A stretch of 64,000 nucleotides of DNA from Hydrogenophaga sp. (lineage in GTDB: Bacteria; Pseudomonadota; Gammaproteobacteria; Burkholderiales; Burkholderiaceae_C): assembly GCF_026125785.1 (NCBI RefSeq), contig NZ_JAHCKL010000004.1, forward strand, positions 124,001-188,000, written 5' to 3'. Shown here one piece after another: positions 1-64,000 of this stretch. The notes beneath the pieces were generated by a model that worked only from the letters and a program-made list of their open reading frames with translations, was not told the origin of the DNA and searched no databases. Numbering within the stretch: position 1 is the first letter of the stretch; each line of letters opens with the position of its first letter. The position numbers and the translations under genes were made by a program.

Positions 1-1
1 C

Positions 2-847
2 GTGGTGGGCGAAGGCAACTTCCTGCCCTCCTCCACCAACCCCACCATGCCCTACACCGTGAACACGCTGGACGAGCACGTGGACATGCTGATGGTGTGC
101 CACCACCTGGACGCGGGCATCGCCGAAGACCTCGCCTTCGCGGAAAGCCGCATCCGCCGCGAGACGATCGCCGCCGAGGACATCCTGCACGACATGGGCG
201 CCATCAGCATGATGAGCAGCGACAGCCAGGCCATGGGCCGGGTCGGCGAGGTCATCATCCGCACCTGGCAGACCGCCGACAAAATGAAGACCCAGCGCGG
301 CGTGCTGCCCGAGGACAGCGCGCGCAACGACAACTTCCGCGTCAAGCGCTACATCGCCAAGTACACGATCAACCCGGCCATCGCGCACGGTGTCTCGCAC
401 GTGGTGGGCTCGCTGGAGGTCGGCAAGTGGGCCGACCTGGTGATCTGGAAACCCGCCTTCTTCGGCGTCAAGCCCGCGCTGGTGCTCAAGGGCGGCAGCA
501 TCGCGCTGGCCGCCATGGGCGACCCGAACGCCTCCATCCCCACGCCGCAGCCGGTGCACTACCGGCCCATGTTCGGCAGCTACGGCGGCGCCACCGCCCG
601 GGGCAGCCTGACCTTCGTCTCGCAGGCCGCGCTTTCGGCCGGTGTGGGTGAGCGCTTCGGCCTGCACAAACCGCTGGTGGCGGTGCAGGGCTGCCGGGGC
701 GTCACCAAGGCGCAGATGGTGCACAACAGCCTGCTGCCCCGCATGGAAATCGACGCGCAGACCTATTCGGTGCGCGCCGACGGCCAGTTGCTCACCTGCG
801 AACCCGCCAGCAAGCTGCCCATGGCCCAACGCTACTTCCTGTTCTGA
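2..847 (+). CDS. ureC: Urease alpha subunit, C-terminal part (5' truncated by window edge)
   Basis: Catalytic subunit of nickel urease, which hydrolyses urea to ammonia and carbamate in the cytoplasm. Only the last 281 residues of a protein normally near 570 are present. Visible family signatures are the mobile-flap segment MVCHHLD, which carries the active-site Cys-His-His, and SSDSQAMGR, which holds the aspartate that ligates nickel. The C-terminus ends normally with a TGA at 845-847. ureE begins 5 bases downstream, followed by ureF and ureG, so this is the tail of a ureABC-EFG type operon. Identification is firm; only the missing N-terminus limits the call. Confidence 0.97.
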
Positions 848-851
848 CCCC

Positions 852-1424
852 ATGCTGCAGGTCTCCCGCATCGTTCCCCAGGGCAAAGGCCTGGCGCCCG
901 TGCTGGTGCAGCGCGCCGCCCAACTGGTGCTGGACTGGGACGTCCGCCAGAAAAGCCGCTTCGACGCCACCGCCTCGGACGAACGCCACGTCGGCGTCTT
1001 CCTGCCGCGCGGCACCGTGGTGCGCGGCGGCGACGTGCTGATCACGCAAGACGGCTCGCTGTTGCGTGTGGTGGCCGCGCCGCAGCCTGTGATGCGCATC
1101 ACCGCCTGCCCCGACCATCCCCCACAGGAGCAGGCCTTTGACCTCATGCGCGCCGCCTACCACCTGGGCAACCGCCATGTCCCCATCGAGTTGCGCCCCG
1201 ATCACCTCAAGATCGAGCCCGATCACGTGCTGGCCGACATGCTGCGCGCCATGCATCTCACGGTAGAAGAAGCACGCGAGCCCTTCGAACCCGAAGGCGG
1301 TGCCTACGGTGGGCATGGCCACGGACAGGCCGCGCACGGTCACAGCCACAGCAACAGCCACAGCCACGATCACCACCACCCTCACCACGACGCCCACCAC
1401 CCGCACGGCCACAGCCATGGCTGA
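852..1424 (+). CDS. ureE: Urease accessory protein UreE, nickel chaperone with His-rich tail
   Basis: UreE binds nickel and delivers it to the UreG/UreF/UreD-urease complex. The 190-residue protein has the usual N-terminal peptide-binding domain (begins MLQVSRIVP) and a metal-binding domain with the GNRHVP motif. Residues 149-190 are an extreme His/Gly/Ser tail with 17 histidines in the last 36 residues, as in Klebsiella-type UreE. The ATG is 5 bases after the ureC stop. The 3' end overlaps the ureF start by 8 bases, so the repetitive CAC/CAT tail codons also carry the ureF initiation region. Confidence 0.96.
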
Positions 1425-2109
1425 GTCCACCACGGGTCTGCTGCAGATCCTCTGGCTGGCCTCGCCGGCCTTGCCGGTGGGCGGCTTTTCCTACTCCGAA
1501 GGCCTGGAAGCGGCAGTGGACGCCGGCCAGGTGCACGACGAGGCCAGCGCCGCCGCCTGGCTGGGCGACCAGTTGCACCTGGGCCTGGCGCGCGCCGACC
1601 TCGCCGTCGTCGCGCAGGCCATCCCCGCCTGGCGCAACAACGACCTCGCGCGCGTGAACGAACTCAACCAGTGGGTGCTGTGCACGCGTGAAACCCAGGA
1701 GTTCCGCCTGCAGACCGAGCAGATGGGCCGCTCCTTGCTCGAATGGGCGCGCCAGCTCGGCGAGCTGGGCGGCGGCGTGTTCGAGCGTTTGCTGGCGGCC
1801 GAGCTGAACCCGCCCACCTACCCCGTGGCCAGCGCCTGCGCCGCCGCCCACACCGACGCCAGCGTGCGGGACTGTCTCATCGGCTATGCCTTCGGCTGGA
1901 GCGAGAACATGGTGCAGGCCGCCATCAAGTCCGTGCCTCTGGGCCAGAGCGCCGGCCAGCGCATGCTGGCCCGTCTGGCCGCCGACATCCCCGCCGCCGT
2001 CGACCACGCCCTGGCGCTGCCCGATGCGCACCGCCAGGCGTTCGCCCCACTGCTCGCCATTCTTTCCGCGCGCCACGAGACGCAGTACTCTCGCCTGTTC
2101 CGATCGTGA
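1417..2109 (+). CDS. ureF: Urease accessory protein UreF
   Basis: UreF is an all-helical accessory protein that bridges the urease apoprotein and UreG during GTP-dependent nickel insertion. The 230-residue product starts [20 protein letters not shown] and has the family signature [15 protein letters not shown] near the N-terminus and the conserved [11 protein letters not shown] segment in the C-terminal half. The ATG at 1417 overlaps the ureE stop by 8 bases. An upstream in-frame start at 1300 would only add translated His-tail DNA of ureE and was rejected. Part of the ure operon, with ureG 20 bases downstream. Confidence 0.95.
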
Positions 2110-2129
2110 CCACGACAAGGAGACACCCC

Positions 2130-2804
<675 letters not shown>

Positions 2805-2841
2805 CCGCGCAGGCTAGAATGCCCCCCGTTGTGCCGCATCC

Positions 2842-2929
2842 GGAGACGTGGGTGAGCGGTTTAAACCAGCAGTCTTGAAAACTGCCGACGGGCAACCGTC
2901 CGTGAGTTCGAATCTCACCGTCTCCGCCA
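2842..2929 (+). tRNA. tRNA-Ser (anticodon UGA)
   Basis: An 88-base class II tRNA with encoded CCA. The acceptor stem GGAGACG pairs with CGTCTCC (2919-2925), the anticodon loop CTTGAAA at 2874-2880 gives TGA at 2876-2878, and there is a long variable arm and a T-loop GTTCGAATC. It lies directly after the urease operon and directly before a GC-poor islet, a typical position for an integration target, although no duplicated 3' end was found downstream. Confidence 0.96.
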
Positions 2930-3308
2930 GGCCCTTAGTGTTTGTCCGGCTTCCAGCCTTGTGTCGTTAGCCATAAGGTGTCCCAAATGACAGCTTTTGG
3001 TTTTTCTCACGATCCGCCACATTTTGCTTTTCTTGCGAGATGTGTTAGCGGAGTCATGTAGCTTTGATCGTGCCTTGGGTCGGCGTAGGGCGCCGAAGTA
3101 GTTGCTTTGGCGCAGTCGAAAAATCAAGGACTTACAGAACCTCGTGCCACAGGGCTGGCACGGTCCCGGTCAAGGTTGATGCGACTGGCCTACACGACCG
3201 CCAAAGTTGTTGCGGCTGAACACCCACGTGGACGGCCTTCGGAAAGCTGTCCCTCTCGGCTACGATGTCGCAGATCGGCCAGAAGCGGACATGCGAAGGA
3301 GGGGGGCT
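2930..3308. other. GC-poor intergenic stretch after tRNA-Ser
   Basis: About 380 bases with clearly lower GC than the flanking genes (around half in the first lines). No open frame here looks like a protein and no RNA gene was recognised. At the end (3296-3306) lies a strong Shine-Dalgarno AAGGAGG for the following membrane protein gene. It is probably transferred DNA or the remnant of a mobile element inserted beside the tRNA. Confidence 0.5.
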
Positions 3309-3812
3309 ATGCGAAGTGCTTTTTTCGTTCTTCTTTGTTCAGTCTTGTTTTTTGCGGTTGGACCGCTGGTCCCACTCCTGGCTCATGGCAGCTTTAGCCC
3401 TTGGGCATTGGTTCTTTCACCGTTTGCTTACTTCTTTGGCGGAATTTATGCTGCGGGCCTTGGCGTGGTATTCGCGCTCGTCTCGTTGCTTTCGGTGCGC
3501 TTTTCGCCGCGCCTGATACCGAGGGGCGGTCGAATTCCTCTGGCGCTGGCTGGGGCTCTGCATGGCCTTGGGGTCGGAGTACTGCTATTTGTCGTTCCTG
3601 CATTGTGGTGGGCTCTTGATAATCCAGCACTAGCGCAAGCGAACAACAATACCTTTGGATATTGGCTTCAAACGGACGCGCCTGGATACGTGTTCCGTAC
3701 CTTTGTTCTGCCAACAGCAGTCTGCGGAGCAATGGCCTGGTCTTGGCTATTGCCGCGACTTCTCCAAGTGTCACGCGTGAACGCATCTGACGGCGGACAA
3801 CCCCAAAGTTGA
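3309..3812 (+). CDS. Hypothetical small integral membrane protein in GC-poor islet
   Basis: I do not recognise the family. The 167-residue product begins MRSAFFVLLC and contains about four hydrophobic segments: roughly residues 4-26, 33-60, 78-100 and 130-152. The ends are polar (a basic loop RFSPRLIPRGGR, and the tail NASDGGQPQS). The ATG at 3309 was chosen because AAGGAGGGGGG lies 5-12 bases upstream; the longer frame from 3207 has no such signal. Codon use is unlike its neighbours, with many TTT, CTT, GTT and TTG codons, which suggests acquisition from a lower-GC source. It stands alone. An imperfect hairpin 18 bases after the stop may end its transcript. Confidence 0.6.
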   Translation: MRSAFFVLLCSVLFFAVGPLVPLLAHGSFSPWALVLSPFAYFFGGIYAAGLGVVFALVSLLSVRFSPRLIPRGGRIPLALAGALHGLGVGVLLFVVPALWWALDNPALAQANNNTFGYWLQTDAPGYVFRTFVLPTAVCGAMAWSWLLPRLLQVSRVNASDGGQPQS

Positions 3813-3830
3813 ACTGCGACGCTTGTCTGA

Positions 3831-3864
3831 GCAACGTCCGCTCAGGGCCCGAAGCTGACGTTGC
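3831..3864. repeat. Imperfect inverted repeat downstream of the orphan membrane protein
   Basis: Arms GCAACGTCCGCT (3831-3842) and AGCTGACGTTGC (3853-3864) pair at 11 of 12 positions around a 10-base loop. There is no T-run, so it is either a weak terminator or part of a dispersed intergenic element. A related AGCGGACAT lies at 3284-3292, on the other side of the gene and in the opposite orientation. The rest of 3813-3963 shows no gene. Confidence 0.5.
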
Positions 3865-3963
3865 ATCATTCCGAGAACGGTTGCTGGGCGCGTGCCGCAA
3901 ATCAGACTGAAGGTCGCACAAAACGACCTTGATGGCATCGGCGTGTTCGAGAGCGAGACGCCT

Positions 3964-4797
3964 TCAGCGCGACAAATACCCCCCATTCGGGCTGAGCACC
4001 TGCCCCACGAAGAACGACGAGCGCTCGCTGACGAGGAACAGGATGGTCTCGGCGATTTCACGGGCTTCACCGAGGCGGCCCAAGGGCGTGGCGCGCACAT
4101 GGCCGCGGGCGATCACCTCGGGCAGCTCGGCGCGCATCGCGGTGGCGATGAAGCCGGGCGCGACGGCGTTGACGCGGATACCCAGGGGCGCCACCTCCTG
4201 CGCAACGGCCCGGGTGAAGCCGTTGATGGCCGCCTTGGTGGCGGCGTAATGCGGCACGCCGCTGCCGCCGTCGATCCCCAGCACCGAGCTGAGGTTGACG
4301 ATGGCTCCGCTGCGCCGAGGCTGCATGTGGCGCAACGCCGCCCGCGTGCAGAAGAAGGTGCCGTCCAGCCCGATGGCCAGCATGCGGCGCCATTCTTCGT
4401 CGCTCAGGTCGGCGGTGGCGTTCAGCGGGGTCTGCACGGCACCGGTGGCCTGTATCTCGTCCAGCTGGTGCACGCGCCGCGCGAGGTTGCGGCTGTACTC
4501 CGCGCCTCCGACGATGCCGGCGTTGTTCACCAGCACATCGATGCGGCCGAAGTCCACCGCCACCGCATCCACGGTGGCGTTGACCTGGGCCGAATCGCTC
4601 ACGTCGCAGGCGTATCCGCGCCCACCCAGGCGTTGCGCCAGGGCCTGGGCGCGCGGCGCATCCAGGTCGAGCACCGCCACGCGGGCGCCTTCGCGTGCGA
4701 AGGCCTCGCACACGGCGCTGCCTATGCCCCCCGTGCCCCCGGTGACGATGCAGACCTGGCCGTCGAGCTCGCGGCGCGGCGCGGTGGAGCTGCTCAT
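3964..4797 (-). CDS. Short-chain dehydrogenase/reductase (SDR)
   Basis: A 277-residue classical SDR, an NAD(P)-dependent oxidoreductase probably acting on a hydroxyacyl-CoA or alcohol. It has the Rossmann signature TGGTGGIG (residues 19-26), NNAG, a catalytic Ser in NLSS, YAATK, and the substrate-loop proline/glycine PGFI. Between NNAG and the catalytic Ser it carries a longer segment than most SDRs (around VHQLDEIQATGAVQTPLN). It ends a minus-strand cluster and its ATG overlaps the stop of the preceding SDR gene by 4 bases (ATGA), implying translational coupling. Substrate unknown; the context points to oxidation of a 3-hydroxyacyl intermediate. Confidence 0.85.
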   Translation of the reverse strand: MSSSTAPRRELDGQVCIVTGGTGGIGSAVCEAFAREGARVAVLDLDAPRAQALAQRLGGRGYACDVSDSAQVNATVDAVAVDFGRIDVLVNNAGIVGGAEYSRNLARRVHQLDEIQATGAVQTPLNATADLSDEEWRRMLAIGLDGTFFCTRAALRHMQPRRSGAIVNLSSVLGIDGGSGVPHYAATKAAINGFTRAVAQEVAPLGIRVNAVAPGFIATAMRAELPEVIARGHVRATPLGRLGEAREIAETILFLVSERSSFFVGQVLSPNGGYLSR

Positions 4798-5711
4798 GAC
4801 ACAGCGAGCTGCTGGATGTCCTCAAGGATGGCGATGGTTTCCGCGCCAGCGTTGGGGAAGGCGCGCATGCGGCCCTCGTCGCTGATCTCGCCCCAGCGCG
4901 CCAGCAGGTCTTCGGGCGAGGCAATCTCGGCCGGGTCCAGTTGCACCCCGCTGGTGCAGGCCACGCGCACGGTGGCGTAGTGGCCGGCGGCGGCCGAACA
5001 GATCACGCCGGATTCCTCGAACGCTTCCGAACAGAGCAGGGCCACGGCTGCGGACACATGCTCCGGCTTGAAGTGCGGCGCAATGTCCGCCGGCATCACG
5101 CCTTCGGTCATGCCGGTCATGGCCACCGGAGCGATGGTGTTGACGCGGATGTTGTACTTGCCGCCTTCCTGCTTGAGGGTGTTCATCAGGCCCACCATGC
5201 CCATCTTGGCGGCCGAGTAGTTGGACTGCCCGAAGTTGCCGTACAGGCCGCTGTTGGAGGTGGTGAACACCACGCGCCCGTAGCGCTGCTCCTGCATCAG
5301 CGGCCAGGCGGCGCGCGTGACGTAGGCCGTGCCCGAGAGGTGAACCTTGACGACGGCGTCCCAGTCGTTCATGTCCAGCTTGCCGAAGGTGCGGTCGCGC
5401 AGGATGCCCGCGTTGTTGACCACGATATCCAGGCGGCCGAAGTCGCGCACGGCCTGGTCGACCAGGCGCTGCGCACCCGCCATGTCGGCGATGGAGTCGT
5501 GGTTGGCCACGGCCTCTCCGCCCGCGGCACGGATCTCGGCGACCACGTCGTCGGCGGCCCAGCCACCTTCGTTGTCGGCGCGGCGCGATGGCCCGGGGTC
5601 GTTGACCACGACTTTGGCGCCGCGCGCAGCCAGCAGCAGTGCGTGGCTGCGGCCCAGGCCTGCGCCCGCGCCGGTGATGATGGCCACGCGGCCGTCGAAT
5701 CGAATGCTCAT
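4794..5711 (-). CDS. SDR, 17-beta-hydroxysteroid dehydrogenase type 4-like 3-hydroxyacyl-CoA dehydrogenase
   Basis: A 305-residue SDR resembling the dehydrogenase half of peroxisomal multifunctional enzyme 2 (HSD17B4). Features are TGAGAGLGRSHAL, VVVNDPG (NAD preference), a short insertion NEGGWAADD, NNAGILRD and YSAAK. Members usually oxidise (3R)-hydroxyacyl-CoA, the product of MaoC-type hydratases such as the one encoded three genes upstream in this operon. The C-terminal ~70 residues (from about IAPHFKPEHVSAAV) match the family extension. The start at 5711 was chosen by homology of MSIRFDGRVAIITG; the longer frame adds 86 non-homologous residues. Confidence 0.86.
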   Translation of the reverse strand: MSIRFDGRVAIITGAGAGLGRSHALLLAARGAKVVVNDPGPSRRADNEGGWAADDVVAEIRAAGGEAVANHDSIADMAGAQRLVDQAVRDFGRLDIVVNNAGILRDRTFGKLDMNDWDAVVKVHLSGTAYVTRAAWPLMQEQRYGRVVFTTSNSGLYGNFGQSNYSAAKMGMVGLMNTLKQEGGKYNIRVNTIAPVAMTGMTEGVMPADIAPHFKPEHVSAAVALLCSEAFEESGVICSAAAGHYATVRVACTSGVQLDPAEIASPEDLLARWGEISDEGRMRAFPNAGAETIAILEDIQQLAVS

Positions 5712-5746
5712 GGTGGTGTTGTCCTCTCTGCGATCGGTCGTTGGGG

Positions 5747-6148
5747 TCAGGCCGGCGTGAACACCGGAATCGTCACGCCGCCTTCCGATGGCCGGAAAGC
5801 GACCTTGACACGTTGGCCGATGGCCAGCTTGTCCAGGTCGGCATCGACGATGTTGCTCATCACGGTGACGCCTTCGTCCAGCGTCACGTAGGCAATGGCG
5901 TAAGGCACCTCGACGCGCCGCATCACGCTGTACGAGTAGATGGTGCCCAGACCCGCGCTCTCTTGCCATGCCGTCTGGTCGCTGAAGCAGTGCGGGCAGA
6001 TGGCGCGCGGGTAGAAGTGCGCATGGCCACAGGCCTTGCAGGTCTTGAGGAGGAAACGGCCGGCGGCGGCGCCGTCCCAGAAAGGCTGGTTCTCGACGTT
6101 GGTACCCGGCGAGATGAAGGCACGTGTCGCGCTGCTGTTGCTGCTCAT
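5747..6148 (-). CDS. Zn-ribbon/OB-fold protein (DUF35), partner of thiolase-like protein
   Basis: A 133-residue DUF35 protein with an N-terminal rubredoxin-like zinc ribbon (C37-x2-C40 and C51-x2-C54) followed by an OB-fold domain. Such proteins form obligate complexes with SCP-x/Ltp-type thiolase-fold proteins, for example the Ltp2-ChsH2(DUF35) aldolase of steroid side-chain breakdown. The ATG at 6148 lies one base past the stop of the thiolase-like gene (TGAAATG), with the Shine-Dalgarno GAAAGGA inside that gene, so the two are tightly coupled. An upstream ATG at 6178 would add 10 residues but lacks a ribosome site. Confidence 0.87.
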   Translation of the reverse strand: MSSNSSATRAFISPGTNVENQPFWDGAAAGRFLLKTCKACGHAHFYPRAICPHCFSDQTAWQESAGLGTIYSYSVMRRVEVPYAIAYVTLDEGVTVMSNIVDADLDKLAIGQRVKVAFRPSEGGVTIPVFTPA

Positions 6149-6149
6149 T

Positions 6150-7313
6150 TCAGTCGTTCCTTTCGAGGATGAGGACACCTGCGCCGTGGCGGCTGCCCAT
6201 CCACCCGCCCATGCCGCTGGCCAGAGCCAGCTTGCAGTCGGGCACCTGCACGGCGGGGTGGGCCTCGCCGCGCAGCTGGCGCACCGCCTCGATCGCCTTG
6301 GTCATGCCACCGCGGTTGGCCGGGTGGTTGTTGCACAGGCCGCCCCCATCGGTGTTGAAGGGCAGCTTGCCCACGCCGGAGATCAGGCCGCCATCGGCCA
6401 CGAAGCGGCCGCCCTGCCCTTTCTCGCAGAAGCCGAGGTCTTCGAGCTGCATCAGCACCGTGATGGTGAAGCTGTCGTAGATGGAGGCGTACTGGATGTC
6501 CGAAGGTTTCACGCCAGCCTGCTCAAAAGCCTGCTGCCCGGCCCACGCGGCGGCCGAGTGGCTGAGGTCGATGCGGCCACCGCTCTGGTGTTTGGCGGCC
6601 TCGCCGGTACCGATCACGCGCACCGACTTGCGCTTGAGCGTGCGCGCGATCTCCGGGCGCGTCACCACCAGAGCGCCGCCGCCGTCGCTGACCACGCAGC
6701 AGTCCAGGCGGTGCAGCGGGTCGGAGATCATGGGTGAGTTCACCACATCCTCCACCGTGACCACCTTGCGCAGCATGGCGTTGGGGTTGTGCTGGGCATG
6801 GTGCGAGGCCGCCACCTTGATCCAGGCGAGTTGCTCGCTGGTGGTGCCGTACTGGTGCATGTGGCGCATGGCGCACATGCCGTAGGTGTTGACCACGGTC
6901 GGGCCGTAGGGTTGCTCGAACGGCATGTCGGGGATGTTGTAGTCCACCACCGGCTCCGCCGTGAGGCCGGCGGCCCGGGGCCGGCCCGCCAGCGTGATCA
7001 GCGCCACATTGCACTTGCCCTGGGCGATGGCCTGGGCCGCGTGGGCCACGTGCAGCAGGTAGGCCGAGCCGCCGGTGTCGGTGTTGTCCATGTAGCGCAC
7101 CTTCAGGCCAAGGTAGTCCACCATGGACAGCGGCCCCAGGCCGGGCGCCTCGGTATCGCAGAAGTAGCCGTCCACGTCGTCTTTGCTCAGGCCGGCGTCC
7201 TCCAGGGCGCCGCGGGCCACTTCAGCGTGCAGCTGTGCCAGGGATTTGTCGTCTGCCTTGCGCGTGGGGTGTTCGTACGCCCCCACGATGCAGGCATGGG
7301 TCTGTGTGCTCAT
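6150..7313 (-). CDS. Thiolase-fold (SCP-x/lipid-transfer type) protein, possible acyl-CoA retro-aldolase
   Basis: A 387-residue thiolase-superfamily protein. The position of the nucleophilic cysteine of true thiolases reads TGGSAYL (residues 80-86) and contains no Cys. The C-terminal CxG motif is also degenerate (ASGMGGW), while the His motif survives as NNHPANRGG (His330). Loss of both cysteines with retention of His is typical of Ltp2-like aldol lyases and other non-thiolytic members. The gene is coupled to a DUF35 protein just downstream. In this cluster a C-C bond cleavage of a branched 3-hydroxyacyl-CoA is a reasonable inference; an ordinary acetyl-CoA acetyltransferase role is unlikely. 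Confidence 0.85.
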   Translation of the reverse strand: MSTQTHACIVGAYEHPTRKADDKSLAQLHAEVARGALEDAGLSKDDVDGYFCDTEAPGLGPLSMVDYLGLKVRYMDNTDTGGSAYLLHVAHAAQAIAQGKCNVALITLAGRPRAAGLTAEPVVDYNIPDMPFEQPYGPTVVNTYGMCAMRHMHQYGTTSEQLAWIKVAASHHAQHNPNAMLRKVVTVEDVVNSPMISDPLHRLDCCVVSDGGGALVVTRPEIARTLKRKSVRVIGTGEAAKHQSGGRIDLSHSAAAWAGQQAFEQAGVKPSDIQYASIYDSFTITVLMQLEDLGFCEKGQGGRFVADGGLISGVGKLPFNTDGGGLCNNHPANRGGMTKAIEAVRQLRGEAHPAVQVPDCKLALASGMGGWMGSRHGAGVLILERND

Positions 7314-7337
7314 GCGTTCTTCAACCTTTCCTGAAAA

Positions 7338-8195
7338 TCATGTGGTGCTGGCGGTGAGTACGGCCTTGCCATGGTCAAGGGCGACCACGCCGCGCTCGAC
7401 CACGCGGGTGCGGAACGAGACGGTGTCGCCATCCACCCAGTAAGCGGTGCTCAGGGTCTCGCCGGGAAACACGGGCGCGGTAAAGCGCGCCTCGAAGTGG
7501 GTGATGCGGTCCGCGCGCATCCCGCAGGCGCCGCGCACCACGCTGACCGCCGCCACGCCGTAGCTGCACAGGCCATGCAGGATGGGCCGTTCAAAGCCGG
7601 CACGCCGCGCGAAGGCGGGGTCCACATGCAGCGGGTTGCGGTCGCCGCTGAGGCGGTAGATCAGCGCCTGTTCAGGCCGCGTGCGCAGCGCCACCTCGCC
7701 ATCGGGTGCCCGCTCGGGCACATGGTGTGGCGCCGGTCCGCGGCCCGTGGGCCCACCGAAGCCCCCGTCGCCGCGCGCGAAGATGGTGGAGAGCAGCGTG
7801 GCCACCGGCGCGGCGTCCACCGCGTCATGGATGTCGGTGCGCGCCAGCAGCACCGCGCCGCGCCCTGGCCCCTTGTCGAAGGCATCGACGATGCGCAGCT
7901 TGGCGCGCACATGCCCGGCCACGGTCAGCGGCCGGTGCAGCGTCACGCGCTGTTCGCCGTGCACGATCTTCGTGAGGTCCATACCCGTGGCTTCCTGCCA
8001 GGTGTCTTCCCAGGCCATCACCGTCGCCTGCGTGGGCAGGACCTGCAGTCCCTGCTCGAAGACGAAGGGCAAGTCGGTGGGCATGTCCTGCCCCATGCCA
8101 ACGCCCAGGGCATAGAGCAGTGTGTCGCGTTCGCCGTAGCGGAACTCACGCGCCGGAAAGTCCAGCGCCATCAGGTGGTCGTAGCGGATGGCCAT
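7338..8195 (-). CDS. MaoC-family (R)-specific enoyl-CoA hydratase, double hot-dog
   Basis: A 285-residue protein similar to the hydratase-2 domain of multifunctional enzyme 2. It has two hot-dog domains; the second carries the hydratase motif YRLSGDRNPLHVDP with catalytic Asp185 and His190, followed by ILHGL. It hydrates trans-2-enoyl-CoA to (3R)-hydroxyacyl-CoA. The start at 8195 (MAIRYDHLMALDFP) lies 2 bases after the stop of the acyl-CoA dehydrogenase gene; a longer frame to 8393 has no homology. Together with the HSD17B4-like SDR it would complete one oxidation turn on a bulky substrate. Confidence 0.9.
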   Translation of the reverse strand: MAIRYDHLMALDFPAREFRYGERDTLLYALGVGMGQDMPTDLPFVFEQGLQVLPTQATVMAWEDTWQEATGMDLTKIVHGEQRVTLHRPLTVAGHVRAKLRIVDAFDKGPGRGAVLLARTDIHDAVDAAPVATLLSTIFARGDGGFGGPTGRGPAPHHVPERAPDGEVALRTRPEQALIYRLSGDRNPLHVDPAFARRAGFERPILHGLCSYGVAAVSVVRGACGMRADRITHFEARFTAPVFPGETLSTAYWVDGDTVSFRTRVVERGVVALDHGKAVLTASTT

Positions 8196-8197
8196 GC

Positions 8198-10018
8198 TCA
8201 GAGTACCTCTGTGTCCAGTTCGGCGAACAGCGGGTGGGCCGACGCCAGCAAGGGCAGCCAATGCCGCAGGCGGCCGAGTTCGAAGTCGTAGAAGTAGCGG
8301 CAGGCCGCCAGCTTGCCCTGGTAGAACAGGCGGTCGTCCCCGCTGGCGCCCGCGGCCAGCGCCAAGCTGGCCACCGAAGCCTGGCGCAGCCACATCCAGG
8401 CGATCACCACATGGCCGAACATGTCCAGGTAGCAGGTGGCATTGGCCAGGTAGACGCGCTCGTTGTCAGCGCCCGCCTGCATGGCGCGCGTGGCCGCTTC
8501 CACGTCGTCCAGCGCCTGGTCCAACTGGCGCGCATGGGCACCCACGGCCTCGTCGCCCGCCGGGCAGGCCGCGATGTCGGCGCGGATGGTGTCGAACAGC
8601 AGGCGCAGGGCGGCGCCGTCCTGCATCCGGATCTTGCGGCCCACCAGGTCCATGGCCTGGATGCCGTGCGTGCCCTCGTGGATGAGATTCAAACGGTTGT
8701 CGCGGTAGAACTGCTCCACCGGGTAGTCGCGCGTGTAGCCGTAACCGCCGAGCACCTGCATCGCCAGCTTGTTGGCCTCCAGGCAGAACTCGCTGGGCCA
8801 GCTTTTCACGATCGGTGTGAGGATCTCCAGCAGCAGCGCGGCGCGCTCACGCGCCTGGGTGTCCTCGTGGCTGCGCACGTCGTCCACCAGGGTCGCCGCG
8901 TAGAGGCACAGGCCGAGCGCGCCCTCGGCGTAGCTCTTCTGCGTGACCAGCATGCGGCGGATGTCGGCGTGCTCGACGATGGGCACCGGTGGCGTGGCGG
9001 GGTCCTTGGCGCCGGGCAGTCGGCCCTGGGGGCGGTTCTTCGCGTAGTCCAGGCTGTAGAGGTAGCCGGCGATGCCGAGCATGGTCGCGCCCACGCCCAC
9101 GGAGATGCGCGCCTCGTTCATCATGTGGAACATGCACGACAGGCCGTTGTGCGGTTCGCCGATCAGTTCGCCCATGCAATCGTCGTCGTCCCCGAAGCTG
9201 AGCAGGGTGTTGACGGTGCCGCGGTAACCCATCTTGTGGTTGAGGCCGACCAGCGTGACACCGTTGTCCGCCCCGACGCTGCCGTCCTCCGCCACGCGCC
9301 TGCGGGGCACGATGAACAGCGAAATGCCGCGCGTGCCCGCCGGTGCGCCGTCGATGCGGGCCAGCACCAGGTGCACGATGTTCTCGGAGAGTTCGTGCTC
9401 ACCGGCGGATATCCACATCTTGGAGCCCTTGATGCGGTAGCCGCCGTCGGGCTGGGGAATGGCTCGGGTGCGGATGTCGGCCAGGCCGGAGCCGGCGTGC
9501 GGTTCGCTCAGGCACATGGTGCCCAGGAAGCGCGCCGCCAGCATGGGTTGCATGTAGAGCCGCCGCTGGCGTTCGGTACCGAAGGCGCGGATCACCGCCG
9601 CGCCGGAGATGGTGAGAAAGTTGTAGCTGGAGGTGCCGATGTTGGCCGCCTGGAAACACGCCAGCGAGGCCTGCAGCAAGGTGAACGGCAACTGCTGTCC
9701 GTCTTCCTCGTAGGGCCGGTCGGCGTTCATGAAGCCCGCATCGGCAAAGGCTTTGAGCGCTTCCTTCACTTGCGGCACCACGCGCACCTTGCCGTTTTCC
9801 AGGCGGGGTTCGTCCAGGTCGGCTTCGCGGTAGTGGGGCTGGAACTTGTCGCGGGCCACGGCCTGCGCAGTGTCGAGCACGGCCGCGAAGGTCTGTCGGT
9901 CGTGGTCCGCGTGCACGGGGCGCTGCGTCAGGCGTTCGACGCCCAGCACCTCGAACAGCTGGAAATCCAAGTCGCGGCGGTTGATCGTGGGGTGCGTGCT
10001 GGATGCGCTCATGGTCAT
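8198..10018 (-). CDS. Large acyl-CoA dehydrogenase (about 600 residues)
   Basis: A 606-residue FAD-dependent acyl-CoA dehydrogenase of the long type that includes a C-terminal acetyl-CoA-dehydrogenase-like extension. Visible are LSEPHAGSGLAD and KMWISAGEH (FAD/substrate binding), GGYGYTRDYPVEQFYRD, and IHEGTHGIQAMDL, where the catalytic glutamate is expected. It creates the 2,3 double bond of an acyl-CoA for the MaoC hydratase. The ATG at 10018 overlaps the SDR stop in an ATGA; an internal ATG at 10012 is an alternative, and neither has a strong Shine-Dalgarno. Substrate unknown. Confidence 0.92.
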   Translation of the reverse strand: MTMSASSTHPTINRRDLDFQLFEVLGVERLTQRPVHADHDRQTFAAVLDTAQAVARDKFQPHYREADLDEPRLENGKVRVVPQVKEALKAFADAGFMNADRPYEEDGQQLPFTLLQASLACFQAANIGTSSYNFLTISGAAVIRAFGTERQRRLYMQPMLAARFLGTMCLSEPHAGSGLADIRTRAIPQPDGGYRIKGSKMWISAGEHELSENIVHLVLARIDGAPAGTRGISLFIVPRRRVAEDGSVGADNGVTLVGLNHKMGYRGTVNTLLSFGDDDDCMGELIGEPHNGLSCMFHMMNEARISVGVGATMLGIAGYLYSLDYAKNRPQGRLPGAKDPATPPVPIVEHADIRRMLVTQKSYAEGALGLCLYAATLVDDVRSHEDTQARERAALLLEILTPIVKSWPSEFCLEANKLAMQVLGGYGYTRDYPVEQFYRDNRLNLIHEGTHGIQAMDLVGRKIRMQDGAALRLLFDTIRADIAACPAGDEAVGAHARQLDQALDDVEAATRAMQAGADNERVYLANATCYLDMFGHVVIAWMWLRQASVASLALAAGASGDDRLFYQGKLAACRYFYDFELGRLRHWLPLLASAHPLFAELDTEVL

Positions 10019-10776
10019 GCGGTCAGGTAGCCACCGTCCACCACGAGCGTGGTGCCGGTGATGTAGGCGGCCATATCGGAAGCCAGGAACACCACCGGTC
10101 CGATGAGGTCCTCGGGCTCGCCGATGCGTTGCAGGGGCACGCGCCGGCACAGCGCGGCCATGCGCTCGGGATCGCTGGCCGATGGCGACATCGGCGTGCG
10201 GATGGCCCCTGGCGCGATGCCATTGACGCGGACGCCGTGCGGACCGAGCTCGCGCGCCATGGCCACGGTGAGCAGGCGCACGCCCCCCTTGGAAGCGGAG
10301 TAGCCGGGCGTGTTGGCGGTGTAGATGTAGCTGGCGATGGAGCCCATGTTGACCACCGCGCCGCGCGTGGCCTTGAGCTGCGGCAGCCAGGCCATGATCA
10401 CGTTGAACGGGCCCGACAGGTTGATGTCCATGGACTCCTTCCAGGCCTGCATCACCTGCGGGCTGTCGACGCCGGCGTAATGGATCACGCCGGCGTTGTT
10501 GACCACCAGGCTGGTGTCACCCAGTTCGGCCTGCATGCGCTGCGCCACATCGGCGCACGCGGCGGCATCGGCCACGTCCATGGCGTAGGCGCGCGCCCGG
10601 CCACCCGCAGCCTCGATGGTGGCCACGGTGTCCTGCAGGCTCTTGAGGGTGCGCCCGGTCACGGCCACGGTGGCGCCGTGCGCCGCCAGGCCACGCGCGA
10701 TGGCCGCGCCTATGCCGCTGCCGCCACCGGTGACCAGGGCGACACGGCCGTTCAGGGAGGTGTCCGCTGTGTTCAT
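10015..10776 (-). CDS. Short-chain dehydrogenase/reductase (SDR)
   Basis: A 253-residue classical SDR with TGGGSGIG, NNAG, a catalytic Ser in NMGSIAS, YSASK and PGAIRTPM, ending in the common DGGYLTA tail. It probably oxidises or reduces an alcohol/ketone of the cluster's substrate; the exact reaction cannot be told. The start at 10776 (MNTADTSLNGRVALVTGG) was chosen by the family pattern over an ATG at 10839, which would give 21 extra arginine/proline-rich residues. Its stop overlaps the start of the acyl-CoA dehydrogenase. It lies 7 bases after the Old Yellow Enzyme gene. Confidence 0.87.
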   Translation of the reverse strand: MNTADTSLNGRVALVTGGGSGIGAAIARGLAAHGATVAVTGRTLKSLQDTVATIEAAGGRARAYAMDVADAAACADVAQRMQAELGDTSLVVNNAGVIHYAGVDSPQVMQAWKESMDINLSGPFNVIMAWLPQLKATRGAVVNMGSIASYIYTANTPGYSASKGGVRLLTVAMARELGPHGVRVNGIAPGAIRTPMSPSASDPERMAALCRRVPLQRIGEPEDLIGPVVFLASDMAAYITGTTLVVDGGYLTA

Positions 10777-10783
10777 GGTTCGC

Positions 10784-11911
10784 TCAGACCGAGAGGGAAG
10801 GCGCCTGGGCGCGGGCGTAGTCGGTATAGCCCTCGGCACCGCTGCCGTACCACTGCGAAGGCTGCCGGGGCACCAGAGGCAGGCCCTGGCGCAGGCGTGT
10901 CACCAGGTCGGGGTTGCCGATGAAATCGCGCCCGAAGGCCACCAGGTCGCAGCGGCCCTGCCGCAGTTCCTCGCGGGCCGTGTCCAGCGTGAAGTCTCCT
11001 GCGGCCACCAGCGTGCCGCTCCAGCGCGGGCGCACGAAGCCCAGCACGTCCGCCACGGGGCCGCTGACGCTTTGATTGCCGGACACCTGGGCACGCACCA
11101 CATGCAGGTAGGCCAGGCCCAGCGCCTGCAGCCGCGGCAGCAGGTAGTCGTAGGTACCGGCTTCGTCGGCGCTTTCAGCGCCGTTGAACTTGTTGAAGGG
11201 GGTCAGGCGAATCCCCACGCGCTGCGGTCCGACCGCGGCCGCGCAAGCCTCGGCGGTCTCGAGAATGAAGCGGGCGCGGTTGGCCAGGCTGCCGCCGTAG
11301 CGGTCGGTGCGCAGGTTGCTGCTCTCGTGCAGGAATTGGCTGGGCAGGTAGCCATTGGCGCCGTGGATCTCGATGCCATCGCAGCCGGCGTCCACCGCAC
11401 GGCGCGCCGCCTGCGCGTAGTCGCGCACGGTGGCGGCCACCTCCTCGGTGCTCAGCGCCCGTGGCACCGGCACGGGTTGTTCACCCGCGGGCGTGACCAC
11501 CTTGCGCGGGAAGACCACCGCGCTGGGTGCCACCGGGTGCAGGCCCGGCGCCATGTTGGCCGGATGGGCGATGCGGCCCACGTGCCAGAGTTGCATGAAC
11601 AGGCGCGAGCCGGCGGCGTGCACCGCATCGCTCACCTCTCGCCAGGCATCGCGCTGCGCATCGGTATGGATGCCCGGCGTCCCGCTGAACCCCTTGCCCT
11701 GCGGCGAGATGTCAACCGCCTCGGACACGATCAGGCCGGCCTCGGCGCGCTGCGCGTAGTACGTCGCCATGAGCGCCGTGGCTTCGCCTTGCGCATTGGC
11801 GCGTGAGCGCGTCATGGGCGCCATCACCACACGGTTCTTGAGCGCCATGCCACCGACGCTGGCGGACGAGAACACGTCCGGCGGTGCATGGGTATCGGGA
11901 GTGCTGTTCAT
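10784..11911 (-). CDS. NADH:flavin oxidoreductase, Old Yellow Enzyme family (NemA-like)
   Basis: A 375-residue FMN-dependent ene-reductase. Motifs are NRVVMAPMTRSRA, LMQLWHVGRIAHP, DGIEIHGANGYLPSQFL (the His-x-x-Asn pair that binds the substrate carbonyl), and FGRDFIGNPDLV near the C-terminus (phosphate binding). Such enzymes reduce activated C=C bonds of enones, or nitro compounds; here it may reduce an unsaturated ketone or enoyl intermediate. The start at 11911 is preceded by GAAAGG; a 12-residue longer start would overlap the ligase gene. The gene is 13 bases after the ligase stop. Confidence 0.9.
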   Translation of the reverse strand: MNSTPDTHAPPDVFSSASVGGMALKNRVVMAPMTRSRANAQGEATALMATYYAQRAEAGLIVSEAVDISPQGKGFSGTPGIHTDAQRDAWREVSDAVHAAGSRLFMQLWHVGRIAHPANMAPGLHPVAPSAVVFPRKVVTPAGEQPVPVPRALSTEEVAATVRDYAQAARRAVDAGCDGIEIHGANGYLPSQFLHESSNLRTDRYGGSLANRARFILETAEACAAAVGPQRVGIRLTPFNKFNGAESADEAGTYDYLLPRLQALGLAYLHVVRAQVSGNQSVSGPVADVLGFVRPRWSGTLVAAGDFTLDTAREELRQGRCDLVAFGRDFIGNPDLVTRLRQGLPLVPRQPSQWYGSGAEGYTDYARAQAPSLSV

Positions 11912-11924
11912 GGCCGCGGCCCTT

Positions 11925-13550
11925 TCAGGATCGGGAAGGTTTGACAAAGGGCGGCAGGGCCGCGGCGCGGGTGCGCAGTTCCAGTTTGGCCAGCTTGCCC
12001 GCTGAATTGCGGGGCAGAGGCTCCGTGCCGACTGTCACGGTCTCGGGGACTTCATAGTCTCCCAGGCGCTCGCTGCAGAAGGCGCGGATGGCGTCGGCAT
12101 CGAGGTCGTCGCGCGTGGTGGTGACGAAGGCGTGTACCCGCTCGCCCAGCACCGGGTCCGGCCGCCCCACCAGCGCGGCCTCCTGCACACCCGGAATCTG
12201 CAGCAGCACGTTCTCCACGACCGCCGAATAAATCTTGTAGCCGCCGCGGTTGATCATGTCCTTGAGGCGGTCCAGCACGTAGAGGTAGCCCTGCTCGTCC
12301 AGGCGGCCGATGTCACCCGAGCGCCAGTACCCGGCCACGATGCCATCGGCGCTGGCGGCGGCGTCGTTCCAGTAGCCGCTGACCACGCCCGGGCTGCGCA
12401 CCCAGATCTCGCCGGATTCCCCGGTCGGGACTTCCACCCCCGTCTCGGGATGGACGATCAGCACCTCGATGCACGACAGCGGTTTGCCAACCGCGTCCAG
12501 GTGCGCATTGCCCGCTTCGCGCGGCGTCATGACGGCCGCACCGCAGGTCTCGGTGCTGCCGTAGCCATTGACCAGACGCAGGCCGGGACAGGCAGCGGCG
12601 AGCCGCTGGGCCACCGCGGTGGGCATGGGGGCGCCACCGAAATGGCCGACGCGCCAGGCGCTCAGGTCGTGCTGCTCGAAATCTGGCTCCATGAGGCACA
12701 GGTTGTACATGGCCGGCACCATGATGGTGTAGGTCATGCGCTCGCGCGCCGCCATGGGCAGGAACTCGGCCGCCTTGAAGCGCGGCGCGAGCAGCAGGGC
12801 CGCCCCGACCACCAGTGGAGACACCACGCCGCACATCAGTCCGGTGGTGTGGCTCAGAGGCACGGCGATCGCCACACGGTCCTGCTCATGCAGATCCAGG
12901 TTGCCGCAGTGGTGCAGCACCGAATGCACCATGTTCAGGTGCGTGATGGCCGCGCCCTTGGGCTTGCCGGTGGAACCCGACGTATAGAGGATGACGGCGA
13001 CATCTTCTTCGGACGCCGGCTCGTGCGCCGGTGGCGCGGCATCGGCATGCGCTTGCGGGAAAACGGGCAGACCGGTGGAGGCTGGCAAAGCGATGGTCAC
13101 CAAAGGTCCGGGCCGCCCGGAGGTGGGCGGGACGCGGTCGGCCAGCGCCGCGTCGTGCAGCAAGCAGCTGGCCCCGGCATTGCGCAAAACATGCAGCACC
13201 TCGGGGGCCTTGAGCCGCACGTCCACGGGCACGGCCACCGCGCCCAGCCAGAGCACGGCATAGAACAGGAACACGAACTCTGGCCGGTTGCCCACCAGCA
13301 GCACCACGCGGTCGCCCGGTTGCACCCCATGGGCCTTCAGGCCCGCCGCGCAATGCCGGATCTCCGCGAGCAGTTCCGCAAAGCGCCAGCGCTGCGCCTC
13401 GAACACCAGGGCATCGCGCTGCGCATGCTGTTCGGCCATGGCCTGCAGCGCCTGCAGCACGCTGCGCGGCCTGTCCTGGAAACACCAGACCACCCGGTTG
13501 CCGAAATGGCTCTCGCGGCGCCTGGGCAGCGCCTCCTGTTGAAAGATCAT
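11925..13550 (-). CDS. Class I acyl-CoA synthetase/CoA ligase (AMP-forming)
   Basis: A 541-residue adenylate-forming ligase that activates a carboxylic acid to its CoA ester, probably the entry step of this pathway. Motifs are ILYTSGSTGKPKGA (P-loop), NGYGSTETC (A5), YWRSGDIGRLDEQGY (A7), DRLKDMINRGGYKIY (A8) and PRNSAGKLAK with the C-terminal catalytic lysine. The start at 13550 (MIFQQEALPRRR) has AGGGTGG just upstream; the frame extends to 13607 but those 19 residues look non-coding. The Bug receptor gene lies upstream, 70 bases away. Confidence 0.92.
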   Translation of the reverse strand: MIFQQEALPRRRESHFGNRVVWCFQDRPRSVLQALQAMAEQHAQRDALVFEAQRWRFAELLAEIRHCAAGLKAHGVQPGDRVVLLVGNRPEFVFLFYAVLWLGAVAVPVDVRLKAPEVLHVLRNAGASCLLHDAALADRVPPTSGRPGPLVTIALPASTGLPVFPQAHADAAPPAHEPASEEDVAVILYTSGSTGKPKGAAITHLNMVHSVLHHCGNLDLHEQDRVAIAVPLSHTTGLMCGVVSPLVVGAALLLAPRFKAAEFLPMAARERMTYTIMVPAMYNLCLMEPDFEQHDLSAWRVGHFGGAPMPTAVAQRLAAACPGLRLVNGYGSTETCGAAVMTPREAGNAHLDAVGKPLSCIEVLIVHPETGVEVPTGESGEIWVRSPGVVSGYWNDAAASADGIVAGYWRSGDIGRLDEQGYLYVLDRLKDMINRGGYKIYSAVVENVLLQIPGVQEAALVGRPDPVLGERVHAFVTTTRDDLDADAIRAFCSERLGDYEVPETVTVGTEPLPRNSAGKLAKLELRTRAAALPPFVKPSRS

Positions 13551-13620
13551 CCATCCACCCTGCAGAGTCGAATGCGGCCGGGGCACGCCGTGCCCCGGCC
13601 AGTCCAAGCGCGTGAAAAAC

Positions 13621-14595
13621 TCAGTCCAGCGAGAAGCCGATGCGCTTGATCACCGCGCCATAGGCCTCGGTATCGGACTTGATCAGGTTGGCGAACTCGG
13701 CCGCGGTGCCCGTGGCCGGGTCCAGCGACACAGTGGCCAGCCAGCTCGTGATCTTGGGATTGGCAATGGCCTCGCGGAACAGCCCGTTGATCTGCGCGAT
13801 CACGGGGGCCGGCGTGCCTGCGGGCACGAAGACGCCAAACCAGCTGCCGGCGGTGAAGCCCGGATAACCCGACTCGGCGAACGTGGGCACATCCGGCAGC
13901 GCATCGGAGCGCTTGGTCGATGCCACCGCCAGCACGCGCACCTGGCCCGCCTTGACGAACGGCATGGCGCTGGTGAGATCCATCCAGACGGAAGGAATCT
14001 GCCCGCCCACCAGATCCTGCATGGCCGGCGCGCCGCCACGGTAGGGGATGTGCGCGGTCTCGATGCCCGCCAGCCCCTTGAAGCGCTCGCCCGCGAGGTG
14101 CACCGCGTTGCCCGCGCCCGACGAACCGAAGGTGATCGTGCCGGGCTTGGCCTTGGCCGCGTCAACGTACTCCTTGAGCGTCTTGTAGGGCGCGTCGGCA
14201 CGGACCATGAGGCCGAAATGGATGCGCACCATCTGCGTCACCGGCACGATGGACGTGGTGGGGTCATAGGCCAGCCTCTTGAACAGGAACTGGTTCATCG
14301 CCACGGTCGACGGATCGAAGAATGCCACCGTGTGGCCGTCCGGCGGCGCCTGAATCAGCGCCTGGGCCGCGATCACGGTTGCGCCACCGGGCTTGTTGTC
14401 GACGATGAAGGACTGGCCGGTCTTCTCGGCCAGCACCGTCGAGACCTGGCGGGCCAGGTTGTCGGTGGCGCCTCCCGCCGGATAGGGAACGACGATCCTC
14501 ACTGTCTTGGTGGGGAAGCTGTCCGCCATAGCGGGCAAAGCGACCAGAGCGGCGGCCGCGACAGCGGCCCCCCAGCGAATCCATGCATTTCTCAT
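13621..14595 (-). CDS. Bug-type (TTT family) periplasmic solute-binding receptor
   Basis: A 324-residue tripartite-tricarboxylate-transporter type receptor with a signal peptide (RWGAAVAAAALVALPAMA, cleavage before DSFP) and the family motifs PYPAGGATDN, NKPGG, FGSSGAGNAVHLA, PYRGGAPAMQDLVGGQI and DVPTFAE. It binds an organic acid in the periplasm; such orphan receptors without adjacent TctAB are very common in Burkholderiales. The start at 14595 follows GGAGACACGTC. It is the promoter-proximal gene of the minus-strand catabolic operon, and the two TetR-type palindromes lie upstream. Confidence 0.93.
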   Translation of the reverse strand: MRNAWIRWGAAVAAAALVALPAMADSFPTKTVRIVVPYPAGGATDNLARQVSTVLAEKTGQSFIVDNKPGGATVIAAQALIQAPPDGHTVAFFDPSTVAMNQFLFKRLAYDPTTSIVPVTQMVRIHFGLMVRADAPYKTLKEYVDAAKAKPGTITFGSSGAGNAVHLAGERFKGLAGIETAHIPYRGGAPAMQDLVGGQIPSVWMDLTSAMPFVKAGQVRVLAVASTKRSDALPDVPTFAESGYPGFTAGSWFGVFVPAGTPAPVIAQINGLFREAIANPKITSWLATVSLDPATGTAAEFANLIKSDTEAYGAVIKRIGFSLD

Positions 14596-14682
14596 GACGT
14601 GTCTCCTGCAAAAGTTGTCAACCCGTTGAACCACGACCACCACCGGGCTTCCCGCCTGCGCCGATGATCTTCCATCTAACAA

Positions 14683-14698
14683 ACTAACGACCGTTAGT
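14683..14698. promoter_or_regulatory. Perfect palindrome, probable TetR operator 1
   Basis: ACTAACGACCGTTAGT is made of 7-base perfect arms with a 2-base centre, sitting in the divergent control region 87 bases upstream of the Bug receptor start. A second site with the same core lies at 14795. The position suggests repression of the catabolic operon by the adjacent TetR protein. Confidence 0.65.
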
Positions 14699-14794
14699 AT
14701 AAATAGAAAATCCAGACGAATACACCATCGAATCTAGGGAAAACCCTTGGCAGAGAACACTTAAAACCCTCTTAGAAGCTGGGAATCATTAAAA

Positions 14795-14808
14795 CTAACA
14801 ATTGTTAG
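14795..14808. promoter_or_regulatory. Perfect palindrome, probable TetR operator 2
   Basis: CTAACAATTGTTAG is a 14-base perfect palindrome sharing the CTAAC...GTTAG pattern of operator 1, in a conspicuously AT-rich stretch 84 bases before the tetR start. It probably mediates autoregulation. The intervening 14699-14794 is AT-rich and likely contains both promoters, but no unambiguous -35/-10 pair was assigned. Confidence 0.62.
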
Positions 14809-14892
14809 CAAATTTCGTCATGAATACCCAAGCTTCCCAAGGCATGGGCAGTCACCTCAGTACACTCGCGTTCGCATTGGAGACCCCGACAC

Positions 14893-15630
14893 ATGGCCAA
14901 GACCCGCTCCTCCGGCGAAATCACACAGCGCGCGCTGCGTGAAGCCGCCATCCGCCTGATCGCGCAGGACGGCTACCACGGTGTGAGCCTGCGCACGCTT
15001 GCCGAGGAGGTGGGCATACAGGCCGCCTCCCTCTACAACCACATCGAGAACAAGCAGCAGTTCCTGTTCGACCTGCTGCGCGCCATCATGGAAGACTTGG
15101 TGGAGGAAGTGCAGGCAGAAGTGGCGCAGACCGAGGGCACCCTGGCCAAGGTCTGCGTGTTCGTGGCCAACCACGTTTCATTTCACGCGCGTCGGCAGTT
15201 GGAGGTCTACATCGGCACCATGGAACTGCGCAGCCTGCTGCCCGAGCACCGCGCGGTGCAACTTCGCCTGCGCGAGGAACACGAGATGCTGCTGCAAGCG
15301 CTCATCGACCAGGGCGAGGCCGAAGGGCTGTTTCGCGTGCCGGACCGGCGCGTGGTGACGTTCGCGATCCTGAGCATGACCACGACACTGGCCAACTGGT
15401 ACCGGGAAGACGGGCGGCTGTCGGTGCAGGACTTGCAGCGTCTGTATATCGAGCTGGCACTGCGCATGCTCGACGCCAAACCGACCATGCAGGACCTGCT
15501 GGCGATCGGCGAGCGTGTGTCCGCGATGAACAACCCCAAGGTCGCTCAGGCGGACGAGGTGCAGGAAGAGAGAGACAAAGCCGCGCCCCGCGCAAAAGCG
15601 CCTCGCAAGCTGGGGAGGCGCCGGGCGTAG
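14893..15630 (+). CDS. TetR/AcrR-family transcriptional regulator
   Basis: A 245-residue regulator with an N-terminal helix-turn-helix (ALREAAIRLIAQDGYHGVSL ... AASLYNHIENKQQFLFDLL, residues about 14-65) and a ligand-binding C-terminal domain resembling TetR_C_33/FadR-like members. The C-terminus is a basic Ala/Lys/Arg tail (KAAPRAKAPRKLGRRRA). It is divergent from the Bug-ligase-dehydrogenase operon, and two palindromic operators lie between them, so local repression relieved by an acyl-CoA is the natural inference. The ATG at 14893 has no strong Shine-Dalgarno. Confidence 0.9.
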   Translation: MAKTRSSGEITQRALREAAIRLIAQDGYHGVSLRTLAEEVGIQAASLYNHIENKQQFLFDLLRAIMEDLVEEVQAEVAQTEGTLAKVCVFVANHVSFHARRQLEVYIGTMELRSLLPEHRAVQLRLREEHEMLLQALIDQGEAEGLFRVPDRRVVTFAILSMTTTLANWYREDGRLSVQDLQRLYIELALRMLDAKPTMQDLLAIGERVSAMNNPKVAQADEVQEERDKAAPRAKAPRKLGRRRA

Positions 15631-15681
15631 CGCGGGCCGGCGCGGCTCTGGACATCGCAGCAGAAGAGCTGCTGCTCACCA

Positions 15682-15695
15682 CCGGCCGCGGCCGG
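15682..15695. repeat. GC-rich palindrome between convergent genes
   Basis: CCGGCCGCGGCCGG, a 14-base perfect palindrome in the 79-base gap between tetR and the convergent DUF4148 gene. It could form a bidirectional hairpin but lacks T-runs, so a terminator role is uncertain. Confidence 0.35.
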
Positions 15696-15709
15696 CGGCA
15701 CGGTGGGCC

Positions 15710-16075
15710 TTACTTCAGCACGACCTGGGTGGCCTGCACGCCCGCCAGACGGATCTGTTCGGCCTGGGCCGGGGTGGGGAAGGTCATGTCCTCGCCGTAG
15801 GACAACAGGCCCAGGCGACGGGCCTCGGCGGTCTCCGCGGCCACCTGAGCCCGCGACTTGCCCACGCTGACGTCCGACTTGACCACCGGCGCGATCTCGC
15901 CCCGGGCGATCTGCTGCGCGGCGCTCGCAGCTTTGGCTTGTTCCAGCACCGCGGCACGGCTCTGGGTGGACTGGAAAGCGAAGACTTCATTGCCCTGGAT
16001 GGGGCCTTCGGCAAAGGCGGCGCCGGCGGCGATGGTGAGGGCAACGGGCAGGAGGATGCGGCTGGAGAGTTTCAT
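15710..16075 (-). CDS. DUF4148 domain-containing small exported protein
   Basis: A 121-residue protein with a clear signal peptide (MKLSSRILLPVALTIAAGAAFA, cleavage before EGP). The mature part has two repeats of the DUF4148 style: SRAAVLEQAKAAS...ARGEIAP and SRAQVAAETAEARRLGLLSYGE. DUF4148 proteins are abundant in Burkholderiales, are periplasmic and have no established function. The start at 16075 is preceded by CAAGGAACC. It is divergent from the two-component system, whose response regulator probably binds the dyad at 16181-16196, so it may be a target. Confidence 0.88.
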   Translation of the reverse strand: MKLSSRILLPVALTIAAGAAFAEGPIQGNEVFAFQSTQSRAAVLEQAKAASAAQQIARGEIAPVVKSDVSVGKSRAQVAAETAEARRLGLLSYGEDMTFPTPAQAEQIRLAGVQATQVVLK

Positions 16076-16180
16076 GATGGTTCCTTGTGAGAGAGGTTGG
16101 ACGGGTTCTTTGGCGTACCGCCTTGTGTTCGGCACGGATCAAACTGTAGAAACCCAGTCTGTCGTTTCCCGAACGCCAGA

Positions 16181-16196
16181 ATGACGAATTCGTAAT
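16181..16196. promoter_or_regulatory. CopR/CusR-like operator dyad
   Basis: ATGACGAATTCGTAAT is a dyad matching at 7 of 8 base pairs and resembling the cop-box half sites ATGAC/GTCAT of CusR/CopR regulators. It lies in the 216-base divergent region between DUF4148 and the response regulator. A TACAGT hexamer about 40 bases towards DUF4148 could be the minus-strand -10. Nothing else was recognised in this interval. Confidence 0.45.
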
Positions 16197-16291
16197 CCAG
16201 CGAAAGCGGCATTTCCTCGACAATCCAGTTCCATGGGCTGCTCCTTGCACGCCATCCATCCTCCCCCTTCCTCCGATACGCCCCTACTTCC

Positions 16292-16981
16292 ATGCGCGTG
16301 CTGGTCATCGAAGACGAATCCAAGCTGGCGGACTATGTCCGGCGCGGCCTGTCCGAGGCTGGCTATACCGTGGACGTGGCGCGCGATGGCATCGAAGGCC
16401 GCTATCTGGCGCTGGAAGGCGACTACCAGCTCCTGGTGCTGGACATCATGCTGCCGGGCATCGACGGCTTTGGCGTGCTCTCGGCGCTGCGAGAGAAGCG
16501 CAACACACCGGTGCTGATGCTCACCGCCCGCGACCGGGTGGAGGACCGGGTGCAAGGCTTGCAGGCCGGTGCCGACGACTACCTGGTCAAACCCTTTGCC
16601 TTCTCCGAACTGCTGGCCCGTGTCGCTGCGTTGCTGCGCCGAGGTCCCGCGGCCACGGAGGCAACGGCGGCCCATGCCCGAATGACCGTGAGCGACCTGG
16701 AAATGGACCTCATCAGCCGCAAGGCCTGGCGAGCGGGCCAGCGCCTGGACCTGACCGCCAAGGAGTTTGCGCTGCTGGCACTGCTGGCGCGGCGCAAGGG
16801 GCAGATTCTTTCGCGCACCACCATCGCCGAACAGGTGTGGGACATGAACTTCGACTCCGACACCAACGTGGTCGAAGTCGCGGTGCGCCGCCTGCGCTCG
16901 AAGATGGACGACCCCTTCAAACCCAAACTGCTGCACAACGTGCGTGGCATGGGTTATGTGCTGGAGGACCGCACCGCATGA
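16292..16981 (+). CDS. OmpR-family response regulator, heavy-metal (CusR/CopR/IrlR) type
   Basis: A 229-residue DNA-binding response regulator: receiver domain residues 1-115 with phospho-acceptor Asp51 in LVLDIMLPG and the conserved lysine in VKPFAF, then a winged helix (LTAKEFALLALLARRKGQIL and TNVVEVAVRRLRSKMDDPF). The latter stretch is characteristic of CusR/CopR/IrlR regulators. It is translationally coupled to the histidine kinase (ATGA). No metal efflux genes sit beside it; the divergent DUF4148 gene is the nearest candidate target. Confidence 0.92.
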   Translation: MRVLVIEDESKLADYVRRGLSEAGYTVDVARDGIEGRYLALEGDYQLLVLDIMLPGIDGFGVLSALREKRNTPVLMLTARDRVEDRVQGLQAGADDYLVKPFAFSELLARVAALLRRGPAATEATAAHARMTVSDLEMDLISRKAWRAGQRLDLTAKEFALLALLARRKGQILSRTTIAEQVWDMNFDSDTNVVEVAVRRLRSKMDDPFKPKLLHNVRGMGYVLEDRTA

Positions 16982-18360
16982 ACACGCACGCCCTTGACTC
17001 GCCCTTGAAGGGAGAGGCACGTCCCGCATCCCCCCCCTGCCATTACTCGATCGGCAAGCGCCTGTCGCTGCTGCTGGCGCTGCAGACCATCGTCGGGCTG
17101 GGCGTGTTGCTGGCGGTCATCTATGGCGGGACCTACATGCTCTTCAAGACCAAACAGGAAGAGGAGCTTCGCGCCTACTCGACCGTGCTGGTCGAAGTTC
17201 TGCGCGATGCCGACGCCAAGGGTGGCGAGGCCGAGATGCTGCACAAGCTCGAATGGCTGGCCGAGCGTCGCCCAGGCACTTTCGTGCAGATGCTGCGCGC
17301 GGATGGCACCGAGTTGTACCGCGACGCCGCCCCGACCTTCAATGTCGAGCGCGCGCCTTCCCGCGAGCAGCGATTCGAGGTGCCTCGCGCGGACGGGACC
17401 GCCCCGCTCACCGGACGTCTGGTGATCGATTGCACGCGCGACGCGCAACATGGTCAGCGCATCGCGTTGCTGCTGGTGCTGGCCACACTGGCCGGTGGTG
17501 GCTTCGTCGCCTGGGCGACGTACTGGCGCGTGCGCTGCAGTCTACGGCCCCTGCTGGACCTGGCGGCGCAAACCCGTGCCATCGACGTGGGCCGCCTCGA
17601 CCAGCGCCTGACCTTGCCCGAGCCGGTGGAGGAACTGCAGCCGCTGATCGAGCAGTTCAACGGCCTCATGCAGCGCGTGGAACGCACCTACGCACAACTG
17701 GAAGGCTTCAACGCCGACGTGGCACACGAACTGCGCACGCCGCTGGCCAACCTTATCGGCCAGACCGAAGTGGCGTTGAGCCGCGAGCGCAGCGCAGCCG
17801 AGCTGGAAGATGTGCTGGTCTCCAACCTGGAGGAACTGCAGCGCATGGCGGGTATCGTCAATGACATGCTGTTCCTTGCCCAGGCCGACCGCGGCGTGAA
17901 GGCACGCCGTGGCGCGCCGGTGAGCCTGGCACAGGTGGTCAGCCAGGTGGTGGAGTTCCATGAGGCACCGATCGAAGAGCAGCAGCTCAGCGTGGAAGTG
18001 GAAGGCGATGCCCGCATCGCGATGGACGAACCCCTGGTCAAGCGCGCCCTCTCCAACCTGCTGGGTAACGCCATCCGCTATGCCGAAAAGGGCTCCCGCC
18101 TGGGGGTCCGTATCGTGCGCGAGTCGGGTGACAGCGTGCGGCTGTGGGTGGAAAACGTCGGCCCCGCGATCGCCCCGGAGCATCTGCCCAGGCTGTTCGA
18201 CCGCTTCTTCCGCGCCGACGCCGCCCGCTGCGAACTGGAGAAGCCGCACCACGGCCTGGGCCTGTCCATCGTGGCCGCCATCGCGCGCATGCACGACGGC
18301 TTCCCGGCAGCGGAGTCCAGCGAGGGCACCACCCGCGTCGGCTTCAGCCTGCAAGCCTGA
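16978..18360 (+). CDS. Sensor histidine kinase, partner of the OmpR-family regulator
   Basis: A 460-residue membrane kinase. Transmembrane segments lie at about residues 29-56 and 162-183, flanking a periplasmic sensor loop of about 105 residues. Then follow HAMP (about 184-236), the HisKA box FNADVAHELRTPL with His250, the N-box NLLGNAIRY, F-box LFDRFFRAD and G-box GLGLSIVAAIARMHDG. The short periplasmic domain and architecture fit the CusS/heavy-metal kinase group, but no metal ligand pattern is obvious. The start overlaps the regulator stop by 4 bases. Confidence 0.92.
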   Translation: MNTHALDSPLKGEARPASPPCHYSIGKRLSLLLALQTIVGLGVLLAVIYGGTYMLFKTKQEEELRAYSTVLVEVLRDADAKGGEAEMLHKLEWLAERRPGTFVQMLRADGTELYRDAAPTFNVERAPSREQRFEVPRADGTAPLTGRLVIDCTRDAQHGQRIALLLVLATLAGGGFVAWATYWRVRCSLRPLLDLAAQTRAIDVGRLDQRLTLPEPVEELQPLIEQFNGLMQRVERTYAQLEGFNADVAHELRTPLANLIGQTEVALSRERSAAELEDVLVSNLEELQRMAGIVNDMLFLAQADRGVKARRGAPVSLAQVVSQVVEFHEAPIEEQQLSVEVEGDARIAMDEPLVKRALSNLLGNAIRYAEKGSRLGVRIVRESGDSVRLWVENVGPAIAPEHLPRLFDRFFRADAARCELEKPHHGLGLSIVAAIARMHDGFPAAESSEGTTRVGFSLQA

Positions 18361-18378
18361 GGGCGCGGCGCCGCCGCC

Positions 18379-19659
18379 TCAGTTTTCCGGCAGGAACAGC
18401 GCCTGAAGGTCGCTCAGGAAATCGAAACCGCGCTCGCTCGGGCACACACGGCCCGCCTCGCGCTCGATCAGACCCTGGGCCGCAGCCTCCTTCAGCGCCG
18501 GTTCGATGCTGGACAGCGGCAGACCGGTGCGCTCCACGAAATCCTGCAGCGCAAAGCCTTCGCGCAGGCGCAAGGCATTGAGCATGAATTCAAACGGCAG
18601 GTCGGCACGGCGCACGTCCTGCGCACTGACCACCGCATCCCCCGCCAATGCGCGTTCCATGTACAGCCGAGGCTCGCGCGCGCGCACCAGCCGCGCCACG
18701 CGGTGCGCGAAGCTGAGTTTGCCGTGCGCGCCCGCGCCGATGCCCAGGTAGTCGCCGAACTGCCAATAGTTCAGGTTGTGCACGCAACGGTGGCCATCGC
18801 GCGCATAGGCCGAGACCTCGTAGCGTTGAAGGCCCGCCTGGCCGGTGAGCTCCGTGATGCGGTCCAGCATGGCCCAGGCATCGTCTTCTGGCGGCAGCTC
18901 GGGCGGGTACTTGGCAAACAGCGTGTTCGCCTCCAGCGTGAGGTGGTAAACGGAGAGGTGCGGCGGCGCGAAGGCGAGCGCCGTGCGCACGTCTTCCTCG
19001 TTGTCGGCGAGCGTCTGTCCCGGCAAGGCGTACATGAGATCCAAATTGAACGTGTCAAAGGCTCCGGCGGCCTCTTCCACCGCCGCCAGCGCCTGCGCGC
19101 GGTCGTGCACACGGCCCAGAGCCTTGAGGTGGGCATCGTTGAAGCTCTGCACGCCGATGGACAGGCGCGTCACACCGGCCTGGCGAAACGCCTTGAAGCG
19201 CGCTTTCTCGAACGTCCCCGGGTTGGCCTCGAGCGTGATCTCCGCATCCGCCTCCAGGCGCACGCGGGCCCGCACGTCACCCAGGAGGCGGTCGATGGCC
19301 TCAGGTGAAAACAGGCTGGGCGTGCCGCCACCGATGAAGACGCTGTGCACCGTGCGGCCCCAGATCAGTGGCAGAGAGGCCTCCAGGTCGGCACGCAGCG
19401 CGTCCAGGTAGGCCGCTTCGGGCAAAGGCTCGCCCGGCGCTGCGGTGGCATTCCATTCGTGCGAATTGAAGTCGCAGTACGGACACTTCTTCAGGCACCA
19501 GGGCAGGTGGATGTAGAGCGACAGCGGCGGCAGGCTTTGCAACTGCAGGGTGCCTGGGCGCATCCAGTGGCGCGGATCGTTCCAGGCCGGCGAAGGTGCC
19601 TCGGCGCCTGGCCGTTCGCCACCAGGCCAGGGCAGTGGCACTGGCCGGTCCGCACTCAT
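18379..19659 (-). CDS. hemW: Heme chaperone HemW (radical SAM, coproporphyrinogen oxidase-like)
   Basis: A 426-residue radical SAM protein with the CxxxCxxC cluster motif HLPWCLKKCPYCDFNS (Cys55, 59, 62), the GGGTPS motif, and the C-terminal HemN-type domain (from roughly LPFEFMLNALRL). The fourth cysteine pattern of genuine HemN is absent, so it is the HemW heme chaperone rather than a coproporphyrinogen dehydrogenase. The N-terminus is about 40 residues longer than in E. coli. The start at 19659 overlaps the rdgB stop (ATGA). It is the last gene of a five-gene minus-strand operon. Confidence 0.93.
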   Translation of the reverse strand: MSADRPVPLPWPGGERPGAEAPSPAWNDPRHWMRPGTLQLQSLPPLSLYIHLPWCLKKCPYCDFNSHEWNATAAPGEPLPEAAYLDALRADLEASLPLIWGRTVHSVFIGGGTPSLFSPEAIDRLLGDVRARVRLEADAEITLEANPGTFEKARFKAFRQAGVTRLSIGVQSFNDAHLKALGRVHDRAQALAAVEEAAGAFDTFNLDLMYALPGQTLADNEEDVRTALAFAPPHLSVYHLTLEANTLFAKYPPELPPEDDAWAMLDRITELTGQAGLQRYEVSAYARDGHRCVHNLNYWQFGDYLGIGAGAHGKLSFAHRVARLVRAREPRLYMERALAGDAVVSAQDVRRADLPFEFMLNALRLREGFALQDFVERTGLPLSSIEPALKEAAAQGLIEREAGRVCPSERGFDFLSDLQALFLPEN

Positions 19660-20282
19660 GGACCGCGGCCACCGGCAGCGGGCGCGAACCATTGCTCGCG
19701 CATCAGCTCCAGCATGCGTTGCGCCGCACGGCCACGGTGGCTGTTGGCGTTCTTCACGTCGGTGGGCAACTGTGCAAAGGTCTTGCCGAATGCGGGCAGA
19801 AACATCACGGGGTCAAAGCCAAAGCCGTTGTCACCGACCGGTTCGCGCGTGATCAGCCCGGGCGCACGGCCGGTCGCCACCAGGGGCTCCGGATCGTCGG
19901 CGCTGCGCAACGCCACCAGCGTGCTCACCAGGGCAGCCCGGCGGTCATCAACATCGGCCATCTGTTCCAGCAAGGCGCGCACATTGTGGGCATCGCCCTT
20001 GGGGTAACCGAAGCGCGTGGCATAGAAGGCTGTGTCCACACCGGGCAGCCCGCCGAAGGCGTCCACACAAAGCCCCGCGTCGTCCGCGAGCGCGGGCAGC
20101 CCGCTCTCGCGCGCGGCATGGCGTGCCTTGGCCAGGGCGTTCTCCACGAAGGTGCGGTGCGGCTCCGGCGCTTCAGGAATGCCGAGCTCGGCCTGACGGA
20201 CCAGTTCAACACCCAGCGGAGCGAACAAGGCCTGCAGCTCGGCCAGCTTGCCCGGGTTGTTGGAGGCGAGAACCAGTTTCAT
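19656..20282 (-). CDS. rdgB: XTP/dITP diphosphatase RdgB (Ham1 family)
   Basis: A 208-residue house-cleaning pyrophosphatase that hydrolyses ITP, dITP and XTP to monophosphates, preventing their incorporation. Family motifs are [11 protein letters not shown] at the N-terminus, [27 protein letters not shown], and [11 protein letters not shown] towards the C-terminus. Normal length. Its ATG overlaps the stop of rph (ATGA) and its own stop overlaps hemW, so the operon is tightly coupled. Confidence 0.96.
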
Positions 20283-21010
20283 CCCTGGGCCAGCGCCTGG
20301 CGTTGCAGCGCGATCAGTTCGCCAATGCCCTTCTCCGCCAGGGACAGCAGCGTATCCATTTCGCGGCGCGTAAAGGCAGCCCCCTCGGCCGTGCCCTGGA
20401 CCTCCACGAAATGGCCGGCGCCGGTCATCACCACGTTCATGTCGGTGTCGCAGGCCGAATCCTCCACATACTCCAGGTCCAGCAGCGGCGCGCCTTGCAG
20501 AATGCCCACCGAGATCGCAGCCACGTGATCGCGTATCGGCGAGGCCGCCAGCTTGCCACTGGCCAGCAAACGGGATACCGCGTCGTGCGCGGCGACAAAC
20601 GCCCCCGTGATGGCGGCCGTGCGGGTGCCCCCATCGGCCTGAATCACGTCGCAGTCAAGCGAAATGGTGCGCTCCCCCAGCGCCTTGAGATCGAACACCG
20701 CCCGCATCGAGCGGCCAATGAGACGCTGGATTTCCTGCGTGCGGCCGCTCTGTTTGCCCTTCGCGGCTTCGCGGTCACTGCGGGTGTGCGTGGCGCGCGG
20801 CAGCATGCCGTATTCGGCCGTCACCCAGCCTTCGCCGCTGCCCCGCTTGTGCGGCGGCACTTTCTCTTCCACGGAAGCGGTGCACAGCACGCGCGTGTGC
20901 CCGAACTCGATCAGCACCGATCCCTCGGCGTGGATGGTGTAGTGGCGCGTGATGCGCACGGGGCGCAAGGCATCGGCAGCCCGTTGGCCTGGTCGGGAGA
21001 AATCACTCAT
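20279..21010 (-). CDS. rph: Ribonuclease PH
   Basis: A 243-residue phosphorolytic 3'-5' exoribonuclease that trims tRNA 3' ends. Signatures: [37 protein letters not shown], the phosphate-site segment R[13 protein letters not shown], and [19 protein letters not shown]. The start at 21010 ([18 protein letters not shown]) matches the family; a start at 21058 would add 16 unlikely residues. It follows the phosphatase gene by 72 bases and is coupled to rdgB. Confidence 0.96.
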
Positions 21011-21082
21011 GTTGGAACCTGCTTGATGGATACGCACCGCGACGCGCACTGGAGACACCAGGCTCGACGCACGCGGAATATG

Positions 21083-21982
21083 TCAGAGATTGCGTTCGGC
21101 CGTGCGGCGGATCGCGGCATTGATCTCGGCGATCGAGCGTTCGATCGCTGCATCGTCCATGTCCTCGATGCTCGGATCCGGCACGCCGGACTGGATGGTG
21201 GAGGCGAAAACGCCATCCTCGATGTCCTCGGTGGAGACCCGCGTGGCCTGGAATTCGTCGGCGGTTTCCCACTCCATGGCCAGCACGGTCACGTTGTCGC
21301 AGCGCGGCCCGCCACGCTTGAGCGCCATCTCGACCAGTTCGGGCACCGCATGCTCCAGCGGATGCCGCGAGAGTTCAGCGGTGATTTCCTCGTCGGCCAC
21401 CGTGCCCCACAGGCCGTCCGAACACAGCAGTACACGGTCACCCTGCTGCAACAGCACGGGACCCGAGAGGTCGAACACCGGCTTGGCCGGCGACCCCAGG
21501 CAGGTGAACAGAATGTTGCGGTTGATGTGGTCCGTAGAGCGCCCCAAGTGGGCCTGCTGCTCCATGTAGGAATGGTCTCGCGTGCGCGTCAGCAACTGGC
21601 CATGGCGCACCACGTAGAGGCGCGAGTCACCACAGTGCACCCAGTGCACATGGCCGCGCTCCATGACAGCCGCCACCAGCGTGGTGCGGGGCGTGTCCAG
21701 CATGCCTTTTTCCGCCGCGTAGCGAATGATCTGGTGGTGCGCTGCCATCAGGGCACTGGAGAGGAATTCCGGCACCTCCTTGACGGTGGGATTCGCTGCC
21801 TTCTGGAAGTAGGCGGAGAAGGTCTGCAACGCGAGCTGGGCCGCCATCGCGCCTTCGGGATGCCCACCCATGCCATCGGCCAGCACGAACAGCCCGGACT
21901 CGCGCGTGTAGGCATAGCCCATGCGGTCCTCGTTCCGCTCCCGACCTCCCTGACGGCTGATCTGGTAGACCGAGAACTTCAT
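21083..21982 (-). CDS. PP2C-family Ser/Thr protein phosphatase
   Basis: A 299-residue metal-dependent phosphatase with the canonical PP2C motifs in order: NEDRMGYAY, LADGMGGHPEG (metal-binding Asp), GDSRLYVV, LLCSDGLWG and RCDNVTVLAM. The last 60 residues (after EWETADEF) are acidic and non-catalytic. Its ATG overlaps the stop of the Ser/Thr kinase gene (ATGA), making a kinase-phosphatase pair that probably acts on shared substrates. The start at 21982 fits the family (MKFSVYQISRQGGRERNED). Confidence 0.93.
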   Translation of the reverse strand: MKFSVYQISRQGGRERNEDRMGYAYTRESGLFVLADGMGGHPEGAMAAQLALQTFSAYFQKAANPTVKEVPEFLSSALMAAHHQIIRYAAEKGMLDTPRTTLVAAVMERGHVHWVHCGDSRLYVVRHGQLLTRTRDHSYMEQQAHLGRSTDHINRNILFTCLGSPAKPVFDLSGPVLLQQGDRVLLCSDGLWGTVADEEITAELSRHPLEHAVPELVEMALKRGGPRCDNVTVLAMEWETADEFQATRVSTEDIEDGVFASTIQSGVPDPSIEDMDDAAIERSIAEINAAIRRTAERNL

Positions 21983-22986
21983 CGAAACTTGGTGCCCGCG
22001 GCGGTGGACTTGCGCATGGCCTTCTTGTTGTCCGACACGATGTTGTCGAACTGCAGCCGCATTTTTTCGGCCACGGTGAGCTTGGTGTAGCTGCGCTCTG
22101 TTTCGCGGCTGAGTTCCTTCTGGAGCGCAAACACCGACTGCGGCCTTGAGAGCGGGTCCAGCGACATGCACCACTCCACCACCTCGATGAGGTTGTCGGA
22201 GTAGACCCCCCGCAGGCGGGACAGCGCGAGCGAGAGACGGTCTTTTTCCAGCCGCTGCGGCGCATCGTTGGGCGGATAGCCTTGCATGCTGGCGTAGATG
22301 CAGGCGCCGATCGCGTAGATGTCCGTCCACGGCCCCATGGAAGAGTCACGCCGGTACATCTCGGGCGCGGCAAAACCTGGCGTGTACATCGGACGGATGA
22401 AGTTGCCTTCCTTGCTCAGCACCTCGCGCGCGGCGCCAAAGTCGATCAGCACGGCGCGGTTGTCGTCGGTCACGAAGATGTTGGCGGGCTTGATGTCCAA
22501 GTGCAGCATCTTGTGCTGATGCACGATGCGCAGCCCGCGCAGCACCTCGTCGTAGAGCGAGCGGATGGTGGACTCGCGGAACACTTTCTGCTTCTTCTGT
22601 TCCCGCGCGGTGATGATGAATTCCTGAAGGGAGGCGCCCTCCAGGAAGTTCATGACCATGTAAACGGTCTCGTTTTCGCGGAAAAAGTTGAGCACGCTCA
22701 CCACCGACTGGTGGGAAATCTGCGCCAGAGCGCGGCCCTCCTCGAAGAAGCTCTTGAGGCCCAGCCGGTAGAGCGACAGCTTCTCGGGTTGAACCTGCGG
22801 CAGCAGCTCGCCCGGCGCCCGCGTGGCCAGCGAGGACGGCAGGTACTCCTTCACCGCGACCTGCTGACCTTCCGTGTCCACGGCCAGATACACCACCCCG
22901 AAACCGCCTGCTGCGAGCTTGCGAACAATGCGGTAGCCGCCAATCACGGTATCTGGCGGCAGCGGAGCGGGTTTGACCTTTGACAT
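21979..22986 (-). CDS. Hanks-type Ser/Thr protein kinase
   Basis: A 335-residue cytoplasmic eukaryotic-like kinase. The Gly-rich loop is GGFGVV (residues 27-32), the ATP lysine is Lys46 in VAVKEYLP, the catalytic loop is HLDIKPAN with Asp164, and DFG is at 182-184. The usual HRD arginine is Leu, so it is a non-RD kinase. There is no transmembrane segment or PASTA domain; about 50 C-terminal residues are basic and probably regulatory. The start at 22986 (MSKVKPAPLPPD) is divergent from yicC (61 bases). Coupled to the PP2C gene; substrates unknown. Confidence 0.92.
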   Translation of the reverse strand: MSKVKPAPLPPDTVIGGYRIVRKLAAGGFGVVYLAVDTEGQQVAVKEYLPSSLATRAPGELLPQVQPEKLSLYRLGLKSFFEEGRALAQISHQSVVSVLNFFRENETVYMVMNFLEGASLQEFIITAREQKKQKVFRESTIRSLYDEVLRGLRIVHQHKMLHLDIKPANIFVTDDNRAVLIDFGAAREVLSKEGNFIRPMYTPGFAAPEMYRRDSSMGPWTDIYAIGACIYASMQGYPPNDAPQRLEKDRLSLALSRLRGVYSDNLIEVVEWCMSLDPLSRPQSVFALQKELSRETERSYTKLTVAEKMRLQFDNIVSDNKKAMRKSTAAGTKFR

Positions 22987-23047
22987 AATTCGGTTGGTTT
23001 CCGGAACGCCTCGTTTTGGACCACTCAACCCGATGGGGCACAGTTCA

Positions 23048-23980
23048 ATGCCAGTTTACAGCATGACCGGCTACGCCACGGCCCAGCTGGGCGGGCCCGC
23101 AGCCACTGGCTCAGGCGAGACGGCACGCGAATCCGGACCCGGCCTGGGCCTGGAAATCCGCTCGGTCAACAGCCGTTTCCTCGATCTCGTTTTCAAGCTG
23201 CCCGACGAGTTGCGCGCCAACGAACCGGCGCTGCGCGAGCTGCTGGGCACGCGTCTCAAGCGCGGCAAGGTGGAAGTGCGCGGCTGGGTCGAAGGCCGCG
23301 CCGACAACCTGCCCCGTCCTCCCAGTGCGCAAGACCTGCAACGCCTGGTCAGCCTTCAGGACAGCGTGCGCAGTTGGCTGCCTGCCGCAGCGCCGCTGTC
23401 GGTGGCTGAAGTGATCCAGATCACCTCGCGCCAGCAGGCCCACACGGGCAACCTCAGTGAGTCTCTGGTTCAGTTGGCGCAGACCGCACTGGACGGTCTG
23501 GTCGGGGCCCGTGAACGCGAGGGCAAGCGGCTCGCCACCATGCTACTGGACCGCATCGGACAGCTGCGGCAACTCGTCAAAGATGCCCAGCCCCTGGTCC
23601 CGCAGCTCGTCGAACAGCAGCGCCAGCGCTTCCTGGACCGCTGGAATGAGGCCCTGAGCGCGGGTGGCGCCGGCGCGTCAAACCAGGCCATCGCCTCCGA
23701 CATGGCTCAGGACCGGGCCCTCACCGAAGCCACCGCCTTCGCCATTCGCATCGACGTGGCCGAGGAGCTGACCCGCCTGGACTCGCACCTCTCCGAAATC
23801 GAGCGTCTGATCAAGAAGGGCACGGAAGTCGGCAAACGGCTGGACTTCCTGATCCAGGAGTTGCACCGGGAAGCCAATACCCTGGGCTCCAAGTCATCGA
23901 ACCTGGAACTGACCCGCATTTCGGTGGACATGAAGGTGCTGATCGAACAGATGCGCGAGCAGGTGCAGAACATCGAATGA
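23048..23980 (+). CDS. yicC: YicC/YloC family endoribonuclease
   Basis: A 310-residue protein with the YicC signature start [24 protein letters not shown] (N-terminal domain) and the DUF1732 C-terminal part with [32 protein letters not shown]. coli YicC is an endoribonuclease involved in RNA decay. This member has a Gly/Ala/Thr-rich insertion after MTGYATAQ (about residues 13-33). The start at 23048 was chosen by homology. Its stop overlaps gmk (ATGA), and the yicC-gmk-rpoZ order is widely conserved. Confidence 0.93.
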
Positions 23981-24603
23981 CTATGGACTACCCCGGAAAC
24001 CTGTTTGTCGTCGCGGCCCCGAGCGGGGCCGGCAAATCCAGCCTGGTCAAGGCCCTGATGGAGCTGGATTCCCGTGTGGTTCCTTCGGTATCGCACACCA
24101 CGCGCGCACCGCGCGGCCAGGAGCTGCATGGCCGTGAGTACTACTTTGTCAGCAAGGAAACCTTCGACCAGATGGTCCTGCAGGACGCCTTCCTGGAATG
24201 GGCCCTGGTGCATGGCAACCGCTACGGCACATCCAAGATGGCCATCGAACAGCGCATGGCGCAAGGTGCCGACGTGGTGCTGGAAATCGACTTCCAGGGT
24301 GCCATTCAGGTCAAGCGGATCTTTCCGAACGCGGTGCTCATCTTCATCCTGCCACCCAGTTGGGAGGAGCTGCGCTCCCGGCTGGAGCGCCGGGCTGAGG
24401 ACAGCGCCGAAGTGATCGAGCTGCGGCTGCAGAACGCAGCCAGCGAGATGCTCCATGCCAAGGAATTCGACTTCGTTATAATCAACGAGTTGTTCGAGCG
24501 GGCTTTGTTTGACCTCAAAGCCATCGTCCACGCCCAGCGGCTGAAGTTTGCCGCCCAGCGCATCGCCCGCAGCGATACCTTCAAGGCGCTCAACATCCTC
24601 TGA
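23977..24603 (+). CDS. gmk: Guanylate kinase
   Basis: A 208-residue enzyme that phosphorylates GMP to GDP with ATP. It has the P-loop APSGAGKSS (residues 14-22), the GMP-binding [11 protein letters not shown] and GREYYFVS, and [11 protein letters not shown]. The first ATG (23977) overlaps the yicC stop; an ATG at 23983 is possible. The product is the precursor for GTP and (p)ppGpp, and the downstream rpoZ and spoT make a stringent-response neighbourhood. Confidence 0.97.
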
Positions 24604-24631
24604 ATCCACCGTTCAAGCCCGGAGCAAGACC

Positions 24632-24835
24632 ATGGCCCGCATCACCGTCGAAGATTGTCTGGAAAAGATCCCCAACCGCTTTCAACTGGTGCTGGCCGCC
24701 ACCTACCGTGCGCGCATGCTGAGCCAGGGCCATGCCCCCAAGATCGAAAGCAAGAACAAGCCCGGTGTGACCGCCCTGCGCGAGATCGCTGAAGGCAAGG
24801 TGGGTCTGGAGATGCTCAAGAAGGTGCCGGTCTGA
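24632..24835 (+). CDS. rpoZ: RNA polymerase omega subunit
   Basis: A 67-residue omega subunit starting [20 protein letters not shown], with the usual YRAR and [12 protein letters not shown] segments. Omega helps assemble beta' and, in proteobacteria, forms part of a ppGpp site. The ATG at 24632 was chosen by homology, with GGAGCAAG upstream; a longer frame from 24548 overlaps gmk. A strong intrinsic terminator follows at 24868. Confidence 0.97.
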
Positions 24836-24867
24836 GCAGCAACCGCCTGCAGACCCATTGAAGAGAA

Positions 24868-24891
24868 ACACCGCATCGCGGTGTTTTTTTT
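24868..24891 (+). terminator. Rho-independent terminator after rpoZ
   Basis: A 7-bp stem ACACCGC/GCGGTGT with a 3-base loop, followed by a run of eight T. It ends the yicC-gmk-rpoZ transcript 32 bases after the rpoZ stop and separates it from spoT, which therefore needs its own promoter in 24892-24943. Confidence 0.88.
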
Positions 24892-24943
24892 CGTCTGGAG
24901 CCCCTATCCGACATGTTCCGGCGTCTCGCGCTAAAGTACCGGG

Positions 24944-27193
24944 ATGATGCCGACCGCTGACAACGGTACCCTTTCTGCTCCTACCGACCAGGCCAACCCG
25001 GCTGCCAGTGCCGCGGCGGCCAGTTTCGCCGCGCTCCTGGGGAAGCTGGATTACCTGGGTGCGGCCGACATCGAGAGCATTCGTCAGGCCTACCGATTCG
25101 CGGATGAAGCCCACCTGGGCCAGTTGCGCAAGAACGGCGACCCTTACATCACGCACCCCATTGCCGTGGCGGCGCAATGCGCCGAATGGAAACTGGACGC
25201 ACAGGCATTGATGGCGGCTCTGATGCACGATGCCATCGAGGACTGCGGGGTCACCAAGCAGGAGTTGGTGGAACGCTTTGGAGCGCCCGTGGCGGAGCTG
25301 GTCGATGGCCTCACCAAGCTGGAGAAGCTGGAGTTCGACACCCGGGAGCAAAACCAGGCCGAGTCCTTCCGCAAGATGTTGCTGGCCATGGCCAAGGACG
25401 TGCGCGTCATCCTGATCAAGCTGGCCGACCGCACCCACAACATGCGCACCATGGGAGACATGCCACGCTCCAAGTGGCAGCGCATCAGCAGCGAAACACT
25501 GGAGATCTATGCCCCCATCGCGCACCGGCTGGGCCTGAACTTCACCTACCGGGAACTGCAGGACCTGGCCTTCCGTTTCCTGCACCCGTGGCGCTATGAG
25601 GTACTCGCCAAGGCATTGAACAAGTCGCGCACGCGCCGGCGCGACCTGATCGCGCGTGTACAGCGTGAGGTGGAGGCCGAATTCGTGCGCCACGGCATGG
25701 CGGTGCGTATCGTGGGCCGGGAAAAGACGCTCTACTCCGTGTACCGCAAGATGGACAGCAAGCACCTGTCCTTCTCGCAGGTCACCGACATCTATGGTTT
25801 CCGCATCGTCGTGCCCGAGTTGAACGACTGCTACACCGGTCTGGGCATCCTGCACCAGCTCTACAAGCCGCTGCCCGGCAAGTTCCGTGACTACGTGGCC
25901 ATTCCCAAGGTCAACGGCTACCAGTCGCTGCACACCACGCTGATCGGGCCGTTCGGCACCAACATCGAGTTCCAGTTGCGCACACACGCCATGGATGTGG
26001 TGGCGGAATCGGGTGTGGCAGCGCACTGGCTCTACAAGGCCAGCGAGCCGGGCAGCGACATGTCCCAGCGGCTGGGCACGCAGTGGCTGCAGTCGCTGCT
26101 GGATATCCAGCAGGAAACGCACGATGCATCCGAGTTCTGGGACCACATCAAGATCGATCTCTTCCCTGACGCGGTCTATGTGTTCACACCCAAGAGCAAG
26201 ATCATGGCACTGCCACGCGGCGCCACCGTGATGGATTTTGCCTACGCGATCCACAGCGACGTGGGCAACCACACCGTCTCCGCGCGCATCAACGGGGAGC
26301 AGCGGCCGCTGCGCACGGAGTTGACCAACGGCGACGTGGTGGAGGTGGTCACCGCGGACAACGCCGAACCCAATCCGGCGTGGCTGTCTTTCGTCAAGAC
26401 CGGGCGGGCGCGCTCCAAGATCCGCCACTATCTCAAGACCGTGGCGCACGAGAAGTCGCAAGACCTCGGGCAACGCATGCTCAGCCAGGCGCTGCGCTCA
26501 GAGGGCATTTCGACCTTGCCCGCCGAAGACGGCAGCCATGCGGCCACCTGGGAGAAACTGCTGCGCTTTACCGGCAACAGGTCGCGCGACGAGTTGCTTT
26601 CCGACATCGGCATGGGCAAGCGCATCGCCGGCATGGTGGCCAAGAAGCTGGCGGTGCTGCTCTCCGAAACCGGTCTCAAACCCGATGCCCTGCTGATCAG
26701 CACCGAGCGTTACGCCAGCGGTCTCGACGAATCCGTCTCCCAGGGCGTGGTGACGCTGGATGGAAGCGAAGGCATGTCGGTGCAATACGCGCCGTGTTGC
26801 AAACCCATTCCGGGTGACCGCATCGTGGGCTATCTGGGCCGAGGTGAAGGCCTCGTGGTGCATTCGGAAGACTGCCCGGTGAGCAAGCGCCTGATGCTGC
26901 GCGACAGCGAGCGCTTCCTGGAAGTCGAATGGGCCGACGAGCCGGTGCGCTCCTTCGAGACCACGGTGGTGGTGACGGTGACCAATGGCAAAGGCGTGCT
27001 GGCACGCGTGGCCACCGCCATTGCCGCGGCCGAAGCCGACATCACCCACGTGGACATGGGCGACGAGCCCGCGCAGACCGCCACGGACATCCGATTCACG
27101 GTTGCGGTGCGAGACCGCCAGCACCTGGCGGACGTGCTTCGCAGCCTCAAGCGCACCACCTCGGTCATCAAGGCCCAGCGCTTCAAGCCCTGA
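24944..27193 (+). CDS. spoT: Bifunctional (p)ppGpp synthetase/hydrolase SpoT
   Basis: A 749-residue long RSH enzyme. The hydrolase domain has an intact HD motif (HDAIED, residues 95-100) and LADRTHNMRTM. The synthetase domain has YSVYRKM and VTDIYGFRIVV. Then follow TGS (DAVYVFTPKSKIMALPRGATVMDFAYAIH), the helical/zinc-finger region with YAPCCKPIPGD, and a C-terminal ACT domain. The intact HD supports hydrolase activity, so SpoT rather than RelA. ATG at 24944 or 24947. Confidence 0.95.
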   Translation: MMPTADNGTLSAPTDQANPAASAAAASFAALLGKLDYLGAADIESIRQAYRFADEAHLGQLRKNGDPYITHPIAVAAQCAEWKLDAQALMAALMHDAIEDCGVTKQELVERFGAPVAELVDGLTKLEKLEFDTREQNQAESFRKMLLAMAKDVRVILIKLADRTHNMRTMGDMPRSKWQRISSETLEIYAPIAHRLGLNFTYRELQDLAFRFLHPWRYEVLAKALNKSRTRRRDLIARVQREVEAEFVRHGMAVRIVGREKTLYSVYRKMDSKHLSFSQVTDIYGFRIVVPELNDCYTGLGILHQLYKPLPGKFRDYVAIPKVNGYQSLHTTLIGPFGTNIEFQLRTHAMDVVAESGVAAHWLYKASEPGSDMSQRLGTQWLQSLLDIQQETHDASEFWDHIKIDLFPDAVYVFTPKSKIMALPRGATVMDFAYAIHSDVGNHTVSARINGEQRPLRTELTNGDVVEVVTADNAEPNPAWLSFVKTGRARSKIRHYLKTVAHEKSQDLGQRMLSQALRSEGISTLPAEDGSHAATWEKLLRFTGNRSRDELLSDIGMGKRIAGMVAKKLAVLLSETGLKPDALLISTERYASGLDESVSQGVVTLDGSEGMSVQYAPCCKPIPGDRIVGYLGRGEGLVVHSEDCPVSKRLMLRDSERFLEVEWADEPVRSFETTVVVTVTNGKGVLARVATAIAAAEADITHVDMGDEPAQTATDIRFTVAVRDRQHLADVLRSLKRTTSVIKAQRFKP

Positions 27194-27204
27194 GCAGCCG
27201 GTCG

Positions 27205-27762
27205 TCAGGCGGCCGGGTACCGCACATCCAGGATCTCGATCTCCTGCTCCCCGCCTGGCACGACTAGGCGCACCGCGTCCCCCGTGCGCGCCTTCAACAA
27301 GGCACGCGCCACAGGCGACACCCAACTGATCTGTCCATTTGCACTGTCCGCCTCATCCACGCCCAGGATGGTCACGGTGGTCTCCGTCCCTGACGGATCC
27401 GCGTAGGTGACGGTGGCGCCGAAGAATATCTGGTCGCTGCCGTGGTGCTGAGACGCATCCACCACCTCGGCGATCTCCAGCCGGCGCGTGAGGAAACGGA
27501 TGCGGCGATCGATCTCGCGCAGACGCTTCTTGCCGTAGAGGTAGTCGCCGTTCTCCGACCGGTCGCCGTTGCTGGCAGCCCAGTGCACGATGTCCACGAT
27601 CTTTGGCCGTTCATCGTCGATCAGATGGAGGAGCTCCGTGCGCAACCGGTCGTAGCCGGCCCGCGTGAGGTAGTTCTTGCCACCGGGCGCAGGGGCTGCC
27701 GCGGCCGCATCCTCCTCCTCGTCGCCTGCGTCGTCGCTCTCGCGGGTAAAAGCCTTGCTCAT
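27205..27762 (-). CDS. greB: Transcription elongation factor GreB
   Basis: A 185-residue Gre factor that rescues backtracked RNA polymerase by stimulating transcript cleavage. After an acidic/Ala-rich N-terminal leader of about 28 residues (DDAGDEEEDAAAAAPAPGG) comes NYLTRAGYDRLRTEL, then the coiled-coil tip NGDRSENGDYLYGKKRLREIDRRI with the acidic residues that enter the secondary channel, and the FKBP-like domain. YGKKRLREID favours GreB over GreA. Convergent with spoT, 11 bases apart. Confidence 0.94.
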   Translation of the reverse strand: MSKAFTRESDDAGDEEEDAAAAAPAPGGKNYLTRAGYDRLRTELLHLIDDERPKIVDIVHWAASNGDRSENGDYLYGKKRLREIDRRIRFLTRRLEIAEVVDASQHHGSDQIFFGATVTYADPSGTETTVTILGVDEADSANGQISWVSPVARALLKARTGDAVRLVVPGGEQEIEILDVRYPAA

Positions 27763-27780
27763 GACTGACGGGTCGCTATT

Positions 27781-27810
27781 GCACGCGCGACAACAGCACG
27801 CGCGACAACA
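27781..27810. repeat. 15-bp perfect tandem direct repeat
   Basis: GCACGCGCGACAACA occurs twice head to tail (27781-27795 and 27796-27810) between greB and the tRNA terminator. It is probably a local duplication in the greB leader; no function is evident. Confidence 0.6.
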
Positions 27811-27816
27811 AAGAAA

Positions 27817-27843
27817 AAGCCCGCAGCTTGTGGCTGCGGGCTT
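27817..27843 (-). terminator. Rho-independent terminator of the tRNA-Arg transcript
   Basis: An 11-bp stem AAGCCCGCAGC/GCTGCGGGCTT with a 5-base loop. Read on the minus strand it runs into a T-rich tract (CTTTTTCTTTG), so it terminates transcription coming from the two minus-strand tRNA genes before greB. Confidence 0.8.
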
Positions 27844-27849
27844 CTGGTT

Positions 27850-27926
27850 TGGCGCGGCTGGCAGGATTCGAACCCACGACCCCTTGGTTCGTAGCCAAGT
27901 ACTCTATCCAACTGAGCTACAGCCGC
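27850..27926 (-). tRNA. tRNA-Arg (anticodon ACG)
   Basis: A 77-base cloverleaf with encoded CCA on the minus strand. The acceptor stem GCGGCTG pairs with CAGCCGC, the anticodon arm CTTGG-CTACGAA-CCAAG gives ACG, and the T-arm has GGTTCGAATCC. An A34 in ACG is normally edited to inosine by TadA. It lies 32 bases downstream of the CAT tRNA and is probably co-transcribed with it. Confidence 0.96.
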
Positions 27927-27958
27927 GAAGCCTTGCATTGTAGCAGCTTTTTCGGTGT

Positions 27959-28035
27959 TGGTAGGCCGTGTTGGACTTGAACCAACGACCAAAGGATTAT
28001 GAGTCCTCTGCTCTGACCAACTGAGCTAACGGCCC
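27959..28035 (-). tRNA. tRNA with CAU anticodon, probably tRNA-Ile2 (or elongator tRNA-Met)
   Basis: A 77-base tRNA with CCA; anticodon loop CTCATAA gives CAT. The anticodon-loop context and the GGTCG-TTGGTTCAAGTCCAAC T-arm resemble E. coli tRNA-Ile2, whose C34 is converted to lysidine by TilS so that it reads AUA. Elongator tRNA-Met has the same anticodon and cannot be excluded by eye. The acceptor begins with a G1-U72 wobble. Confidence 0.85.
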
Positions 28036-28069
28036 GGAGCCGGGATTGTAGGGGCCCGCGAGGATGCAC

Positions 28070-29092
28070 CTACTTCGGGTGGTGGCTCAGCGCGTTGCCC
28101 ACCAGCTTGGCCGTCACGTCCACGATCTGGATCATGCGTTCGTAGGACATGCGCTGAGGACCGATCACGCCCAGCGTACCCACCACTTGGCCGTCGACCT
28201 CGTAAGGCGCGGTGACGACCGACAAGTCTTCATAGGGGACGACCTGACTTTCACCGCCAATATAGATACGCACACCATCCGCCTGTGCGGAAACGTCCAG
28301 CAGGCGGATCAGTTGGGTTTTCTGCTCGAACAGATCGAACATGCGCCGCAGGTTGTCCATGTCGCTGGAAAACTCGCTGACGGAAAGCAGGTTCCGCTCG
28401 CCCGACACCACCACGTCTTCGGCGGCGGCCCGCCCTTCGTTGCCGATGTCGACCGCGGCCTTCATCAGCTCGGCGATCTCCCCGCGCAGTGCCTCGACCT
28501 CCGTCTTGAGGCGCTCGCGTACAGCCTCCATGGTCAGACCGGAGTAATGGGTGTTGAGAAAGTTGGCGGCTTCCAGCAACTGCGGCTGGGCAAAATTGAC
28601 CTGGGTGTGGATGATGCGGTTCTGCACCTCGCCATCGGGCGAGACGATGATCACCAGCACGCGCCGCTCGGACAGGCTCAGGAACTCGATATGGCGAAAG
28701 ACCGAGGCCCGTCGCGGCGCCATCACCACCCCCACGAACTGCGACAGGCTGGAAAGCATCTGTGCGGCATGGCTGATGACCCGATGCGGCTGACCCGATT
28801 CGATGGCCGGCCCGGCGATGTCAGGCACCGGCTGAATCACTTCCCGGCGCACTGTGAGCATGGTGTCGACGAAAAGCCGGTAGCCGCGCGCGGTGGGGAT
28901 GCGGCCAGCGGAGGTATGCGGACTGGCGATGAGGCCCAGGTCCTCCAGATCGCTCATCACATTGCGGATGGTCGCCGGCGAGAGTTCCATGCCGGCCGCC
29001 TTGGCCAGGGTGCGCGAGCCGACCGGCTGCCCGTCGGCGATGTAGCGCTCAACGAGGGTCTTGAGAAGCAGCTTGGCGCGTTCATCCAACAT
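28070..29092 (-). CDS. hrcA: Heat-inducible transcription repressor HrcA
   Basis: A 340-residue repressor that binds CIRCE elements of groESL/dnaK-type operons and is tuned by GroEL. The winged-helix N-terminus contains [16 protein letters not shown] and [19 protein letters not shown], followed by [20 protein letters not shown], the standard HrcA signature; the rest is the GAF-like and dimerisation domain. Full length. No CIRCE element was found in the divergent hrcA-nadK interval, so hrcA is apparently not self-regulated here. Confidence 0.96.
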
Positions 29093-29186
29093 GAGGGCAT
29101 TTTACGGAAGGATGCCGTTTTCCGGTCTTGGAAAAACAAGGGTTAACAGGCAATCTCCCACGGACCGGCTATGTTGTAATTTGCCG

Positions 29187-30104
29187 ATGACCATGCCCGA
29201 CGAGACCTCTGTCAAACCCTCGCGCAAGAACCGGCCGCTGAGGTTCGCTCACGTCGTCATCGTGGGCAAGTACCAGGCCCCCGGTGCCCGCCACGCCGTG
29301 GACGACATCGCGCATTTTCTGCACCAGGAGGGCTGCGATGTCTCCCTGGAACAGGAAACGGCCCTCAACACAGGCCTGCTGCAGTACCCGGCGCTGGACG
29401 TGGCGGCCATGGGCCGCTCCTGCGATCTGGCGTTGGTCGTGGGGGGCGACGGCACCATGCTGGGCTTTGGCCGCAGGTTGGCGCGCTACGGTCTGCCGCT
29501 GGTCGGGATCAACCAGGGCCGCCTGGGCTTCATCACCGACATCGCGCTCGATGCCTACCAGGACAAGCTGCGCCCCATCCTGCGCGGCGAATTCGAGGAA
29601 GATCCGCGCGCGCTGATCGCCGCTTCGGTCTGGCGCGATGGCCGGTGCGTGTTCGAGGCCACCGCGTTGAATGATGTGGTGGTCAACCGGGGTGGCGCGG
29701 CCAGCATGATCGAGCTGCGCGTGGAGGTAGACGGCCACTTCGTGGCCAACCAGCGCGCCGACGGCCTGATCATCGCCTCGGCCACGGGCTCCACGGCCTA
29801 CGCCCTGTCGGCCGGTGGCCCGATGCTGCACCCGGCGCTCGGTGGCTGGGTGATGGTGCCGATCGCGCCACACACCCTGTCCAACCGGCCGGTGGTGTTG
29901 CCGTCGGACTGCGAGATCGCGGTGGAGATCGTCTCCGGGCGCGATGCGAGCGCGAACTTCGACATGCAGTCGCTGACGTCGCTGCTGCACGGTGACCGCA
30001 TCGTCGTGCGCCGCTCGGAGCACGCCCTGCGCCTCCTGCACCCGGTAGGCTGGAACTACTTCGACACCTTGCGCAAGAAGCTGCATTGGAACGAAGGCGC
30101 TTGA
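29187..30104 (+). CDS. nadK: NAD kinase
   Basis: A 305-residue enzyme that phosphorylates NAD to NADP. It carries the diagnostic GGDGT (residues 86-90), [10 protein letters not shown] (substrate ribose), and [16 protein letters not shown]. The ATG at 29187 is followed by another at 29193; the N-terminal 19 residues are a polar extension. Divergent from hrcA (94 bases), with a possible -10 TATGTT (29170-29175) just upstream. The order hrcA / nadK-recN is common in Burkholderiales. Confidence 0.95.
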
Positions 30105-30164
30105 AAGCCCCGGCACAATAGCGGATCCCGTTTCAGCATCGTCTCCGCCGCCGCTTCTCCCGCC

Positions 30165-31808
30165 ATGAGCCTTCGCCGCATCGTTCTGCGAGATTTCGTC
30201 ATCGTGCAGTCCCTTGACCTGGAGCTGCAACAGGGCTTCGGCGTGCTCACGGGAGAAACGGGCGCGGGCAAATCCATCCTGATCGACGCCCTGCAACTCG
30301 CGCTGGGCGCACGGGCGGAAAGCGGCGTGGTGCGCGAAGGAGCCACCCGGTGCGAGGTCACGGCCGAATTTGACAGCCCCACCAGCCTGGGCGCCTGGCT
30401 GGAAGAGCAGGGTTTCGCTTCCGAGGACAGCCTGCTGCTGCGCAGAACGGTCGATGCCGAAGGTCGCAGCCGCGCGTGGATCAACGGCAGCCCTGCCACT
30501 GTGGCGCAGCTCAAGACACTGGCCGACAGTCTGGTGGACATCCATGGCCAGCACGCCTGGCAGAGCCTGACCCGCGCCGACGCCGTGCGGGAACTCCTGG
30601 ACGCTTATGCGGGCATCGACACCGCGCCGGCATCCAAGGCCTGGACGGACTGGCGCCAGCGGCGCAAGGCGCTGGAGGCCGCCAGCGAACGGCAAGCCTC
30701 CCTGCAACAGGAAAGCGAGCGCCTGGCCTGGCAGATCGCGGAGCTCGACAAACTCGCCCCACAGGCAGGTGAATGGGGCGAACTCAACACCCAGCACAGC
30801 CGACTGGCGCATGCCCAAACCTTGCAAGAGGCCGCGCAGACCGCGATACACGCCCTGGATGAAGCCGACGACAACGCGGCCGCCCTGGTGCACCGTGCGC
30901 TGGCTGCTTTGCAGGCCCAGGCCGGCATCGAACCTCGGTTCAGCAGCGCGATCGAAGCCCTGGAAACGGCGCTGGCCCAAGTGCAGGACACGGTGCACGA
31001 TCTGAACCAATACGTACGCCACGCCGACCAGGATCCCGCGAGCCTGGAAGCGCTCGACCAGCGCCTCTCGCTCTGGGTGTCACTGGCGCGCCGTTATCGG
31101 CGTACCCCCGAGGAACTGGCCGACGTGCATGTCCAATGGCAACGCGAACTGGCAGACATCGACCAGGCACTCGACCTGGCTGCCCTGGAGAAGGCCGAGC
31201 GCGCCGCCTGGAAGGCCTTTGCGACGACGCTGCAACAGGTCTCACGTGAACGGCAGAAGGCGGCCCCCCGGCTTTCCAAGGCCGTCACGCAGACCATGCA
31301 GACCTTGGGCATGCAGGGTGGCGCGTTCGAGGTGGCGCTGCTGCCGCTGGACGAACCCCAGGCCCATGGCGCCGAGCAGGTGGAGTTCAGGGTCGCCGGC
31401 CATGCCGGTGCCACGCCCAAGCCGGTGGGCAAGGTGGCTTCGGGTGGAGAGCTTTCTCGCATCGCGCTGGCCATCTCGGTGGTCACCAGCCGCCTGGGCC
31501 ACGCCCCGACGCTGATCTTCGACGAGGTGGACTCGGGCATCGGTGGTGCCGTGGCGCACACCGTCGGCCAGTTGCTGCGGCAGTTGGGCCAGGACAGACA
31601 GGTGTTGGCCGTCACCCATCTGCCCCAAGTGGCCGCCTGCGCAGACCACCATCTGCTGGTCAGCAAACAATCTGCCGGACGGCAGACACTGAGCACAGTG
31701 ACTTCGATCGACCAGGAGGCACGCGTTCGCGAGTTGGCCCGCATGCTGGGCGGCGGCGAACAATCGGAAATCTCGCTCGCGCATGCGCGCGAACTGCTCG
31801 CGGTTTGA
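30165..31808 (+). CDS. recN: DNA repair protein RecN
   Basis: A 547-residue SMC-like ATPase of double-strand break repair. The P-loop is GETGAGKS (residues 30-37), a coiled coil spans roughly residues 160-360, the signature motif is ASGGELSRIALAI and Walker B is LIFDEVDSGIGG. Normal length for the family (E. coli 553). Starts 60 bases after nadK and ends 6 bases before rapZ. A LexA box was not recognised upstream. Confidence 0.96.
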   Translation: MSLRRIVLRDFVIVQSLDLELQQGFGVLTGETGAGKSILIDALQLALGARAESGVVREGATRCEVTAEFDSPTSLGAWLEEQGFASEDSLLLRRTVDAEGRSRAWINGSPATVAQLKTLADSLVDIHGQHAWQSLTRADAVRELLDAYAGIDTAPASKAWTDWRQRRKALEAASERQASLQQESERLAWQIAELDKLAPQAGEWGELNTQHSRLAHAQTLQEAAQTAIHALDEADDNAAALVHRALAALQAQAGIEPRFSSAIEALETALAQVQDTVHDLNQYVRHADQDPASLEALDQRLSLWVSLARRYRRTPEELADVHVQWQRELADIDQALDLAALEKAERAAWKAFATTLQQVSRERQKAAPRLSKAVTQTMQTLGMQGGAFEVALLPLDEPQAHGAEQVEFRVAGHAGATPKPVGKVASGGELSRIALAISVVTSRLGHAPTLIFDEVDSGIGGAVAHTVGQLLRQLGQDRQVLAVTHLPQVAACADHHLLVSKQSAGRQTLSTVTSIDQEARVRELARMLGGGEQSEISLAHARELLAV

Positions 31809-31814
31809 CTCGCC

Positions 31815-32717
31815 ATGAACAGCGATCCCGTCACCCCTACCCAACTGGTGCTGATCACCGGAATGTCCGGCTCCGGCAAGTCCGTGGCGCTCACAGCGCT
31901 GGAAGATGTCGGCTTTTATTGCGTGGACAACCTACCCCCGGAGTTGCTGGAGTCGTTCATCGAGCTGGAACGCAACCACCAAGCCTCCAAGGTGGGCATT
32001 GCCATGGACGTTCGCAGCGCCGCTTCGCTGCCTGGCCTGCCGCGCCGTCTGGCACGTCTGCAAGAGAACACCGAGCAGCCCGTGCATCTGACCACGGTGT
32101 TCCTGGATGCCACCACCGAGACCTTGGTGCGCCGCTTCTCGGAAACGCGACGCCTGCATCCGTTGTCTCTGCGGCAGACGCACGACCAACATCGCGCGCT
32201 CGTCGATGCGATCGAACACGAGCGCGATTTGCTGGCCGAATTGCGCGAACAGGCCTTGGTCATCGACACCAGCCTGATCCGTCCAACCCGCCTGCGCAGC
32301 CACATCAAGGAGTTGCTGGGTGCCGCGCGGGCCCCGCTGACGCTGGTGTTCGAGTCGTTTGCCTTCAAGCGCGGCGTGCCCATGGACGCCGATTTCGTGT
32401 TTGATGTGCGCATGCTGCCCAACCCGCACTACGAGCCGGAGTTGCGTCCTCTGAGTGGACGCGATCGGCCCGTAGCCGACTTCCTGGCCGCACAGGCGGA
32501 CGTGGGTCAAATGGAGCAGCAGATCACCGGCTTTCTGCGCCATTGGTTGCCGCAGATGGTGCACGACCACCGCAGCTACGTGACGGTGGCCATCGGCTGC
32601 ACCGGAGGCCAGCACCGCTCCGTCTACCTGGCCGAACAGTTGGCCCAGGCTTTCCGCGGCGAATGGTCCACCCGCGTTCGCCACCGCGAGATCGACGGCT
32701 GGCCCAGCGCTAGCTGA
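31815..32717 (+). CDS. rapZ: RNase adapter protein RapZ
   Basis: A 300-residue nucleotide-binding protein: P-loop GMSGSGKS (residues 16-23), then FYCVDNLPP and the C-terminal RNA-binding domain with [34 protein letters not shown] and [14 protein letters not shown]. In E. coli RapZ presents GlmZ sRNA to RNase E and senses glucosamine-6-phosphate; in other bacteria its role is less clear. The 3' end overlaps mutY by 8 bases, tail to tail. Confidence 0.95.
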
Positions 32718-33798
32718 GTTGCTGGAGCAGGACGCGCACCGGCGCGGGCAATCCGTGCGAGGCCAAAGCCGCGTCCGCCACCCAAATGCCATCCTGTTCG
32801 CGGTCCACGAGGGCCGCGAGCGGGTCCACGACATCCAGCAGCATGGGCTGCAGGCGCAGTTCCCGATGGGTCAGCGCATGAGAGACCGGATCCAGTGCCT
32901 GTAACCGGGGAGCGAGCGACGAGGGCAGCGACGCACGCAACGCTTCTTCCTCGCGGAACACGGGTGGACAGTAAAGCCCCGCCCAGATGCCTGGCGCGGG
33001 GCGCCGCTCCAACCAGAAGCGGGTACCAGCGCTGTGGCGATCGCGCAAGAGCAGCAGCCACCAGCGTTCAAAACGCCGCTGCAGACGCCGCGTCTTCACC
33101 GGAAAACGGGTTTGTTCCCCCATAGCATGGGCTTTGCACAGCACCTGCACGGGGCAGCCGGTGCAATCCGGGCGGGAGCGGTGACACAGGGTGGCCCCCA
33201 AGTCCATGAGTCCCTGGGTGTAGGCCGTCATGTCATCCGCTGTGGGCGCGGAAGGCAGCAGGGCCTGAGCCAACCCCCAGAGCTCGCGCTGGGGTGCCGC
33301 CTGAGACAGATCACCCTCGAAGGCCAACAGGCGGGCCAACACCCGGCGCACATTGCCGTCGAGGATGGATATCCGTTCGCCATGGCAAAAAGCCGCAATG
33401 GCCGCAGCCGTGGATGCGCCGATGCCCGGCAGCGTCTGCAAGGCTTCGGCCGTGCGGGGAAATGCCCCACCGTGCGCGGTCATCACCTGCTGTGCGCAAC
33501 GATGCAGGTTGCGCGCCCGGCTGTAGTAGCCCAAGCCACTCCAGAGTGCCATGACCTCGTCCGGAGCACCTTCGGCCAGCGTCTTCACGTCGGGGAAGCG
33601 GGCAAGGAAACGCGGGAAGTAAGCCAGCACGGTACTGACCTGTGTCTGCTGGAGCATGATTTCCGAAAGCCAGACACGGTACGGATCACGCGTGCCCTGC
33701 CAAGGCAGGCCATGCCGGCCCGCGCGGCGTTGCCAGTCGATCAGGCGCGGCGCAAACGCCAGCGGGAGCGCCGCGGCCGGTGGCACAACCGTGGTCAT
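32710..33798 (-). CDS. mutY: A/G-specific adenine glycosylase MutY
   Basis: A 362-residue base-excision glycosylase that removes A mispaired with 8-oxoG. It has the catalytic Glu segment [10 protein letters not shown], the helix-hairpin-helix [15 protein letters not shown], the catalytic Asp in [12 protein letters not shown], and the 4Fe-4S ligands C-x6-C-x2-C-x5-C ([17 protein letters not shown]). The C-terminal NUDIX-like 8-oxoG recognition domain is present. Together with mutM about 2 kb upstream it makes a GO-repair neighbourhood. Confidence 0.95.
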
Positions 33799-33810
33799 TG
33801 GGCGCCTTCT

Positions 33811-33929
33811 CGCACCACGTGCTGCGGGCGCGAGCGCCTTCGGAACGGCCGGGCGGCGCTCATGGAATGGCCCTCCGCACTGCGTGCTGCGGGCGCGAGC
33901 GCCTTCGGGACGGCCGGGCGGCGCTCATG
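33811..33929. repeat. Two tandem copies of a 54-bp GC-rich intergenic repeat
   Basis: Copies at 33811-33864 and 33876-33929 match at about 51 of 54 positions, with a 65-base period. Each contains GGCGCGAGCGCC (inverted arms GGCGC/GCGCC) and ends in GGCGGCGCTCATG. They fill the gap between mutY and the dynamin-like gene. Copy 2 contains the TGA stop of the dynamin-like gene. It looks like a REP-type dispersed element. Confidence 0.8.
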
Positions 33930-35868
33930 CCGCCAGGGCTTCTGCAGGTTCGTCCTCGGGCGTGGCGAGCAGGTGCTCGGTCAGCTCCACCAGCTTGGCA
34001 TCGAGCTGGTGGAGCGTGGCCTGGTGCACTTGCAGTTCGCGGATGCGCTCGTCCAGGCCGCTGGCGGCCTGCTGGATGCGGGACACCGCCTCGATGCGGC
34101 GGCTGAAGTTGCGGCGGCGCTCGCGCAGTTGCGCATCGAGCTGCGCAGCAGCCGACTTGTTCCACAGCTCAACCTCGTTGACCGCGGTGTCGTAGACCAC
34201 GCGCAAGCGGCTCATGAGGGCCCTTGCCAGGCGCTCGGCAAACTCCGGTTGCGCCAGGCGCAGCGCATTGCCCAGGCTGAGGTACTGCAGATGGCTTTTC
34301 TCGATCAGGTCGAGGTCCTTCACGTACTGTCCCAGCCGAGGCGGAGAAGGCGCCTGCAGCGAGAAGCCGTACTCCGCATTCAGGTTCTTGAAGCTCCCTT
34401 CCAGCATGGACTGTATGTCTCCAGCCATGCGGTCGGCCTTGATCATGTCGGCGCGCAGCCGGTCAAAGGTCTGGTCGTAAGCCCGGCGCACGCCGAGTTT
34501 GATGCCTGGTTGCTTGAGCGTCTTGCCCAGCGTGCCCACCTCGGTCTTGAGATGGGTTGCACTCAGCAGCGCGAACAGGTCCTTGAGCAAGCGCAGGTGG
34601 ACCGAACGCACGGCCTGGATCTTGGCACCACTGGCATCGAAGTCGGCCTGCTCCTGCTCGATGCGCAACCGCATCTGCTTGATGACACCCGCGTTCTTGC
34701 CACGCAGGCCGTCCAGCTCCTGGATTTGCTCCACCAGGTCACGGGCACGCGTGTGCACCATACGGCCGGCCTCGCTGCGCAGTGCCTGGATGCCAGAGGC
34801 CACCGCCGCACCCAGGATACGTCGCCGCTGTCCCAGCAGATCCACGCCCAGGGCAGTCTCCAACTCCAGCAGGTTGCTCGCCTCCAGCAATTTCTTGTCG
34901 CGGCTGACCTTGGCGAGCAGCCCCTTCTGAGCCGACACCGCCAGCACCTGGCGCGGCGACAGGCCCAGAATTTCCGCCGAGTCGGTGCGCTGGGACGCAA
35001 TCTGCATCTGAATCTGCTCAGGCGAACTGAGCGCATCCCACATGGTGTCGATCTTGTTGAGCACGACCAGGCGCGCCTCCCGCCCATCGCCGAGCACCGA
35101 GAGGTGCTGGCGCCAGATGGTCAGATCCGATTTGGTGACACCGGTATCCGCCGCGAGGATGAACACCACGGCATGGGCTTGCGGCAACAGGCTCACCGTG
35201 AGTTCAGGTTCCGCACCGATGGCATTGAGCCCGGGTGTGTCCAGAATCACCAGCCCTTGCTTGAGCAATGGGTGGGCCATGTTGATGAGCGCATGGCGCC
35301 AGCGCGGCACCTCGATGAGGCCGTCCGGTCCGGGCAGCGGGTTGTCCTCAGGGATCTCGTCGTGCCAGAAACCCAACGCGGCGGCTTCGGCCTGCGTCAC
35401 GCGTCGCACTTCGGCAACCTTCTGAATGGCGCGCGCGAGTTGTTTGGGGTCTGTTACGTCCAGATCGACACGCTCCCATTTGTCCGGCGCGTGCCGCCAG
35501 TCCAGCAGGGACTGCGGCTGCAGGCGGGTCTCGATCGGGAGCAGGCGCAGGCACGGAGGCACCTCGGCGTCGTACCCCAGCTCGGTTGGGCACATGGTGG
35601 TGCGTCCCGCGCTCGCGGGCATGATGCGCCGGCCATAGCCAGCAAAGAAGATGGCGTTGATCAACTCGGACTTGCCGCGCGAGAACTCGGCCACGAACGC
35701 CACCGTGATCTTGTCGTTCTTCACCTGGGCGTGCAGTTGGTCCAGCCGTTCACGCAGACCGGGTTCCATGAGATCGTGATCGACCAGCCACTCGGAAAGC
35801 AGCTTCAGGCGCAAGGCAAACTGCTTGCGCCATATCCCGTGCTGCTCGAAATCCTGATTGAAACTCAT
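33925..35868 (-). CDS. Bacterial dynamin-like GTPase
   Basis: A 647-residue dynamin-family protein. The GTPase domain near the N-terminus has P-loop AEFSRGKSELINAIF, switch region with TTMCPTELGY, G3 DTPGLNAIG and G4 NKID. Long helical segments follow (roughly residues 350-450 and 560-635), typical of the stalk/neck. No transmembrane pair is evident. Bacterial dynamins act in membrane remodelling, phage tolerance or division; the role here is unknown. The ATG at 35868 was preferred over a TTG at 35895. Its stop codon lies inside a repeat copy. Confidence 0.85.
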   Translation of the reverse strand: MSFNQDFEQHGIWRKQFALRLKLLSEWLVDHDLMEPGLRERLDQLHAQVKNDKITVAFVAEFSRGKSELINAIFFAGYGRRIMPASAGRTTMCPTELGYDAEVPPCLRLLPIETRLQPQSLLDWRHAPDKWERVDLDVTDPKQLARAIQKVAEVRRVTQAEAAALGFWHDEIPEDNPLPGPDGLIEVPRWRHALINMAHPLLKQGLVILDTPGLNAIGAEPELTVSLLPQAHAVVFILAADTGVTKSDLTIWRQHLSVLGDGREARLVVLNKIDTMWDALSSPEQIQMQIASQRTDSAEILGLSPRQVLAVSAQKGLLAKVSRDKKLLEASNLLELETALGVDLLGQRRRILGAAVASGIQALRSEAGRMVHTRARDLVEQIQELDGLRGKNAGVIKQMRLRIEQEQADFDASGAKIQAVRSVHLRLLKDLFALLSATHLKTEVGTLGKTLKQPGIKLGVRRAYDQTFDRLRADMIKADRMAGDIQSMLEGSFKNLNAEYGFSLQAPSPPRLGQYVKDLDLIEKSHLQYLSLGNALRLAQPEFAERLARALMSRLRVVYDTAVNEVELWNKSAAAQLDAQLRERRRNFSRRIEAVSRIQQAASGLDERIRELQVHQATLHQLDAKLVELTEHLLATPEDEPAEALAA

Positions 35869-35952
35869 AAGCCCGATTGTCTGTGAATCGGTCAATATAG
35901 CATCGGGTTCACGCTGAAAACCGACCGGTCTCTGAGCCCGACAGCCGGCCCG

Positions 35953-36771
35953 TCAAGACCGCTGGCACACCGGACAAAAGAAGGTCGACCGCTGCCCTTG
36001 ACGGATCGATCGGACCGGTGTTTCGCAGACCCTGCAGGGCATTCCTTCACGGCCGTACACCATGGCATCGAGCTGGAAATAGCCGCTCTGCCCTTGCGCG
36101 CTGGAAAAGTCGCGCAGGGTGCTTCCCCCCAACGCCACCGCGCGCTGCAGTACCGAGACGATGGCCGCGTGCAGCTTCGCCGCACGCGCTCCGCTCAGGC
36201 GGTCCGCACGCAATGTGGGACGGATCCCGGCCATGAACAGGGCCTCAGAGGCGTAGATGTTGCCCACCCCGACCACCACGTCGCCGCCCAGCAGAACCTG
36301 TTTGATGGGGGCGCGACGCTGGCGCAGAGCACGGTGAAAGGCCACGGGATCGAAAGCCCCCTCCTCCAGCGGTTCCACACCCAGCCCATCCAGCAGCTTG
36401 CGAGAGCGGGCATCCTCCAGGGACGGCACATGGACAACGGCGCCAAAGCGCCGCGGGTCGTGCAGACGGAGAACGCCTCGGCTGGTGTGCAGTTCGAAAT
36501 GGTCATGCGCCCCGGTTGGCGGCAGGTTCGGCGCGAACTGCAGACTGCCGGACATGCCCAGGTGCAGCAACAACAGGCCCTGATCGAAATGAATCAGCAG
36601 GTACTTGCCCCGGCGAGAGACATGGAGCACCTCGCGCCCGACAAGCGCCTCGGGCTCACAACCCAGCGGCCAGCGCAGTGGCTTGCCCAGCCACAGACGT
36701 TGCACCCGGGCACCGGAGATGCGGTCGGCGAAACTGCGGCGGGTGACTTCAACTTCGGGTAATTCAGGCAT
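35953..36771 (-). CDS. mutM: Formamidopyrimidine-DNA glycosylase MutM (Fpg)
   Basis: A 272-residue bifunctional glycosylase/AP lyase that removes 8-oxoG. The mature N-terminus [11 protein letters not shown] provides the catalytic proline and Glu. Lys in [19 protein letters not shown] (H2TH) and the C-terminal zinc finger C-x2-C...C-x2-C (CRVC, CPVC) are all present. The start at 36771 is dictated by MPELPE; the frame runs 18 residues further upstream. Divergent from the TPR-protein gene (92 bases). Confidence 0.97.
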
Positions 36772-36863
36772 GGCGCAAACAACGTGAAGCAATAGGCGGG
36801 AACGCCGTAGCGGTGTTCGGATCACACCCAGGTTCGCTCAGAACGTTCCATTATCATGATCCG

Positions 36864-38657
36864 ATGAAAACAGCGCCCCGCCCTGCCTTGCCAACCTGGA
36901 TGCGGCCCGCACTTGCCGCCTGGCTGATTGGCCTGGCCTTCGGCGCGTTGGCACAGCCGGCCCCCGCGTCCGCACCGCCGGCACCGGTGGTGGTGGCGCA
37001 ACCTCCTGTGGTCAATTCGGCGCTCAACGCGCCCCTCTTCTACCAGTTGCTGCTGGGCGAACTGAATGTGCGCGGTGGCGATCCAGGGGCCGGCTACTCC
37101 CTGATTCTCGATGCCGCGCGGCGGCAGCGTGATCCCGCGCTGTACCGCCGTGCGGTGGAAGTTGCGCTGCAAGCCCGTTCGGGTGAGGCGGCCCTGAGCG
37201 CGGCACGCGCCTGGGCCCAGGAGGCCCCCGCCGATGCGGAGGCCAATCGCTATGTCTTGCAGATGCTGCTCGCGCTCAACCGCCCAGCAGAAACAGCGCC
37301 TGTTCTCAAGGCCATTCTGCAGGCAGCGGGCCCGGACGAGCGCAACGACATCATCAACGCCATCCCCCAGACCTACGCCCGCGTCCAGGACAAGGCGCAA
37401 GCGGCCGCAGTGGTGCGAGAAGCCCTGGAGCCTTCGCTGAAACAACCGGCACAGGCCGCCGCGGCCTGGACCACCGTGGGTCGCATGGCCCTGGCCCAGG
37501 ATCAGTTGCCGCAGGCCCTGGCGGCGGCTCGCCAGGGCCATGAAGCGGACCCCGCGTCGCCTTACCCGGCACTGCTGGCGCTGGAACTGCTGGAACGTGG
37601 ACAGGCCGATGCAGAACCCCTGGTTCGCAGGCAGTTGCTGGTGAGCACCAGCAACTCGTCGGACGACATCGCCGTGGCGCTTGCCTACGCGCGCATCCTG
37701 ATGGACCTGCAGCGCCATGGCGAAGCGCGCACCCAGCTCGAAGCCCTGACCACGCGCCAACCCGATCAAGCGGACCCCTGGCTGTTGCTCGCCTCGCTCC
37801 AGGTGCAGGACAACGCGCTGCCTGCCGCGACCGAGTCCTTGCAGAAGTACATGAGCCTGGCCCGTCGCAGCGGCGACGAACGTGCCGCTCGCGGCCTCAC
37901 CCAGGCCTATCTGCTGATGGCTCAAGTGGCGGAGAAGCAGAAGGACTTCGTTGCGGCCAATGCCTGGCTGGACCGGATAGAGAATGTGGACGACATCATG
38001 GCCGCGCAGGCTCGCCGCGCCTCATTGCTGGCCCGTCAAGGGCGCATGGCCGAAGCCCGCGCGCTGTTGCGCAACCAGCCCGAACGCCGCCCCGAAGACG
38101 CGCGGCTCAAGCTGATCGCGGAAGCACAATTGCTGCGCGACTTCAAGGACTTCGAACAGGCCTACCAAGTCTATGGAGAAGGGGTGCGCAGCTTCCCTGA
38201 CGACACAGACCTCCTCTATGACCAGGCCATGATGGCCGAGAAAGCCGACCGCCTCGACGAAATGGAGCGCTTGCTGCGCCGGCTCATCGCCGCCAAACCC
38301 GACCATCACCACGCCTACAACGCCTTGGGCTATTCACTGGCCGACCGCAACCTGCGCCTGCCCGAGGCCAAGCAACTGATCGAGAAAGCGGTCTCGCTCG
38401 CGCCTGGAGATGCCTACATTCAAGACAGCCTGGGCTGGGTGGAATTCCGCATGGGGAACGCGGCACGGGCTTTGAGCATTCTGCGTGCTGCCTACTCCAA
38501 GCGCCCAGATGCCGAAATAGCAGCCCACCTGGGCGAAGTGCTGTGGTCTCAGGGACAACGTGACCAGGCTCTTCTTGTCTGGCGCGAAGGCCTGCTGCTC
38601 TCGGCCGACAACGAAACCCTGCAGGGAACCCTCAAGCGCCTGCAAGTCACGCCATGA
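36864..38657 (+). CDS. Exported tetratricopeptide-repeat protein
   Basis: A 597-residue protein with an N-terminal signal sequence (MRPALAAWLIGLAFGALAQ region) and an Ala/Pro-rich linker, then many TPR-like helical hairpins throughout (for example LNALGYSLAD-like HAYNALGYSLADRNLRL and YIQDSLGWVEFRMGN). It is probably periplasmic or lipid-anchored and acts in protein-protein assembly. It precedes lolB and its stop overlaps the lolB start (ATGA); this TPR-lolB-ispE order is conserved in Burkholderiales, suggesting a link to outer membrane biogenesis. Exact function unknown. Confidence 0.85.
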   Translation: MKTAPRPALPTWMRPALAAWLIGLAFGALAQPAPASAPPAPVVVAQPPVVNSALNAPLFYQLLLGELNVRGGDPGAGYSLILDAARRQRDPALYRRAVEVALQARSGEAALSAARAWAQEAPADAEANRYVLQMLLALNRPAETAPVLKAILQAAGPDERNDIINAIPQTYARVQDKAQAAAVVREALEPSLKQPAQAAAAWTTVGRMALAQDQLPQALAAARQGHEADPASPYPALLALELLERGQADAEPLVRRQLLVSTSNSSDDIAVALAYARILMDLQRHGEARTQLEALTTRQPDQADPWLLLASLQVQDNALPAATESLQKYMSLARRSGDERAARGLTQAYLLMAQVAEKQKDFVAANAWLDRIENVDDIMAAQARRASLLARQGRMAEARALLRNQPERRPEDARLKLIAEAQLLRDFKDFEQAYQVYGEGVRSFPDDTDLLYDQAMMAEKADRLDEMERLLRRLIAAKPDHHHAYNALGYSLADRNLRLPEAKQLIEKAVSLAPGDAYIQDSLGWVEFRMGNAARALSILRAAYSKRPDAEIAAHLGEVLWSQGQRDQALLVWREGLLLSADNETLQGTLKRLQVTP

Positions 38658-39136
38658 GTCGAGGTTGGGGCTGGAGTGCACTGCTCCTGGCGGCATTGCT
38701 CAGCGCCTGTGCCACGCCTCTGCGTCCGGCTGGGCCCGGTGAAGAAGCCTGGAACGGTCGCCTCGCATTGCAGGTGGACAGCCAGCCACCGCAATCGTTT
38801 TCCGCCGGATTCGACCTGCGGGGCACGGCGGCCAGCGGGGAGCTGCAACTGGTCTCTCCTCTGGGCAACACCCTGGCCCTCGTGAGTTGGACCCCCTCCG
38901 GCGCAGAGTTGCGGCAGGGCAACCAGGTCACGCGGCGTGGCACGCTGGATGAACTCACGACGGAACTCAGCGGCACCGCGGTCCCTGTGGCCGCACTGTT
39001 TGGCTGGCTGCGGGGCCAACCCGCCGAAGCGCCCGGCTGGCATGCCGATCTTTCGCGCCACCGAGAGGGCCGCATCATGGCGCGGCGCACCGAACCGTTG
39101 CCCTCCGCCGAGTTGCGCATCGTTTTCCAACCATGA
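38654..39136 (+). CDS. lolB: Outer membrane lipoprotein receptor LolB
   Basis: A 160-residue lipoprotein that accepts lipoproteins from LolA and inserts them in the outer membrane. Signal peptide with lipobox LLSAC (Cys19), then WNGRLALQV and a compact beta-barrel-type sequence of the right length. It is coupled to the upstream TPR gene and its stop overlaps ispE (ATGA). The sequence is divergent, as usual for LolB in betaproteobacteria, so the call leans partly on its position directly before ispE. Confidence 0.88.
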   Translation: MSRGWGWSALLLAALLSACATPLRPAGPGEEAWNGRLALQVDSQPPQSFSAGFDLRGTAASGELQLVSPLGNTLALVSWTPSGAELRQGNQVTRRGTLDELTTELSGTAVPVAALFGWLRGQPAEAPGWHADLSRHREGRIMARRTEPLPSAELRIVFQP

Positions 39137-40071
39137 AAACACCCCCGTTGAAGCGCCTGCTGGACGTTCCCGCGCCGGCCAAGCTCAACCTGTTCCTGCA
39201 CATCACCGGCCGCCGTGCGGACGGCTATCACGAGTTGCAATCGGTGTTCATGTTGATCGATTGGTGCGATACCCTGCACTTCGATCTGCGCCAAGATGGC
39301 GCCATTGACCGGGAAGACATCGGGGGCGGGCTCTCGATCCCACTGCCAACTGAGGACCTGGCGGTGCGAGCAGCCAAAGCCCTGCAAAAGGCCACCGGCT
39401 GCCGCCTGGGAGTGCGCATCGGACTGGAGAAACGCCTGCCCGCAGAAGCTGGGATGGGGGGAGGCTCATCGGATGCGGCCAGCACCCTTGTGGGGCTCAA
39501 CCGCCTCTGGGGATTGGGGTTGAGGCGCCAAGACCTGGCCGCCATCGGCCTGCAACTCGGCGCGGATGTGCCTTTTTTCATCGGCGGCCACAACGCCTGG
39601 GTCGAAGGTGTGGGCGAAAAGCTCCTGCCGGTGAGCCTCCCACCCGCCCGCTTCGTGGTGGTCAAACCTCCTGGCGGCGCGTCCACGCAACGCATCTTCA
39701 GTGCGCCTGAGCTCAAACGGGACACAAAAACTGCTACAATCCAAGGCTTTGCTGCAAATGCTGCACAAGGGGTTTCAGCTGGGCCGGAAAGCGGGCACGG
39801 CGTGAAAAACGAAGTGCTTGATATCCGGAAGCTTCTGGAATTCGGGCACAACGACCTCCAACCCGTGGCGCAAGCGCTCTGCCCTGAAATAGGGCAATGC
39901 ATCCAGTGGCTGGCAAGCCTGGGTATGCAGGGGCGCATGACCGGTTCGGGAACCGCGGTGTTTGCACATATGGCACAGGCCATGGACCTGCCCCAAGCCC
40001 CCCAGGGCTGGACGGTCCGGACGTGTGCCAACATGGATGCACATCCATTGCTCGACTGGTGCACCGACTAG
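39133..40071 (+). CDS. ispE: 4-diphosphocytidyl-2-C-methyl-D-erythritol kinase IspE
   Basis: A 312-residue GHMP kinase of the MEP isoprenoid pathway. Visible are PAPAKLNLFLHITGRRADGYHEL (substrate site), the ATP loop AEAGMGGGSSDAAS and the C-terminal GRMTGSGTAVF. Around residues 198-226 there is an extra stretch (TATIQGFAANAAQGVSAG...) encoded by unusually AT-rich DNA (39721-39780), longer than in most IspE. The reading frame is intact, so activity is likely. Confidence 0.95.
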   Translation: MKTPPLKRLLDVPAPAKLNLFLHITGRRADGYHELQSVFMLIDWCDTLHFDLRQDGAIDREDIGGGLSIPLPTEDLAVRAAKALQKATGCRLGVRIGLEKRLPAEAGMGGGSSDAASTLVGLNRLWGLGLRRQDLAAIGLQLGADVPFFIGGHNAWVEGVGEKLLPVSLPPARFVVVKPPGGASTQRIFSAPELKRDTKTATIQGFAANAAQGVSAGPESGHGVKNEVLDIRKLLEFGHNDLQPVAQALCPEIGQCIQWLASLGMQGRMTGSGTAVFAHMAQAMDLPQAPQGWTVRTCANMDAHPLLDWCTD

Positions 40072-40163
40072 AATCGGCACGCACGCAGCCCAGGCAGTGG
40101 TTGCGCAACCTGCGACATATCGAGGTGGGGTGTACGGTGACATGCCGAACGCCCGACCTGCGT

Positions 40164-40240
40164 AGGGGAGTCGCCAAGTTGGTTAAGGCACCGGATTTTG
40201 ATTCCGGCATGCGAGGGTTCGAGTCCTTCCTCCCCTGCCA
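40164..40240 (+). tRNA. tRNA-Gln (anticodon UUG)
   Basis: A 77-base tRNA with CCA. The anticodon arm CCGGA-TTTTGAT-TCCGG gives TTG, and the D-arm TCGCCAAGTTGGTTAAGGC and discriminator G73 are typical of tRNA-Gln. Aligning on U8 puts A1-U72 at the end of the acceptor instead of the usual U1-A72. It sits between ispE and prs and is followed by a terminator. Confidence 0.95.
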
Positions 40241-40270
40241 CCGTTTTTCGAGTCATACAGGTATGCGAAC

Positions 40271-40295
40271 GGCCATCCCCGGATGGCCTTTTTTT
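40271..40295 (+). terminator. Rho-independent terminator after tRNA-Gln
   Basis: GGCCATCC/GGATGGCC stem followed by seven T, 30 bases after the tRNA and 45 bases before prs. It separates the tRNA transcript from prs. Confidence 0.85.
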
Positions 40296-40339
40296 GATGG
40301 CGCTCCCGAGAGGCCGCCGTTCAAACCGCTGGGAACACC

Positions 40340-41314
40340 ATGCACGTTCAGCCCCCGGATTTCATGATCTTCACCGGCAACGCCAACCCGGTGCTGGCCT
40401 CCGAGATCGCCCAGCATCTGGGCACGCAACTGGGTTCGGCCAACGTGGGCCGCTTCTCCGATGGCGAGGTCACGGTGGAGATCACGCAGAACGTGCGCGC
40501 CCGCCACGTATTCGTGATCCAGTCCACCTGCGCGCCGACGAACGAGAACCTGATGGAGTTGCTCATCATGGTCGATGCGCTCAAGCGCGCCTCGGCCGAG
40601 CGCATCTCCGCCGTCATCCCCTACTACGGCTACGCGCGCCAGGACCGCCGCCCCCGTTCGAGCCGGGTGCCGATCAGCGCCAAGGTGGTGGCCAACATGT
40701 TGCAGACCGTGGGCGTGAGCCGCTTGCTCACCATGGACCTGCACGCCGACCAGATCCAGGGCTTCTTCGACATACCCGTCGACAACATCTACGCCTCGCC
40801 TGTGCTGCTGGGTGACCTGCGCACCAAGAACTACGAAGACCTGCTGGTGGTCTCTCCCGACGTGGGTGGCGTGGTTCGGGCACGCGCGCTGGCCAAGCAG
40901 CTCAACTGCGACATGGCCATCATCGACAAGCGCCGCCCCAAGGCCAATGTGTCGGAAGTGATGCACGTGATCGGGGATATTGAAGGTCGCAACTGCGTGA
41001 TCATGGACGACATGATCGATACGGCCGGTACCCTGGTCAAAGCCGCCGAGGTGCTCAAGGAACGCGGTGCCAAGAACGTGTATGCGTACTGCACCCACCC
41101 GATTTTCTCGGGCCCGGCCATCGAGCGCATCGCCAAGGGCAGCGCACTCGACGAGGTCGTGGTGACCAACACCATTCCTCTTTCGCAGGCCGCACAGGCT
41201 TGCGCCAAGATCCGCCAGCTTTCCGTGGCACCGCTGATGGCAGAGACCATCGCGCGCATTGCTTCCGGAGAGTCGGTCATGAGTTTGTTTGCCGACCAGG
41301 ACAACCTCTTCTGA
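40340..41314 (+). CDS. prs: Ribose-phosphate pyrophosphokinase (PRPP synthetase)
   Basis: A 324-residue class I PRPP synthetase that makes PRPP from ribose-5-phosphate and ATP. Motifs: [10 protein letters not shown], the ATP-binding [35 protein letters not shown] and the PRPP loop [13 protein letters not shown]. Normal length. Start ATG at 40340; Met9 is an alternative. Conserved neighbourhood with tRNA-Gln upstream and rplY downstream. Confidence 0.97.
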
Positions 41315-41416
41315 GTTTGTCCGGACAGGCAGCAAAAGCGGGCGGCCTCCATGGTGGGGGTTGCTCTTTTGAAACTGAGGCGTTCTGGTCGCGGAACCCC
41401 TCTTCTGGAGAATGTC

Positions 41417-42049
41417 ATGCAATTTGTCGCTTTTGAGCGCGCCAAGCAGGGAACGGGTGCGAGCCGCCGTCTGCGCAACACCGGTCGCGCGCCCGGTATC
41501 GTGTTTGGCGGGGAAACCACCGCCACCCCGATCGAACTCGATCACAACGCCCTGTGGCACGCCCTGAAGAAGGAAGCCTTCCACGCCTCCATCCTCGACA
41601 TGGAACTCGGCGGCAAGGTTCAGAAAGTGCTGCTGCGCGATGTGCAGTACCACCCCTACAAGCCACTGGTGCTGCATGTGGACTTCCAGCGCGTGGACGA
41701 GAAGACCCGCCTGCGCAAGAAGGTTCCGCTGCACTTCGAAGGTGCCGAGAACTCGCCCGCGGTCAAGGAAGACAAGTGCCTGATCAACCATGTGTTGACC
41801 GAAATCGAAATCGAATGCCTGGCCACCCAGTTGCCTGAGCACATCAGCGTCGATCTGAGCAACGTGACCAAGGGTTCCACCATCCACACCGGTGACCTCA
41901 AGCTGGCCAAGGGCATCAAGCTGGTGACGCATGGCCGCAAGAACATCACCGTGGCGTCCGTGGTGGAGCCGGTGGAAGAAGTGGTGGCAGCCCCCGTGGC
42001 CGCAGCAGCCGATGACAAGAAGGCTGCCAAGGGCAAGGGCAAGAAGTAA
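41417..42049 (+). CDS. rplY: 50S ribosomal protein L25/general stress protein Ctc
   Basis: A 210-residue long form of L25 that binds 5S rRNA. The N-terminal L25 domain ([32 protein letters not shown]) is followed by the Ctc-type beta domain and ends in a flexible Ala/Lys-rich tail ([16 protein letters not shown]). The ATG at 41417 follows CTGGAGAATG; a longer frame from 41351 is not homologous. A good terminator follows. Confidence 0.97.
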
Positions 42050-42069
42050 GCCCTGCTGGCTTCTCGTGA

Positions 42070-42094
42070 AGGCCCGCCCCGTGCGGGCCTTTTT
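42070..42094 (+). terminator. Rho-independent terminator after rplY
   Basis: AGGCCCGC/GCGGGCCT stem around a short CCCGT loop followed by five T, 20 bases after the rplY stop. pth starts 30 bases further on, so its expression needs its own promoter or read-through. Confidence 0.88.
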
Positions 42095-42123
42095 CGTTTT
42101 CGGCAGTTGGATAATCTCGTCCC

Positions 42124-43542
<1,419 letters not shown>

Positions 43543-43577
43543 GGCAGGAATTATGCGCGAGGCCCCAAACCGGGCCT

Positions 43578-44174
43578 CTACTGCGCAGGCAATGGCCGCA
43601 ACAGGTGAAAGGCCACCGCTCCGGCCTGGCCCTTTCTATGCACCTGCAGGCCGAGCCGGGCCAGTTCGTCCTCCAGCCAGGGACGTGGCGCCTCCAGGTA
43701 GACAAGCCCGTGTTGCTCATGCACAGCCTGTCGGGCCGCACGCAAGGCATCGGTCACCAGGGCATCGTTCTGGCCGTCGGCGAAAGGCGGGTCCAGAAAC
43801 ACCGCATCCAGCTGCTGCCCTGCGCGCTGGCGCAGCACGGCCAGACCATCGCCGCGCTCCACGCGAACGGCGGCGGCCTTGAGGCGCCCCACGATCTGGT
43901 TCAGCGCCGCGACCAGACCGGGGTCACGCTCGACGAGAAGCACCTCGGTCGCGCCACGCGAGGCGGCCTCTAGCCCGAGCGCACCCGTTCCAGCGAAGGC
44001 ATCGACACAGCGCCAGCCAGCGAGGTCATGGCCGAGCCAGTTGAAGAGTGTTTCGCGCACACGCGACGGCGTGGGACGCAGACCCGGCCGGTCGGCCACC
44101 GGTAAGCGCGTGCGCTTCCACTGACCGCCCAGGATGCGAACTTCATGGGGAGGCGGCGAAGCACGGCCCTTCAA
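43578..44174 (-). CDS. rsmD: 16S rRNA (guanine(966)-N(2))-methyltransferase RsmD
   Basis: A 198-residue SAM-dependent methyltransferase acting on 16S rRNA G966. It has VRILGGQWKRTRLPV, RPTPSRVRETLFNWL, the SAM loop DAFAGTGALGLEAASRGA and the catalytic DPPF. There is no in-frame ATG: the only plausible start is a TTG at 44174 that overlaps the stop of the M16 gene (TTGA), giving translational coupling. Normal length for the family. Confidence 0.93.
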   Translation of the reverse strand: MKGRASPPPHEVRILGGQWKRTRLPVADRPGLRPTPSRVRETLFNWLGHDLAGWRCVDAFAGTGALGLEAASRGATEVLLVERDPGLVAALNQIVGRLKAAAVRVERGDGLAVLRQRAGQQLDAVFLDPPFADGQNDALVTDALRAARQAVHEQHGLVYLEAPRPWLEDELARLGLQVHRKGQAGAVAFHLLRPLPAQ

Positions 44175-45550
44175 GATTTGGCCCCCACCACCACGGTGAC
44201 CTGGCGATCCGGCTGGAGCACGCGTGCAAATGCGCGCTGGATATCGGCCACGCCGACCTGCCGCACACGGTCGGTCCAGGTGTCGAGGTAGTTCAATGGC
44301 AAGCCGTTCCAGGCGATGTTGGCGACGTTGTCCAGCAGCTTGCGGTTGCTGTCTATGCGCAAGGCGAACCCGTTGATGAGGAAGTCCTTGGCCGACTGCA
44401 ACTCGGCCTCGGTAGGGCCGTCGGCGACGAAGCGGCGCAGCACCTCACGGGCCACATCCACGGCGAGTGCAGCCTGGTCAGGCCGCGTGGTCAGGCCTAT
44501 CTGGAATGCGCCGGCATGGCGACCCGGAGAAAAGTAGCTGTACACGCTGTAGCTCAGGCCGCGCTTCTCACGCACCTCGGTGGTCAGGCGCGAGACGAAA
44601 CCGCCGCCGCCCAGGATGTAGTTGCCCACGAACAGGGGAAAGAAGTCCGGGTCGTCGCGCGCGATGCCAGGCTGACCGATGAGCACCTGGGCCTGCGCGG
44701 CGTCGAAAGGAATGCGCTCGTCCACCGCGCGTGTCAGTGGAGCAACTGCCTGCACTTCCTGCAGAGGCGGGCAGCCATGGGCCTGCACGGCCGCCATGAG
44801 CTGGCCCACGATGCGGTCCGCGCGGGCCCTGTTGATTGCCCCCACCAGCGTGACTTGCGCTCGGCAAGCGTTGACGTGCCGGCGGTAGAAAGCCTGCATG
44901 TCCGTCACTTCGATGGCGCGCAGCGTGTCTGCCTCGACTTGGTAGCCATATGGATGGCTGCCATACACGGCTCGGCTGAAAGCCCGCGCAGCATGGGTGC
45001 CGGGTCGGGTTTCAGCCTCCCGCAGCGCGGCCAGCATGCGCTCACGGTCGCGCTGCCAGACCTTGTCCGGCCAGGCCGGCGATGCCAACTGGCGGGCTGC
45101 CAGCGCCACGGCACGCTCCAGCAGGTCGGGCTCGGTGAGGCTGCGCAACGACACGCTGAACCGGTCACTGCCGGCCTGCGCACCCAACTGCGCGCCCAGG
45201 TCCATCCAGGCCTCGCTGAGCTGGTTTTCGTCCAGGGCGGGCAACCTGCCCTGTGCATTCACACCCGCTCCCGACAGCAGGCCGGCGGTGGCGCTGGCCA
45301 GGCCGGCCTGGGCGGGTGGATCGCGCCGGCTGCCGCCGTCGAAATCCAGTTGCACGTCGAGCATGGGAATCTGCGGACTTTCGACAAGGTAGACGCGCGC
45401 ACCACTGGCATGCGTCCAGTGCGCAATGGGAATGGCGGCCTGCGCCAGGGCGCAGAAGAACATGGAGAGGGCAGCAACGCTCCAGATGCACCATCTGGGC
45501 TGGGCAAAACGGTGGTGGGTTGGCATGGGGTTCATCGGCAAGGCATTCAT
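44171..45550 (-). CDS. M16 family peptidase-like protein, inactive subunit
   Basis: A 459-residue exported M16 homologue (signal sequence around SVAALSMFFCALAQA). It lacks the HxxEH zinc motif; the equivalent region reads GLASATAGLLSGAG. It keeps the C-terminal REKRGLSYSVYSYF motif that completes the active chamber of the partner subunit. Such beta-like proteins form heterodimers with an active M16 subunit, which is encoded immediately upstream and overlaps as TGATG. Together they are probably a periplasmic oligopeptidase. Confidence 0.9.
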   Translation of the reverse strand: MNALPMNPMPTHHRFAQPRWCIWSVAALSMFFCALAQAAIPIAHWTHASGARVYLVESPQIPMLDVQLDFDGGSRRDPPAQAGLASATAGLLSGAGVNAQGRLPALDENQLSEAWMDLGAQLGAQAGSDRFSVSLRSLTEPDLLERAVALAARQLASPAWPDKVWQRDRERMLAALREAETRPGTHAARAFSRAVYGSHPYGYQVEADTLRAIEVTDMQAFYRRHVNACRAQVTLVGAINRARADRIVGQLMAAVQAHGCPPLQEVQAVAPLTRAVDERIPFDAAQAQVLIGQPGIARDDPDFFPLFVGNYILGGGGFVSRLTTEVREKRGLSYSVYSYFSPGRHAGAFQIGLTTRPDQAALAVDVAREVLRRFVADGPTEAELQSAKDFLINGFALRIDSNRKLLDNVANIAWNGLPLNYLDTWTDRVRQVGVADIQRAFARVLQPDRQVTVVVGAKS

Positions 45551-47004
45551 CAATGCCGGCTGAGTGCGGGCCTCGCGCCGGCAGGGCGCGTCGGCGATGC
45601 GTCGCGCCTGGAGGCATCGGGCACCAGCACCGCGGTCGTGAGCTGTTCGTCGGAGAAATGGCGCTGCGCCACGGCCTGTACCTGCTCCGCCGTGACCGCG
45701 CGCAAACGGGCCATGAGCCGAGCCGCGGCATCCAGCCCCAGTCCATTGACCCAGTAGCTGCCCAGTTCGCGCGCCTGGTTCACCACGGAGTCCAGCTTGT
45801 ACACCTCACCAGCCGTCCATTGCGTCTTCACGCGCCGCAGCTCGGCCTCGCTGATCCCGTCGCGGGCGATCCGCTGCACTTCGGCCTTGAGGGCCGCCTC
45901 GGCGGCAGCGGCACTCAGTCCACGCGCCGGCACGGCGCTGAGCGTGAAAACCTGCGGACCACGGCCCATCAGGCCATAGGAGGCGCTGGCACTGTCCGCC
46001 ACGCGCGGTCCGCCGCCCTCACCCTGAACCAGCGCGCGGTCCAGGCGCGCGCCACTGTAGCCGTCCAGCACGGCCGCGAGTACCGTGAGCGCCAGGGCGT
46101 CCTGGTTGTCGCGGTCTTCATCGGCCAGTCCGGTCCAGCGCGGCACCTTGTAGACCAGCGCCACCATCGCCTGCTCGGCCACGGCACGGTACTCCATGCG
46201 GCGCGGCCCGGCCTGCGCGGGCTCCTCGCGCGGCTTGCGCGGCGGCAGGGCCCGTGCGGGAATCACGCCGTAGTACTTGCGGGCGAGGGCCAGCACCTTG
46301 TCCACATCCACATCTCCCGCCACCACCAGGGCGGCATTGGCCGGCGTGTACCAGCGCTGATGAAAGGCCCGCACGTCGTCAGGCGTCATCGCGTCGAGAT
46401 CGCTCATCCAACCAACGATGGGGCGGCGGTAAGGGTGGGCCTGGAACACCATGGCATTGAGCGCTTCGTACATGCGCGCACGCGGGGACTCCTCGGTCCG
46501 CTGCCGGCGCTCTTCCTTGACCACTTCGATCTCGCGGCGGAACTCCTCGTCTGCCCACTGGTTTCGCGCAAAACGATCGGCCTCCAGTTTCATCACGTCC
46601 TCCAGGCGCTCGGCGGGCACCTGCTGGTGGTAGGCCGTGGCATCGCGGCTGGTGAACGCGTTTTCGCGACCGCCCAGTGCCGCCACACGGCGAGAGAACT
46701 CGCCGGGCGCCACATCGGGCGTGCCCTTGAACATCATGTGCTCCAGCGCGTGCGCCACGCCCGACGTGCCATCCACCTCGTCCATGGCCCCCACGCGCAC
46801 CCACAGCATGTGCACAGCCGTGGGTGCGCGGTGGTCGGGCCGCACGATCACGGTCATGCCGTTGTCCAGCGTGAAGGATTGGACCCGCTCCGAAGTCTCC
46901 CGGCCCTGCGCCAGGCCCGCCACCGGCCACAAAAGAGCCCAGGAAAGCAAAAGGAAAAGGAGGGTCCCCAGACGGGTGAGGGGCGGGCTGGGGTCGCGTT
47001 TCAT
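45550..47004 (-). CDS. M16 family zinc peptidase, active subunit
   Basis: A 484-residue exported zinc metallopeptidase (pitrilysin/processing-peptidase family). It has a signal sequence (LGTLLFLLLSWALLWPVAGLAQG), the inverted zinc motif HALEH at residues 85-89, and the downstream VVKEER glutamate that completes the site. A Ser/Arg-rich C-terminal tail follows. The start at 47004 is an ATG; an upstream TTG is less likely. Divergent from ftsY (29 bases between start codons). Confidence 0.92.
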   Translation of the reverse strand: MKRDPSPPLTRLGTLLFLLLSWALLWPVAGLAQGRETSERVQSFTLDNGMTVIVRPDHRAPTAVHMLWVRVGAMDEVDGTSGVAHALEHMMFKGTPDVAPGEFSRRVAALGGRENAFTSRDATAYHQQVPAERLEDVMKLEADRFARNQWADEEFRREIEVVKEERRQRTEESPRARMYEALNAMVFQAHPYRRPIVGWMSDLDAMTPDDVRAFHQRWYTPANAALVVAGDVDVDKVLALARKYYGVIPARALPPRKPREEPAQAGPRRMEYRAVAEQAMVALVYKVPRWTGLADEDRDNQDALALTVLAAVLDGYSGARLDRALVQGEGGGPRVADSASASYGLMGRGPQVFTLSAVPARGLSAAAAEAALKAEVQRIARDGISEAELRRVKTQWTAGEVYKLDSVVNQARELGSYWVNGLGLDAAARLMARLRAVTAEQVQAVAQRHFSDEQLTTAVLVPDASRRDASPTRPAGARPALSRH

Positions 47005-47033
47005 AGAATGCAATGGATTCTAGAGATTCCCAA

Positions 47034-48041
47034 ATGTTCTCTTTCTTCCGAAAAAAGACTCCCTCCCCGCCCCCCCCTGCCGATCCCGCGCCAACGGCGG
47101 TTGCTGCGGCACCGGCACCCGCCGCGAACGAGACACCGGCCACGCGCCAGGGCTGGCTGGACCGCCTCAAGGCCGGCCTGCGAAAAACCGGCTCGGGCAT
47201 TGCCACGGTGTTCACAGGCACGCAGATCGACGAAGCCCTGTACGAAGAACTGGAAGCGGCACTGCTCATGGCCGACACTGGCGTGAAAGCGACCACGCAC
47301 CTGCTGGACGACCTGCGCCGCCGAGTGAAAGAGAGCAAGGCCACCGAGCCGGCCGCCGTCAAAGGCTTGCTGGCCGATGCCATCGCCGATCTGCTCCAGC
47401 CGCTGCAGAAACCGTTGGTGATTGGCGAGCACCGACCCACTGTGATCATGGTGGCCGGTGTCAACGGCGCCGGCAAGACCACGTCCATCGGCAAACTCAC
47501 ACGCCATCTGGCCGACGAAGGTGCCTCGGTGCTGCTGGCCGCGGCAGACACCTTCCGCGCCGCCGCGCGCGAGCAGCTCGCGGTCTGGGCCGACCGCAAC
47601 ACGGTGGAGATCGTGACCCAGCAAGGTGGCGACCCCGCCGCGGTGAGCTTCGATGCCGTCACGGCCGGCAAGGCGCGCGGACGCGACGTCGTGCTGGTGG
47701 ACACGGCGGGCAGACTGCCCACACAGCTCCATCTGATGGAGGAATTGCGCAAGATCAAGCGGGTGGTGCAGAAGGCCGACCTCACGGCCCCGCACGAAGT
47801 CCTGCTGGTGATCGACGGCAACACCGGACAGAACGCGCTGAACCAGGTCAAGGCCTTCGACGATGCCTTGCAACTTACGGGGTTGATCGTCACCAAGCTG
47901 GACGGCACGGCCAAGGGCGGTGTGCTGTGCGCCATTGCGCGCGAAAAACCGGTGCCCGTCTACTTCATCGGGGTGGGTGAAAAACTCGAGGACCTGGAAA
48001 CCTTTGACGCGCGCGAGTTCGCGCAAGCCCTGTTGGCCTGA
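47034..48041 (+). CDS. ftsY: Signal recognition particle receptor FtsY
   Basis: A 335-residue SRP GTPase that docks ribosome-SRP complexes at the membrane. After MFSFFRKK and a short Pro/Ala-rich linker (a much reduced A-domain) come the N domain and G domain with GVNGAGKTTSIGKL, DTFRAAAREQL, DTAGRLP and TKLDGTAKGG. The start at 47034 matches the conserved MFSFF(R/K)KK. The short acidic domain is usual in this family of bacteria. Confidence 0.96.
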   Translation: MFSFFRKKTPSPPPPADPAPTAVAAAPAPAANETPATRQGWLDRLKAGLRKTGSGIATVFTGTQIDEALYEELEAALLMADTGVKATTHLLDDLRRRVKESKATEPAAVKGLLADAIADLLQPLQKPLVIGEHRPTVIMVAGVNGAGKTTSIGKLTRHLADEGASVLLAAADTFRAAAREQLAVWADRNTVEIVTQQGGDPAAVSFDAVTAGKARGRDVVLVDTAGRLPTQLHLMEELRKIKRVVQKADLTAPHEVLLVIDGNTGQNALNQVKAFDDALQLTGLIVTKLDGTAKGGVLCAIAREKPVPVYFIGVGEKLEDLETFDAREFAQALLA

Positions 48042-48048
48042 GCCCGTC

Positions 48049-48258
48049 TCAGAGTTCTTCGTCGCTGTAGCGGCGCCACTGCCCCATGGCGCTGCGCATG
48101 AGCTGAAGCTGGCGCTCGAACCGGGGGCACGCAGCGCATACCGCCAGGTGCAGCCGCAAAGCCAGGCGATCCAGAATGGGCAAGGCACGGTCCTCCCTGG
48201 CAATCAGCAGGGCGCTGACTTCCTTGCAGGTACGGCGCAGCGGATAGCGGGCTTTCAT
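48049..48258 (-). CDS. Small zinc-finger protein, putative anti-sigma factor (zf-HC2/ZAS-like)
   Basis: A 69-residue soluble protein starting MKARYPLRRTCKEVSALLIA. The Cys near residue 11 and the H-x3-C-x2-C cluster (HLAVCAAC) form the zinc-binding anti-sigma pattern of ZAS proteins. There is no transmembrane segment, so sensing would be cytoplasmic (redox or metal at the zinc site). The ATG overlaps the stop of the ECF sigma gene, as expected for a sigma/anti-sigma pair. It is the likely brake on the divergent bufferin-like operon. Confidence 0.8.
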   Translation of the reverse strand: MKARYPLRRTCKEVSALLIAREDRALPILDRLALRLHLAVCAACPRFERQLQLMRSAMGQWRRYSDEEL

Positions 48259-48833
48259 GGTGTGCGGGCAAACCAGTGCAGTTCCAGACACTCGCGCAGG
48301 CGCAGGCGCGCGCGGTGCAGTTGCACGTAGAGATTGGTCGGCGTGAGAGACAGTTCCTTACATATTTCTTCGCTGGACAACTCCAGCCACTCACGCATGA
48401 GAAACAGACGCCCTTGGACCGCAGGAAGTTTTTCTGCACAGGCCTCCAGCACGGCGAAGAACTGACGGCGGCCCAGATCCTGTTCGGGATTGCCCCAGTC
48501 GGCGGGCGGTTCGATGTAGTGCCCGTCCGCGTGGAAAGCCATGTCTTCGAGCGGATCGGCACGCTCATCCTCGCCATCCCCCGGCGCTTGCACCTCGCGG
48601 CGGTGCTGGCGCAGCGCATCGATGATCTTGTGCTTGAGGATGCCGACCATCCAGGTCTTGAGTTGGGAGCGCTGAGCGAACCCCTGCGGTTTCGCGAGCG
48701 CCGCCAGCAGGGCCTCGGACACCGCATCCTCGGCCCAGGTCTCGTTGCGCAACTGCAGGCGAGCGAACTTCAACAGGTAGCCGCGCAGGTCGGCGACTTG
48801 CTGTTCAAAGGATCCGGCCTCGGAAGTCGACAT
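48255..48833 (-). CDS. ECF-type RNA polymerase sigma factor
   Basis: A 192-residue sigma-70 family factor with region 2 (YLLKFARLQLRNETWAEDAV and LKTWMVGILKHKIIDALRQH) and region 4 (RLFLMREWLELSSEEICKEL, TPTNLYVQLHRARLRLRECL). There is a 25-residue linker with acidic Asp/Glu. It is divergent from the DUF2282-DUF692-DUF2063-DoxX operon. In Cupriavidus metallidurans the gold-induced gig genes lie beside an ECF sigma (RpoQ), so this factor probably drives the adjacent operon. Start at 48833; a 48866 start lacks support. Confidence 0.9.
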   Translation of the reverse strand: MSTSEAGSFEQQVADLRGYLLKFARLQLRNETWAEDAVSEALLAALAKPQGFAQRSQLKTWMVGILKHKIIDALRQHRREVQAPGDGEDERADPLEDMAFHADGHYIEPPADWGNPEQDLGRRQFFAVLEACAEKLPAVQGRLFLMREWLELSSEEICKELSLTPTNLYVQLHRARLRLRECLELHWFARTP

Positions 48834-48896
48834 GCGGGCTGAGTGTAATGAAGGTGCGCTCGCCACACGCAGCGACCTTTTCTTTTTTTGCTCAGC

Positions 48897-48924
48897 GTAA
48901 GAAAACGCGGCTGCGCCAGACCAA
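48897..48924 (+). promoter_or_regulatory. Candidate ECF promoter of the bufferin-like operon
   Basis: GTAAGA at 48897-48902 and GACCAA at 48919-48924 are separated by 16 bases, a spacing usual for ECF promoters; GTAA-N16 resembles SigF-type promoters that drive homologous clusters. It lies about 100 bases upstream of the DUF2282 start. Read by eye only. The 187-base divergent interval otherwise shows no clear element. Confidence 0.3.
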
Positions 48925-49020
48925 TGTTCAACCCGCGAGGCTTGGTGGCTCCGCCGTCATGGCCACGGGTTGATGTTTCCCTCTGTCCACTTCTTCTTTC
49001 CAACCCAACCGGAGCTCTCC

Positions 49021-49302
49021 ATGAACCAACGTCAACTGATCGCCGCCGCCGCCACCTCCCTGATGTCGATGGCCTTGCTTTCCTCACCCGCCCTGGCGCA
49101 GAACGCCGCCAAAGAGAAGTGTTATGGCATCGCCAAAGCCGGGCAGAACGATTGCGCCAACCTCGCCGGAACCCACTCCTGTGCAGGCCAGGCCAAGATG
49201 GACCACGACCAGGGCGACTGGAAATACGTGCCTGCAGGCACCTGCAAGCAGATGAAGGGCATGACGCAGGACGAAGCCAAGATGGGCATGAAGAAGTCCT
49301 GA
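49021..49302 (+). CDS. DUF2282 exported Cys-rich peptide, bufferin (BufA1-like) RiPP precursor
   Basis: A 93-residue precursor. Residues 1-26 are a Sec signal peptide (LSSPALA, cleavage before QNAAK). The mature part has four cysteines at 34, 45, 54 and 75 in the DUF2282 pattern [21 protein letters not shown] and YVPAGTC. In bufferins the MNIO enzyme converts core cysteines to thiooxazoles that bind copper before export. The tail is Met/Lys-rich ([13 protein letters not shown]). The homologue in C. metallidurans is the gold-induced GigP. Which cysteines are modified here cannot be seen. Confidence 0.85.
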
Positions 49303-49325
49303 GCGCGCGCGCGGATGCACCAGCC

Positions 49326-50252
49326 ATGACCGCCGATACCCCCGCATTCGCCCACGGGACGGTCAGCCCAGTCGGCATAGGCTGGCGGCATCCGCACTAT
49401 GCAGATCTGCTGGAGAACCCATCGGGACTGGACTTCATCGAAGTCCACAGCGAGAACTTCTTTGCCGAAGGCGGCGCCGCACGCGCCGTGTTGCGGCAAG
49501 GCCGCGAGCAGTTGCCTGTGAGCCTGCATGGCGTGGGCCTTGCACTGGGGTCCGCCCTGGGCATTGACGACGGGCACCTGGATCGGCTCGCCCGCCTAGT
49601 GACCGACGTCGAACCCGTGCGCGTGAGTGACCACGCCTGTTTTGCGCGTGGCCCTCTGCAGCCCGACAGGGTGGGCGCCACCGCAGTCCACGCCGCCGAC
49701 CTGCTGCCCATTCCCTTCACCTTCGAAGCCCTCGACGTGCTGTGCGCCAATGTGCAGCGCGTGCAGGACCGCCTGCGCCGCTCCATCCTGGTGGAGAACC
49801 TCTCCGCCTATGTGCACTGGCGCGATCAGGAGATGGACGAGGTCGAGTTCCTCGTTGAACTGGTGCGCCGCAGCGGTTGCTCGGTGCTGCTTGACGTAAA
49901 CAACCTGTTCGTCAATGCGCTGAACCACCAGAGAGCAGGCCTGGGAGGGGATCCGCTGGCGGCTTGCATGCGTTGGCTGGATGCACTGCCCCGGGACAGC
50001 GTGTCGGAGATACATCTGGCCGGCCATCGCGACTGTGAGGACATCGTCATCGACGACCACGGCAGCCGCGTGGCCGCACCCGTCTGGCGGCTCTATCACC
50101 ACGCCCTGAGGCGGCTGGGACCGATCCCTACGCTCATCGAATGGGATACCGATCTTCCACCCTATGAAGTCCTGCTGGAAGAAGCCGCTCTCGCGCGCCG
50201 GCATGCCGCAGACGCCGCTTCCCGCGCGCAGCGCCAGGAGACAACGACGTGA
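49326..50252 (+). CDS. DUF692 multinuclear non-heme iron oxidase (MNIO), BufB/GigA-like
   Basis: A 308-residue TIM-barrel enzyme with the MNIO metal-ligand pattern: HSENFF (His41, Glu43), [11 protein letters not shown] (His68), VSDHACF (Asp102, His103), [23 protein letters not shown] and [13 protein letters not shown] enzymes oxidise cysteines in RiPP precursors; here the substrate should be the DUF2282 peptide encoded 23 bases upstream. The start at 49326 was chosen because homology begins at GIGWRHPHY. It is followed by its DUF2063 partner with a 4-base overlap. Confidence 0.92.
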
Positions 50253-51067
50253 ACACGCCCCTGACATCTCAGGGACGCCTGGCCCAGCAGCAGTCTCTTC
50301 TGCTGCACGCACTGTTCTCGCCCCCATCCCGGAGCGAATCCACACCGTGGCTGCGAGCCCCGAGCGAGCGGGGCCTGCAGGCCTACCGGGCGAACGCCGG
50401 CGTGCTGGCCGAGCGAGCCCTGCGCGCGGCCTACCCGGTGGTGGCCAGCCTGCTGGGCGAACGCAACTTCGCGCCGCTGGCGCGCGAACATTGGCGCGAG
50501 CATCCACCCGTACAAGGCGATCTCGCCCTATGGGGCGCGGCGCTGCCCGAAGGGCTGCGACACCACCCTCAACTGGTCACGCTGCCCTATCTGGCCGATG
50601 TGGCCCGTGTCGAATGGGCCATGCATAAAGCGGCCGGTGCGGCAGACCTGACGCTGGACGCCGACAGCTTCGGACACCTCACACGGGACGACGCCGACAC
50701 ATGGGGCCTGCGCCTGGCACCCGGCACGGCCCTGGTCTCCAGCCCATGGCCGGTGGTCAGCCTGATCCAGGCCCACACATCGGGCTCACCCTCCCTGGAC
50801 GATGTTGCGCAGCGAATCCAGCAACGCGAGGCGCAGTGCGCGCTCGTCTGGCGCGCGGGCATGCGTACCACGGTGGCGGCCTGCACGCCGGCGGAGTGCG
50901 CGTTTCTGCAGGCCCTCGCCGAAGGCAAAGCCCTGTCCCATGCCTTGACGCTGGCGGTCGACGGCGGCGAGGACTTTGCCCTGGTGGAATGGCTGCAACA
51001 GGCCGTCATGCGGGGCCTGGTGCTGGGCGCCGTACCCGCCCTACCCGACAACGAGGCATTTTCATGA
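50249..51067 (+). CDS. DUF2063 protein, MNIO partner (BufC/GigB-like)
   Basis: A 272-residue protein. The N-terminal DUF2063 domain is visible as [43 protein letters not shown], and the C-terminal part resembles the RRE-like fold that recognises RiPP precursors. It is required with MNIO for peptide modification in known systems. It starts with GTG at 50249 in a GTGA overlap with the DUF692 stop, and its own stop overlaps the DoxX gene (ATGA), so the operon is fully coupled. Confidence 0.88.
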
Positions 51068-51543
51068 CGCACCCTCCCTTGCTGCAGCGCATTCAATCAC
51101 TCTGGACCCCGATCGCCCGCCTGCTCGATCTCATGCGGCCTGCTGCCGTGCTGGGCGCGCGCCTCTATGTGGCACAGGTGTTCGTGCTCTCGGGCCTGAC
51201 CAAGTTGCGGGACTGGGACACCACGTTGCTGCTTTTCACCGAGGAATACCACGTGCCTCTGCTGCCCCCCGCGGTGGCGGCGGTCGCGGGTACTGCAGGC
51301 GAACTGGCGTTGCCCGTGTTGCTGACGTTGGGCCTGGCGGGCCGCTTCGCCGCACTGGGCCTGTCGGTGGTCAATGGAGTCGCCGTGCTGAGCCTGGCAG
51401 AGATCGCCCCGGCGGCACTGCAGTTGCACGTCACCTGGGGCGTGCTGCTGGGGGCGCTGGTCTTCCACGGCATGGACCGGTGGTCGCTGGACCACCGGCT
51501 TGCGCTCAGCCGACGACCGGGGTCCTGCCTGACGGCTTCTTAA
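51064..51543 (+). CDS. DoxX family membrane protein (GigT-like)
   Basis: A 159-residue inner-membrane protein with about four transmembrane segments and the DoxX signature LGARLYVAQVFVLSGLTKLRDWDTT. DoxX proteins are the usual last gene of gig/bufferin operons, and may provide electrons or redox partners from the quinone pool to the periplasmic or peptide-modifying step, but this is not established. The start overlaps the DUF2063 stop (ATGA). The C-terminus is basic and cytoplasmic. Confidence 0.88.
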   Translation: MTHPPLLQRIQSLWTPIARLLDLMRPAAVLGARLYVAQVFVLSGLTKLRDWDTTLLLFTEEYHVPLLPPAVAAVAGTAGELALPVLLTLGLAGRFAALGLSVVNGVAVLSLAEIAPAALQLHVTWGVLLGALVFHGMDRWSLDHRLALSRRPGSCLTAS

Positions 51544-51603
51544 GAATGGCGCAGGGACGCGTCTCTATACTCGGCGCACCATGCAAAGACACCCACACTT
51601 GCC

Positions 51604-52443
51604 ATGAGCCCAGCCACCGCCTGGCTCGAAGCCGCCTTCCTGGGGTTGATCCAGGGCCTCACCGAATTTCTTCCTGTCTCGTCCAGCGCCCATCTGCGCA
51701 TCATCGGGCCCCTGTTGCCTTCGGGCGGTGACCCGGGCGCGGCCTTCACCGCGATCACCCAGATCGGCACCGAGGCCGCCGTGCTGCTGTATTTCCGGCA
51801 CGATATCGTGCGCATCTTTCTGGCGTGGTGGGCTTCCTTGACCCAGCCTGCCCGGCGCTCGGACCCCGATGCGCGGATGGGCTGGCTGATCATCATCGGT
51901 TCCGTGCCCATCGTGGTGCTGGGGCTGCTGTTCAAGGACGCGATCGAGGGTTCGCTGCGCAACCTGTACATCACCGCGACCATGCTGATTCTGTTTGCGC
52001 TGGTCCTGGCCGCGGCCGACCGGTTCAGCCGGCGTGAGCGCACGCTGGACCGGCTCACCTGGGGCCATGGCCTGCTGTTCGGGCTGGCGCAGGCCATGGC
52101 GCTGATACCCGGCGTCTCCCGCTCGGGCGGCACCATCACTGCGGGCCTGCTCATGGGCTACACACGTGAAGCGGCTGCTCGCTACTCCTTCCTGCTGGCC
52201 ATACCCGCCGTGATGGGCTCGGGCTTCTACCAGCTCTTCCGCAGCTGGCAGCACGGCAGCCCGGTGGCACCTGGTCCCACGGCGCTGGCTACGTTGATCG
52301 CCTTTGGCGTCGGTTACGGCGTGATCGTGCTGTTCCTGCGCCTGGTCTCCACGCGCAGCTACATGCCCTTCGTCTATTACCGCGTTGCGCTGGGCCTGCT
52401 GGTGCTGGGTCTGCTGGGAGCCGGCCTGCTCTCCCCCCTGTAA
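51604..52443 (+). CDS. uppP: Undecaprenyl-diphosphatase UppP (BacA)
   Basis: A 279-residue polytopic membrane phosphatase that recycles undecaprenyl pyrophosphate for cell wall synthesis. The motif [18 protein letters not shown] near the N-terminus and [17 protein letters not shown] in the second half form the active site; about eight transmembrane helices. Normal length. Sixty bases after the DoxX gene, in the same direction but functionally unrelated to it. Confidence 0.96.
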
Positions 52444-52484
52444 CCCATCGACCGCCGCTCCCCAGGCAAATACCTCGGGGGGGG

Positions 52485-52504
52485 TTGTCGCATCCCTGCG
52501 ACAA
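52485..52504. promoter_or_regulatory. Inverted repeat upstream of a sigma-54 promoter candidate
   Basis: TTGTCGCA-TCCC-TGCGACAA is a perfect 8-base dyad ending 10 bases before the -24 element. The placement suggests an activator or repressor site. Which enhancer-binding protein would use it is unknown, and none is encoded in this window. Confidence 0.5.
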
Positions 52505-52513
52505 ACTGAGGGC

Positions 52514-52529
52514 TGGCATCACGCTTGCT
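52514..52529 (+). promoter_or_regulatory. Sigma-54 (RpoN) -24/-12 promoter candidate
   Basis: TGGCATCACGCTTGCT matches the sigma-54 consensus TGGCAC-N5-TTGCW, with the GG and GC doublets separated by exactly 10 bases. The predicted start site is near 52541 and the first gene starts at 52583. It would drive the DUF2214-like/DUF4399 pair. Confidence 0.6.
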
Positions 52530-52582
52530 ACAGTTTTTCATGCCAAGATGCACGCCGCTTCTCGTTTCCCGGCCCGCTTGAC

Positions 52583-53200
52583 ATGGTGTACACGCTGCTC
52601 GTCTTCACCCACCTGATCGCCACCTGCGCAGCGATCGGCACCATCGTGATCACGGATCTGCGGCTGATTGCCCGGGCCATGGGCTACCGGGTGGTGATTC
52701 CGCCCCCAGAGCGCTTCGAGACACGCATCGTGGCGCTGGCATTGACGGTGCTGTACCTCAGCGGGGGGGCCATCATCGCCATGGGACTGCAAGGCAACCC
52801 TGAGTTGCTGAACAACCCCAAGCTGCAGGCCAAACTGGTGCTGGTGGCGGTGCTGACCCTCAACGCCCTTCTGCTGCACCGGCTGGCGTTTCCCATCCTG
52901 GGGCGTTCACGACCTGTCTCGGACTGGAACCGGCGGGAGTGGCTCACGATAGCGACCACGGTCTCGATCTCCAACAGCATCTGGTTCTACTGTGCCTTCC
53001 TGGGCGTGGCCCGCCACTGGAACGGCACGGTATCTCTCGGCCATGTGCTGATGGTGGCCCTGGTCGCGGGTGTGGCGGTGTTCACGGTGGTGAACGTCTT
53101 GCTGGCCCTGGCGTCCCGAGACACCCCCAAGGCCAGACCGGATTGGATAGACTCCCTGAAAGCCTCTCTGAGCGACTTTTCCGAGCTGCGAGACCGTTGA
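52583..53200 (+). CDS. DUF2214-like membrane protein
   Basis: A 205-residue integral membrane protein with about four transmembrane helices (VYTLLVFTHLIATCAAIGTIVI, IVALALTVLYLSGGAIIAMG, LVLVAVLTLNALLLHRL and LGHVLMVALVAGVAVFTVVNVLL). Histidines at the start of helix 1 and in the third helix could be functional (heme or metal), but this is speculative. No firm function. The ATG at 52583 was chosen because the upstream frame runs back through uppP. It precedes DUF4399 by 42 bases, and both probably share the sigma-54 promoter. Confidence 0.75.
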   Translation: MVYTLLVFTHLIATCAAIGTIVITDLRLIARAMGYRVVIPPPERFETRIVALALTVLYLSGGAIIAMGLQGNPELLNNPKLQAKLVLVAVLTLNALLLHRLAFPILGRSRPVSDWNRREWLTIATTVSISNSIWFYCAFLGVARHWNGTVSLGHVLMVALVAGVAVFTVVNVLLALASRDTPKARPDWIDSLKASLSDFSELRDR

Positions 53201-53242
53201 GACAGCGCAGCGCCGGCCTCTGTCCACCCTCTCCCCTATGCC

Positions 53243-54052
53243 ATGAACGCCACACCCAGCCGACTCGCCGCGCTTCTGATCATGGCCGCCGCGCTGGCCA
53301 CACCGGCATTCGCGCAGACAACGGCAGCGAACCCCAAGCTCCATCCCTGGCAGGTACCACCGCCCCGACTGAACTCCGAGGCCTACTTCACCAACCTCAA
53401 GGACGGTGACCGCATCGAAACCCCCTACCTGCTCAAGTTCGGCTTGTCCGGTGGCTGGGGGCTTGCCCCCATCACACAACCGGGACGCGCGCGCAGCGGC
53501 CACCACCACCTGTTGGTGAACCGCGATCTGCCGTTGAACTTCAAGGAAGCACTGCCGTTCAACGACCAGTACATCCACTTCGGCAAGGGGCAGATGGAGA
53601 CGGTGCTCACGCTGGCGCCAGGTACCTATACGCTGCGCATGCTGCTGGCCGATCAGAAGCACCTGCCGCACTTCGTGTACAGCAAGCCCGCCACCATCAC
53701 GGTCACGAAAAAGAACGACGTCGACCCCAAAAGCCTGTCGGTCAAGGGCCTGAGCCTGGGCCTGGAGGGGTCGGAGGTGAAGGTGCCGTTCCGCATCCAG
53801 TTCCACGCCTCGGCGCTGAATGTCGCGCACCAGGCGCAGAAAATTCCCGACACCGGGCACTTCCGCCTGACCGTCACCCCTGCCACCGGCAACGCCACAC
53901 CCGTGGTGATGGACTTCGCTGAGGGCCAGACCGAGGTCTGGCTGTCGCCGCCCACGGGCAGCTACGCGCTGCGCCTGGAGATGGTGGACAACATGGACCC
54001 CTCCAAGCGCATGGCCGACCCGGTCAATGCCAGCGTGCGCGTCGAGCCCTGA
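53243..54052 (+). CDS. DUF4399 periplasmic protein
   Basis: A 269-residue exported protein (signal peptide LAALLIMAAALATPAFA, cut before QTT). The central part has the DUF4399 signature: AYFTNLKDGDRIETPYLLKFGLSG, GHHHLLVN, LPFNDQYIHFGKGQMETVLTL and PGTYTLRMLLADQKH. The His-rich HHH segment could bind a metal. A second, weaker copy of the same fold seems to follow (from KSLSVKGLSLGLEGSEVKVPF). Function unknown. Confidence 0.82.
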   Translation: MNATPSRLAALLIMAAALATPAFAQTTAANPKLHPWQVPPPRLNSEAYFTNLKDGDRIETPYLLKFGLSGGWGLAPITQPGRARSGHHHLLVNRDLPLNFKEALPFNDQYIHFGKGQMETVLTLAPGTYTLRMLLADQKHLPHFVYSKPATITVTKKNDVDPKSLSVKGLSLGLEGSEVKVPFRIQFHASALNVAHQAQKIPDTGHFRLTVTPATGNATPVVMDFAEGQTEVWLSPPTGSYALRLEMVDNMDPSKRMADPVNASVRVEP

Positions 54053-54058
54053 TCGGCC

Positions 54059-54448
54059 TCAACGCTGAGGCCGCAGCGCGGTGACCTCGATCTCGATCTT
54101 CATGCGCGGGTCCAGCAGACCGGCGGAGATCATCATGGCCGTCGGGCGCGCCCGGCCGAAGTAGCGCCTCAGCACCGGCCAGCACGGCTCGAACAACGAG
54201 GCATCGGGCAAGACATAGGTCACGCGGACCACGTCGTCCAGGCTGGCGCCCGCCTGCTCCAGAGCGGCCTGGATGTTGCGCAGGCACTGTTCCGCCTGCT
54301 CGACCACGTCGTCAGAGATCGTCATGCTGCGGTAGTCGTAGCCGGTGGTGCCGGAGACAAAGACCCAGTCCCCCGCGACCACCGCTCTGGAATAACCTAT
54401 CTGCTCCTCGAACGGGGAGCCAGAACTGATGAGCCGCCGTTCGGTCAT
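54059..54448 (-). CDS. RidA family protein (YjgF/YER057c/UK114)
   Basis: A 129-residue small protein that in the RidA subgroup hydrolyses reactive enamine/imine intermediates. It has SSGSPFEEQIGYSRAVVAGDWVFVSG, YDYRSMTISDDVVEQAEQCLRNIQAAL and RPTAMMISAGLLDPRMKIEIEV. The arginine that defines true RidA (near the C-terminus, in the R-x-x-V pattern) is not obvious, so it may be one of the Rid paralogue groups. Starts 11 bases downstream of the selD stop, on the same strand. Confidence 0.88.
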   Translation of the reverse strand: MTERRLISSGSPFEEQIGYSRAVVAGDWVFVSGTTGYDYRSMTISDDVVEQAEQCLRNIQAALEQAGASLDDVVRVTYVLPDASLFEPCWPVLRRYFGRARPTAMMISAGLLDPRMKIEIEVTALRPQR

Positions 54449-54459
54449 GTGCAAGCCCC

Positions 54460-55542
54460 TCAGTCCACCTGCAGGCGCACGCCATCCGCCCGCGCCTCGA
54501 CCACTTCCCCGATCTCCGCCGCAGCCTCGAAGCCGTGCCGCTGGAACGTGGCCAGCACCTCGGACACGGCCCGCGGATCGCAGGCCACCAGCAGGCCGCC
54601 GCTGGTCTGAGGGTCGGTTAGCAACGCCCGGTCCACCGCCTGCAAGCGCTCATGCAGACGGACCTCGTGCCCGTAGGCCGCCCAGTTGCGACCGGATGCG
54701 CCAGTCACCATGCCCGCCGCGGCCAACGCGCGGACGCCGTCGATGAGCGGCACGCGCGCCAAGTCCAAGCGCACCGTGGTGCCTGCACCGCGTGCCATCT
54801 CCAGGGCATGCCCCGCCAGCCCGAACCCGGTGACATCGGTCAACGCGTGCACGCCGGCCATCGCGGCGAGGTCGGGGCCCGGCGTGTTCAGGCGTGTGGT
54901 GTGGGCGATCATGCGCGCATAGCCCTCAGCGGGCAGAGCCTCCTTCTTGAGGGCCGCGGACAGCACACCCACTCCCAGCGGCTTGCCCAGGATCAGCCGG
55001 TCACCCACCCGGGCGTCGGCGTTGCGCCGGATCCGCTCCGGATGCGCCAGCCCCAGCGCGACCAGGCCATAGATGGGTTCGACCGAGTCGATGGTGTGGC
55101 CGCCCGCTACCGGTATGCCGGCTTCGCGGCAGACACTCTGGCCGCCTTCGAGAATGCGGCCTATGGTGGCGGTGGACAGCACCTGGATGGGCATGCCCAC
55201 CAGCGCGAGCGCCATGATGGGCGTGCCGCCCATGGCGTAGACGTCGCTGATGGCGTTGGTCGCCGCGATGCGCCCGAAGTCGAACGGGTCGTCGACGATG
55301 GGCATGAAGAAGTCGGTGGTGGCGATCAACGCCTGCTGGTCGTTGAGCCGGTAGACGGCGGCGTCGTCCGCGGTCTCGATGCCGACCAGCAACTCCGGCG
55401 GCAGCGGCATGGCCGCCGTGCCCTTGAGGATGTCGCTGAGCACGCCCGGAGCGATCTTGCAACCGCAGCCACCACCATGGGACAGGCTGGTCAGACGGGG
55501 TTCGCGGGCAACGGCGGCGGTATCGGTGGAGGGTGGGCTCAT
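54460..55542 (-). CDS. selD: Selenide, water dikinase SelD (selenophosphate synthetase)
   Basis: A 360-residue enzyme making selenophosphate. The catalytic motif SHGGGCGCKI holds Cys26 (equivalent to E. coli Cys17) and Lys29, so this is a cysteine rather than selenocysteine form. Other motifs are DDAAVYRLNDQQALIATTDFFMPIVDDP, ATNAISDVYAMGG and TDVTGFGLAGHALEMA. The start at 55542 lies 17 residues inside a longer frame. No selA, selB, mnmH or tRNA-Sec is visible in the window, so its partner is elsewhere. Confidence 0.96.
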   Translation of the reverse strand: MSPPSTDTAAVAREPRLTSLSHGGGCGCKIAPGVLSDILKGTAAMPLPPELLVGIETADDAAVYRLNDQQALIATTDFFMPIVDDPFDFGRIAATNAISDVYAMGGTPIMALALVGMPIQVLSTATIGRILEGGQSVCREAGIPVAGGHTIDSVEPIYGLVALGLAHPERIRRNADARVGDRLILGKPLGVGVLSAALKKEALPAEGYARMIAHTTRLNTPGPDLAAMAGVHALTDVTGFGLAGHALEMARGAGTTVRLDLARVPLIDGVRALAAAGMVTGASGRNWAAYGHEVRLHERLQAVDRALLTDPQTSGGLLVACDPRAVSEVLATFQRHGFEAAAEIGEVVEARADGVRLQVD

Positions 55543-55619
55543 GGGTTGTAGGGCGTGTTCAACAAGACGCCGAAGCGGCGGCGGCGCACCCATTGTGCCG
55601 CCTCACCAAGGCACCGGCA

Positions 55620-56756
55620 TCAGTCCGCGGGTCGCAGGCGCAACAACTGGCCGTTGCGGTCATCGGTCACCAGGTAGACATAACCGTCCGGCCCCTCTCG
55701 CACGTCCCGCACACGCTGGCCCAGGTCGGGCAGCAGCTTCTCCTCCCGCACCACCTTGCCGTCCTCGAGCACCAGGCGGGCCAGGTAGCGGAACTTCAGC
55801 GAACCGACCAGCAGGCTGCCCTGCCAATCCGCGCCATAGCGCGCGCTTGTAACGAAGGCCATGCCCGAAGGAGCGATAGATGGCGTCCAGTGCAGCAGGG
55901 GCTGCTCCATGCCGTCCTGAGCGGTGATACCGGCGCCGATCTTGCCGCCGCCGTAGTTCTCGCCATAGGTGATGACTGGCCAACCGTAGTTCTTGCCCGC
56001 ATCGGTGCGGTTGAGTTCATCGCCCCCCTGCGGGCCGTGCTCAATGGTCCACAGCCTGCCGTCCGGCCCCAGCGTCGCACCCTGCAGGTTGCGGTGCCCC
56101 AGGCTCCATATCTCGGGCAGGGCGCCCTCACGTCCGACAAAGGGGTTGTCGGACGGCACCGATCCATCGGGCCGCACGCGCACCACCTTGCCATGGTGGT
56201 TATCCAGCGTCTGGGCGTCGGCCATGCGCTGGAAACGGTCACCCAACGCCAGGAACAGGCTGCCGTCAGCGGCTTGCGCGATGCGGCAGCCGAAGTGCAA
56301 CCGGCTGCTCACCTTGGGCTGCTGACTGAATATCACCTTGACCGACTCCAGCGAACGCGCGTCGGCCGACAGCCTGGCGCTGGCCATCGCCGTGGAGTTG
56401 CGCATACCCATCATGCCCGGCTCGGCGAAACAGAAGTACAGGGTGCGGTTGCGGGCAAAGTCACGATCGGTCACCAGGTCCAGCAAACCACCCTGCCCCA
56501 CCGCATCCACCTCCGGTACACCCGCGAGCGGCTCCCCGACCTTGCCATCGGCCTCCACCACCCGCATCCGCCCGGGTCGCTCGGTCACCAACATGCGACC
56601 CTCTCCGATGAAGGCCACCGCCCATGGGTTCTGCAAGCCGCTGACCACCACCTCGGTGCGCACCGTGCCGGCGAGCGCCTGCGTGGCACAGGCCAGAAGC
56701 CCCAGGGTGGAGATCATCAGAAGGCGGAAAGGCGCGGAGCGGTAGTGCATAGGCAT
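55620..56756 (-). CDS. PQQ-dependent sugar dehydrogenase (soluble aldose dehydrogenase type), exported
   Basis: A 378-residue six-bladed propeller protein of the glucose/sorbosone dehydrogenase (GSDH) family. Visible are the signal sequence FRLLMISTLGLLACATQALAG (a lipobox-like LLAC is possible), GLQNPWAVAFIGEGRMLVTERPGRMRVV, LHFGCRIAQAADGSLFLALGD, YSLGHRNLQG-like WSLGHRNLQGATLGPDGRLWTIEHGPQGGDELN and NYGWPVITYGENY. It probably oxidises an aldose in the periplasm. No PQQ biosynthesis genes are nearby. Start 56756 or 56750; neither has a clear Shine-Dalgarno. Confidence 0.86.
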   Translation of the reverse strand: MPMHYRSAPFRLLMISTLGLLACATQALAGTVRTEVVVSGLQNPWAVAFIGEGRMLVTERPGRMRVVEADGKVGEPLAGVPEVDAVGQGGLLDLVTDRDFARNRTLYFCFAEPGMMGMRNSTAMASARLSADARSLESVKVIFSQQPKVSSRLHFGCRIAQAADGSLFLALGDRFQRMADAQTLDNHHGKVVRVRPDGSVPSDNPFVGREGALPEIWSLGHRNLQGATLGPDGRLWTIEHGPQGGDELNRTDAGKNYGWPVITYGENYGGGKIGAGITAQDGMEQPLLHWTPSIAPSGMAFVTSARYGADWQGSLLVGSLKFRYLARLVLEDGKVVREEKLLPDLGQRVRDVREGPDGYVYLVTDDRNGQLLRLRPAD

Positions 56757-56836
56757 GTAGCGGATGGAACAGTCCGATTGGTGCGCACGCGAGCGTGTCG
56801 GTTCCCCAAACGCGTACCAGCATGCTCGCAGTACAA

Positions 56837-56856
56837 TCAACCAACTGATTGGTTGA
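56837..56856. promoter_or_regulatory. TetR-type operator, copy 1
   Basis: TCAACCAACTGATTGGTTGA has 8-base perfect arms and sits 14 bases before the CoA-transferase start, overlapping the expected promoter. The same arms occur in the palindrome centred at 60042/60043. It is the likely target of the TetR protein encoded just downstream. The rest of the divergent interval 56757-56869 shows nothing further. Confidence 0.7.
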
Positions 56857-56869
56857 AAATGGAGCATCC

Positions 56870-58096
56870 ATGCCGCTCACACGAGGCGCCCTCAAGGGCA
56901 TACGCATTCTGGACCTGACCCATGCGCTGGCGGGCCCATTCTGTTCCCAGGTCTTGGCGGACCATGGGGCTGACGTCATCAAGGTGGAGCCGCTCGAGGG
57001 CGACTTCTTCCGCCGGGTAGGCCCGTTCCGCGACGACGACCAGCAGCATCACTACGGCGGCCTGTTCCAGGCCTGCAACCGCAACAAACGCTCGATCGCG
57101 ATCAACCTCAAGCACCCGGACGGCCAGGCCACGCTGAAGACGCTGGTGGGCCAGGCGGATGCGCTGGTGGAGAACTACCGCGCCGGCGTGCTCGACAAGC
57201 TCGGCCTGGGCTACGAATCGCTGCGCGCGATCCGGCCCGCGCTGGTGTACACGTCGGTGCGGGGGTTCGGCGACCGCAGCGGCGGCGCGAGTCCCTACAT
57301 GGACTGGCCGGCCTTCGACATCGTGGCCCAGGCCATGGGGGGCTGGATGGGCATCACGGGTGAGGACGCGCAGCACCCGGTCAAGGTGGGCGGCGGTGCC
57401 GGAGACACGGTGTCCGGCCTGTTCGCCGCCTTCGGCACCATGGCCGCGCTCTGGCACGCCCGCGACACCGGCGAGGGCCAGTACGTGGACGTGGCCATGA
57501 CCGACAGCATCCTGGCCCTGTCCGAAATGGTGGTCAGCCAGTTCAGCTACCGCGGCGTCTCGCCCAGGCCCGCCGGCAACGGCATCCCTGGCCTGGCTCC
57601 CTTCGGCACGATACGGGTCAAGGACGGCATCATCGCGATCGCGGCACCCCACGATCCGCAGTTCCGCCTGCTGTGCGAGCTCATCGGCATGCCAGGCCTG
57701 CTGACCGATCCGCGCTTCACCACCGAGTCCCTGCGCTGGGAGAACAACGATGCGCTGCGCGCACTCATCGAAAGCTTCACCGGCACCCGCACCAAACTCG
57801 AACTGCGCGAGCTCTTCGGCGGCAGGATCCCCTTCAGCCCGATCTACGAGGCCGCCGAGATCTTTGCCGACCCCCACTTCACGATCCGCGGCATGCTGCC
57901 GCAGGTCGAGCACCCCGGCAGCAGCACGCCGGTGGCAGTGCCCGGCGTGCCGGTGAAGCTCTCGCGCACGCCCGGCGGCGTGCGCCACCGCGCGCCCCTA
58001 CTAGGCGAGCACACCCGGGACGTGCTGAGCGAAGCGGGCCTGGACACCGAGCGCATCGAGGCCCTGATCGGCGGCGGTGCCATTTCGGCACAATGA
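56870..58096 (+). CDS. Class III (CaiB/Frc family) CoA-transferase
   Basis: A 408-residue family III CoA-transferase that moves CoA between carboxylic acids. Key segments are GIRILDLTHALAGPFCSQVLADHGADVIKVE, the catalytic aspartate in GGGAGDTVSGLFAAFG (Asp179), and the GMLPQVEH C-terminal domain. ATG at 56870 with GGAG upstream. It activates the substrate acid of the second catabolic cluster, using a donor such as succinyl-CoA (inferred). A second, truncated member lies at 63840. Coupled to tetR by ATGA overlap. Confidence 0.92.
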   Translation: MPLTRGALKGIRILDLTHALAGPFCSQVLADHGADVIKVEPLEGDFFRRVGPFRDDDQQHHYGGLFQACNRNKRSIAINLKHPDGQATLKTLVGQADALVENYRAGVLDKLGLGYESLRAIRPALVYTSVRGFGDRSGGASPYMDWPAFDIVAQAMGGWMGITGEDAQHPVKVGGGAGDTVSGLFAAFGTMAALWHARDTGEGQYVDVAMTDSILALSEMVVSQFSYRGVSPRPAGNGIPGLAPFGTIRVKDGIIAIAAPHDPQFRLLCELIGMPGLLTDPRFTTESLRWENNDALRALIESFTGTRTKLELRELFGGRIPFSPIYEAAEIFADPHFTIRGMLPQVEHPGSSTPVAVPGVPVKLSRTPGGVRHRAPLLGEHTRDVLSEAGLDTERIEALIGGGAISAQ

Positions 58097-58788
58097 CGGC
58101 TATGACCGACAAGCCGTCCAATACCACGTCTCGCCCGCCACACCAGCGCGTGGCCGCCAAGTCGGCCAGGGCAACCACCTCGCGCCGCAAGCCCGGCCCG
58201 GCCGCCACCGCCCGCCACGACGACAAGCTCACCGCCATCCTGCGCACGGCGGCCCAGCAGTTCGCTTCGCGCGGCTACGAGGCCACCTCGCTGGACATGA
58301 TTGCCGACCAACTCGGCATGCACAAGGCCACGCTCTACCACTACGTCAACAACAAGGAGAGCATCCTCTACCAGTGCCTGGTCAAGTCCTTTGGGGACCT
58401 GGACCGCATCATGGACCGCATGCACGACCGCAGCATTCCCGTGCAGGACCGTCTGCGCGAGTTCGTGCGCAGCCTCGCTGCCGCCCAGAACAACGACTTC
58501 GGGCGCTGCCAGGTGCTGGTGGGCTCCCGACCGCTGGACACGTCCGCCGGCGCGGAGATCCAACAGTTCAAGCGCCGGCTGGACCACACGGTGCGCGACC
58601 TGGTCACCGAGGGCATCGCCGATGGCACCTTCCGCCCCTGCCATCCGGGCATGGTGTCGGCGATGCTCTTCGGCGCCCTGAACTGGGTACCGCGCTGGTA
58701 CAGCGAACAGGGCAAGTTCAGCATCCAGGACGTGGCCGACAACTTCCTGGACACGCTGGTCAACGGCATCGCCGGCACGCGCCGCTGA
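58093..58788 (+). CDS. TetR/AcrR-family transcriptional regulator
   Basis: A 231-residue regulator. After a basic leader of about 40 residues (rich in Arg, Lys, Ala and Thr) comes the HTH DKLTAILRTAAQQFASRGYEATSLDMIA...MHKATLYHYVNNKESIL, then a TetR_C_33-like ligand domain with FGALNWVPRWY. The ATG at 58093 overlaps the CoA-transferase stop, an ATG at 58102 is possible. The matching palindromes upstream of the CoA-transferase and in the 60-kb divergent region are its probable operators; an acyl-CoA is the probable ligand. Confidence 0.9.
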   Translation: MTAMTDKPSNTTSRPPHQRVAAKSARATTSRRKPGPAATARHDDKLTAILRTAAQQFASRGYEATSLDMIADQLGMHKATLYHYVNNKESILYQCLVKSFGDLDRIMDRMHDRSIPVQDRLREFVRSLAAAQNNDFGRCQVLVGSRPLDTSAGAEIQQFKRRLDHTVRDLVTEGIADGTFRPCHPGMVSAMLFGALNWVPRWYSEQGKFSIQDVADNFLDTLVNGIAGTRR

Positions 58789-58803
58789 CGCGCGCCGGCG
58801 CGC

Positions 58804-59961
58804 TCACATACCCCGGGCGATGACGTCCTTGAGGGTTTCGTTGGAGCCGCCGTAGATGCGGGCCACCCGCGCATCCATGTAGAGCTGGGCGATCGGGTAC
58901 TCACACACATAGCCGTAGCCGCCAAAGAGCTGCAGGCAACGGTCGATGATCTGGCACTGCTTTTCCGAACCCCACCACTTGGCCATCATGGCGTCGTTGG
59001 GCTGCAAGGGTTTGCCGTCGACGATGTCCTTGACGATCTGATCGATGAAGACCCTGCCCACGCGCGCGTCGGTCAGGCATTCGACCAGCGTGAAACGCGT
59101 GTTCTGGAAGTCCCACAGCGTCTGCCCCAGCATCTTGCGGTTCTTCGCGTGTTCGACGGTCAGCTCGATGGCGCGCTCGGCACAGGCGATGCCGACGATG
59201 CCGATGGACAGGCGCTCGCGCGTGAAGACGTCCATGAGCTGAAAGAAGCCCTTGCCCTCGACGCCGCCGATGAGGTTCTCGGCCGGGACCCGCGCATCCT
59301 CAAGAAAGATCTCCGCCGTGTTCAACGCGTTCTGGCCAATCTTGTCCAGCACCTTGTTGACCTTGAAACCGGGCGTCTTCGCGGTCTCGATCATGAACAG
59401 GGAGATGCCCTTGGCACCGGAGCCGGCGCCGCCGGTGCGCGCGGCCACCAGCGCCAGGTCGGCCTGCTGTCCCAGCGTGATGAAGATCTTGTTGCCGTTG
59501 AGCACGTACTCGTCGCCCTCCCGGCGCGCCGTGGTGCGCATGGCCTTGACGTCGGTGCCCGCGTCCGGCTCGGTGATGCAGACGCACAGCACCTGACGAC
59601 CCGAGGCGATGCCTGGCATCCAGCGCTGCAACTGCTCATGCGAAGCGGTGCCGTGAAAGAAGGCGGGGCCGTTCAACGCGCCGGGGATGAAGCCGAACGT
59701 GGTGTCGCAGATGCGCGCCTGCTCCTCCATCACGACCACCTCGTGCGCAAAGCTGGCGCCCTGCCCTCCGTACTGCTCGGGAATGCTCATGCACAGCAGG
59801 CCCAGATCGCCCGCTTTCTCCCACACATCGCGGTCGATGTGGTGCTGGCGGCGGAATTTCTCCGCCCTGGGGGCGACCTCGTCCTCGAAGAAGCGGCGCG
59901 CCGTGGTGCGCAGCATGTCAAGTTCGTCGGTCATCCAGGGAGAGCGGTAGCTTGAATTCAT
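58804..59961 (-). CDS. Acyl-CoA dehydrogenase
   Basis: A 385-residue FAD-dependent acyl-CoA dehydrogenase of standard length. Motifs: MSIPEQYGGQGASFAHE, CVCITEPDAGTDVKAMRTTAR, NGNKIFITLGQQADLAL, RLSIGIVGIACAERAIELTVEHAKNR, and the C-terminal LQLFGGYGYVCEYPIAQLYMDARVARIYGGSNETLKDVIARGM. The catalytic base position reads YGGSNE, as in many short-chain members. The start at 59961 has AAGGCAAG upstream. Divergent from the aldehyde dehydrogenase gene across the 46-bp palindrome. Confidence 0.94.
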   Translation of the reverse strand: MNSSYRSPWMTDELDMLRTTARRFFEDEVAPRAEKFRRQHHIDRDVWEKAGDLGLLCMSIPEQYGGQGASFAHEVVVMEEQARICDTTFGFIPGALNGPAFFHGTASHEQLQRWMPGIASGRQVLCVCITEPDAGTDVKAMRTTARREGDEYVLNGNKIFITLGQQADLALVAARTGGAGSGAKGISLFMIETAKTPGFKVNKVLDKIGQNALNTAEIFLEDARVPAENLIGGVEGKGFFQLMDVFTRERLSIGIVGIACAERAIELTVEHAKNRKMLGQTLWDFQNTRFTLVECLTDARVGRVFIDQIVKDIVDGKPLQPNDAMMAKWWGSEKQCQIIDRCLQLFGGYGYVCEYPIAQLYMDARVARIYGGSNETLKDVIARGM

Positions 59962-60019
59962 CGGTGTCTTGCCTTGATCGTGATCGGTGTTGCCAGGAAA
60001 AGCCCGCATTCTGTGGATC

Positions 60020-60065
60020 GCCTTCCATTTTGTCAACCAACTAGTTGGTTGACAAAATGGAAGGC
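60020..60065. promoter_or_regulatory. 46-bp perfect palindrome containing TetR-type operator, copy 2
   Basis: Positions 60020-60065 read identically on both strands (23-bp arms, no mismatch). The centre, CAACCAACTAGTTGGTTG, shares its arms with the operator at 56837-56856; the outer arms are GCCTTCCATTTTG and its complement CAAAATGGAAGGC. It lies between the divergent acyl-CoA dehydrogenase and aldehyde dehydrogenase genes, so symmetrical repression of both promoters is likely. As a cruciform or mRNA hairpin it would be very stable. Confidence 0.9.
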
Positions 60066-60135
60066 TGGGAATACAGTGCGCCCACTCGGCAGGATTGCCA
60101 GTTTCAAAACATGCCAGCACACAACCAGGAGCAAC

Positions 60136-61599
60136 ATGAGCAACAGCCTCTTGTCAAACAATGAGTGGATTGGAAAAGCCTTTGGGCAGGGTTGGAAGAA
60201 CCTGCGCGGCGGCAGCATCGACGTGGTGGAACCCGCGACGGGGCGGGTGCTCTCGCGCGTGGCCAAGGCCAATGCGCACGACATCCGCAACGCCTGCCAG
60301 TCGGCCCGCCTGGCCCAGAAGGGCTGGAGCGCCCTGCCCTACCAGGCACGTGCCGCCATATTTCGCCAAGCCGCCGCACTGCTGGAGACCAATCGCAGCG
60401 AGTTCGCCAGTTGGATCGTCCGCGAGACCGGCGGCATCACGCCCAAGGCGATGTTCGAGATCGATTCGGTGCTGCACCACCTGCATGAGGCGGCTGCCAT
60501 GCTGACCCAGCCCAGAGGCCTGGTACTGCCCAGCGCGGACGGCGTCACCAGCCTGGCTCGCCGCGTGCCGCATGGCGTGGTCGGCGTCATTTCCCCCTTC
60601 AACTTTCCTTTCCTGCTGACCAGCCGCGCCGCACTGCCGGCCCTGGCCTGTGGCAATGCGGTGGTGCTCAAGCCCGACCCGCGTACACCCGTCAGCGGCG
60701 GCGTGCTGCTGGCTTTGCTGCTGCAGGCCGCGGGCCTGCCGGAGGGGGTGCTGCACATGCTGCCGGGTGAAGCGGAAGCGGGCGAGGCCCTGGTGACCGA
60801 CCCCGATGTGGCCATGATCTCCTTCACCGGATCGACCGCCGTGGGCCGCCGTGTGGGCGAGCTGGCGGGACGGCACCTCAAGAAAGTGGCGCTGGAGCTG
60901 GGCGGCAAGAACGCCCTGATCGTGCTGGACGACGCCGACCTGGATCTGGCGGTGTGCGGTGCGACCTGGGCGTCCTATCTGCACCAGGGCCAGATCTGCA
61001 TGAGCGCAGGCCGCCACCTCGTGCACCAGAGCCTGCTGGAATCGTACGGCCAGCGCATGGCCGAGAAGGCACGTGCCCTGCCCGTGGGCAATCCCCATAC
61101 GGACCCCGTGGCCCTGGGGCCGCTCATCACCGCCAAGCAGGTTGAACGCGTGCAGCGGCTGGTGGACGAATCCGTGCGTCTGGGAGCCGTGCTGCTGGCT
61201 GGAGGCAAGCCCAATGGCCTGTTCTACCCGGCCACCGTGCTGGCACAGGTAACACCGAAGATGCCCGTGTTCCAGGAAGAAATTTTCGGCCCGGTCATCG
61301 CCATCACCGGCTTTGCAACCGACGACGAGGCCGTGGCGCTCGCCAACGACACCGAGTACGGCCTCTCGGCAGGCATACACACCGCCAACGTCGGCCGGGG
61401 CATGGCCCTCGCCGAACGCCTGCACGTGGGTCTCGTGCACGTCAACGACCAGACGGTCAACGACGACGGCACCATGCCCATGGGCGGGCGCGGCGCCTCC
61501 GGCAACGGTTCGCGCCACGGCGGGCCAGCCAACTGGGACGAATTCACCCAGTGGCAATGGACGACGGTGCGCAACACGGCACCGGCCTATCCGCTCTGA
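60136..61599 (+). CDS. Aldehyde dehydrogenase (benzaldehyde/vanillin dehydrogenase-like)
   Basis: A 487-residue NAD(P)-dependent aldehyde dehydrogenase. The catalytic Cys288 is in HQGQICMSAGR, the general base Glu254 in LELGGKN, and the coenzyme fold GNAVVLKPDP and FTGSTAVG. The VNDQTVNDDGTMPMGGRGASGNG tail resembles salicylaldehyde/benzaldehyde dehydrogenases. The ATG at 60136 follows AGGAGCAAC. It likely oxidises an aldehyde to the acid that the CoA-transferase then activates. Confidence 0.93.
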   Translation: MSNSLLSNNEWIGKAFGQGWKNLRGGSIDVVEPATGRVLSRVAKANAHDIRNACQSARLAQKGWSALPYQARAAIFRQAAALLETNRSEFASWIVRETGGITPKAMFEIDSVLHHLHEAAAMLTQPRGLVLPSADGVTSLARRVPHGVVGVISPFNFPFLLTSRAALPALACGNAVVLKPDPRTPVSGGVLLALLLQAAGLPEGVLHMLPGEAEAGEALVTDPDVAMISFTGSTAVGRRVGELAGRHLKKVALELGGKNALIVLDDADLDLAVCGATWASYLHQGQICMSAGRHLVHQSLLESYGQRMAEKARALPVGNPHTDPVALGPLITAKQVERVQRLVDESVRLGAVLLAGGKPNGLFYPATVLAQVTPKMPVFQEEIFGPVIAITGFATDDEAVALANDTEYGLSAGIHTANVGRGMALAERLHVGLVHVNDQTVNDDGTMPMGGRGASGNGSRHGGPANWDEFTQWQWTTVRNTAPAYPL

Positions 61600-61646
61600 A
61601 CACGCCGATACCGGCGCCCAGACGCTTCAACCCCTTGGAGACAACC

Positions 61647-62639
61647 ATGATGCGCAAGACTTCCTTCCTCGCCCGCCTGCTGCAGAAGACTTTGCTGGGC
61701 ACCGCCGCGACCGTTGCGGGCCTGGGCCTGCCCGCCGCGCAGGCCCAGGACAAGCCCCTGGTCCGCGTCCTCGTCGGCTTTCCGCCGGGCGTGGGCACCG
61801 ACAACCTCGCCCGCATGTACGCCGAGGCCCTATCGGAATCGCTGGGCGTGAGCACCGTGGTGGAGAACCGGCCGGGCGCCGGCGGTCAACTGGCCGCGCA
61901 GGCCCTGCGGCAGGCCACGCCGGAAAGCAACACACTCATGTTCACGGTGGACCACCAGGTCGTCATGCTGCCGTTGATCATGAAAAGCCCGGGTTTCGAC
62001 GTGAAGAAGGACATGCAGCCGGTGGCGCGCCTGGTCAACTTCTACACCTGCCTGGCGGTACCCGCGTCGTCGACGGTCAAGGACCTCGCCGGCTTCGTCG
62101 AGGCGGCGCGCAAGACGCCGGACCAGGGCAACGTAGCCATTCCCGCGCCAGGCTCACAGCCCCACTTCCTCACCTACGTGCTGCAGCAGAAGTACGGCGT
62201 CGATCTGCGCGCGGTGCCCTACCGGGGTGCCGCGCCGGCCATCGTCGATCTGGTGGGCGGCCAGATCGCCTCGGCCATCGTGCCCTGCGACGCGCTCGTG
62301 CAATACCGCCAGGGCGGCAAAGTGCGCATCCTCGCGGTGGCCTCCGAGAAGCGCTACAAGCCCATGGCCGACGTACCAACCTTCGGCGAGCTCGGTTTCA
62401 AGATGCCCGCGGACAGCTTCCTGGGTGTCTACGCGGCGGCGAGCATGAAGCCCGAACTGGTGCGCCAGATCTCCGGGGCGACCCGCCGCATGTTCGATTC
62501 CCCCAAGGTAGTGGAGAAGTTCGCCAGCACGCTCATGGAACCGGCCTACGCCGGGCCCGACGAGCTGCGCAGCATCGTCGAGAAGAACACCGAGTTCTGG
62601 GGCGAGCAGGTCCGCAAATCCAACTTCCAGGCCCAGTAA
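61647..62639 (+). CDS. Bug-type (TTT family) periplasmic solute-binding receptor
   Basis: A 330-residue receptor with a long signal sequence (KTLLGTAATVAGLGLPAAQA, cleavage before QDK) and the Bug motifs VLVGFPPGVGTDNLAR, ENRPGAGGQLAAQ, IPAPGSQPHFLTYVL, PYRGAAPAIVDLVGGQI and DVPTFGELGFK. Found 47 bases after the aldehyde dehydrogenase with a Shine-Dalgarno TTGGAGAC. It probably captures the substrate of the second catabolic cluster. No TctAB membrane genes are near. Confidence 0.92.
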   Translation: MMRKTSFLARLLQKTLLGTAATVAGLGLPAAQAQDKPLVRVLVGFPPGVGTDNLARMYAEALSESLGVSTVVENRPGAGGQLAAQALRQATPESNTLMFTVDHQVVMLPLIMKSPGFDVKKDMQPVARLVNFYTCLAVPASSTVKDLAGFVEAARKTPDQGNVAIPAPGSQPHFLTYVLQQKYGVDLRAVPYRGAAPAIVDLVGGQIASAIVPCDALVQYRQGGKVRILAVASEKRYKPMADVPTFGELGFKMPADSFLGVYAAASMKPELVRQISGATRRMFDSPKVVEKFASTLMEPAYAGPDELRSIVEKNTEFWGEQVRKSNFQAQ

Positions 62640-62667
62640 CACCCCTTCACGTCTGCTCCACGACCCC

Positions 62668-63843
62668 ATGACCAAGATCGTCCAAGTCGAATGCATCCCG
62701 GTATCGACGCCGCTGAAAAAGCCGGTGATCATGCCCAACACGCGCATCACCTCCATCGACAGCGTCGTGCTCAAACTCACTTGCGAGGACGGCACCGTCG
62801 GCTTCAGCGACTCTGGAGACACCTCGTCCTGGTACCGGGGCGAACTGCAAGAGTCCATCATCGGCATGATCGCCAACGTGATCGCGCCGCGCATCCTGCT
62901 GGGCGAGGATCCGCGCAAGATCGAAAAGATCGTCGGCAAGATGGACCTGCTGGTGCGCGACAACAACCAGGCCAAGGCCACGGTGGACTTCGCGCTGCAC
63001 GACCTCAAGGGCAAGTTGCTGGGCGTGCCCGTCTACGAGTTGCTGGGCGGCCGCACGATCGAGGCAGCGCGCCAGGGCTGGGTGCTCTCGGCCGGCAAGC
63101 CCGAAGACGTGGCGGCCGAAGCCCGCAAGGCCAAGGACACGGGCTTTGCCCTGTTCAAGATGAAGATCGGCTACGGCTCGCTGCAGGACGACATCGACAT
63201 GGTCCATGCGGTGCGCGACACCGTGGGCTCCGATGCCTATCTGACCATCGACGCCAACGGCTTCTGGAGCTACGAGAAAGCCCTGCACATCATCCGCAGG
63301 ATCGACTCGGCCGGCCTCGACCTCATCGAGCAGCCGCTGCCGCACTGGGACATCGAGGGCATGGCCCGCCTGCGGGCCGCGGTGCGCACGCCCATCTACG
63401 CGGACGAATCTGCCCAGGAACTGCACAACCTCAAGGAAATCATCGACCGCCGCGCCGCCGACGGCCTGTTCATCAAGCTCCAGAAAGCCGGCGGCATCCT
63501 CAAGTCGCAGCGCTGGCTCACCCTGGCACGCCTGGCGGGCCTGCCCGTGCATTGCGGCTGCATGATCGGCTCGGGTCTGGAACACAGCCCCTCGGCCCAC
63601 CTGTGGACCGCCAACGACTGGGCCACGCAAGGCCTCAACGAATCGATCGGGCCGCTGATGATCCACGGCACCATGGAAAGCCACCACATCGAACCCGGCA
63701 CAGACATCGCCTTGAACATTCCCCGGTTCGAAGGCGGCCTGTGCTATCCCAATGAAGGTCCGGGTTTCGGCATCGAACTCAACGACGACTTCATCACCCG
63801 CAACCAGACGCCGGGGAAGTCGGGCTGCCTGGTCAAAGCATGA
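62668..63843 (+). CDS. Mandelate racemase/muconate lactonizing enzyme family protein (enolase superfamily)
   Basis: A 391-residue enolase-superfamily enzyme. The active-site lysines K164 and K166 (FKMKIG), metal ligands D195 (TIDANG), E221 (LIEQPL) and D246/E247 (YADES), and the second base K270/K273 (FIKLQKAGG) follow the muconate lactonizing/dipeptide epimerase pattern. The reaction could be a cycloisomerisation, racemisation or syn-elimination; the CoA-ester setting suggests a carboxylate substrate. It starts 28 bases after the Bug receptor gene and its stop overlaps the second CoA-transferase (ATGA). Confidence 0.9.
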
Positions 63844-64000
63844 CGGCACGCCAGGGCCCACTGAGCCACCTCACGGTGGTGGAGTTCGCCGGCCTGGGCC
63901 CTTGCCCCTTCGCCGGCATGATGCTGGCAGACCAGGGCGCGCGCGTCATCCGCATCGATCGCCCGCCCCGCCCCGGCAAACCGGACGGGATGGCCGCCCT
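63840..64000 (+). CDS. CaiB/alpha-methylacyl-CoA racemase family CoA-transferase, 3' truncated by window edge
   Basis: Only the first 53 codons are present, starting [20 protein letters not shown]. The motif [30 protein letters not shown] is typical of the CaiB/racemase family and resembles alpha-methylacyl-CoA racemase more than the 56870 gene. It is coupled to the preceding gene by ATGA. The rest lies outside the window, so function within the family is open. Confidence 0.85.

Follow-up and report, generated by a model that had tools for sequence, protein, structure and literature searches.

Six genes were found at 48049..51543 of the window, the 64,000-nucleotide stretch of Hydrogenophaga sp. 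DNA analysed here, and all of them had been named in the initial annotation (Table 1). A four-gene operon runs opposite to the genes of an ECF sigma factor and a small zinc anti-sigma factor, which confirmed the divergent arrangement described before. The operon was tight: the MNIO and DUF2063 genes, as well as the DUF2063 and DoxX genes, overlapped by 4 bases each, and the gap between the precursor and MNIO genes was 23 bases. The length and the four cysteine positions ascribed to the precursor were also correct. In addition, an RNA-family search of the window returned four tRNAs and nothing else, and no sigma-70-like promoter was found when such promoters were sought in the region.

Table 1. 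Genes and predicted promoters of the cluster (positions in the window).
Feature	Position	Strand	Details
Buf1/DUF2282 bufferin precursor	49021..49302	+	93 aa; signal peptide by inspection; Cys34/45/54/75
MNIO maturase (BufB, DUF692)	49326..50252	+	308 aa
DUF2063 MNIO partner (BufC-like)	50249..51067	+	272 aa from GTG
DoxX-family membrane protein	51064..51543	+	159 aa
ECF sigma, TIGR02943/PRK12520 type	48255..48833	-	192 aa from ATG; 203 aa from GTG at 48866
Soluble zinc anti-sigma (ZAS)	48049..48258	-	69 aa from ATG; 80 aa from GTG at 48291; C11, H37, C41, C44
Predicted sigma-dependent promoter of bufferin operon	48897..48924	+	GTAAGAA-N15-GACCAA; 96 nt before precursor ATG
Predicted sigma-dependent promoter within sigma gene	48334..48361	-	GTAAGGA-N15-GACCAA; 75 nt before anti-sigma ATG; codons Cys158-Asn167

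The profile check proposed in the initial annotation was run, and the four operon proteins matched DUF2282, DUF692, DUF2063 and DoxX. The precursor matched Pfam DUF2282 with an E-value of 6e-26 (90.6 bits, cut-off 22.4), and the finding is not due to chance: all 80 of the 80 precursors that were aligned had the four cysteines. Its signal peptide was judged by inspection and hydropathy alone. The MNIO protein matched Pfam PF05114 (E 3e-94) and, at 313.2 bits, was narrowly above the cut-off of 310 of the NCBIfam model MNIO_BufB (NF050167). The metal-ligand set ascribed to it was checked at the level of conserved motifs only (LHG, SEN, VEN, DVNN, NH, HLAGH, and EWD), in the sequence and its alignment to 3bww. 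The E-values of the DUF2063 and DoxX proteins against Pfam were 9e-15 and 6e-14 (the latter 52.9 bits, cut-off 23.6), respectively. Further, the DUF2063 protein scored 18.1 bits against the HvfC model, whose cut-off is 142, and a PDB search gave no credible relative of this protein or of the anti-sigma, so that the C-terminal RRE domain of Buf1 partner proteins is only putative here.

The identification of the feature as a Buf1 bufferin cluster, predicted from its genes, is supported, and the bufferin reading given earlier stands in this form. Like the Buf1 clusters (DUF2282, BufA-BufB-BufC-DoxX), it possessed the four core genes, a signal peptide, four cysteines, and an MNIO above the BufB cut-off. 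A Buf2 identity was dropped, as the precursor had 28.8 bits against NF050166 (BufA2; cut-off 60) and four cysteines, compared with six in Buf2. The set is ordinary as a bufferin cluster, and its layout is common in the family: a divergent sigma and ZAS gene pair lay beside the operon in 57 of the 81 family loci examined. The anti-sigma was different from that of the Buf1 clusters in PMC12452194, which is NrsF, whereas a soluble zinc protein is encoded here. The main text of that paper gives NrsF as the sole anti-sigma of Buf1 clusters and nowhere mentions zinc, zf-HC2, or ZAS. What appears to be new is the predicted wiring of this switch.

The sigma factor scored 225.2 bits against TIGR02943 (cut-off 162.2) and 293.5 bits against PRK12520 (cut-off 255), and the anti-sigma scored 28.3 bits against zf-HC2 (cut-off 22.2) and 61.8 bits against NF052368 (cut-off 50). 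The anti-sigma had been proposed to be cytoplasmic, and the result was in agreement: the protein was small, carried the zinc-anti-sigma motif, and had no membrane span, with a maximum 19-residue hydropathy of 1.39. Its Hx3Cx2C motif and upstream cysteine had the spacing of RsrA (C11/H37/C41/C44), while the corresponding residues of MseR are C4/H30/C34/C37 (PMC2893595). From the residue spacing and the lack of a span, it is predicted to be a cytoplasmic ZAS of the RsrA/MseR type. Moreover, NrsF had no match in the genome of the window, which is 94% complete.

The promoter motif was defined as GTAAG followed by GAC 22-23 bases on, and offsets of 20-24 were allowed in the scan. Among 80 family loci, taken as the best-scoring MNIO matches among 118 genomes with a match, it lay upstream of the precursor in 65, compared with a mean of 0.34 and a maximum of 2 in shuffles, and the offset was only 22 or 23. 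The sigma-operon link that the initial annotation depended on was supported by this ECF-type motif and by the neighbourhood kept in 57/81 loci. The strict pattern had two matches in the window and none in 100 shuffles. There were three matches in the 4.17-Mb genome, and the third (C12:157593) was taken as chance, since possible coding frames cover it on either strand. A looser pattern led to these three places again and missed msrP, and its reversed control gave 18, so genome-wide counts alone prove little. The gene of the periplasmic methionine-sulfoxide reductase, msrP, had the motif upstream in 16 of 18 genomes, at -82 in the own genome, where the MsrP protein scored 478.9 bits (cut-off 207). 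Thioredoxin-like genes were also among the predicted motif targets in relatives. The motif was absent from 15/80 operons, 14/84 sigma orthologues, and 2/18 msrP genes, and it pointed toward the sigma gene itself in none of 57 loci.

The second copy of the motif in the window lies inside the sigma gene, 75 nt before the anti-sigma start and in codons of the DNA-binding region 4, and the internal motif was present in 70 of 84 sigma orthologues. Synonymous resampling of the site gave a mean of 3.3 and a maximum of 11 in 1000 runs. Cys158 was encoded by TGT in 75/84 orthologues, compared with 20% and 12% for two other cysteines of the gene, Cys132 and Cys182, and codon 165 was NCG in 81/84 although the residue varied among P, S, A, and T. 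None of 14 distant paralogues had the motif, and the Cys158 position was TGC in 11 of them, TGT in one, and without cysteine in two. In the named sigma set, TGT was found in 77 of 78 parsed genes (of 80 loci), a set that overlaps the unnamed one in several contigs and is not independent of it. Forty further sigma loci were picked by hand, and five weak matches were left out. The deviation in codon usage had a z of 16.6 at Cys158 and of up to 9.8 at other columns of the sigma gene; other synonymous columns varied nearly as often as under shuffling. The codon counts are not fully independent because the orthologues share ancestry. Whether orthologues that lost the internal TGT also lack bufferin neighbours was examined, and the relation was too weak to be kept (by hand count, 5/9 TGC and 21/75 TGT orthologues were without adjacent bufferin genes).

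At the order level, 60 loci were hand-picked from 130 genomes with a match, and TGTAAG was found in 24 of them. The internal motif occurred in 9/15 loci with the sigma gene upstream on the same strand and was absent in 8/8 loci in which the sigma gene follows the bufferin genes in the same orientation, four of which belonged to one family and three to another. It is moderately probable that the region-4 HTH codons (Cys158-Asn167) double as the sigma factor's own promoter driving its anti-sigma. This would be a brake-only feedback loop, because the sigma factor does not appear to drive itself. The loop would be retained across many genera of the family and partly across the order, but missing where the sigma gene follows the bufferin genes in the same orientation.

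The best explanation, in which we have good confidence, is a Buf1 operon under an ECF sigma factor held by a zinc anti-sigma of the RsrA/MseR type, with the freed sigma factor predicted to drive the operon, msrP, and its own anti-sigma. The sigma factor would be bound in the cytoplasm, and the signal might arise when the C11/H37/C41/C44 zinc site is oxidised or attacked by a metal. After release, it would transcribe the precursor-MNIO-DUF2063-DoxX operon from 48897-48924, msrP elsewhere in the genome, and the anti-sigma gene from 48334-48361. Its own gene would not be transcribed by it, and therefore activation would build its own brake. By analogy with the known families, the MNIO and DUF2063 proteins would convert Cys45 and Cys54 of the precursor to 5-thiooxazoles, a disulfide would join Cys34 to Cys75, and the peptide, once exported, would sequester periplasmic copper.

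The internal motif might be no anti-sigma promoter at all, and instead an mRNA element, a holoenzyme roadblock repressing the sigma gene, or another codon constraint. The site does sit in conserved region-4 codons of a gene in which other columns also deviate, and sigma binding within genes without productive transcription is known (PMC10771440). Nevertheless, such an explanation is unlikely: both boxes and the 22-base offset are the same as in the operon and msrP promoters, the motif is oriented toward the anti-sigma, and the constancy of codon 165, the preference of the paralogues for TGC, and the absence from all eight order-level loci with a downstream sigma gene speak for a promoter. A different doubt concerns the operon promoter, which may be read chiefly by another ECF, the neighbouring sigma factor being a bystander. 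A matched adjacent sigma gene was missing at 24/81 loci (23, and one also without the precursor), some of them at contig ends. In ten genomes, the motif of the operon was kept although no protein exceeded the TIGR02943 cut-off, two of these genomes being only 70% and 90% complete. In these cases, another ECF may read the motif, because distant ECFs had a similar motif close by in 4/8 loci inspected. For the cluster studied here, this is quite improbable, given that the neighbourhood is widely kept, the same motif is kept within the sigma gene, and the second-best TIGR02943 match in the genome reached only 57 bits.

GigA of Cupriavidus metallidurans, which we take to be an MNIO, belongs to the system with which the cluster had been equated. 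The likeness held for the peptide genes: gigPABT-rpoQ-rsqA has a small, cysteine-containing, exported GigP, the DUF2063 protein GigB, and the DoxX-like GigT, the operon runs opposite to the sigma/anti-sigma genes, and GigA is called a metal-binding protein (PMC10304878). It did not extend to the regulatory switch, where RsqA is predicted to be membrane-bound; by this description, RsqA is set apart from the soluble ZAS found here. As far as the excerpts of PMC10304878 go, rpoQ-rsqA is read as RpoD-dependent, no RpoQ target is proven, and RpoQ control of gig is without experimental support. When plasmids were searched for relatives of the sigma factor, all matches were below 60% identity. The similar divergent peptide genes and the naming of NrsF in PMC12452194 could suggest a switch of the gig RpoQ-RsqA or Caulobacter SigF-NrsF type, with a membrane anti-sigma sensing periplasmic copper or gold. 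This is very improbable, and a membrane anatomy of the RsqA/NrsF type was refuted by an anti-sigma of 69-80 aa with a ZAS motif and no span, and by a genome without an NrsF match. The Neisseria sigmaE-MseR and Haemophilus RpoE2-HrsE systems shared with the present one a small cytoplasmic anti-sigma, the MseR/RsrA Cys/His spacing, a similar -35 box (the Neisseria sigmaE promoter is GTMAGBWTT...CGTCTAAH; PMC2893595), and DoxX-like genes, MNIO-cluster genes, and a methionine-sulfoxide reductase as targets (predicted ones in the present system). The Msr enzyme differs, being MsrP here, and Neisseria has a single autoregulated operon, unlike the present locus. The gonococcal precursor is of the EGKCG type (PMC13097082), and the internal motif was absent in four order-level loci of Neisseria kin, presumed such from their layout. 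There is almost an even chance that the switch truly responds to reactive chlorine or another methionine/thiol oxidant, with copper handling as a side effect. The RsrA-like residues, the predicted msrP target, and the thioredoxin-like targets of relatives are consistent with this, and H. influenzae RpoE2/HrsE is tied to HOCl and MsrAB (PMC7907618). Against it, meningococcal rpoE and msrA/msrB transcripts were unresponsive to peroxide, diamide, and singlet oxygen (PMC2893595), and the reported action of bufferins is on copper (PMC12452194). As a predicted co-target, msrP would suggest methionine/thiol oxidation no less than soft metals.

With the preferred reading of a zinc-thiol switch, two regulatory branches of bufferin-type clusters can be told apart, one of the membrane NrsF type and one of the cytoplasmic zinc-thiol type. 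A testable promoter motif is named, and a copper-buffering peptide would be tied to the repair of methionine in the periplasm. With a real promoter inside the sigma gene, selection would act on one DNA stretch in two ways, for the protein and for the promoter; if this promoter is also active, a widespread stress switch would contain a compact feedback device with dual coding. The P3 promoter of E. coli rpoE/rseA is a precedent, as a sigma-dependent promoter in the sigma gene that drives the anti-sigma (PMC8595263). The two systems differ in their sigma and anti-sigma families, and sigmaE of E. coli additionally transcribes its own operon, unlike what the motif orientation suggests here. Moreover, the rseA P3 site lies more than 200 nt upstream, compared with 75 nt for the motif inside the present sigma gene.

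All six genes of the bufferin operon and its regulators were found at the positions given in the initial annotation, and the features are listed in the table. The MNIO/DUF2063 and DUF2063/DoxX junctions each showed a 4-base overlap, and the stop codon of the sigma gene was overlapped by the ATG of the anti-sigma gene. The MNIO scored 313.2 bits as a bufferin maturase (NCBIfam cut-off 310), and the DUF2063 protein was a weak match to the HvfC model (18.1 bits of 142, NCBIfam). A Buf2 identity of the precursor was ruled out (28.8 bits vs 60 needed), and it was assigned to Buf1. The nearest named relative of the sigma was from Hydrogenophaga sp. (82% identity), and the host appears to belong to the Comamonadaceae. 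The cluster was flanked by ftsY (47013-48041 of the window), which was convergent with the anti-sigma gene with 7 bases between, and by bacA/uppP (51604-52443).

Genes and predicted promoters of the Buf1 cluster in the window
Feature	Position	Strand	Evidence
Buf1 precursor (DUF2282)	49021-49302	+	Pfam, above cut-off
MNIO	49326-50252	+	Pfam MbnB_TglH_ChrH, above cut-off; NCBIfam bufferin maturase
DUF2063 protein	50249-51067	+	Pfam DUF2063, above cut-off
DoxX protein	51064-51543	+	Pfam DoxX, above cut-off
ECF sigma	48255-48833, from ATG	-	Pfam sigma-70 regions 2 and 4; NCBIfam TIGR02943/PRK12520
Anti-sigma	48049-48258	-	Pfam zf-HC2, above cut-off; NCBIfam anti-sigma
Predicted operon promoter	48897-48924		
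Predicted internal promoter	48334-48361	-	Second strict match in the window

Relatives of the MNIO (E 1e-30 or better) were present in 118 of the 200 family genomes, among the matches listed. The sigma was divergent from the precursor in 57 of 81 loci (the window and 80 fetched), where a zinc anti-sigma was placed after it. The four cysteines were invariant in all 80 precursors. PMC12452194 places the modification of Buf1 on the central two cysteines and a disulfide between the outer pair; here, the modified pair would be Cys45/Cys54 and the disulfide Cys34/Cys75. The bufferin cluster itself is of a known kind, and the predicted wiring of its switch is a new variant.

The regions upstream of the precursors had in common GTAAG followed by GAC. 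With the start of GAC allowed 20-24 bases from that of GTAAG, the motif was found in 65 of 80 regions, and 200 dinucleotide-shuffled sets averaged 0.34 matches and never exceeded 2. The offset was 22 in 36 of these 65 matches and 23 in the other 29. The strict pattern, GTAAGRAN{13,16}GACYAA, matched twice in the 64-kb window, with no match in 100 shuffles, and three times in the whole genome; a looser pattern gave the same three places, and its reversed control 18. The motif resembled the Neisseria sigmaE promoter, given in PMC2893595 as GTMAGBWTT with CGTCTAAH. No copy pointed at the sigma gene in the 57 loci, in up to about 250 bases scanned (shuffle mean 0.25). The operon motif was missing from 15 of 80 operons. 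Furthermore, ten genomes (G110, G047, G091, G101, G103, G098, G197, G046, G074 and G163; completeness 90% for G074 and 70% for G163) kept it with no TIGR02943 match over the cut-off. The motif is possibly read by more than one ECF sigma, because a similar motif lay near four of the eight loci of more distant ECFs inspected. In L381, L385, L386 and L387, a GTAAG...CGAC-like motif lay close upstream of a distant ECF gene, pointing away, and in L381 a similar one was additionally found downstream; these distant ECFs may act on the same promoters.

The motif inside the sigma gene fell within the codons for Cys158-Asn167 of region 4, and 75 nt separated it from the anti-sigma ATG. No codon of the gene departed more strongly from codon usage in the codon alignment than that of Cys158: it was TGT in 76 of 91 sequences scoring over 150 bits, where 16.3 were expected, and in 75 of 84 orthologues (identity at least 54%). 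For two other cysteines of the gene, Cys132 and Cys182, TGT was used in 20% and 12% of these orthologues, and codon 165 was NCG in 81, with the residue varying between Pro, Ser, Ala or Thr. The full motif was present in 70 orthologues, at offset 22 without exception, and missing from 14; random synonymous choice never gave more than 11, with a mean of 3.3. Shared ancestry by itself accounts for little of this, because other synonymous columns vary almost as frequently as when the labels are shuffled. Among more distant sigmas, 14 in all and from the same bacterial family, none had the motif; the cysteine was kept in 12 of them, as TGC in 11. Named contigs gave TGT in 77 of 78 parsed (of 80), a set that overlaps the first and so is not separate evidence.

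Across the order, 60 loci were picked by hand. The Cys158-equivalent codon was TGT in 37 of them, and TGTAAG was found in 24 and TGTCAG, which is close to the Neisseria sigmaE box, in seven more. In some loci, CGTC replaced CGAC after a Thr-to-Ser change. Either hexamer was present in 9 of 15 loci with the sigma upstream of the bufferin genes on the same strand, in two of three divergent loci, in one of two convergent loci (L362 and L363), and in none of eight with the sigma downstream on the same strand. In the last layout, the operon promoter could reach the anti-sigma gene; the contrast in sequence is suggestive only, because the eight loci comprise four from one family and three from another. 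In L348, the third divergent locus, the anti-sigma match was also on the opposite strand.

The window anti-sigma had C11, H37, C41 and C44, exactly the RsrA positions given in PMC2893595, where MseR has equal spacing. No membrane span was found in it (maximum 19-residue hydropathy 1.39), whereas RsqA of Cupriavidus metallidurans is described as predicted membrane-bound in PMC10304878, which also states that no evidence had been obtained that RpoQ drives gig expression. The proposed match to the gig genes was retained for the bufferin gene set and dropped for the regulator. NrsF was the sole anti-sigma named for Buf1 clusters in the main text of PMC12452194, where zinc, zf-HC2 and ZAS did not occur. 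NrsF had no match in the window's genome and matched in 36 of 200 family genomes, at least 14 of which had it no more than 3.3 kb from an MNIO gene (coordinates compared by hand); 13 of these MNIOs were only 40-52% identical to that of the window. The exception, G117, possessed a window-type operon (L090, G117:C37:11000-24000) with an MNIO 60% identical and NrsF 3.2 kb off. Its operon motif was missing, and its sigma orthologue (L152) was unlinked to the operon, with a TGC codon and the internal motif absent. This pattern, in one case only, fits two separate kinds of switch.

From the observed gene content, layout and conserved motifs, we infer a circuit in which the motifs would be promoters of the neighbouring ECF sigma and the zinc site of the anti-sigma may sense thiol oxidation or a thiophilic metal. 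The output would be a thiooxazole copper chelator together with methionine repair, and the internal promoter would create negative feedback in the absence of any positive loop. The gene of H. influenzae RpoE2 is likewise under only very limited control by the factor itself (PMC7907618). A precedent is known from E. coli, where rseA P3, a sigma-dependent promoter located within the sigma gene, transcribes the anti-sigma gene (PMC8595263). Searches of an open-access library for internal or intragenic promoters with ECF anti-sigmas listed no report of one for this sigma family.

The strict pattern occurred at 20 places in seven of eight relatives. The genes after it were five bufferin precursors, two TlpA-like thioredoxins, one exported thioredoxin, and a single gene each of the MsrP-like, TVP38/disulfide-oxidoreductase, MTAP-like and ArsS-like kinds; three places were inside sigma. 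Three matches at a ribosomal-protein gene and two of uncertain context were taken as chance. MsrP, TlpA-like and thioredoxin were named by Pfam/NCBIfam and the remainder by eye. msrP was found in all 18 genomes sought, with the motif upstream in 16, both exceptions being from one genus. The MsrP of the window's genome scored 478.9 bits with NF003767 (cut-off 207), and its gene, outside the window (L191, G000:C9:66072-67076), had the motif TTTGTAAGAATCGGCGCTGTCCCACGACAG at -82. The link between switch and methionine repair appears to be shared, because the corresponding sigma of Neisseria and Haemophilus also controls methionine-sulfoxide reductases (PMC2893595 and PMC7907618), but their Msr enzyme differs from the MsrP of the window's genome. 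The TlpA-like gene was present in 11 of the 18 genomes, with GTAAG upstream in the stretch scanned in 7 of the 11, and had no match in the window's own genome.

Several loci (L032, L034-L037, L041, L043, L044, L056, L059 and L067) had a gene for an exported TlpA/ResA-like CxxC protein (CAVC; CPVC in L056) between sigma and precursor, often with its own motif copy. In L032, the sigma-precursor gap was 2300 bases with a glutathione-reductase-like gene inserted (named by eye). Divergent motif pairs (L034:1398/1470, L035:28/77 and L032:949/997), about 7-9 kb from the sigma, separated a TVP38/disulfide-oxidoreductase gene from an MTAP-like or ArsS-like radical-SAM gene (names by eye). An extra motif copy lay before or near doxX, within the operon, in L052, L065, L091, L101, L104 and L106. 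In addition, the motif at L051:10855 and L056:9434 preceded a second small exported Cys-containing protein, which by eye resembled a BufA2-type precursor and had a second MNIO downstream.
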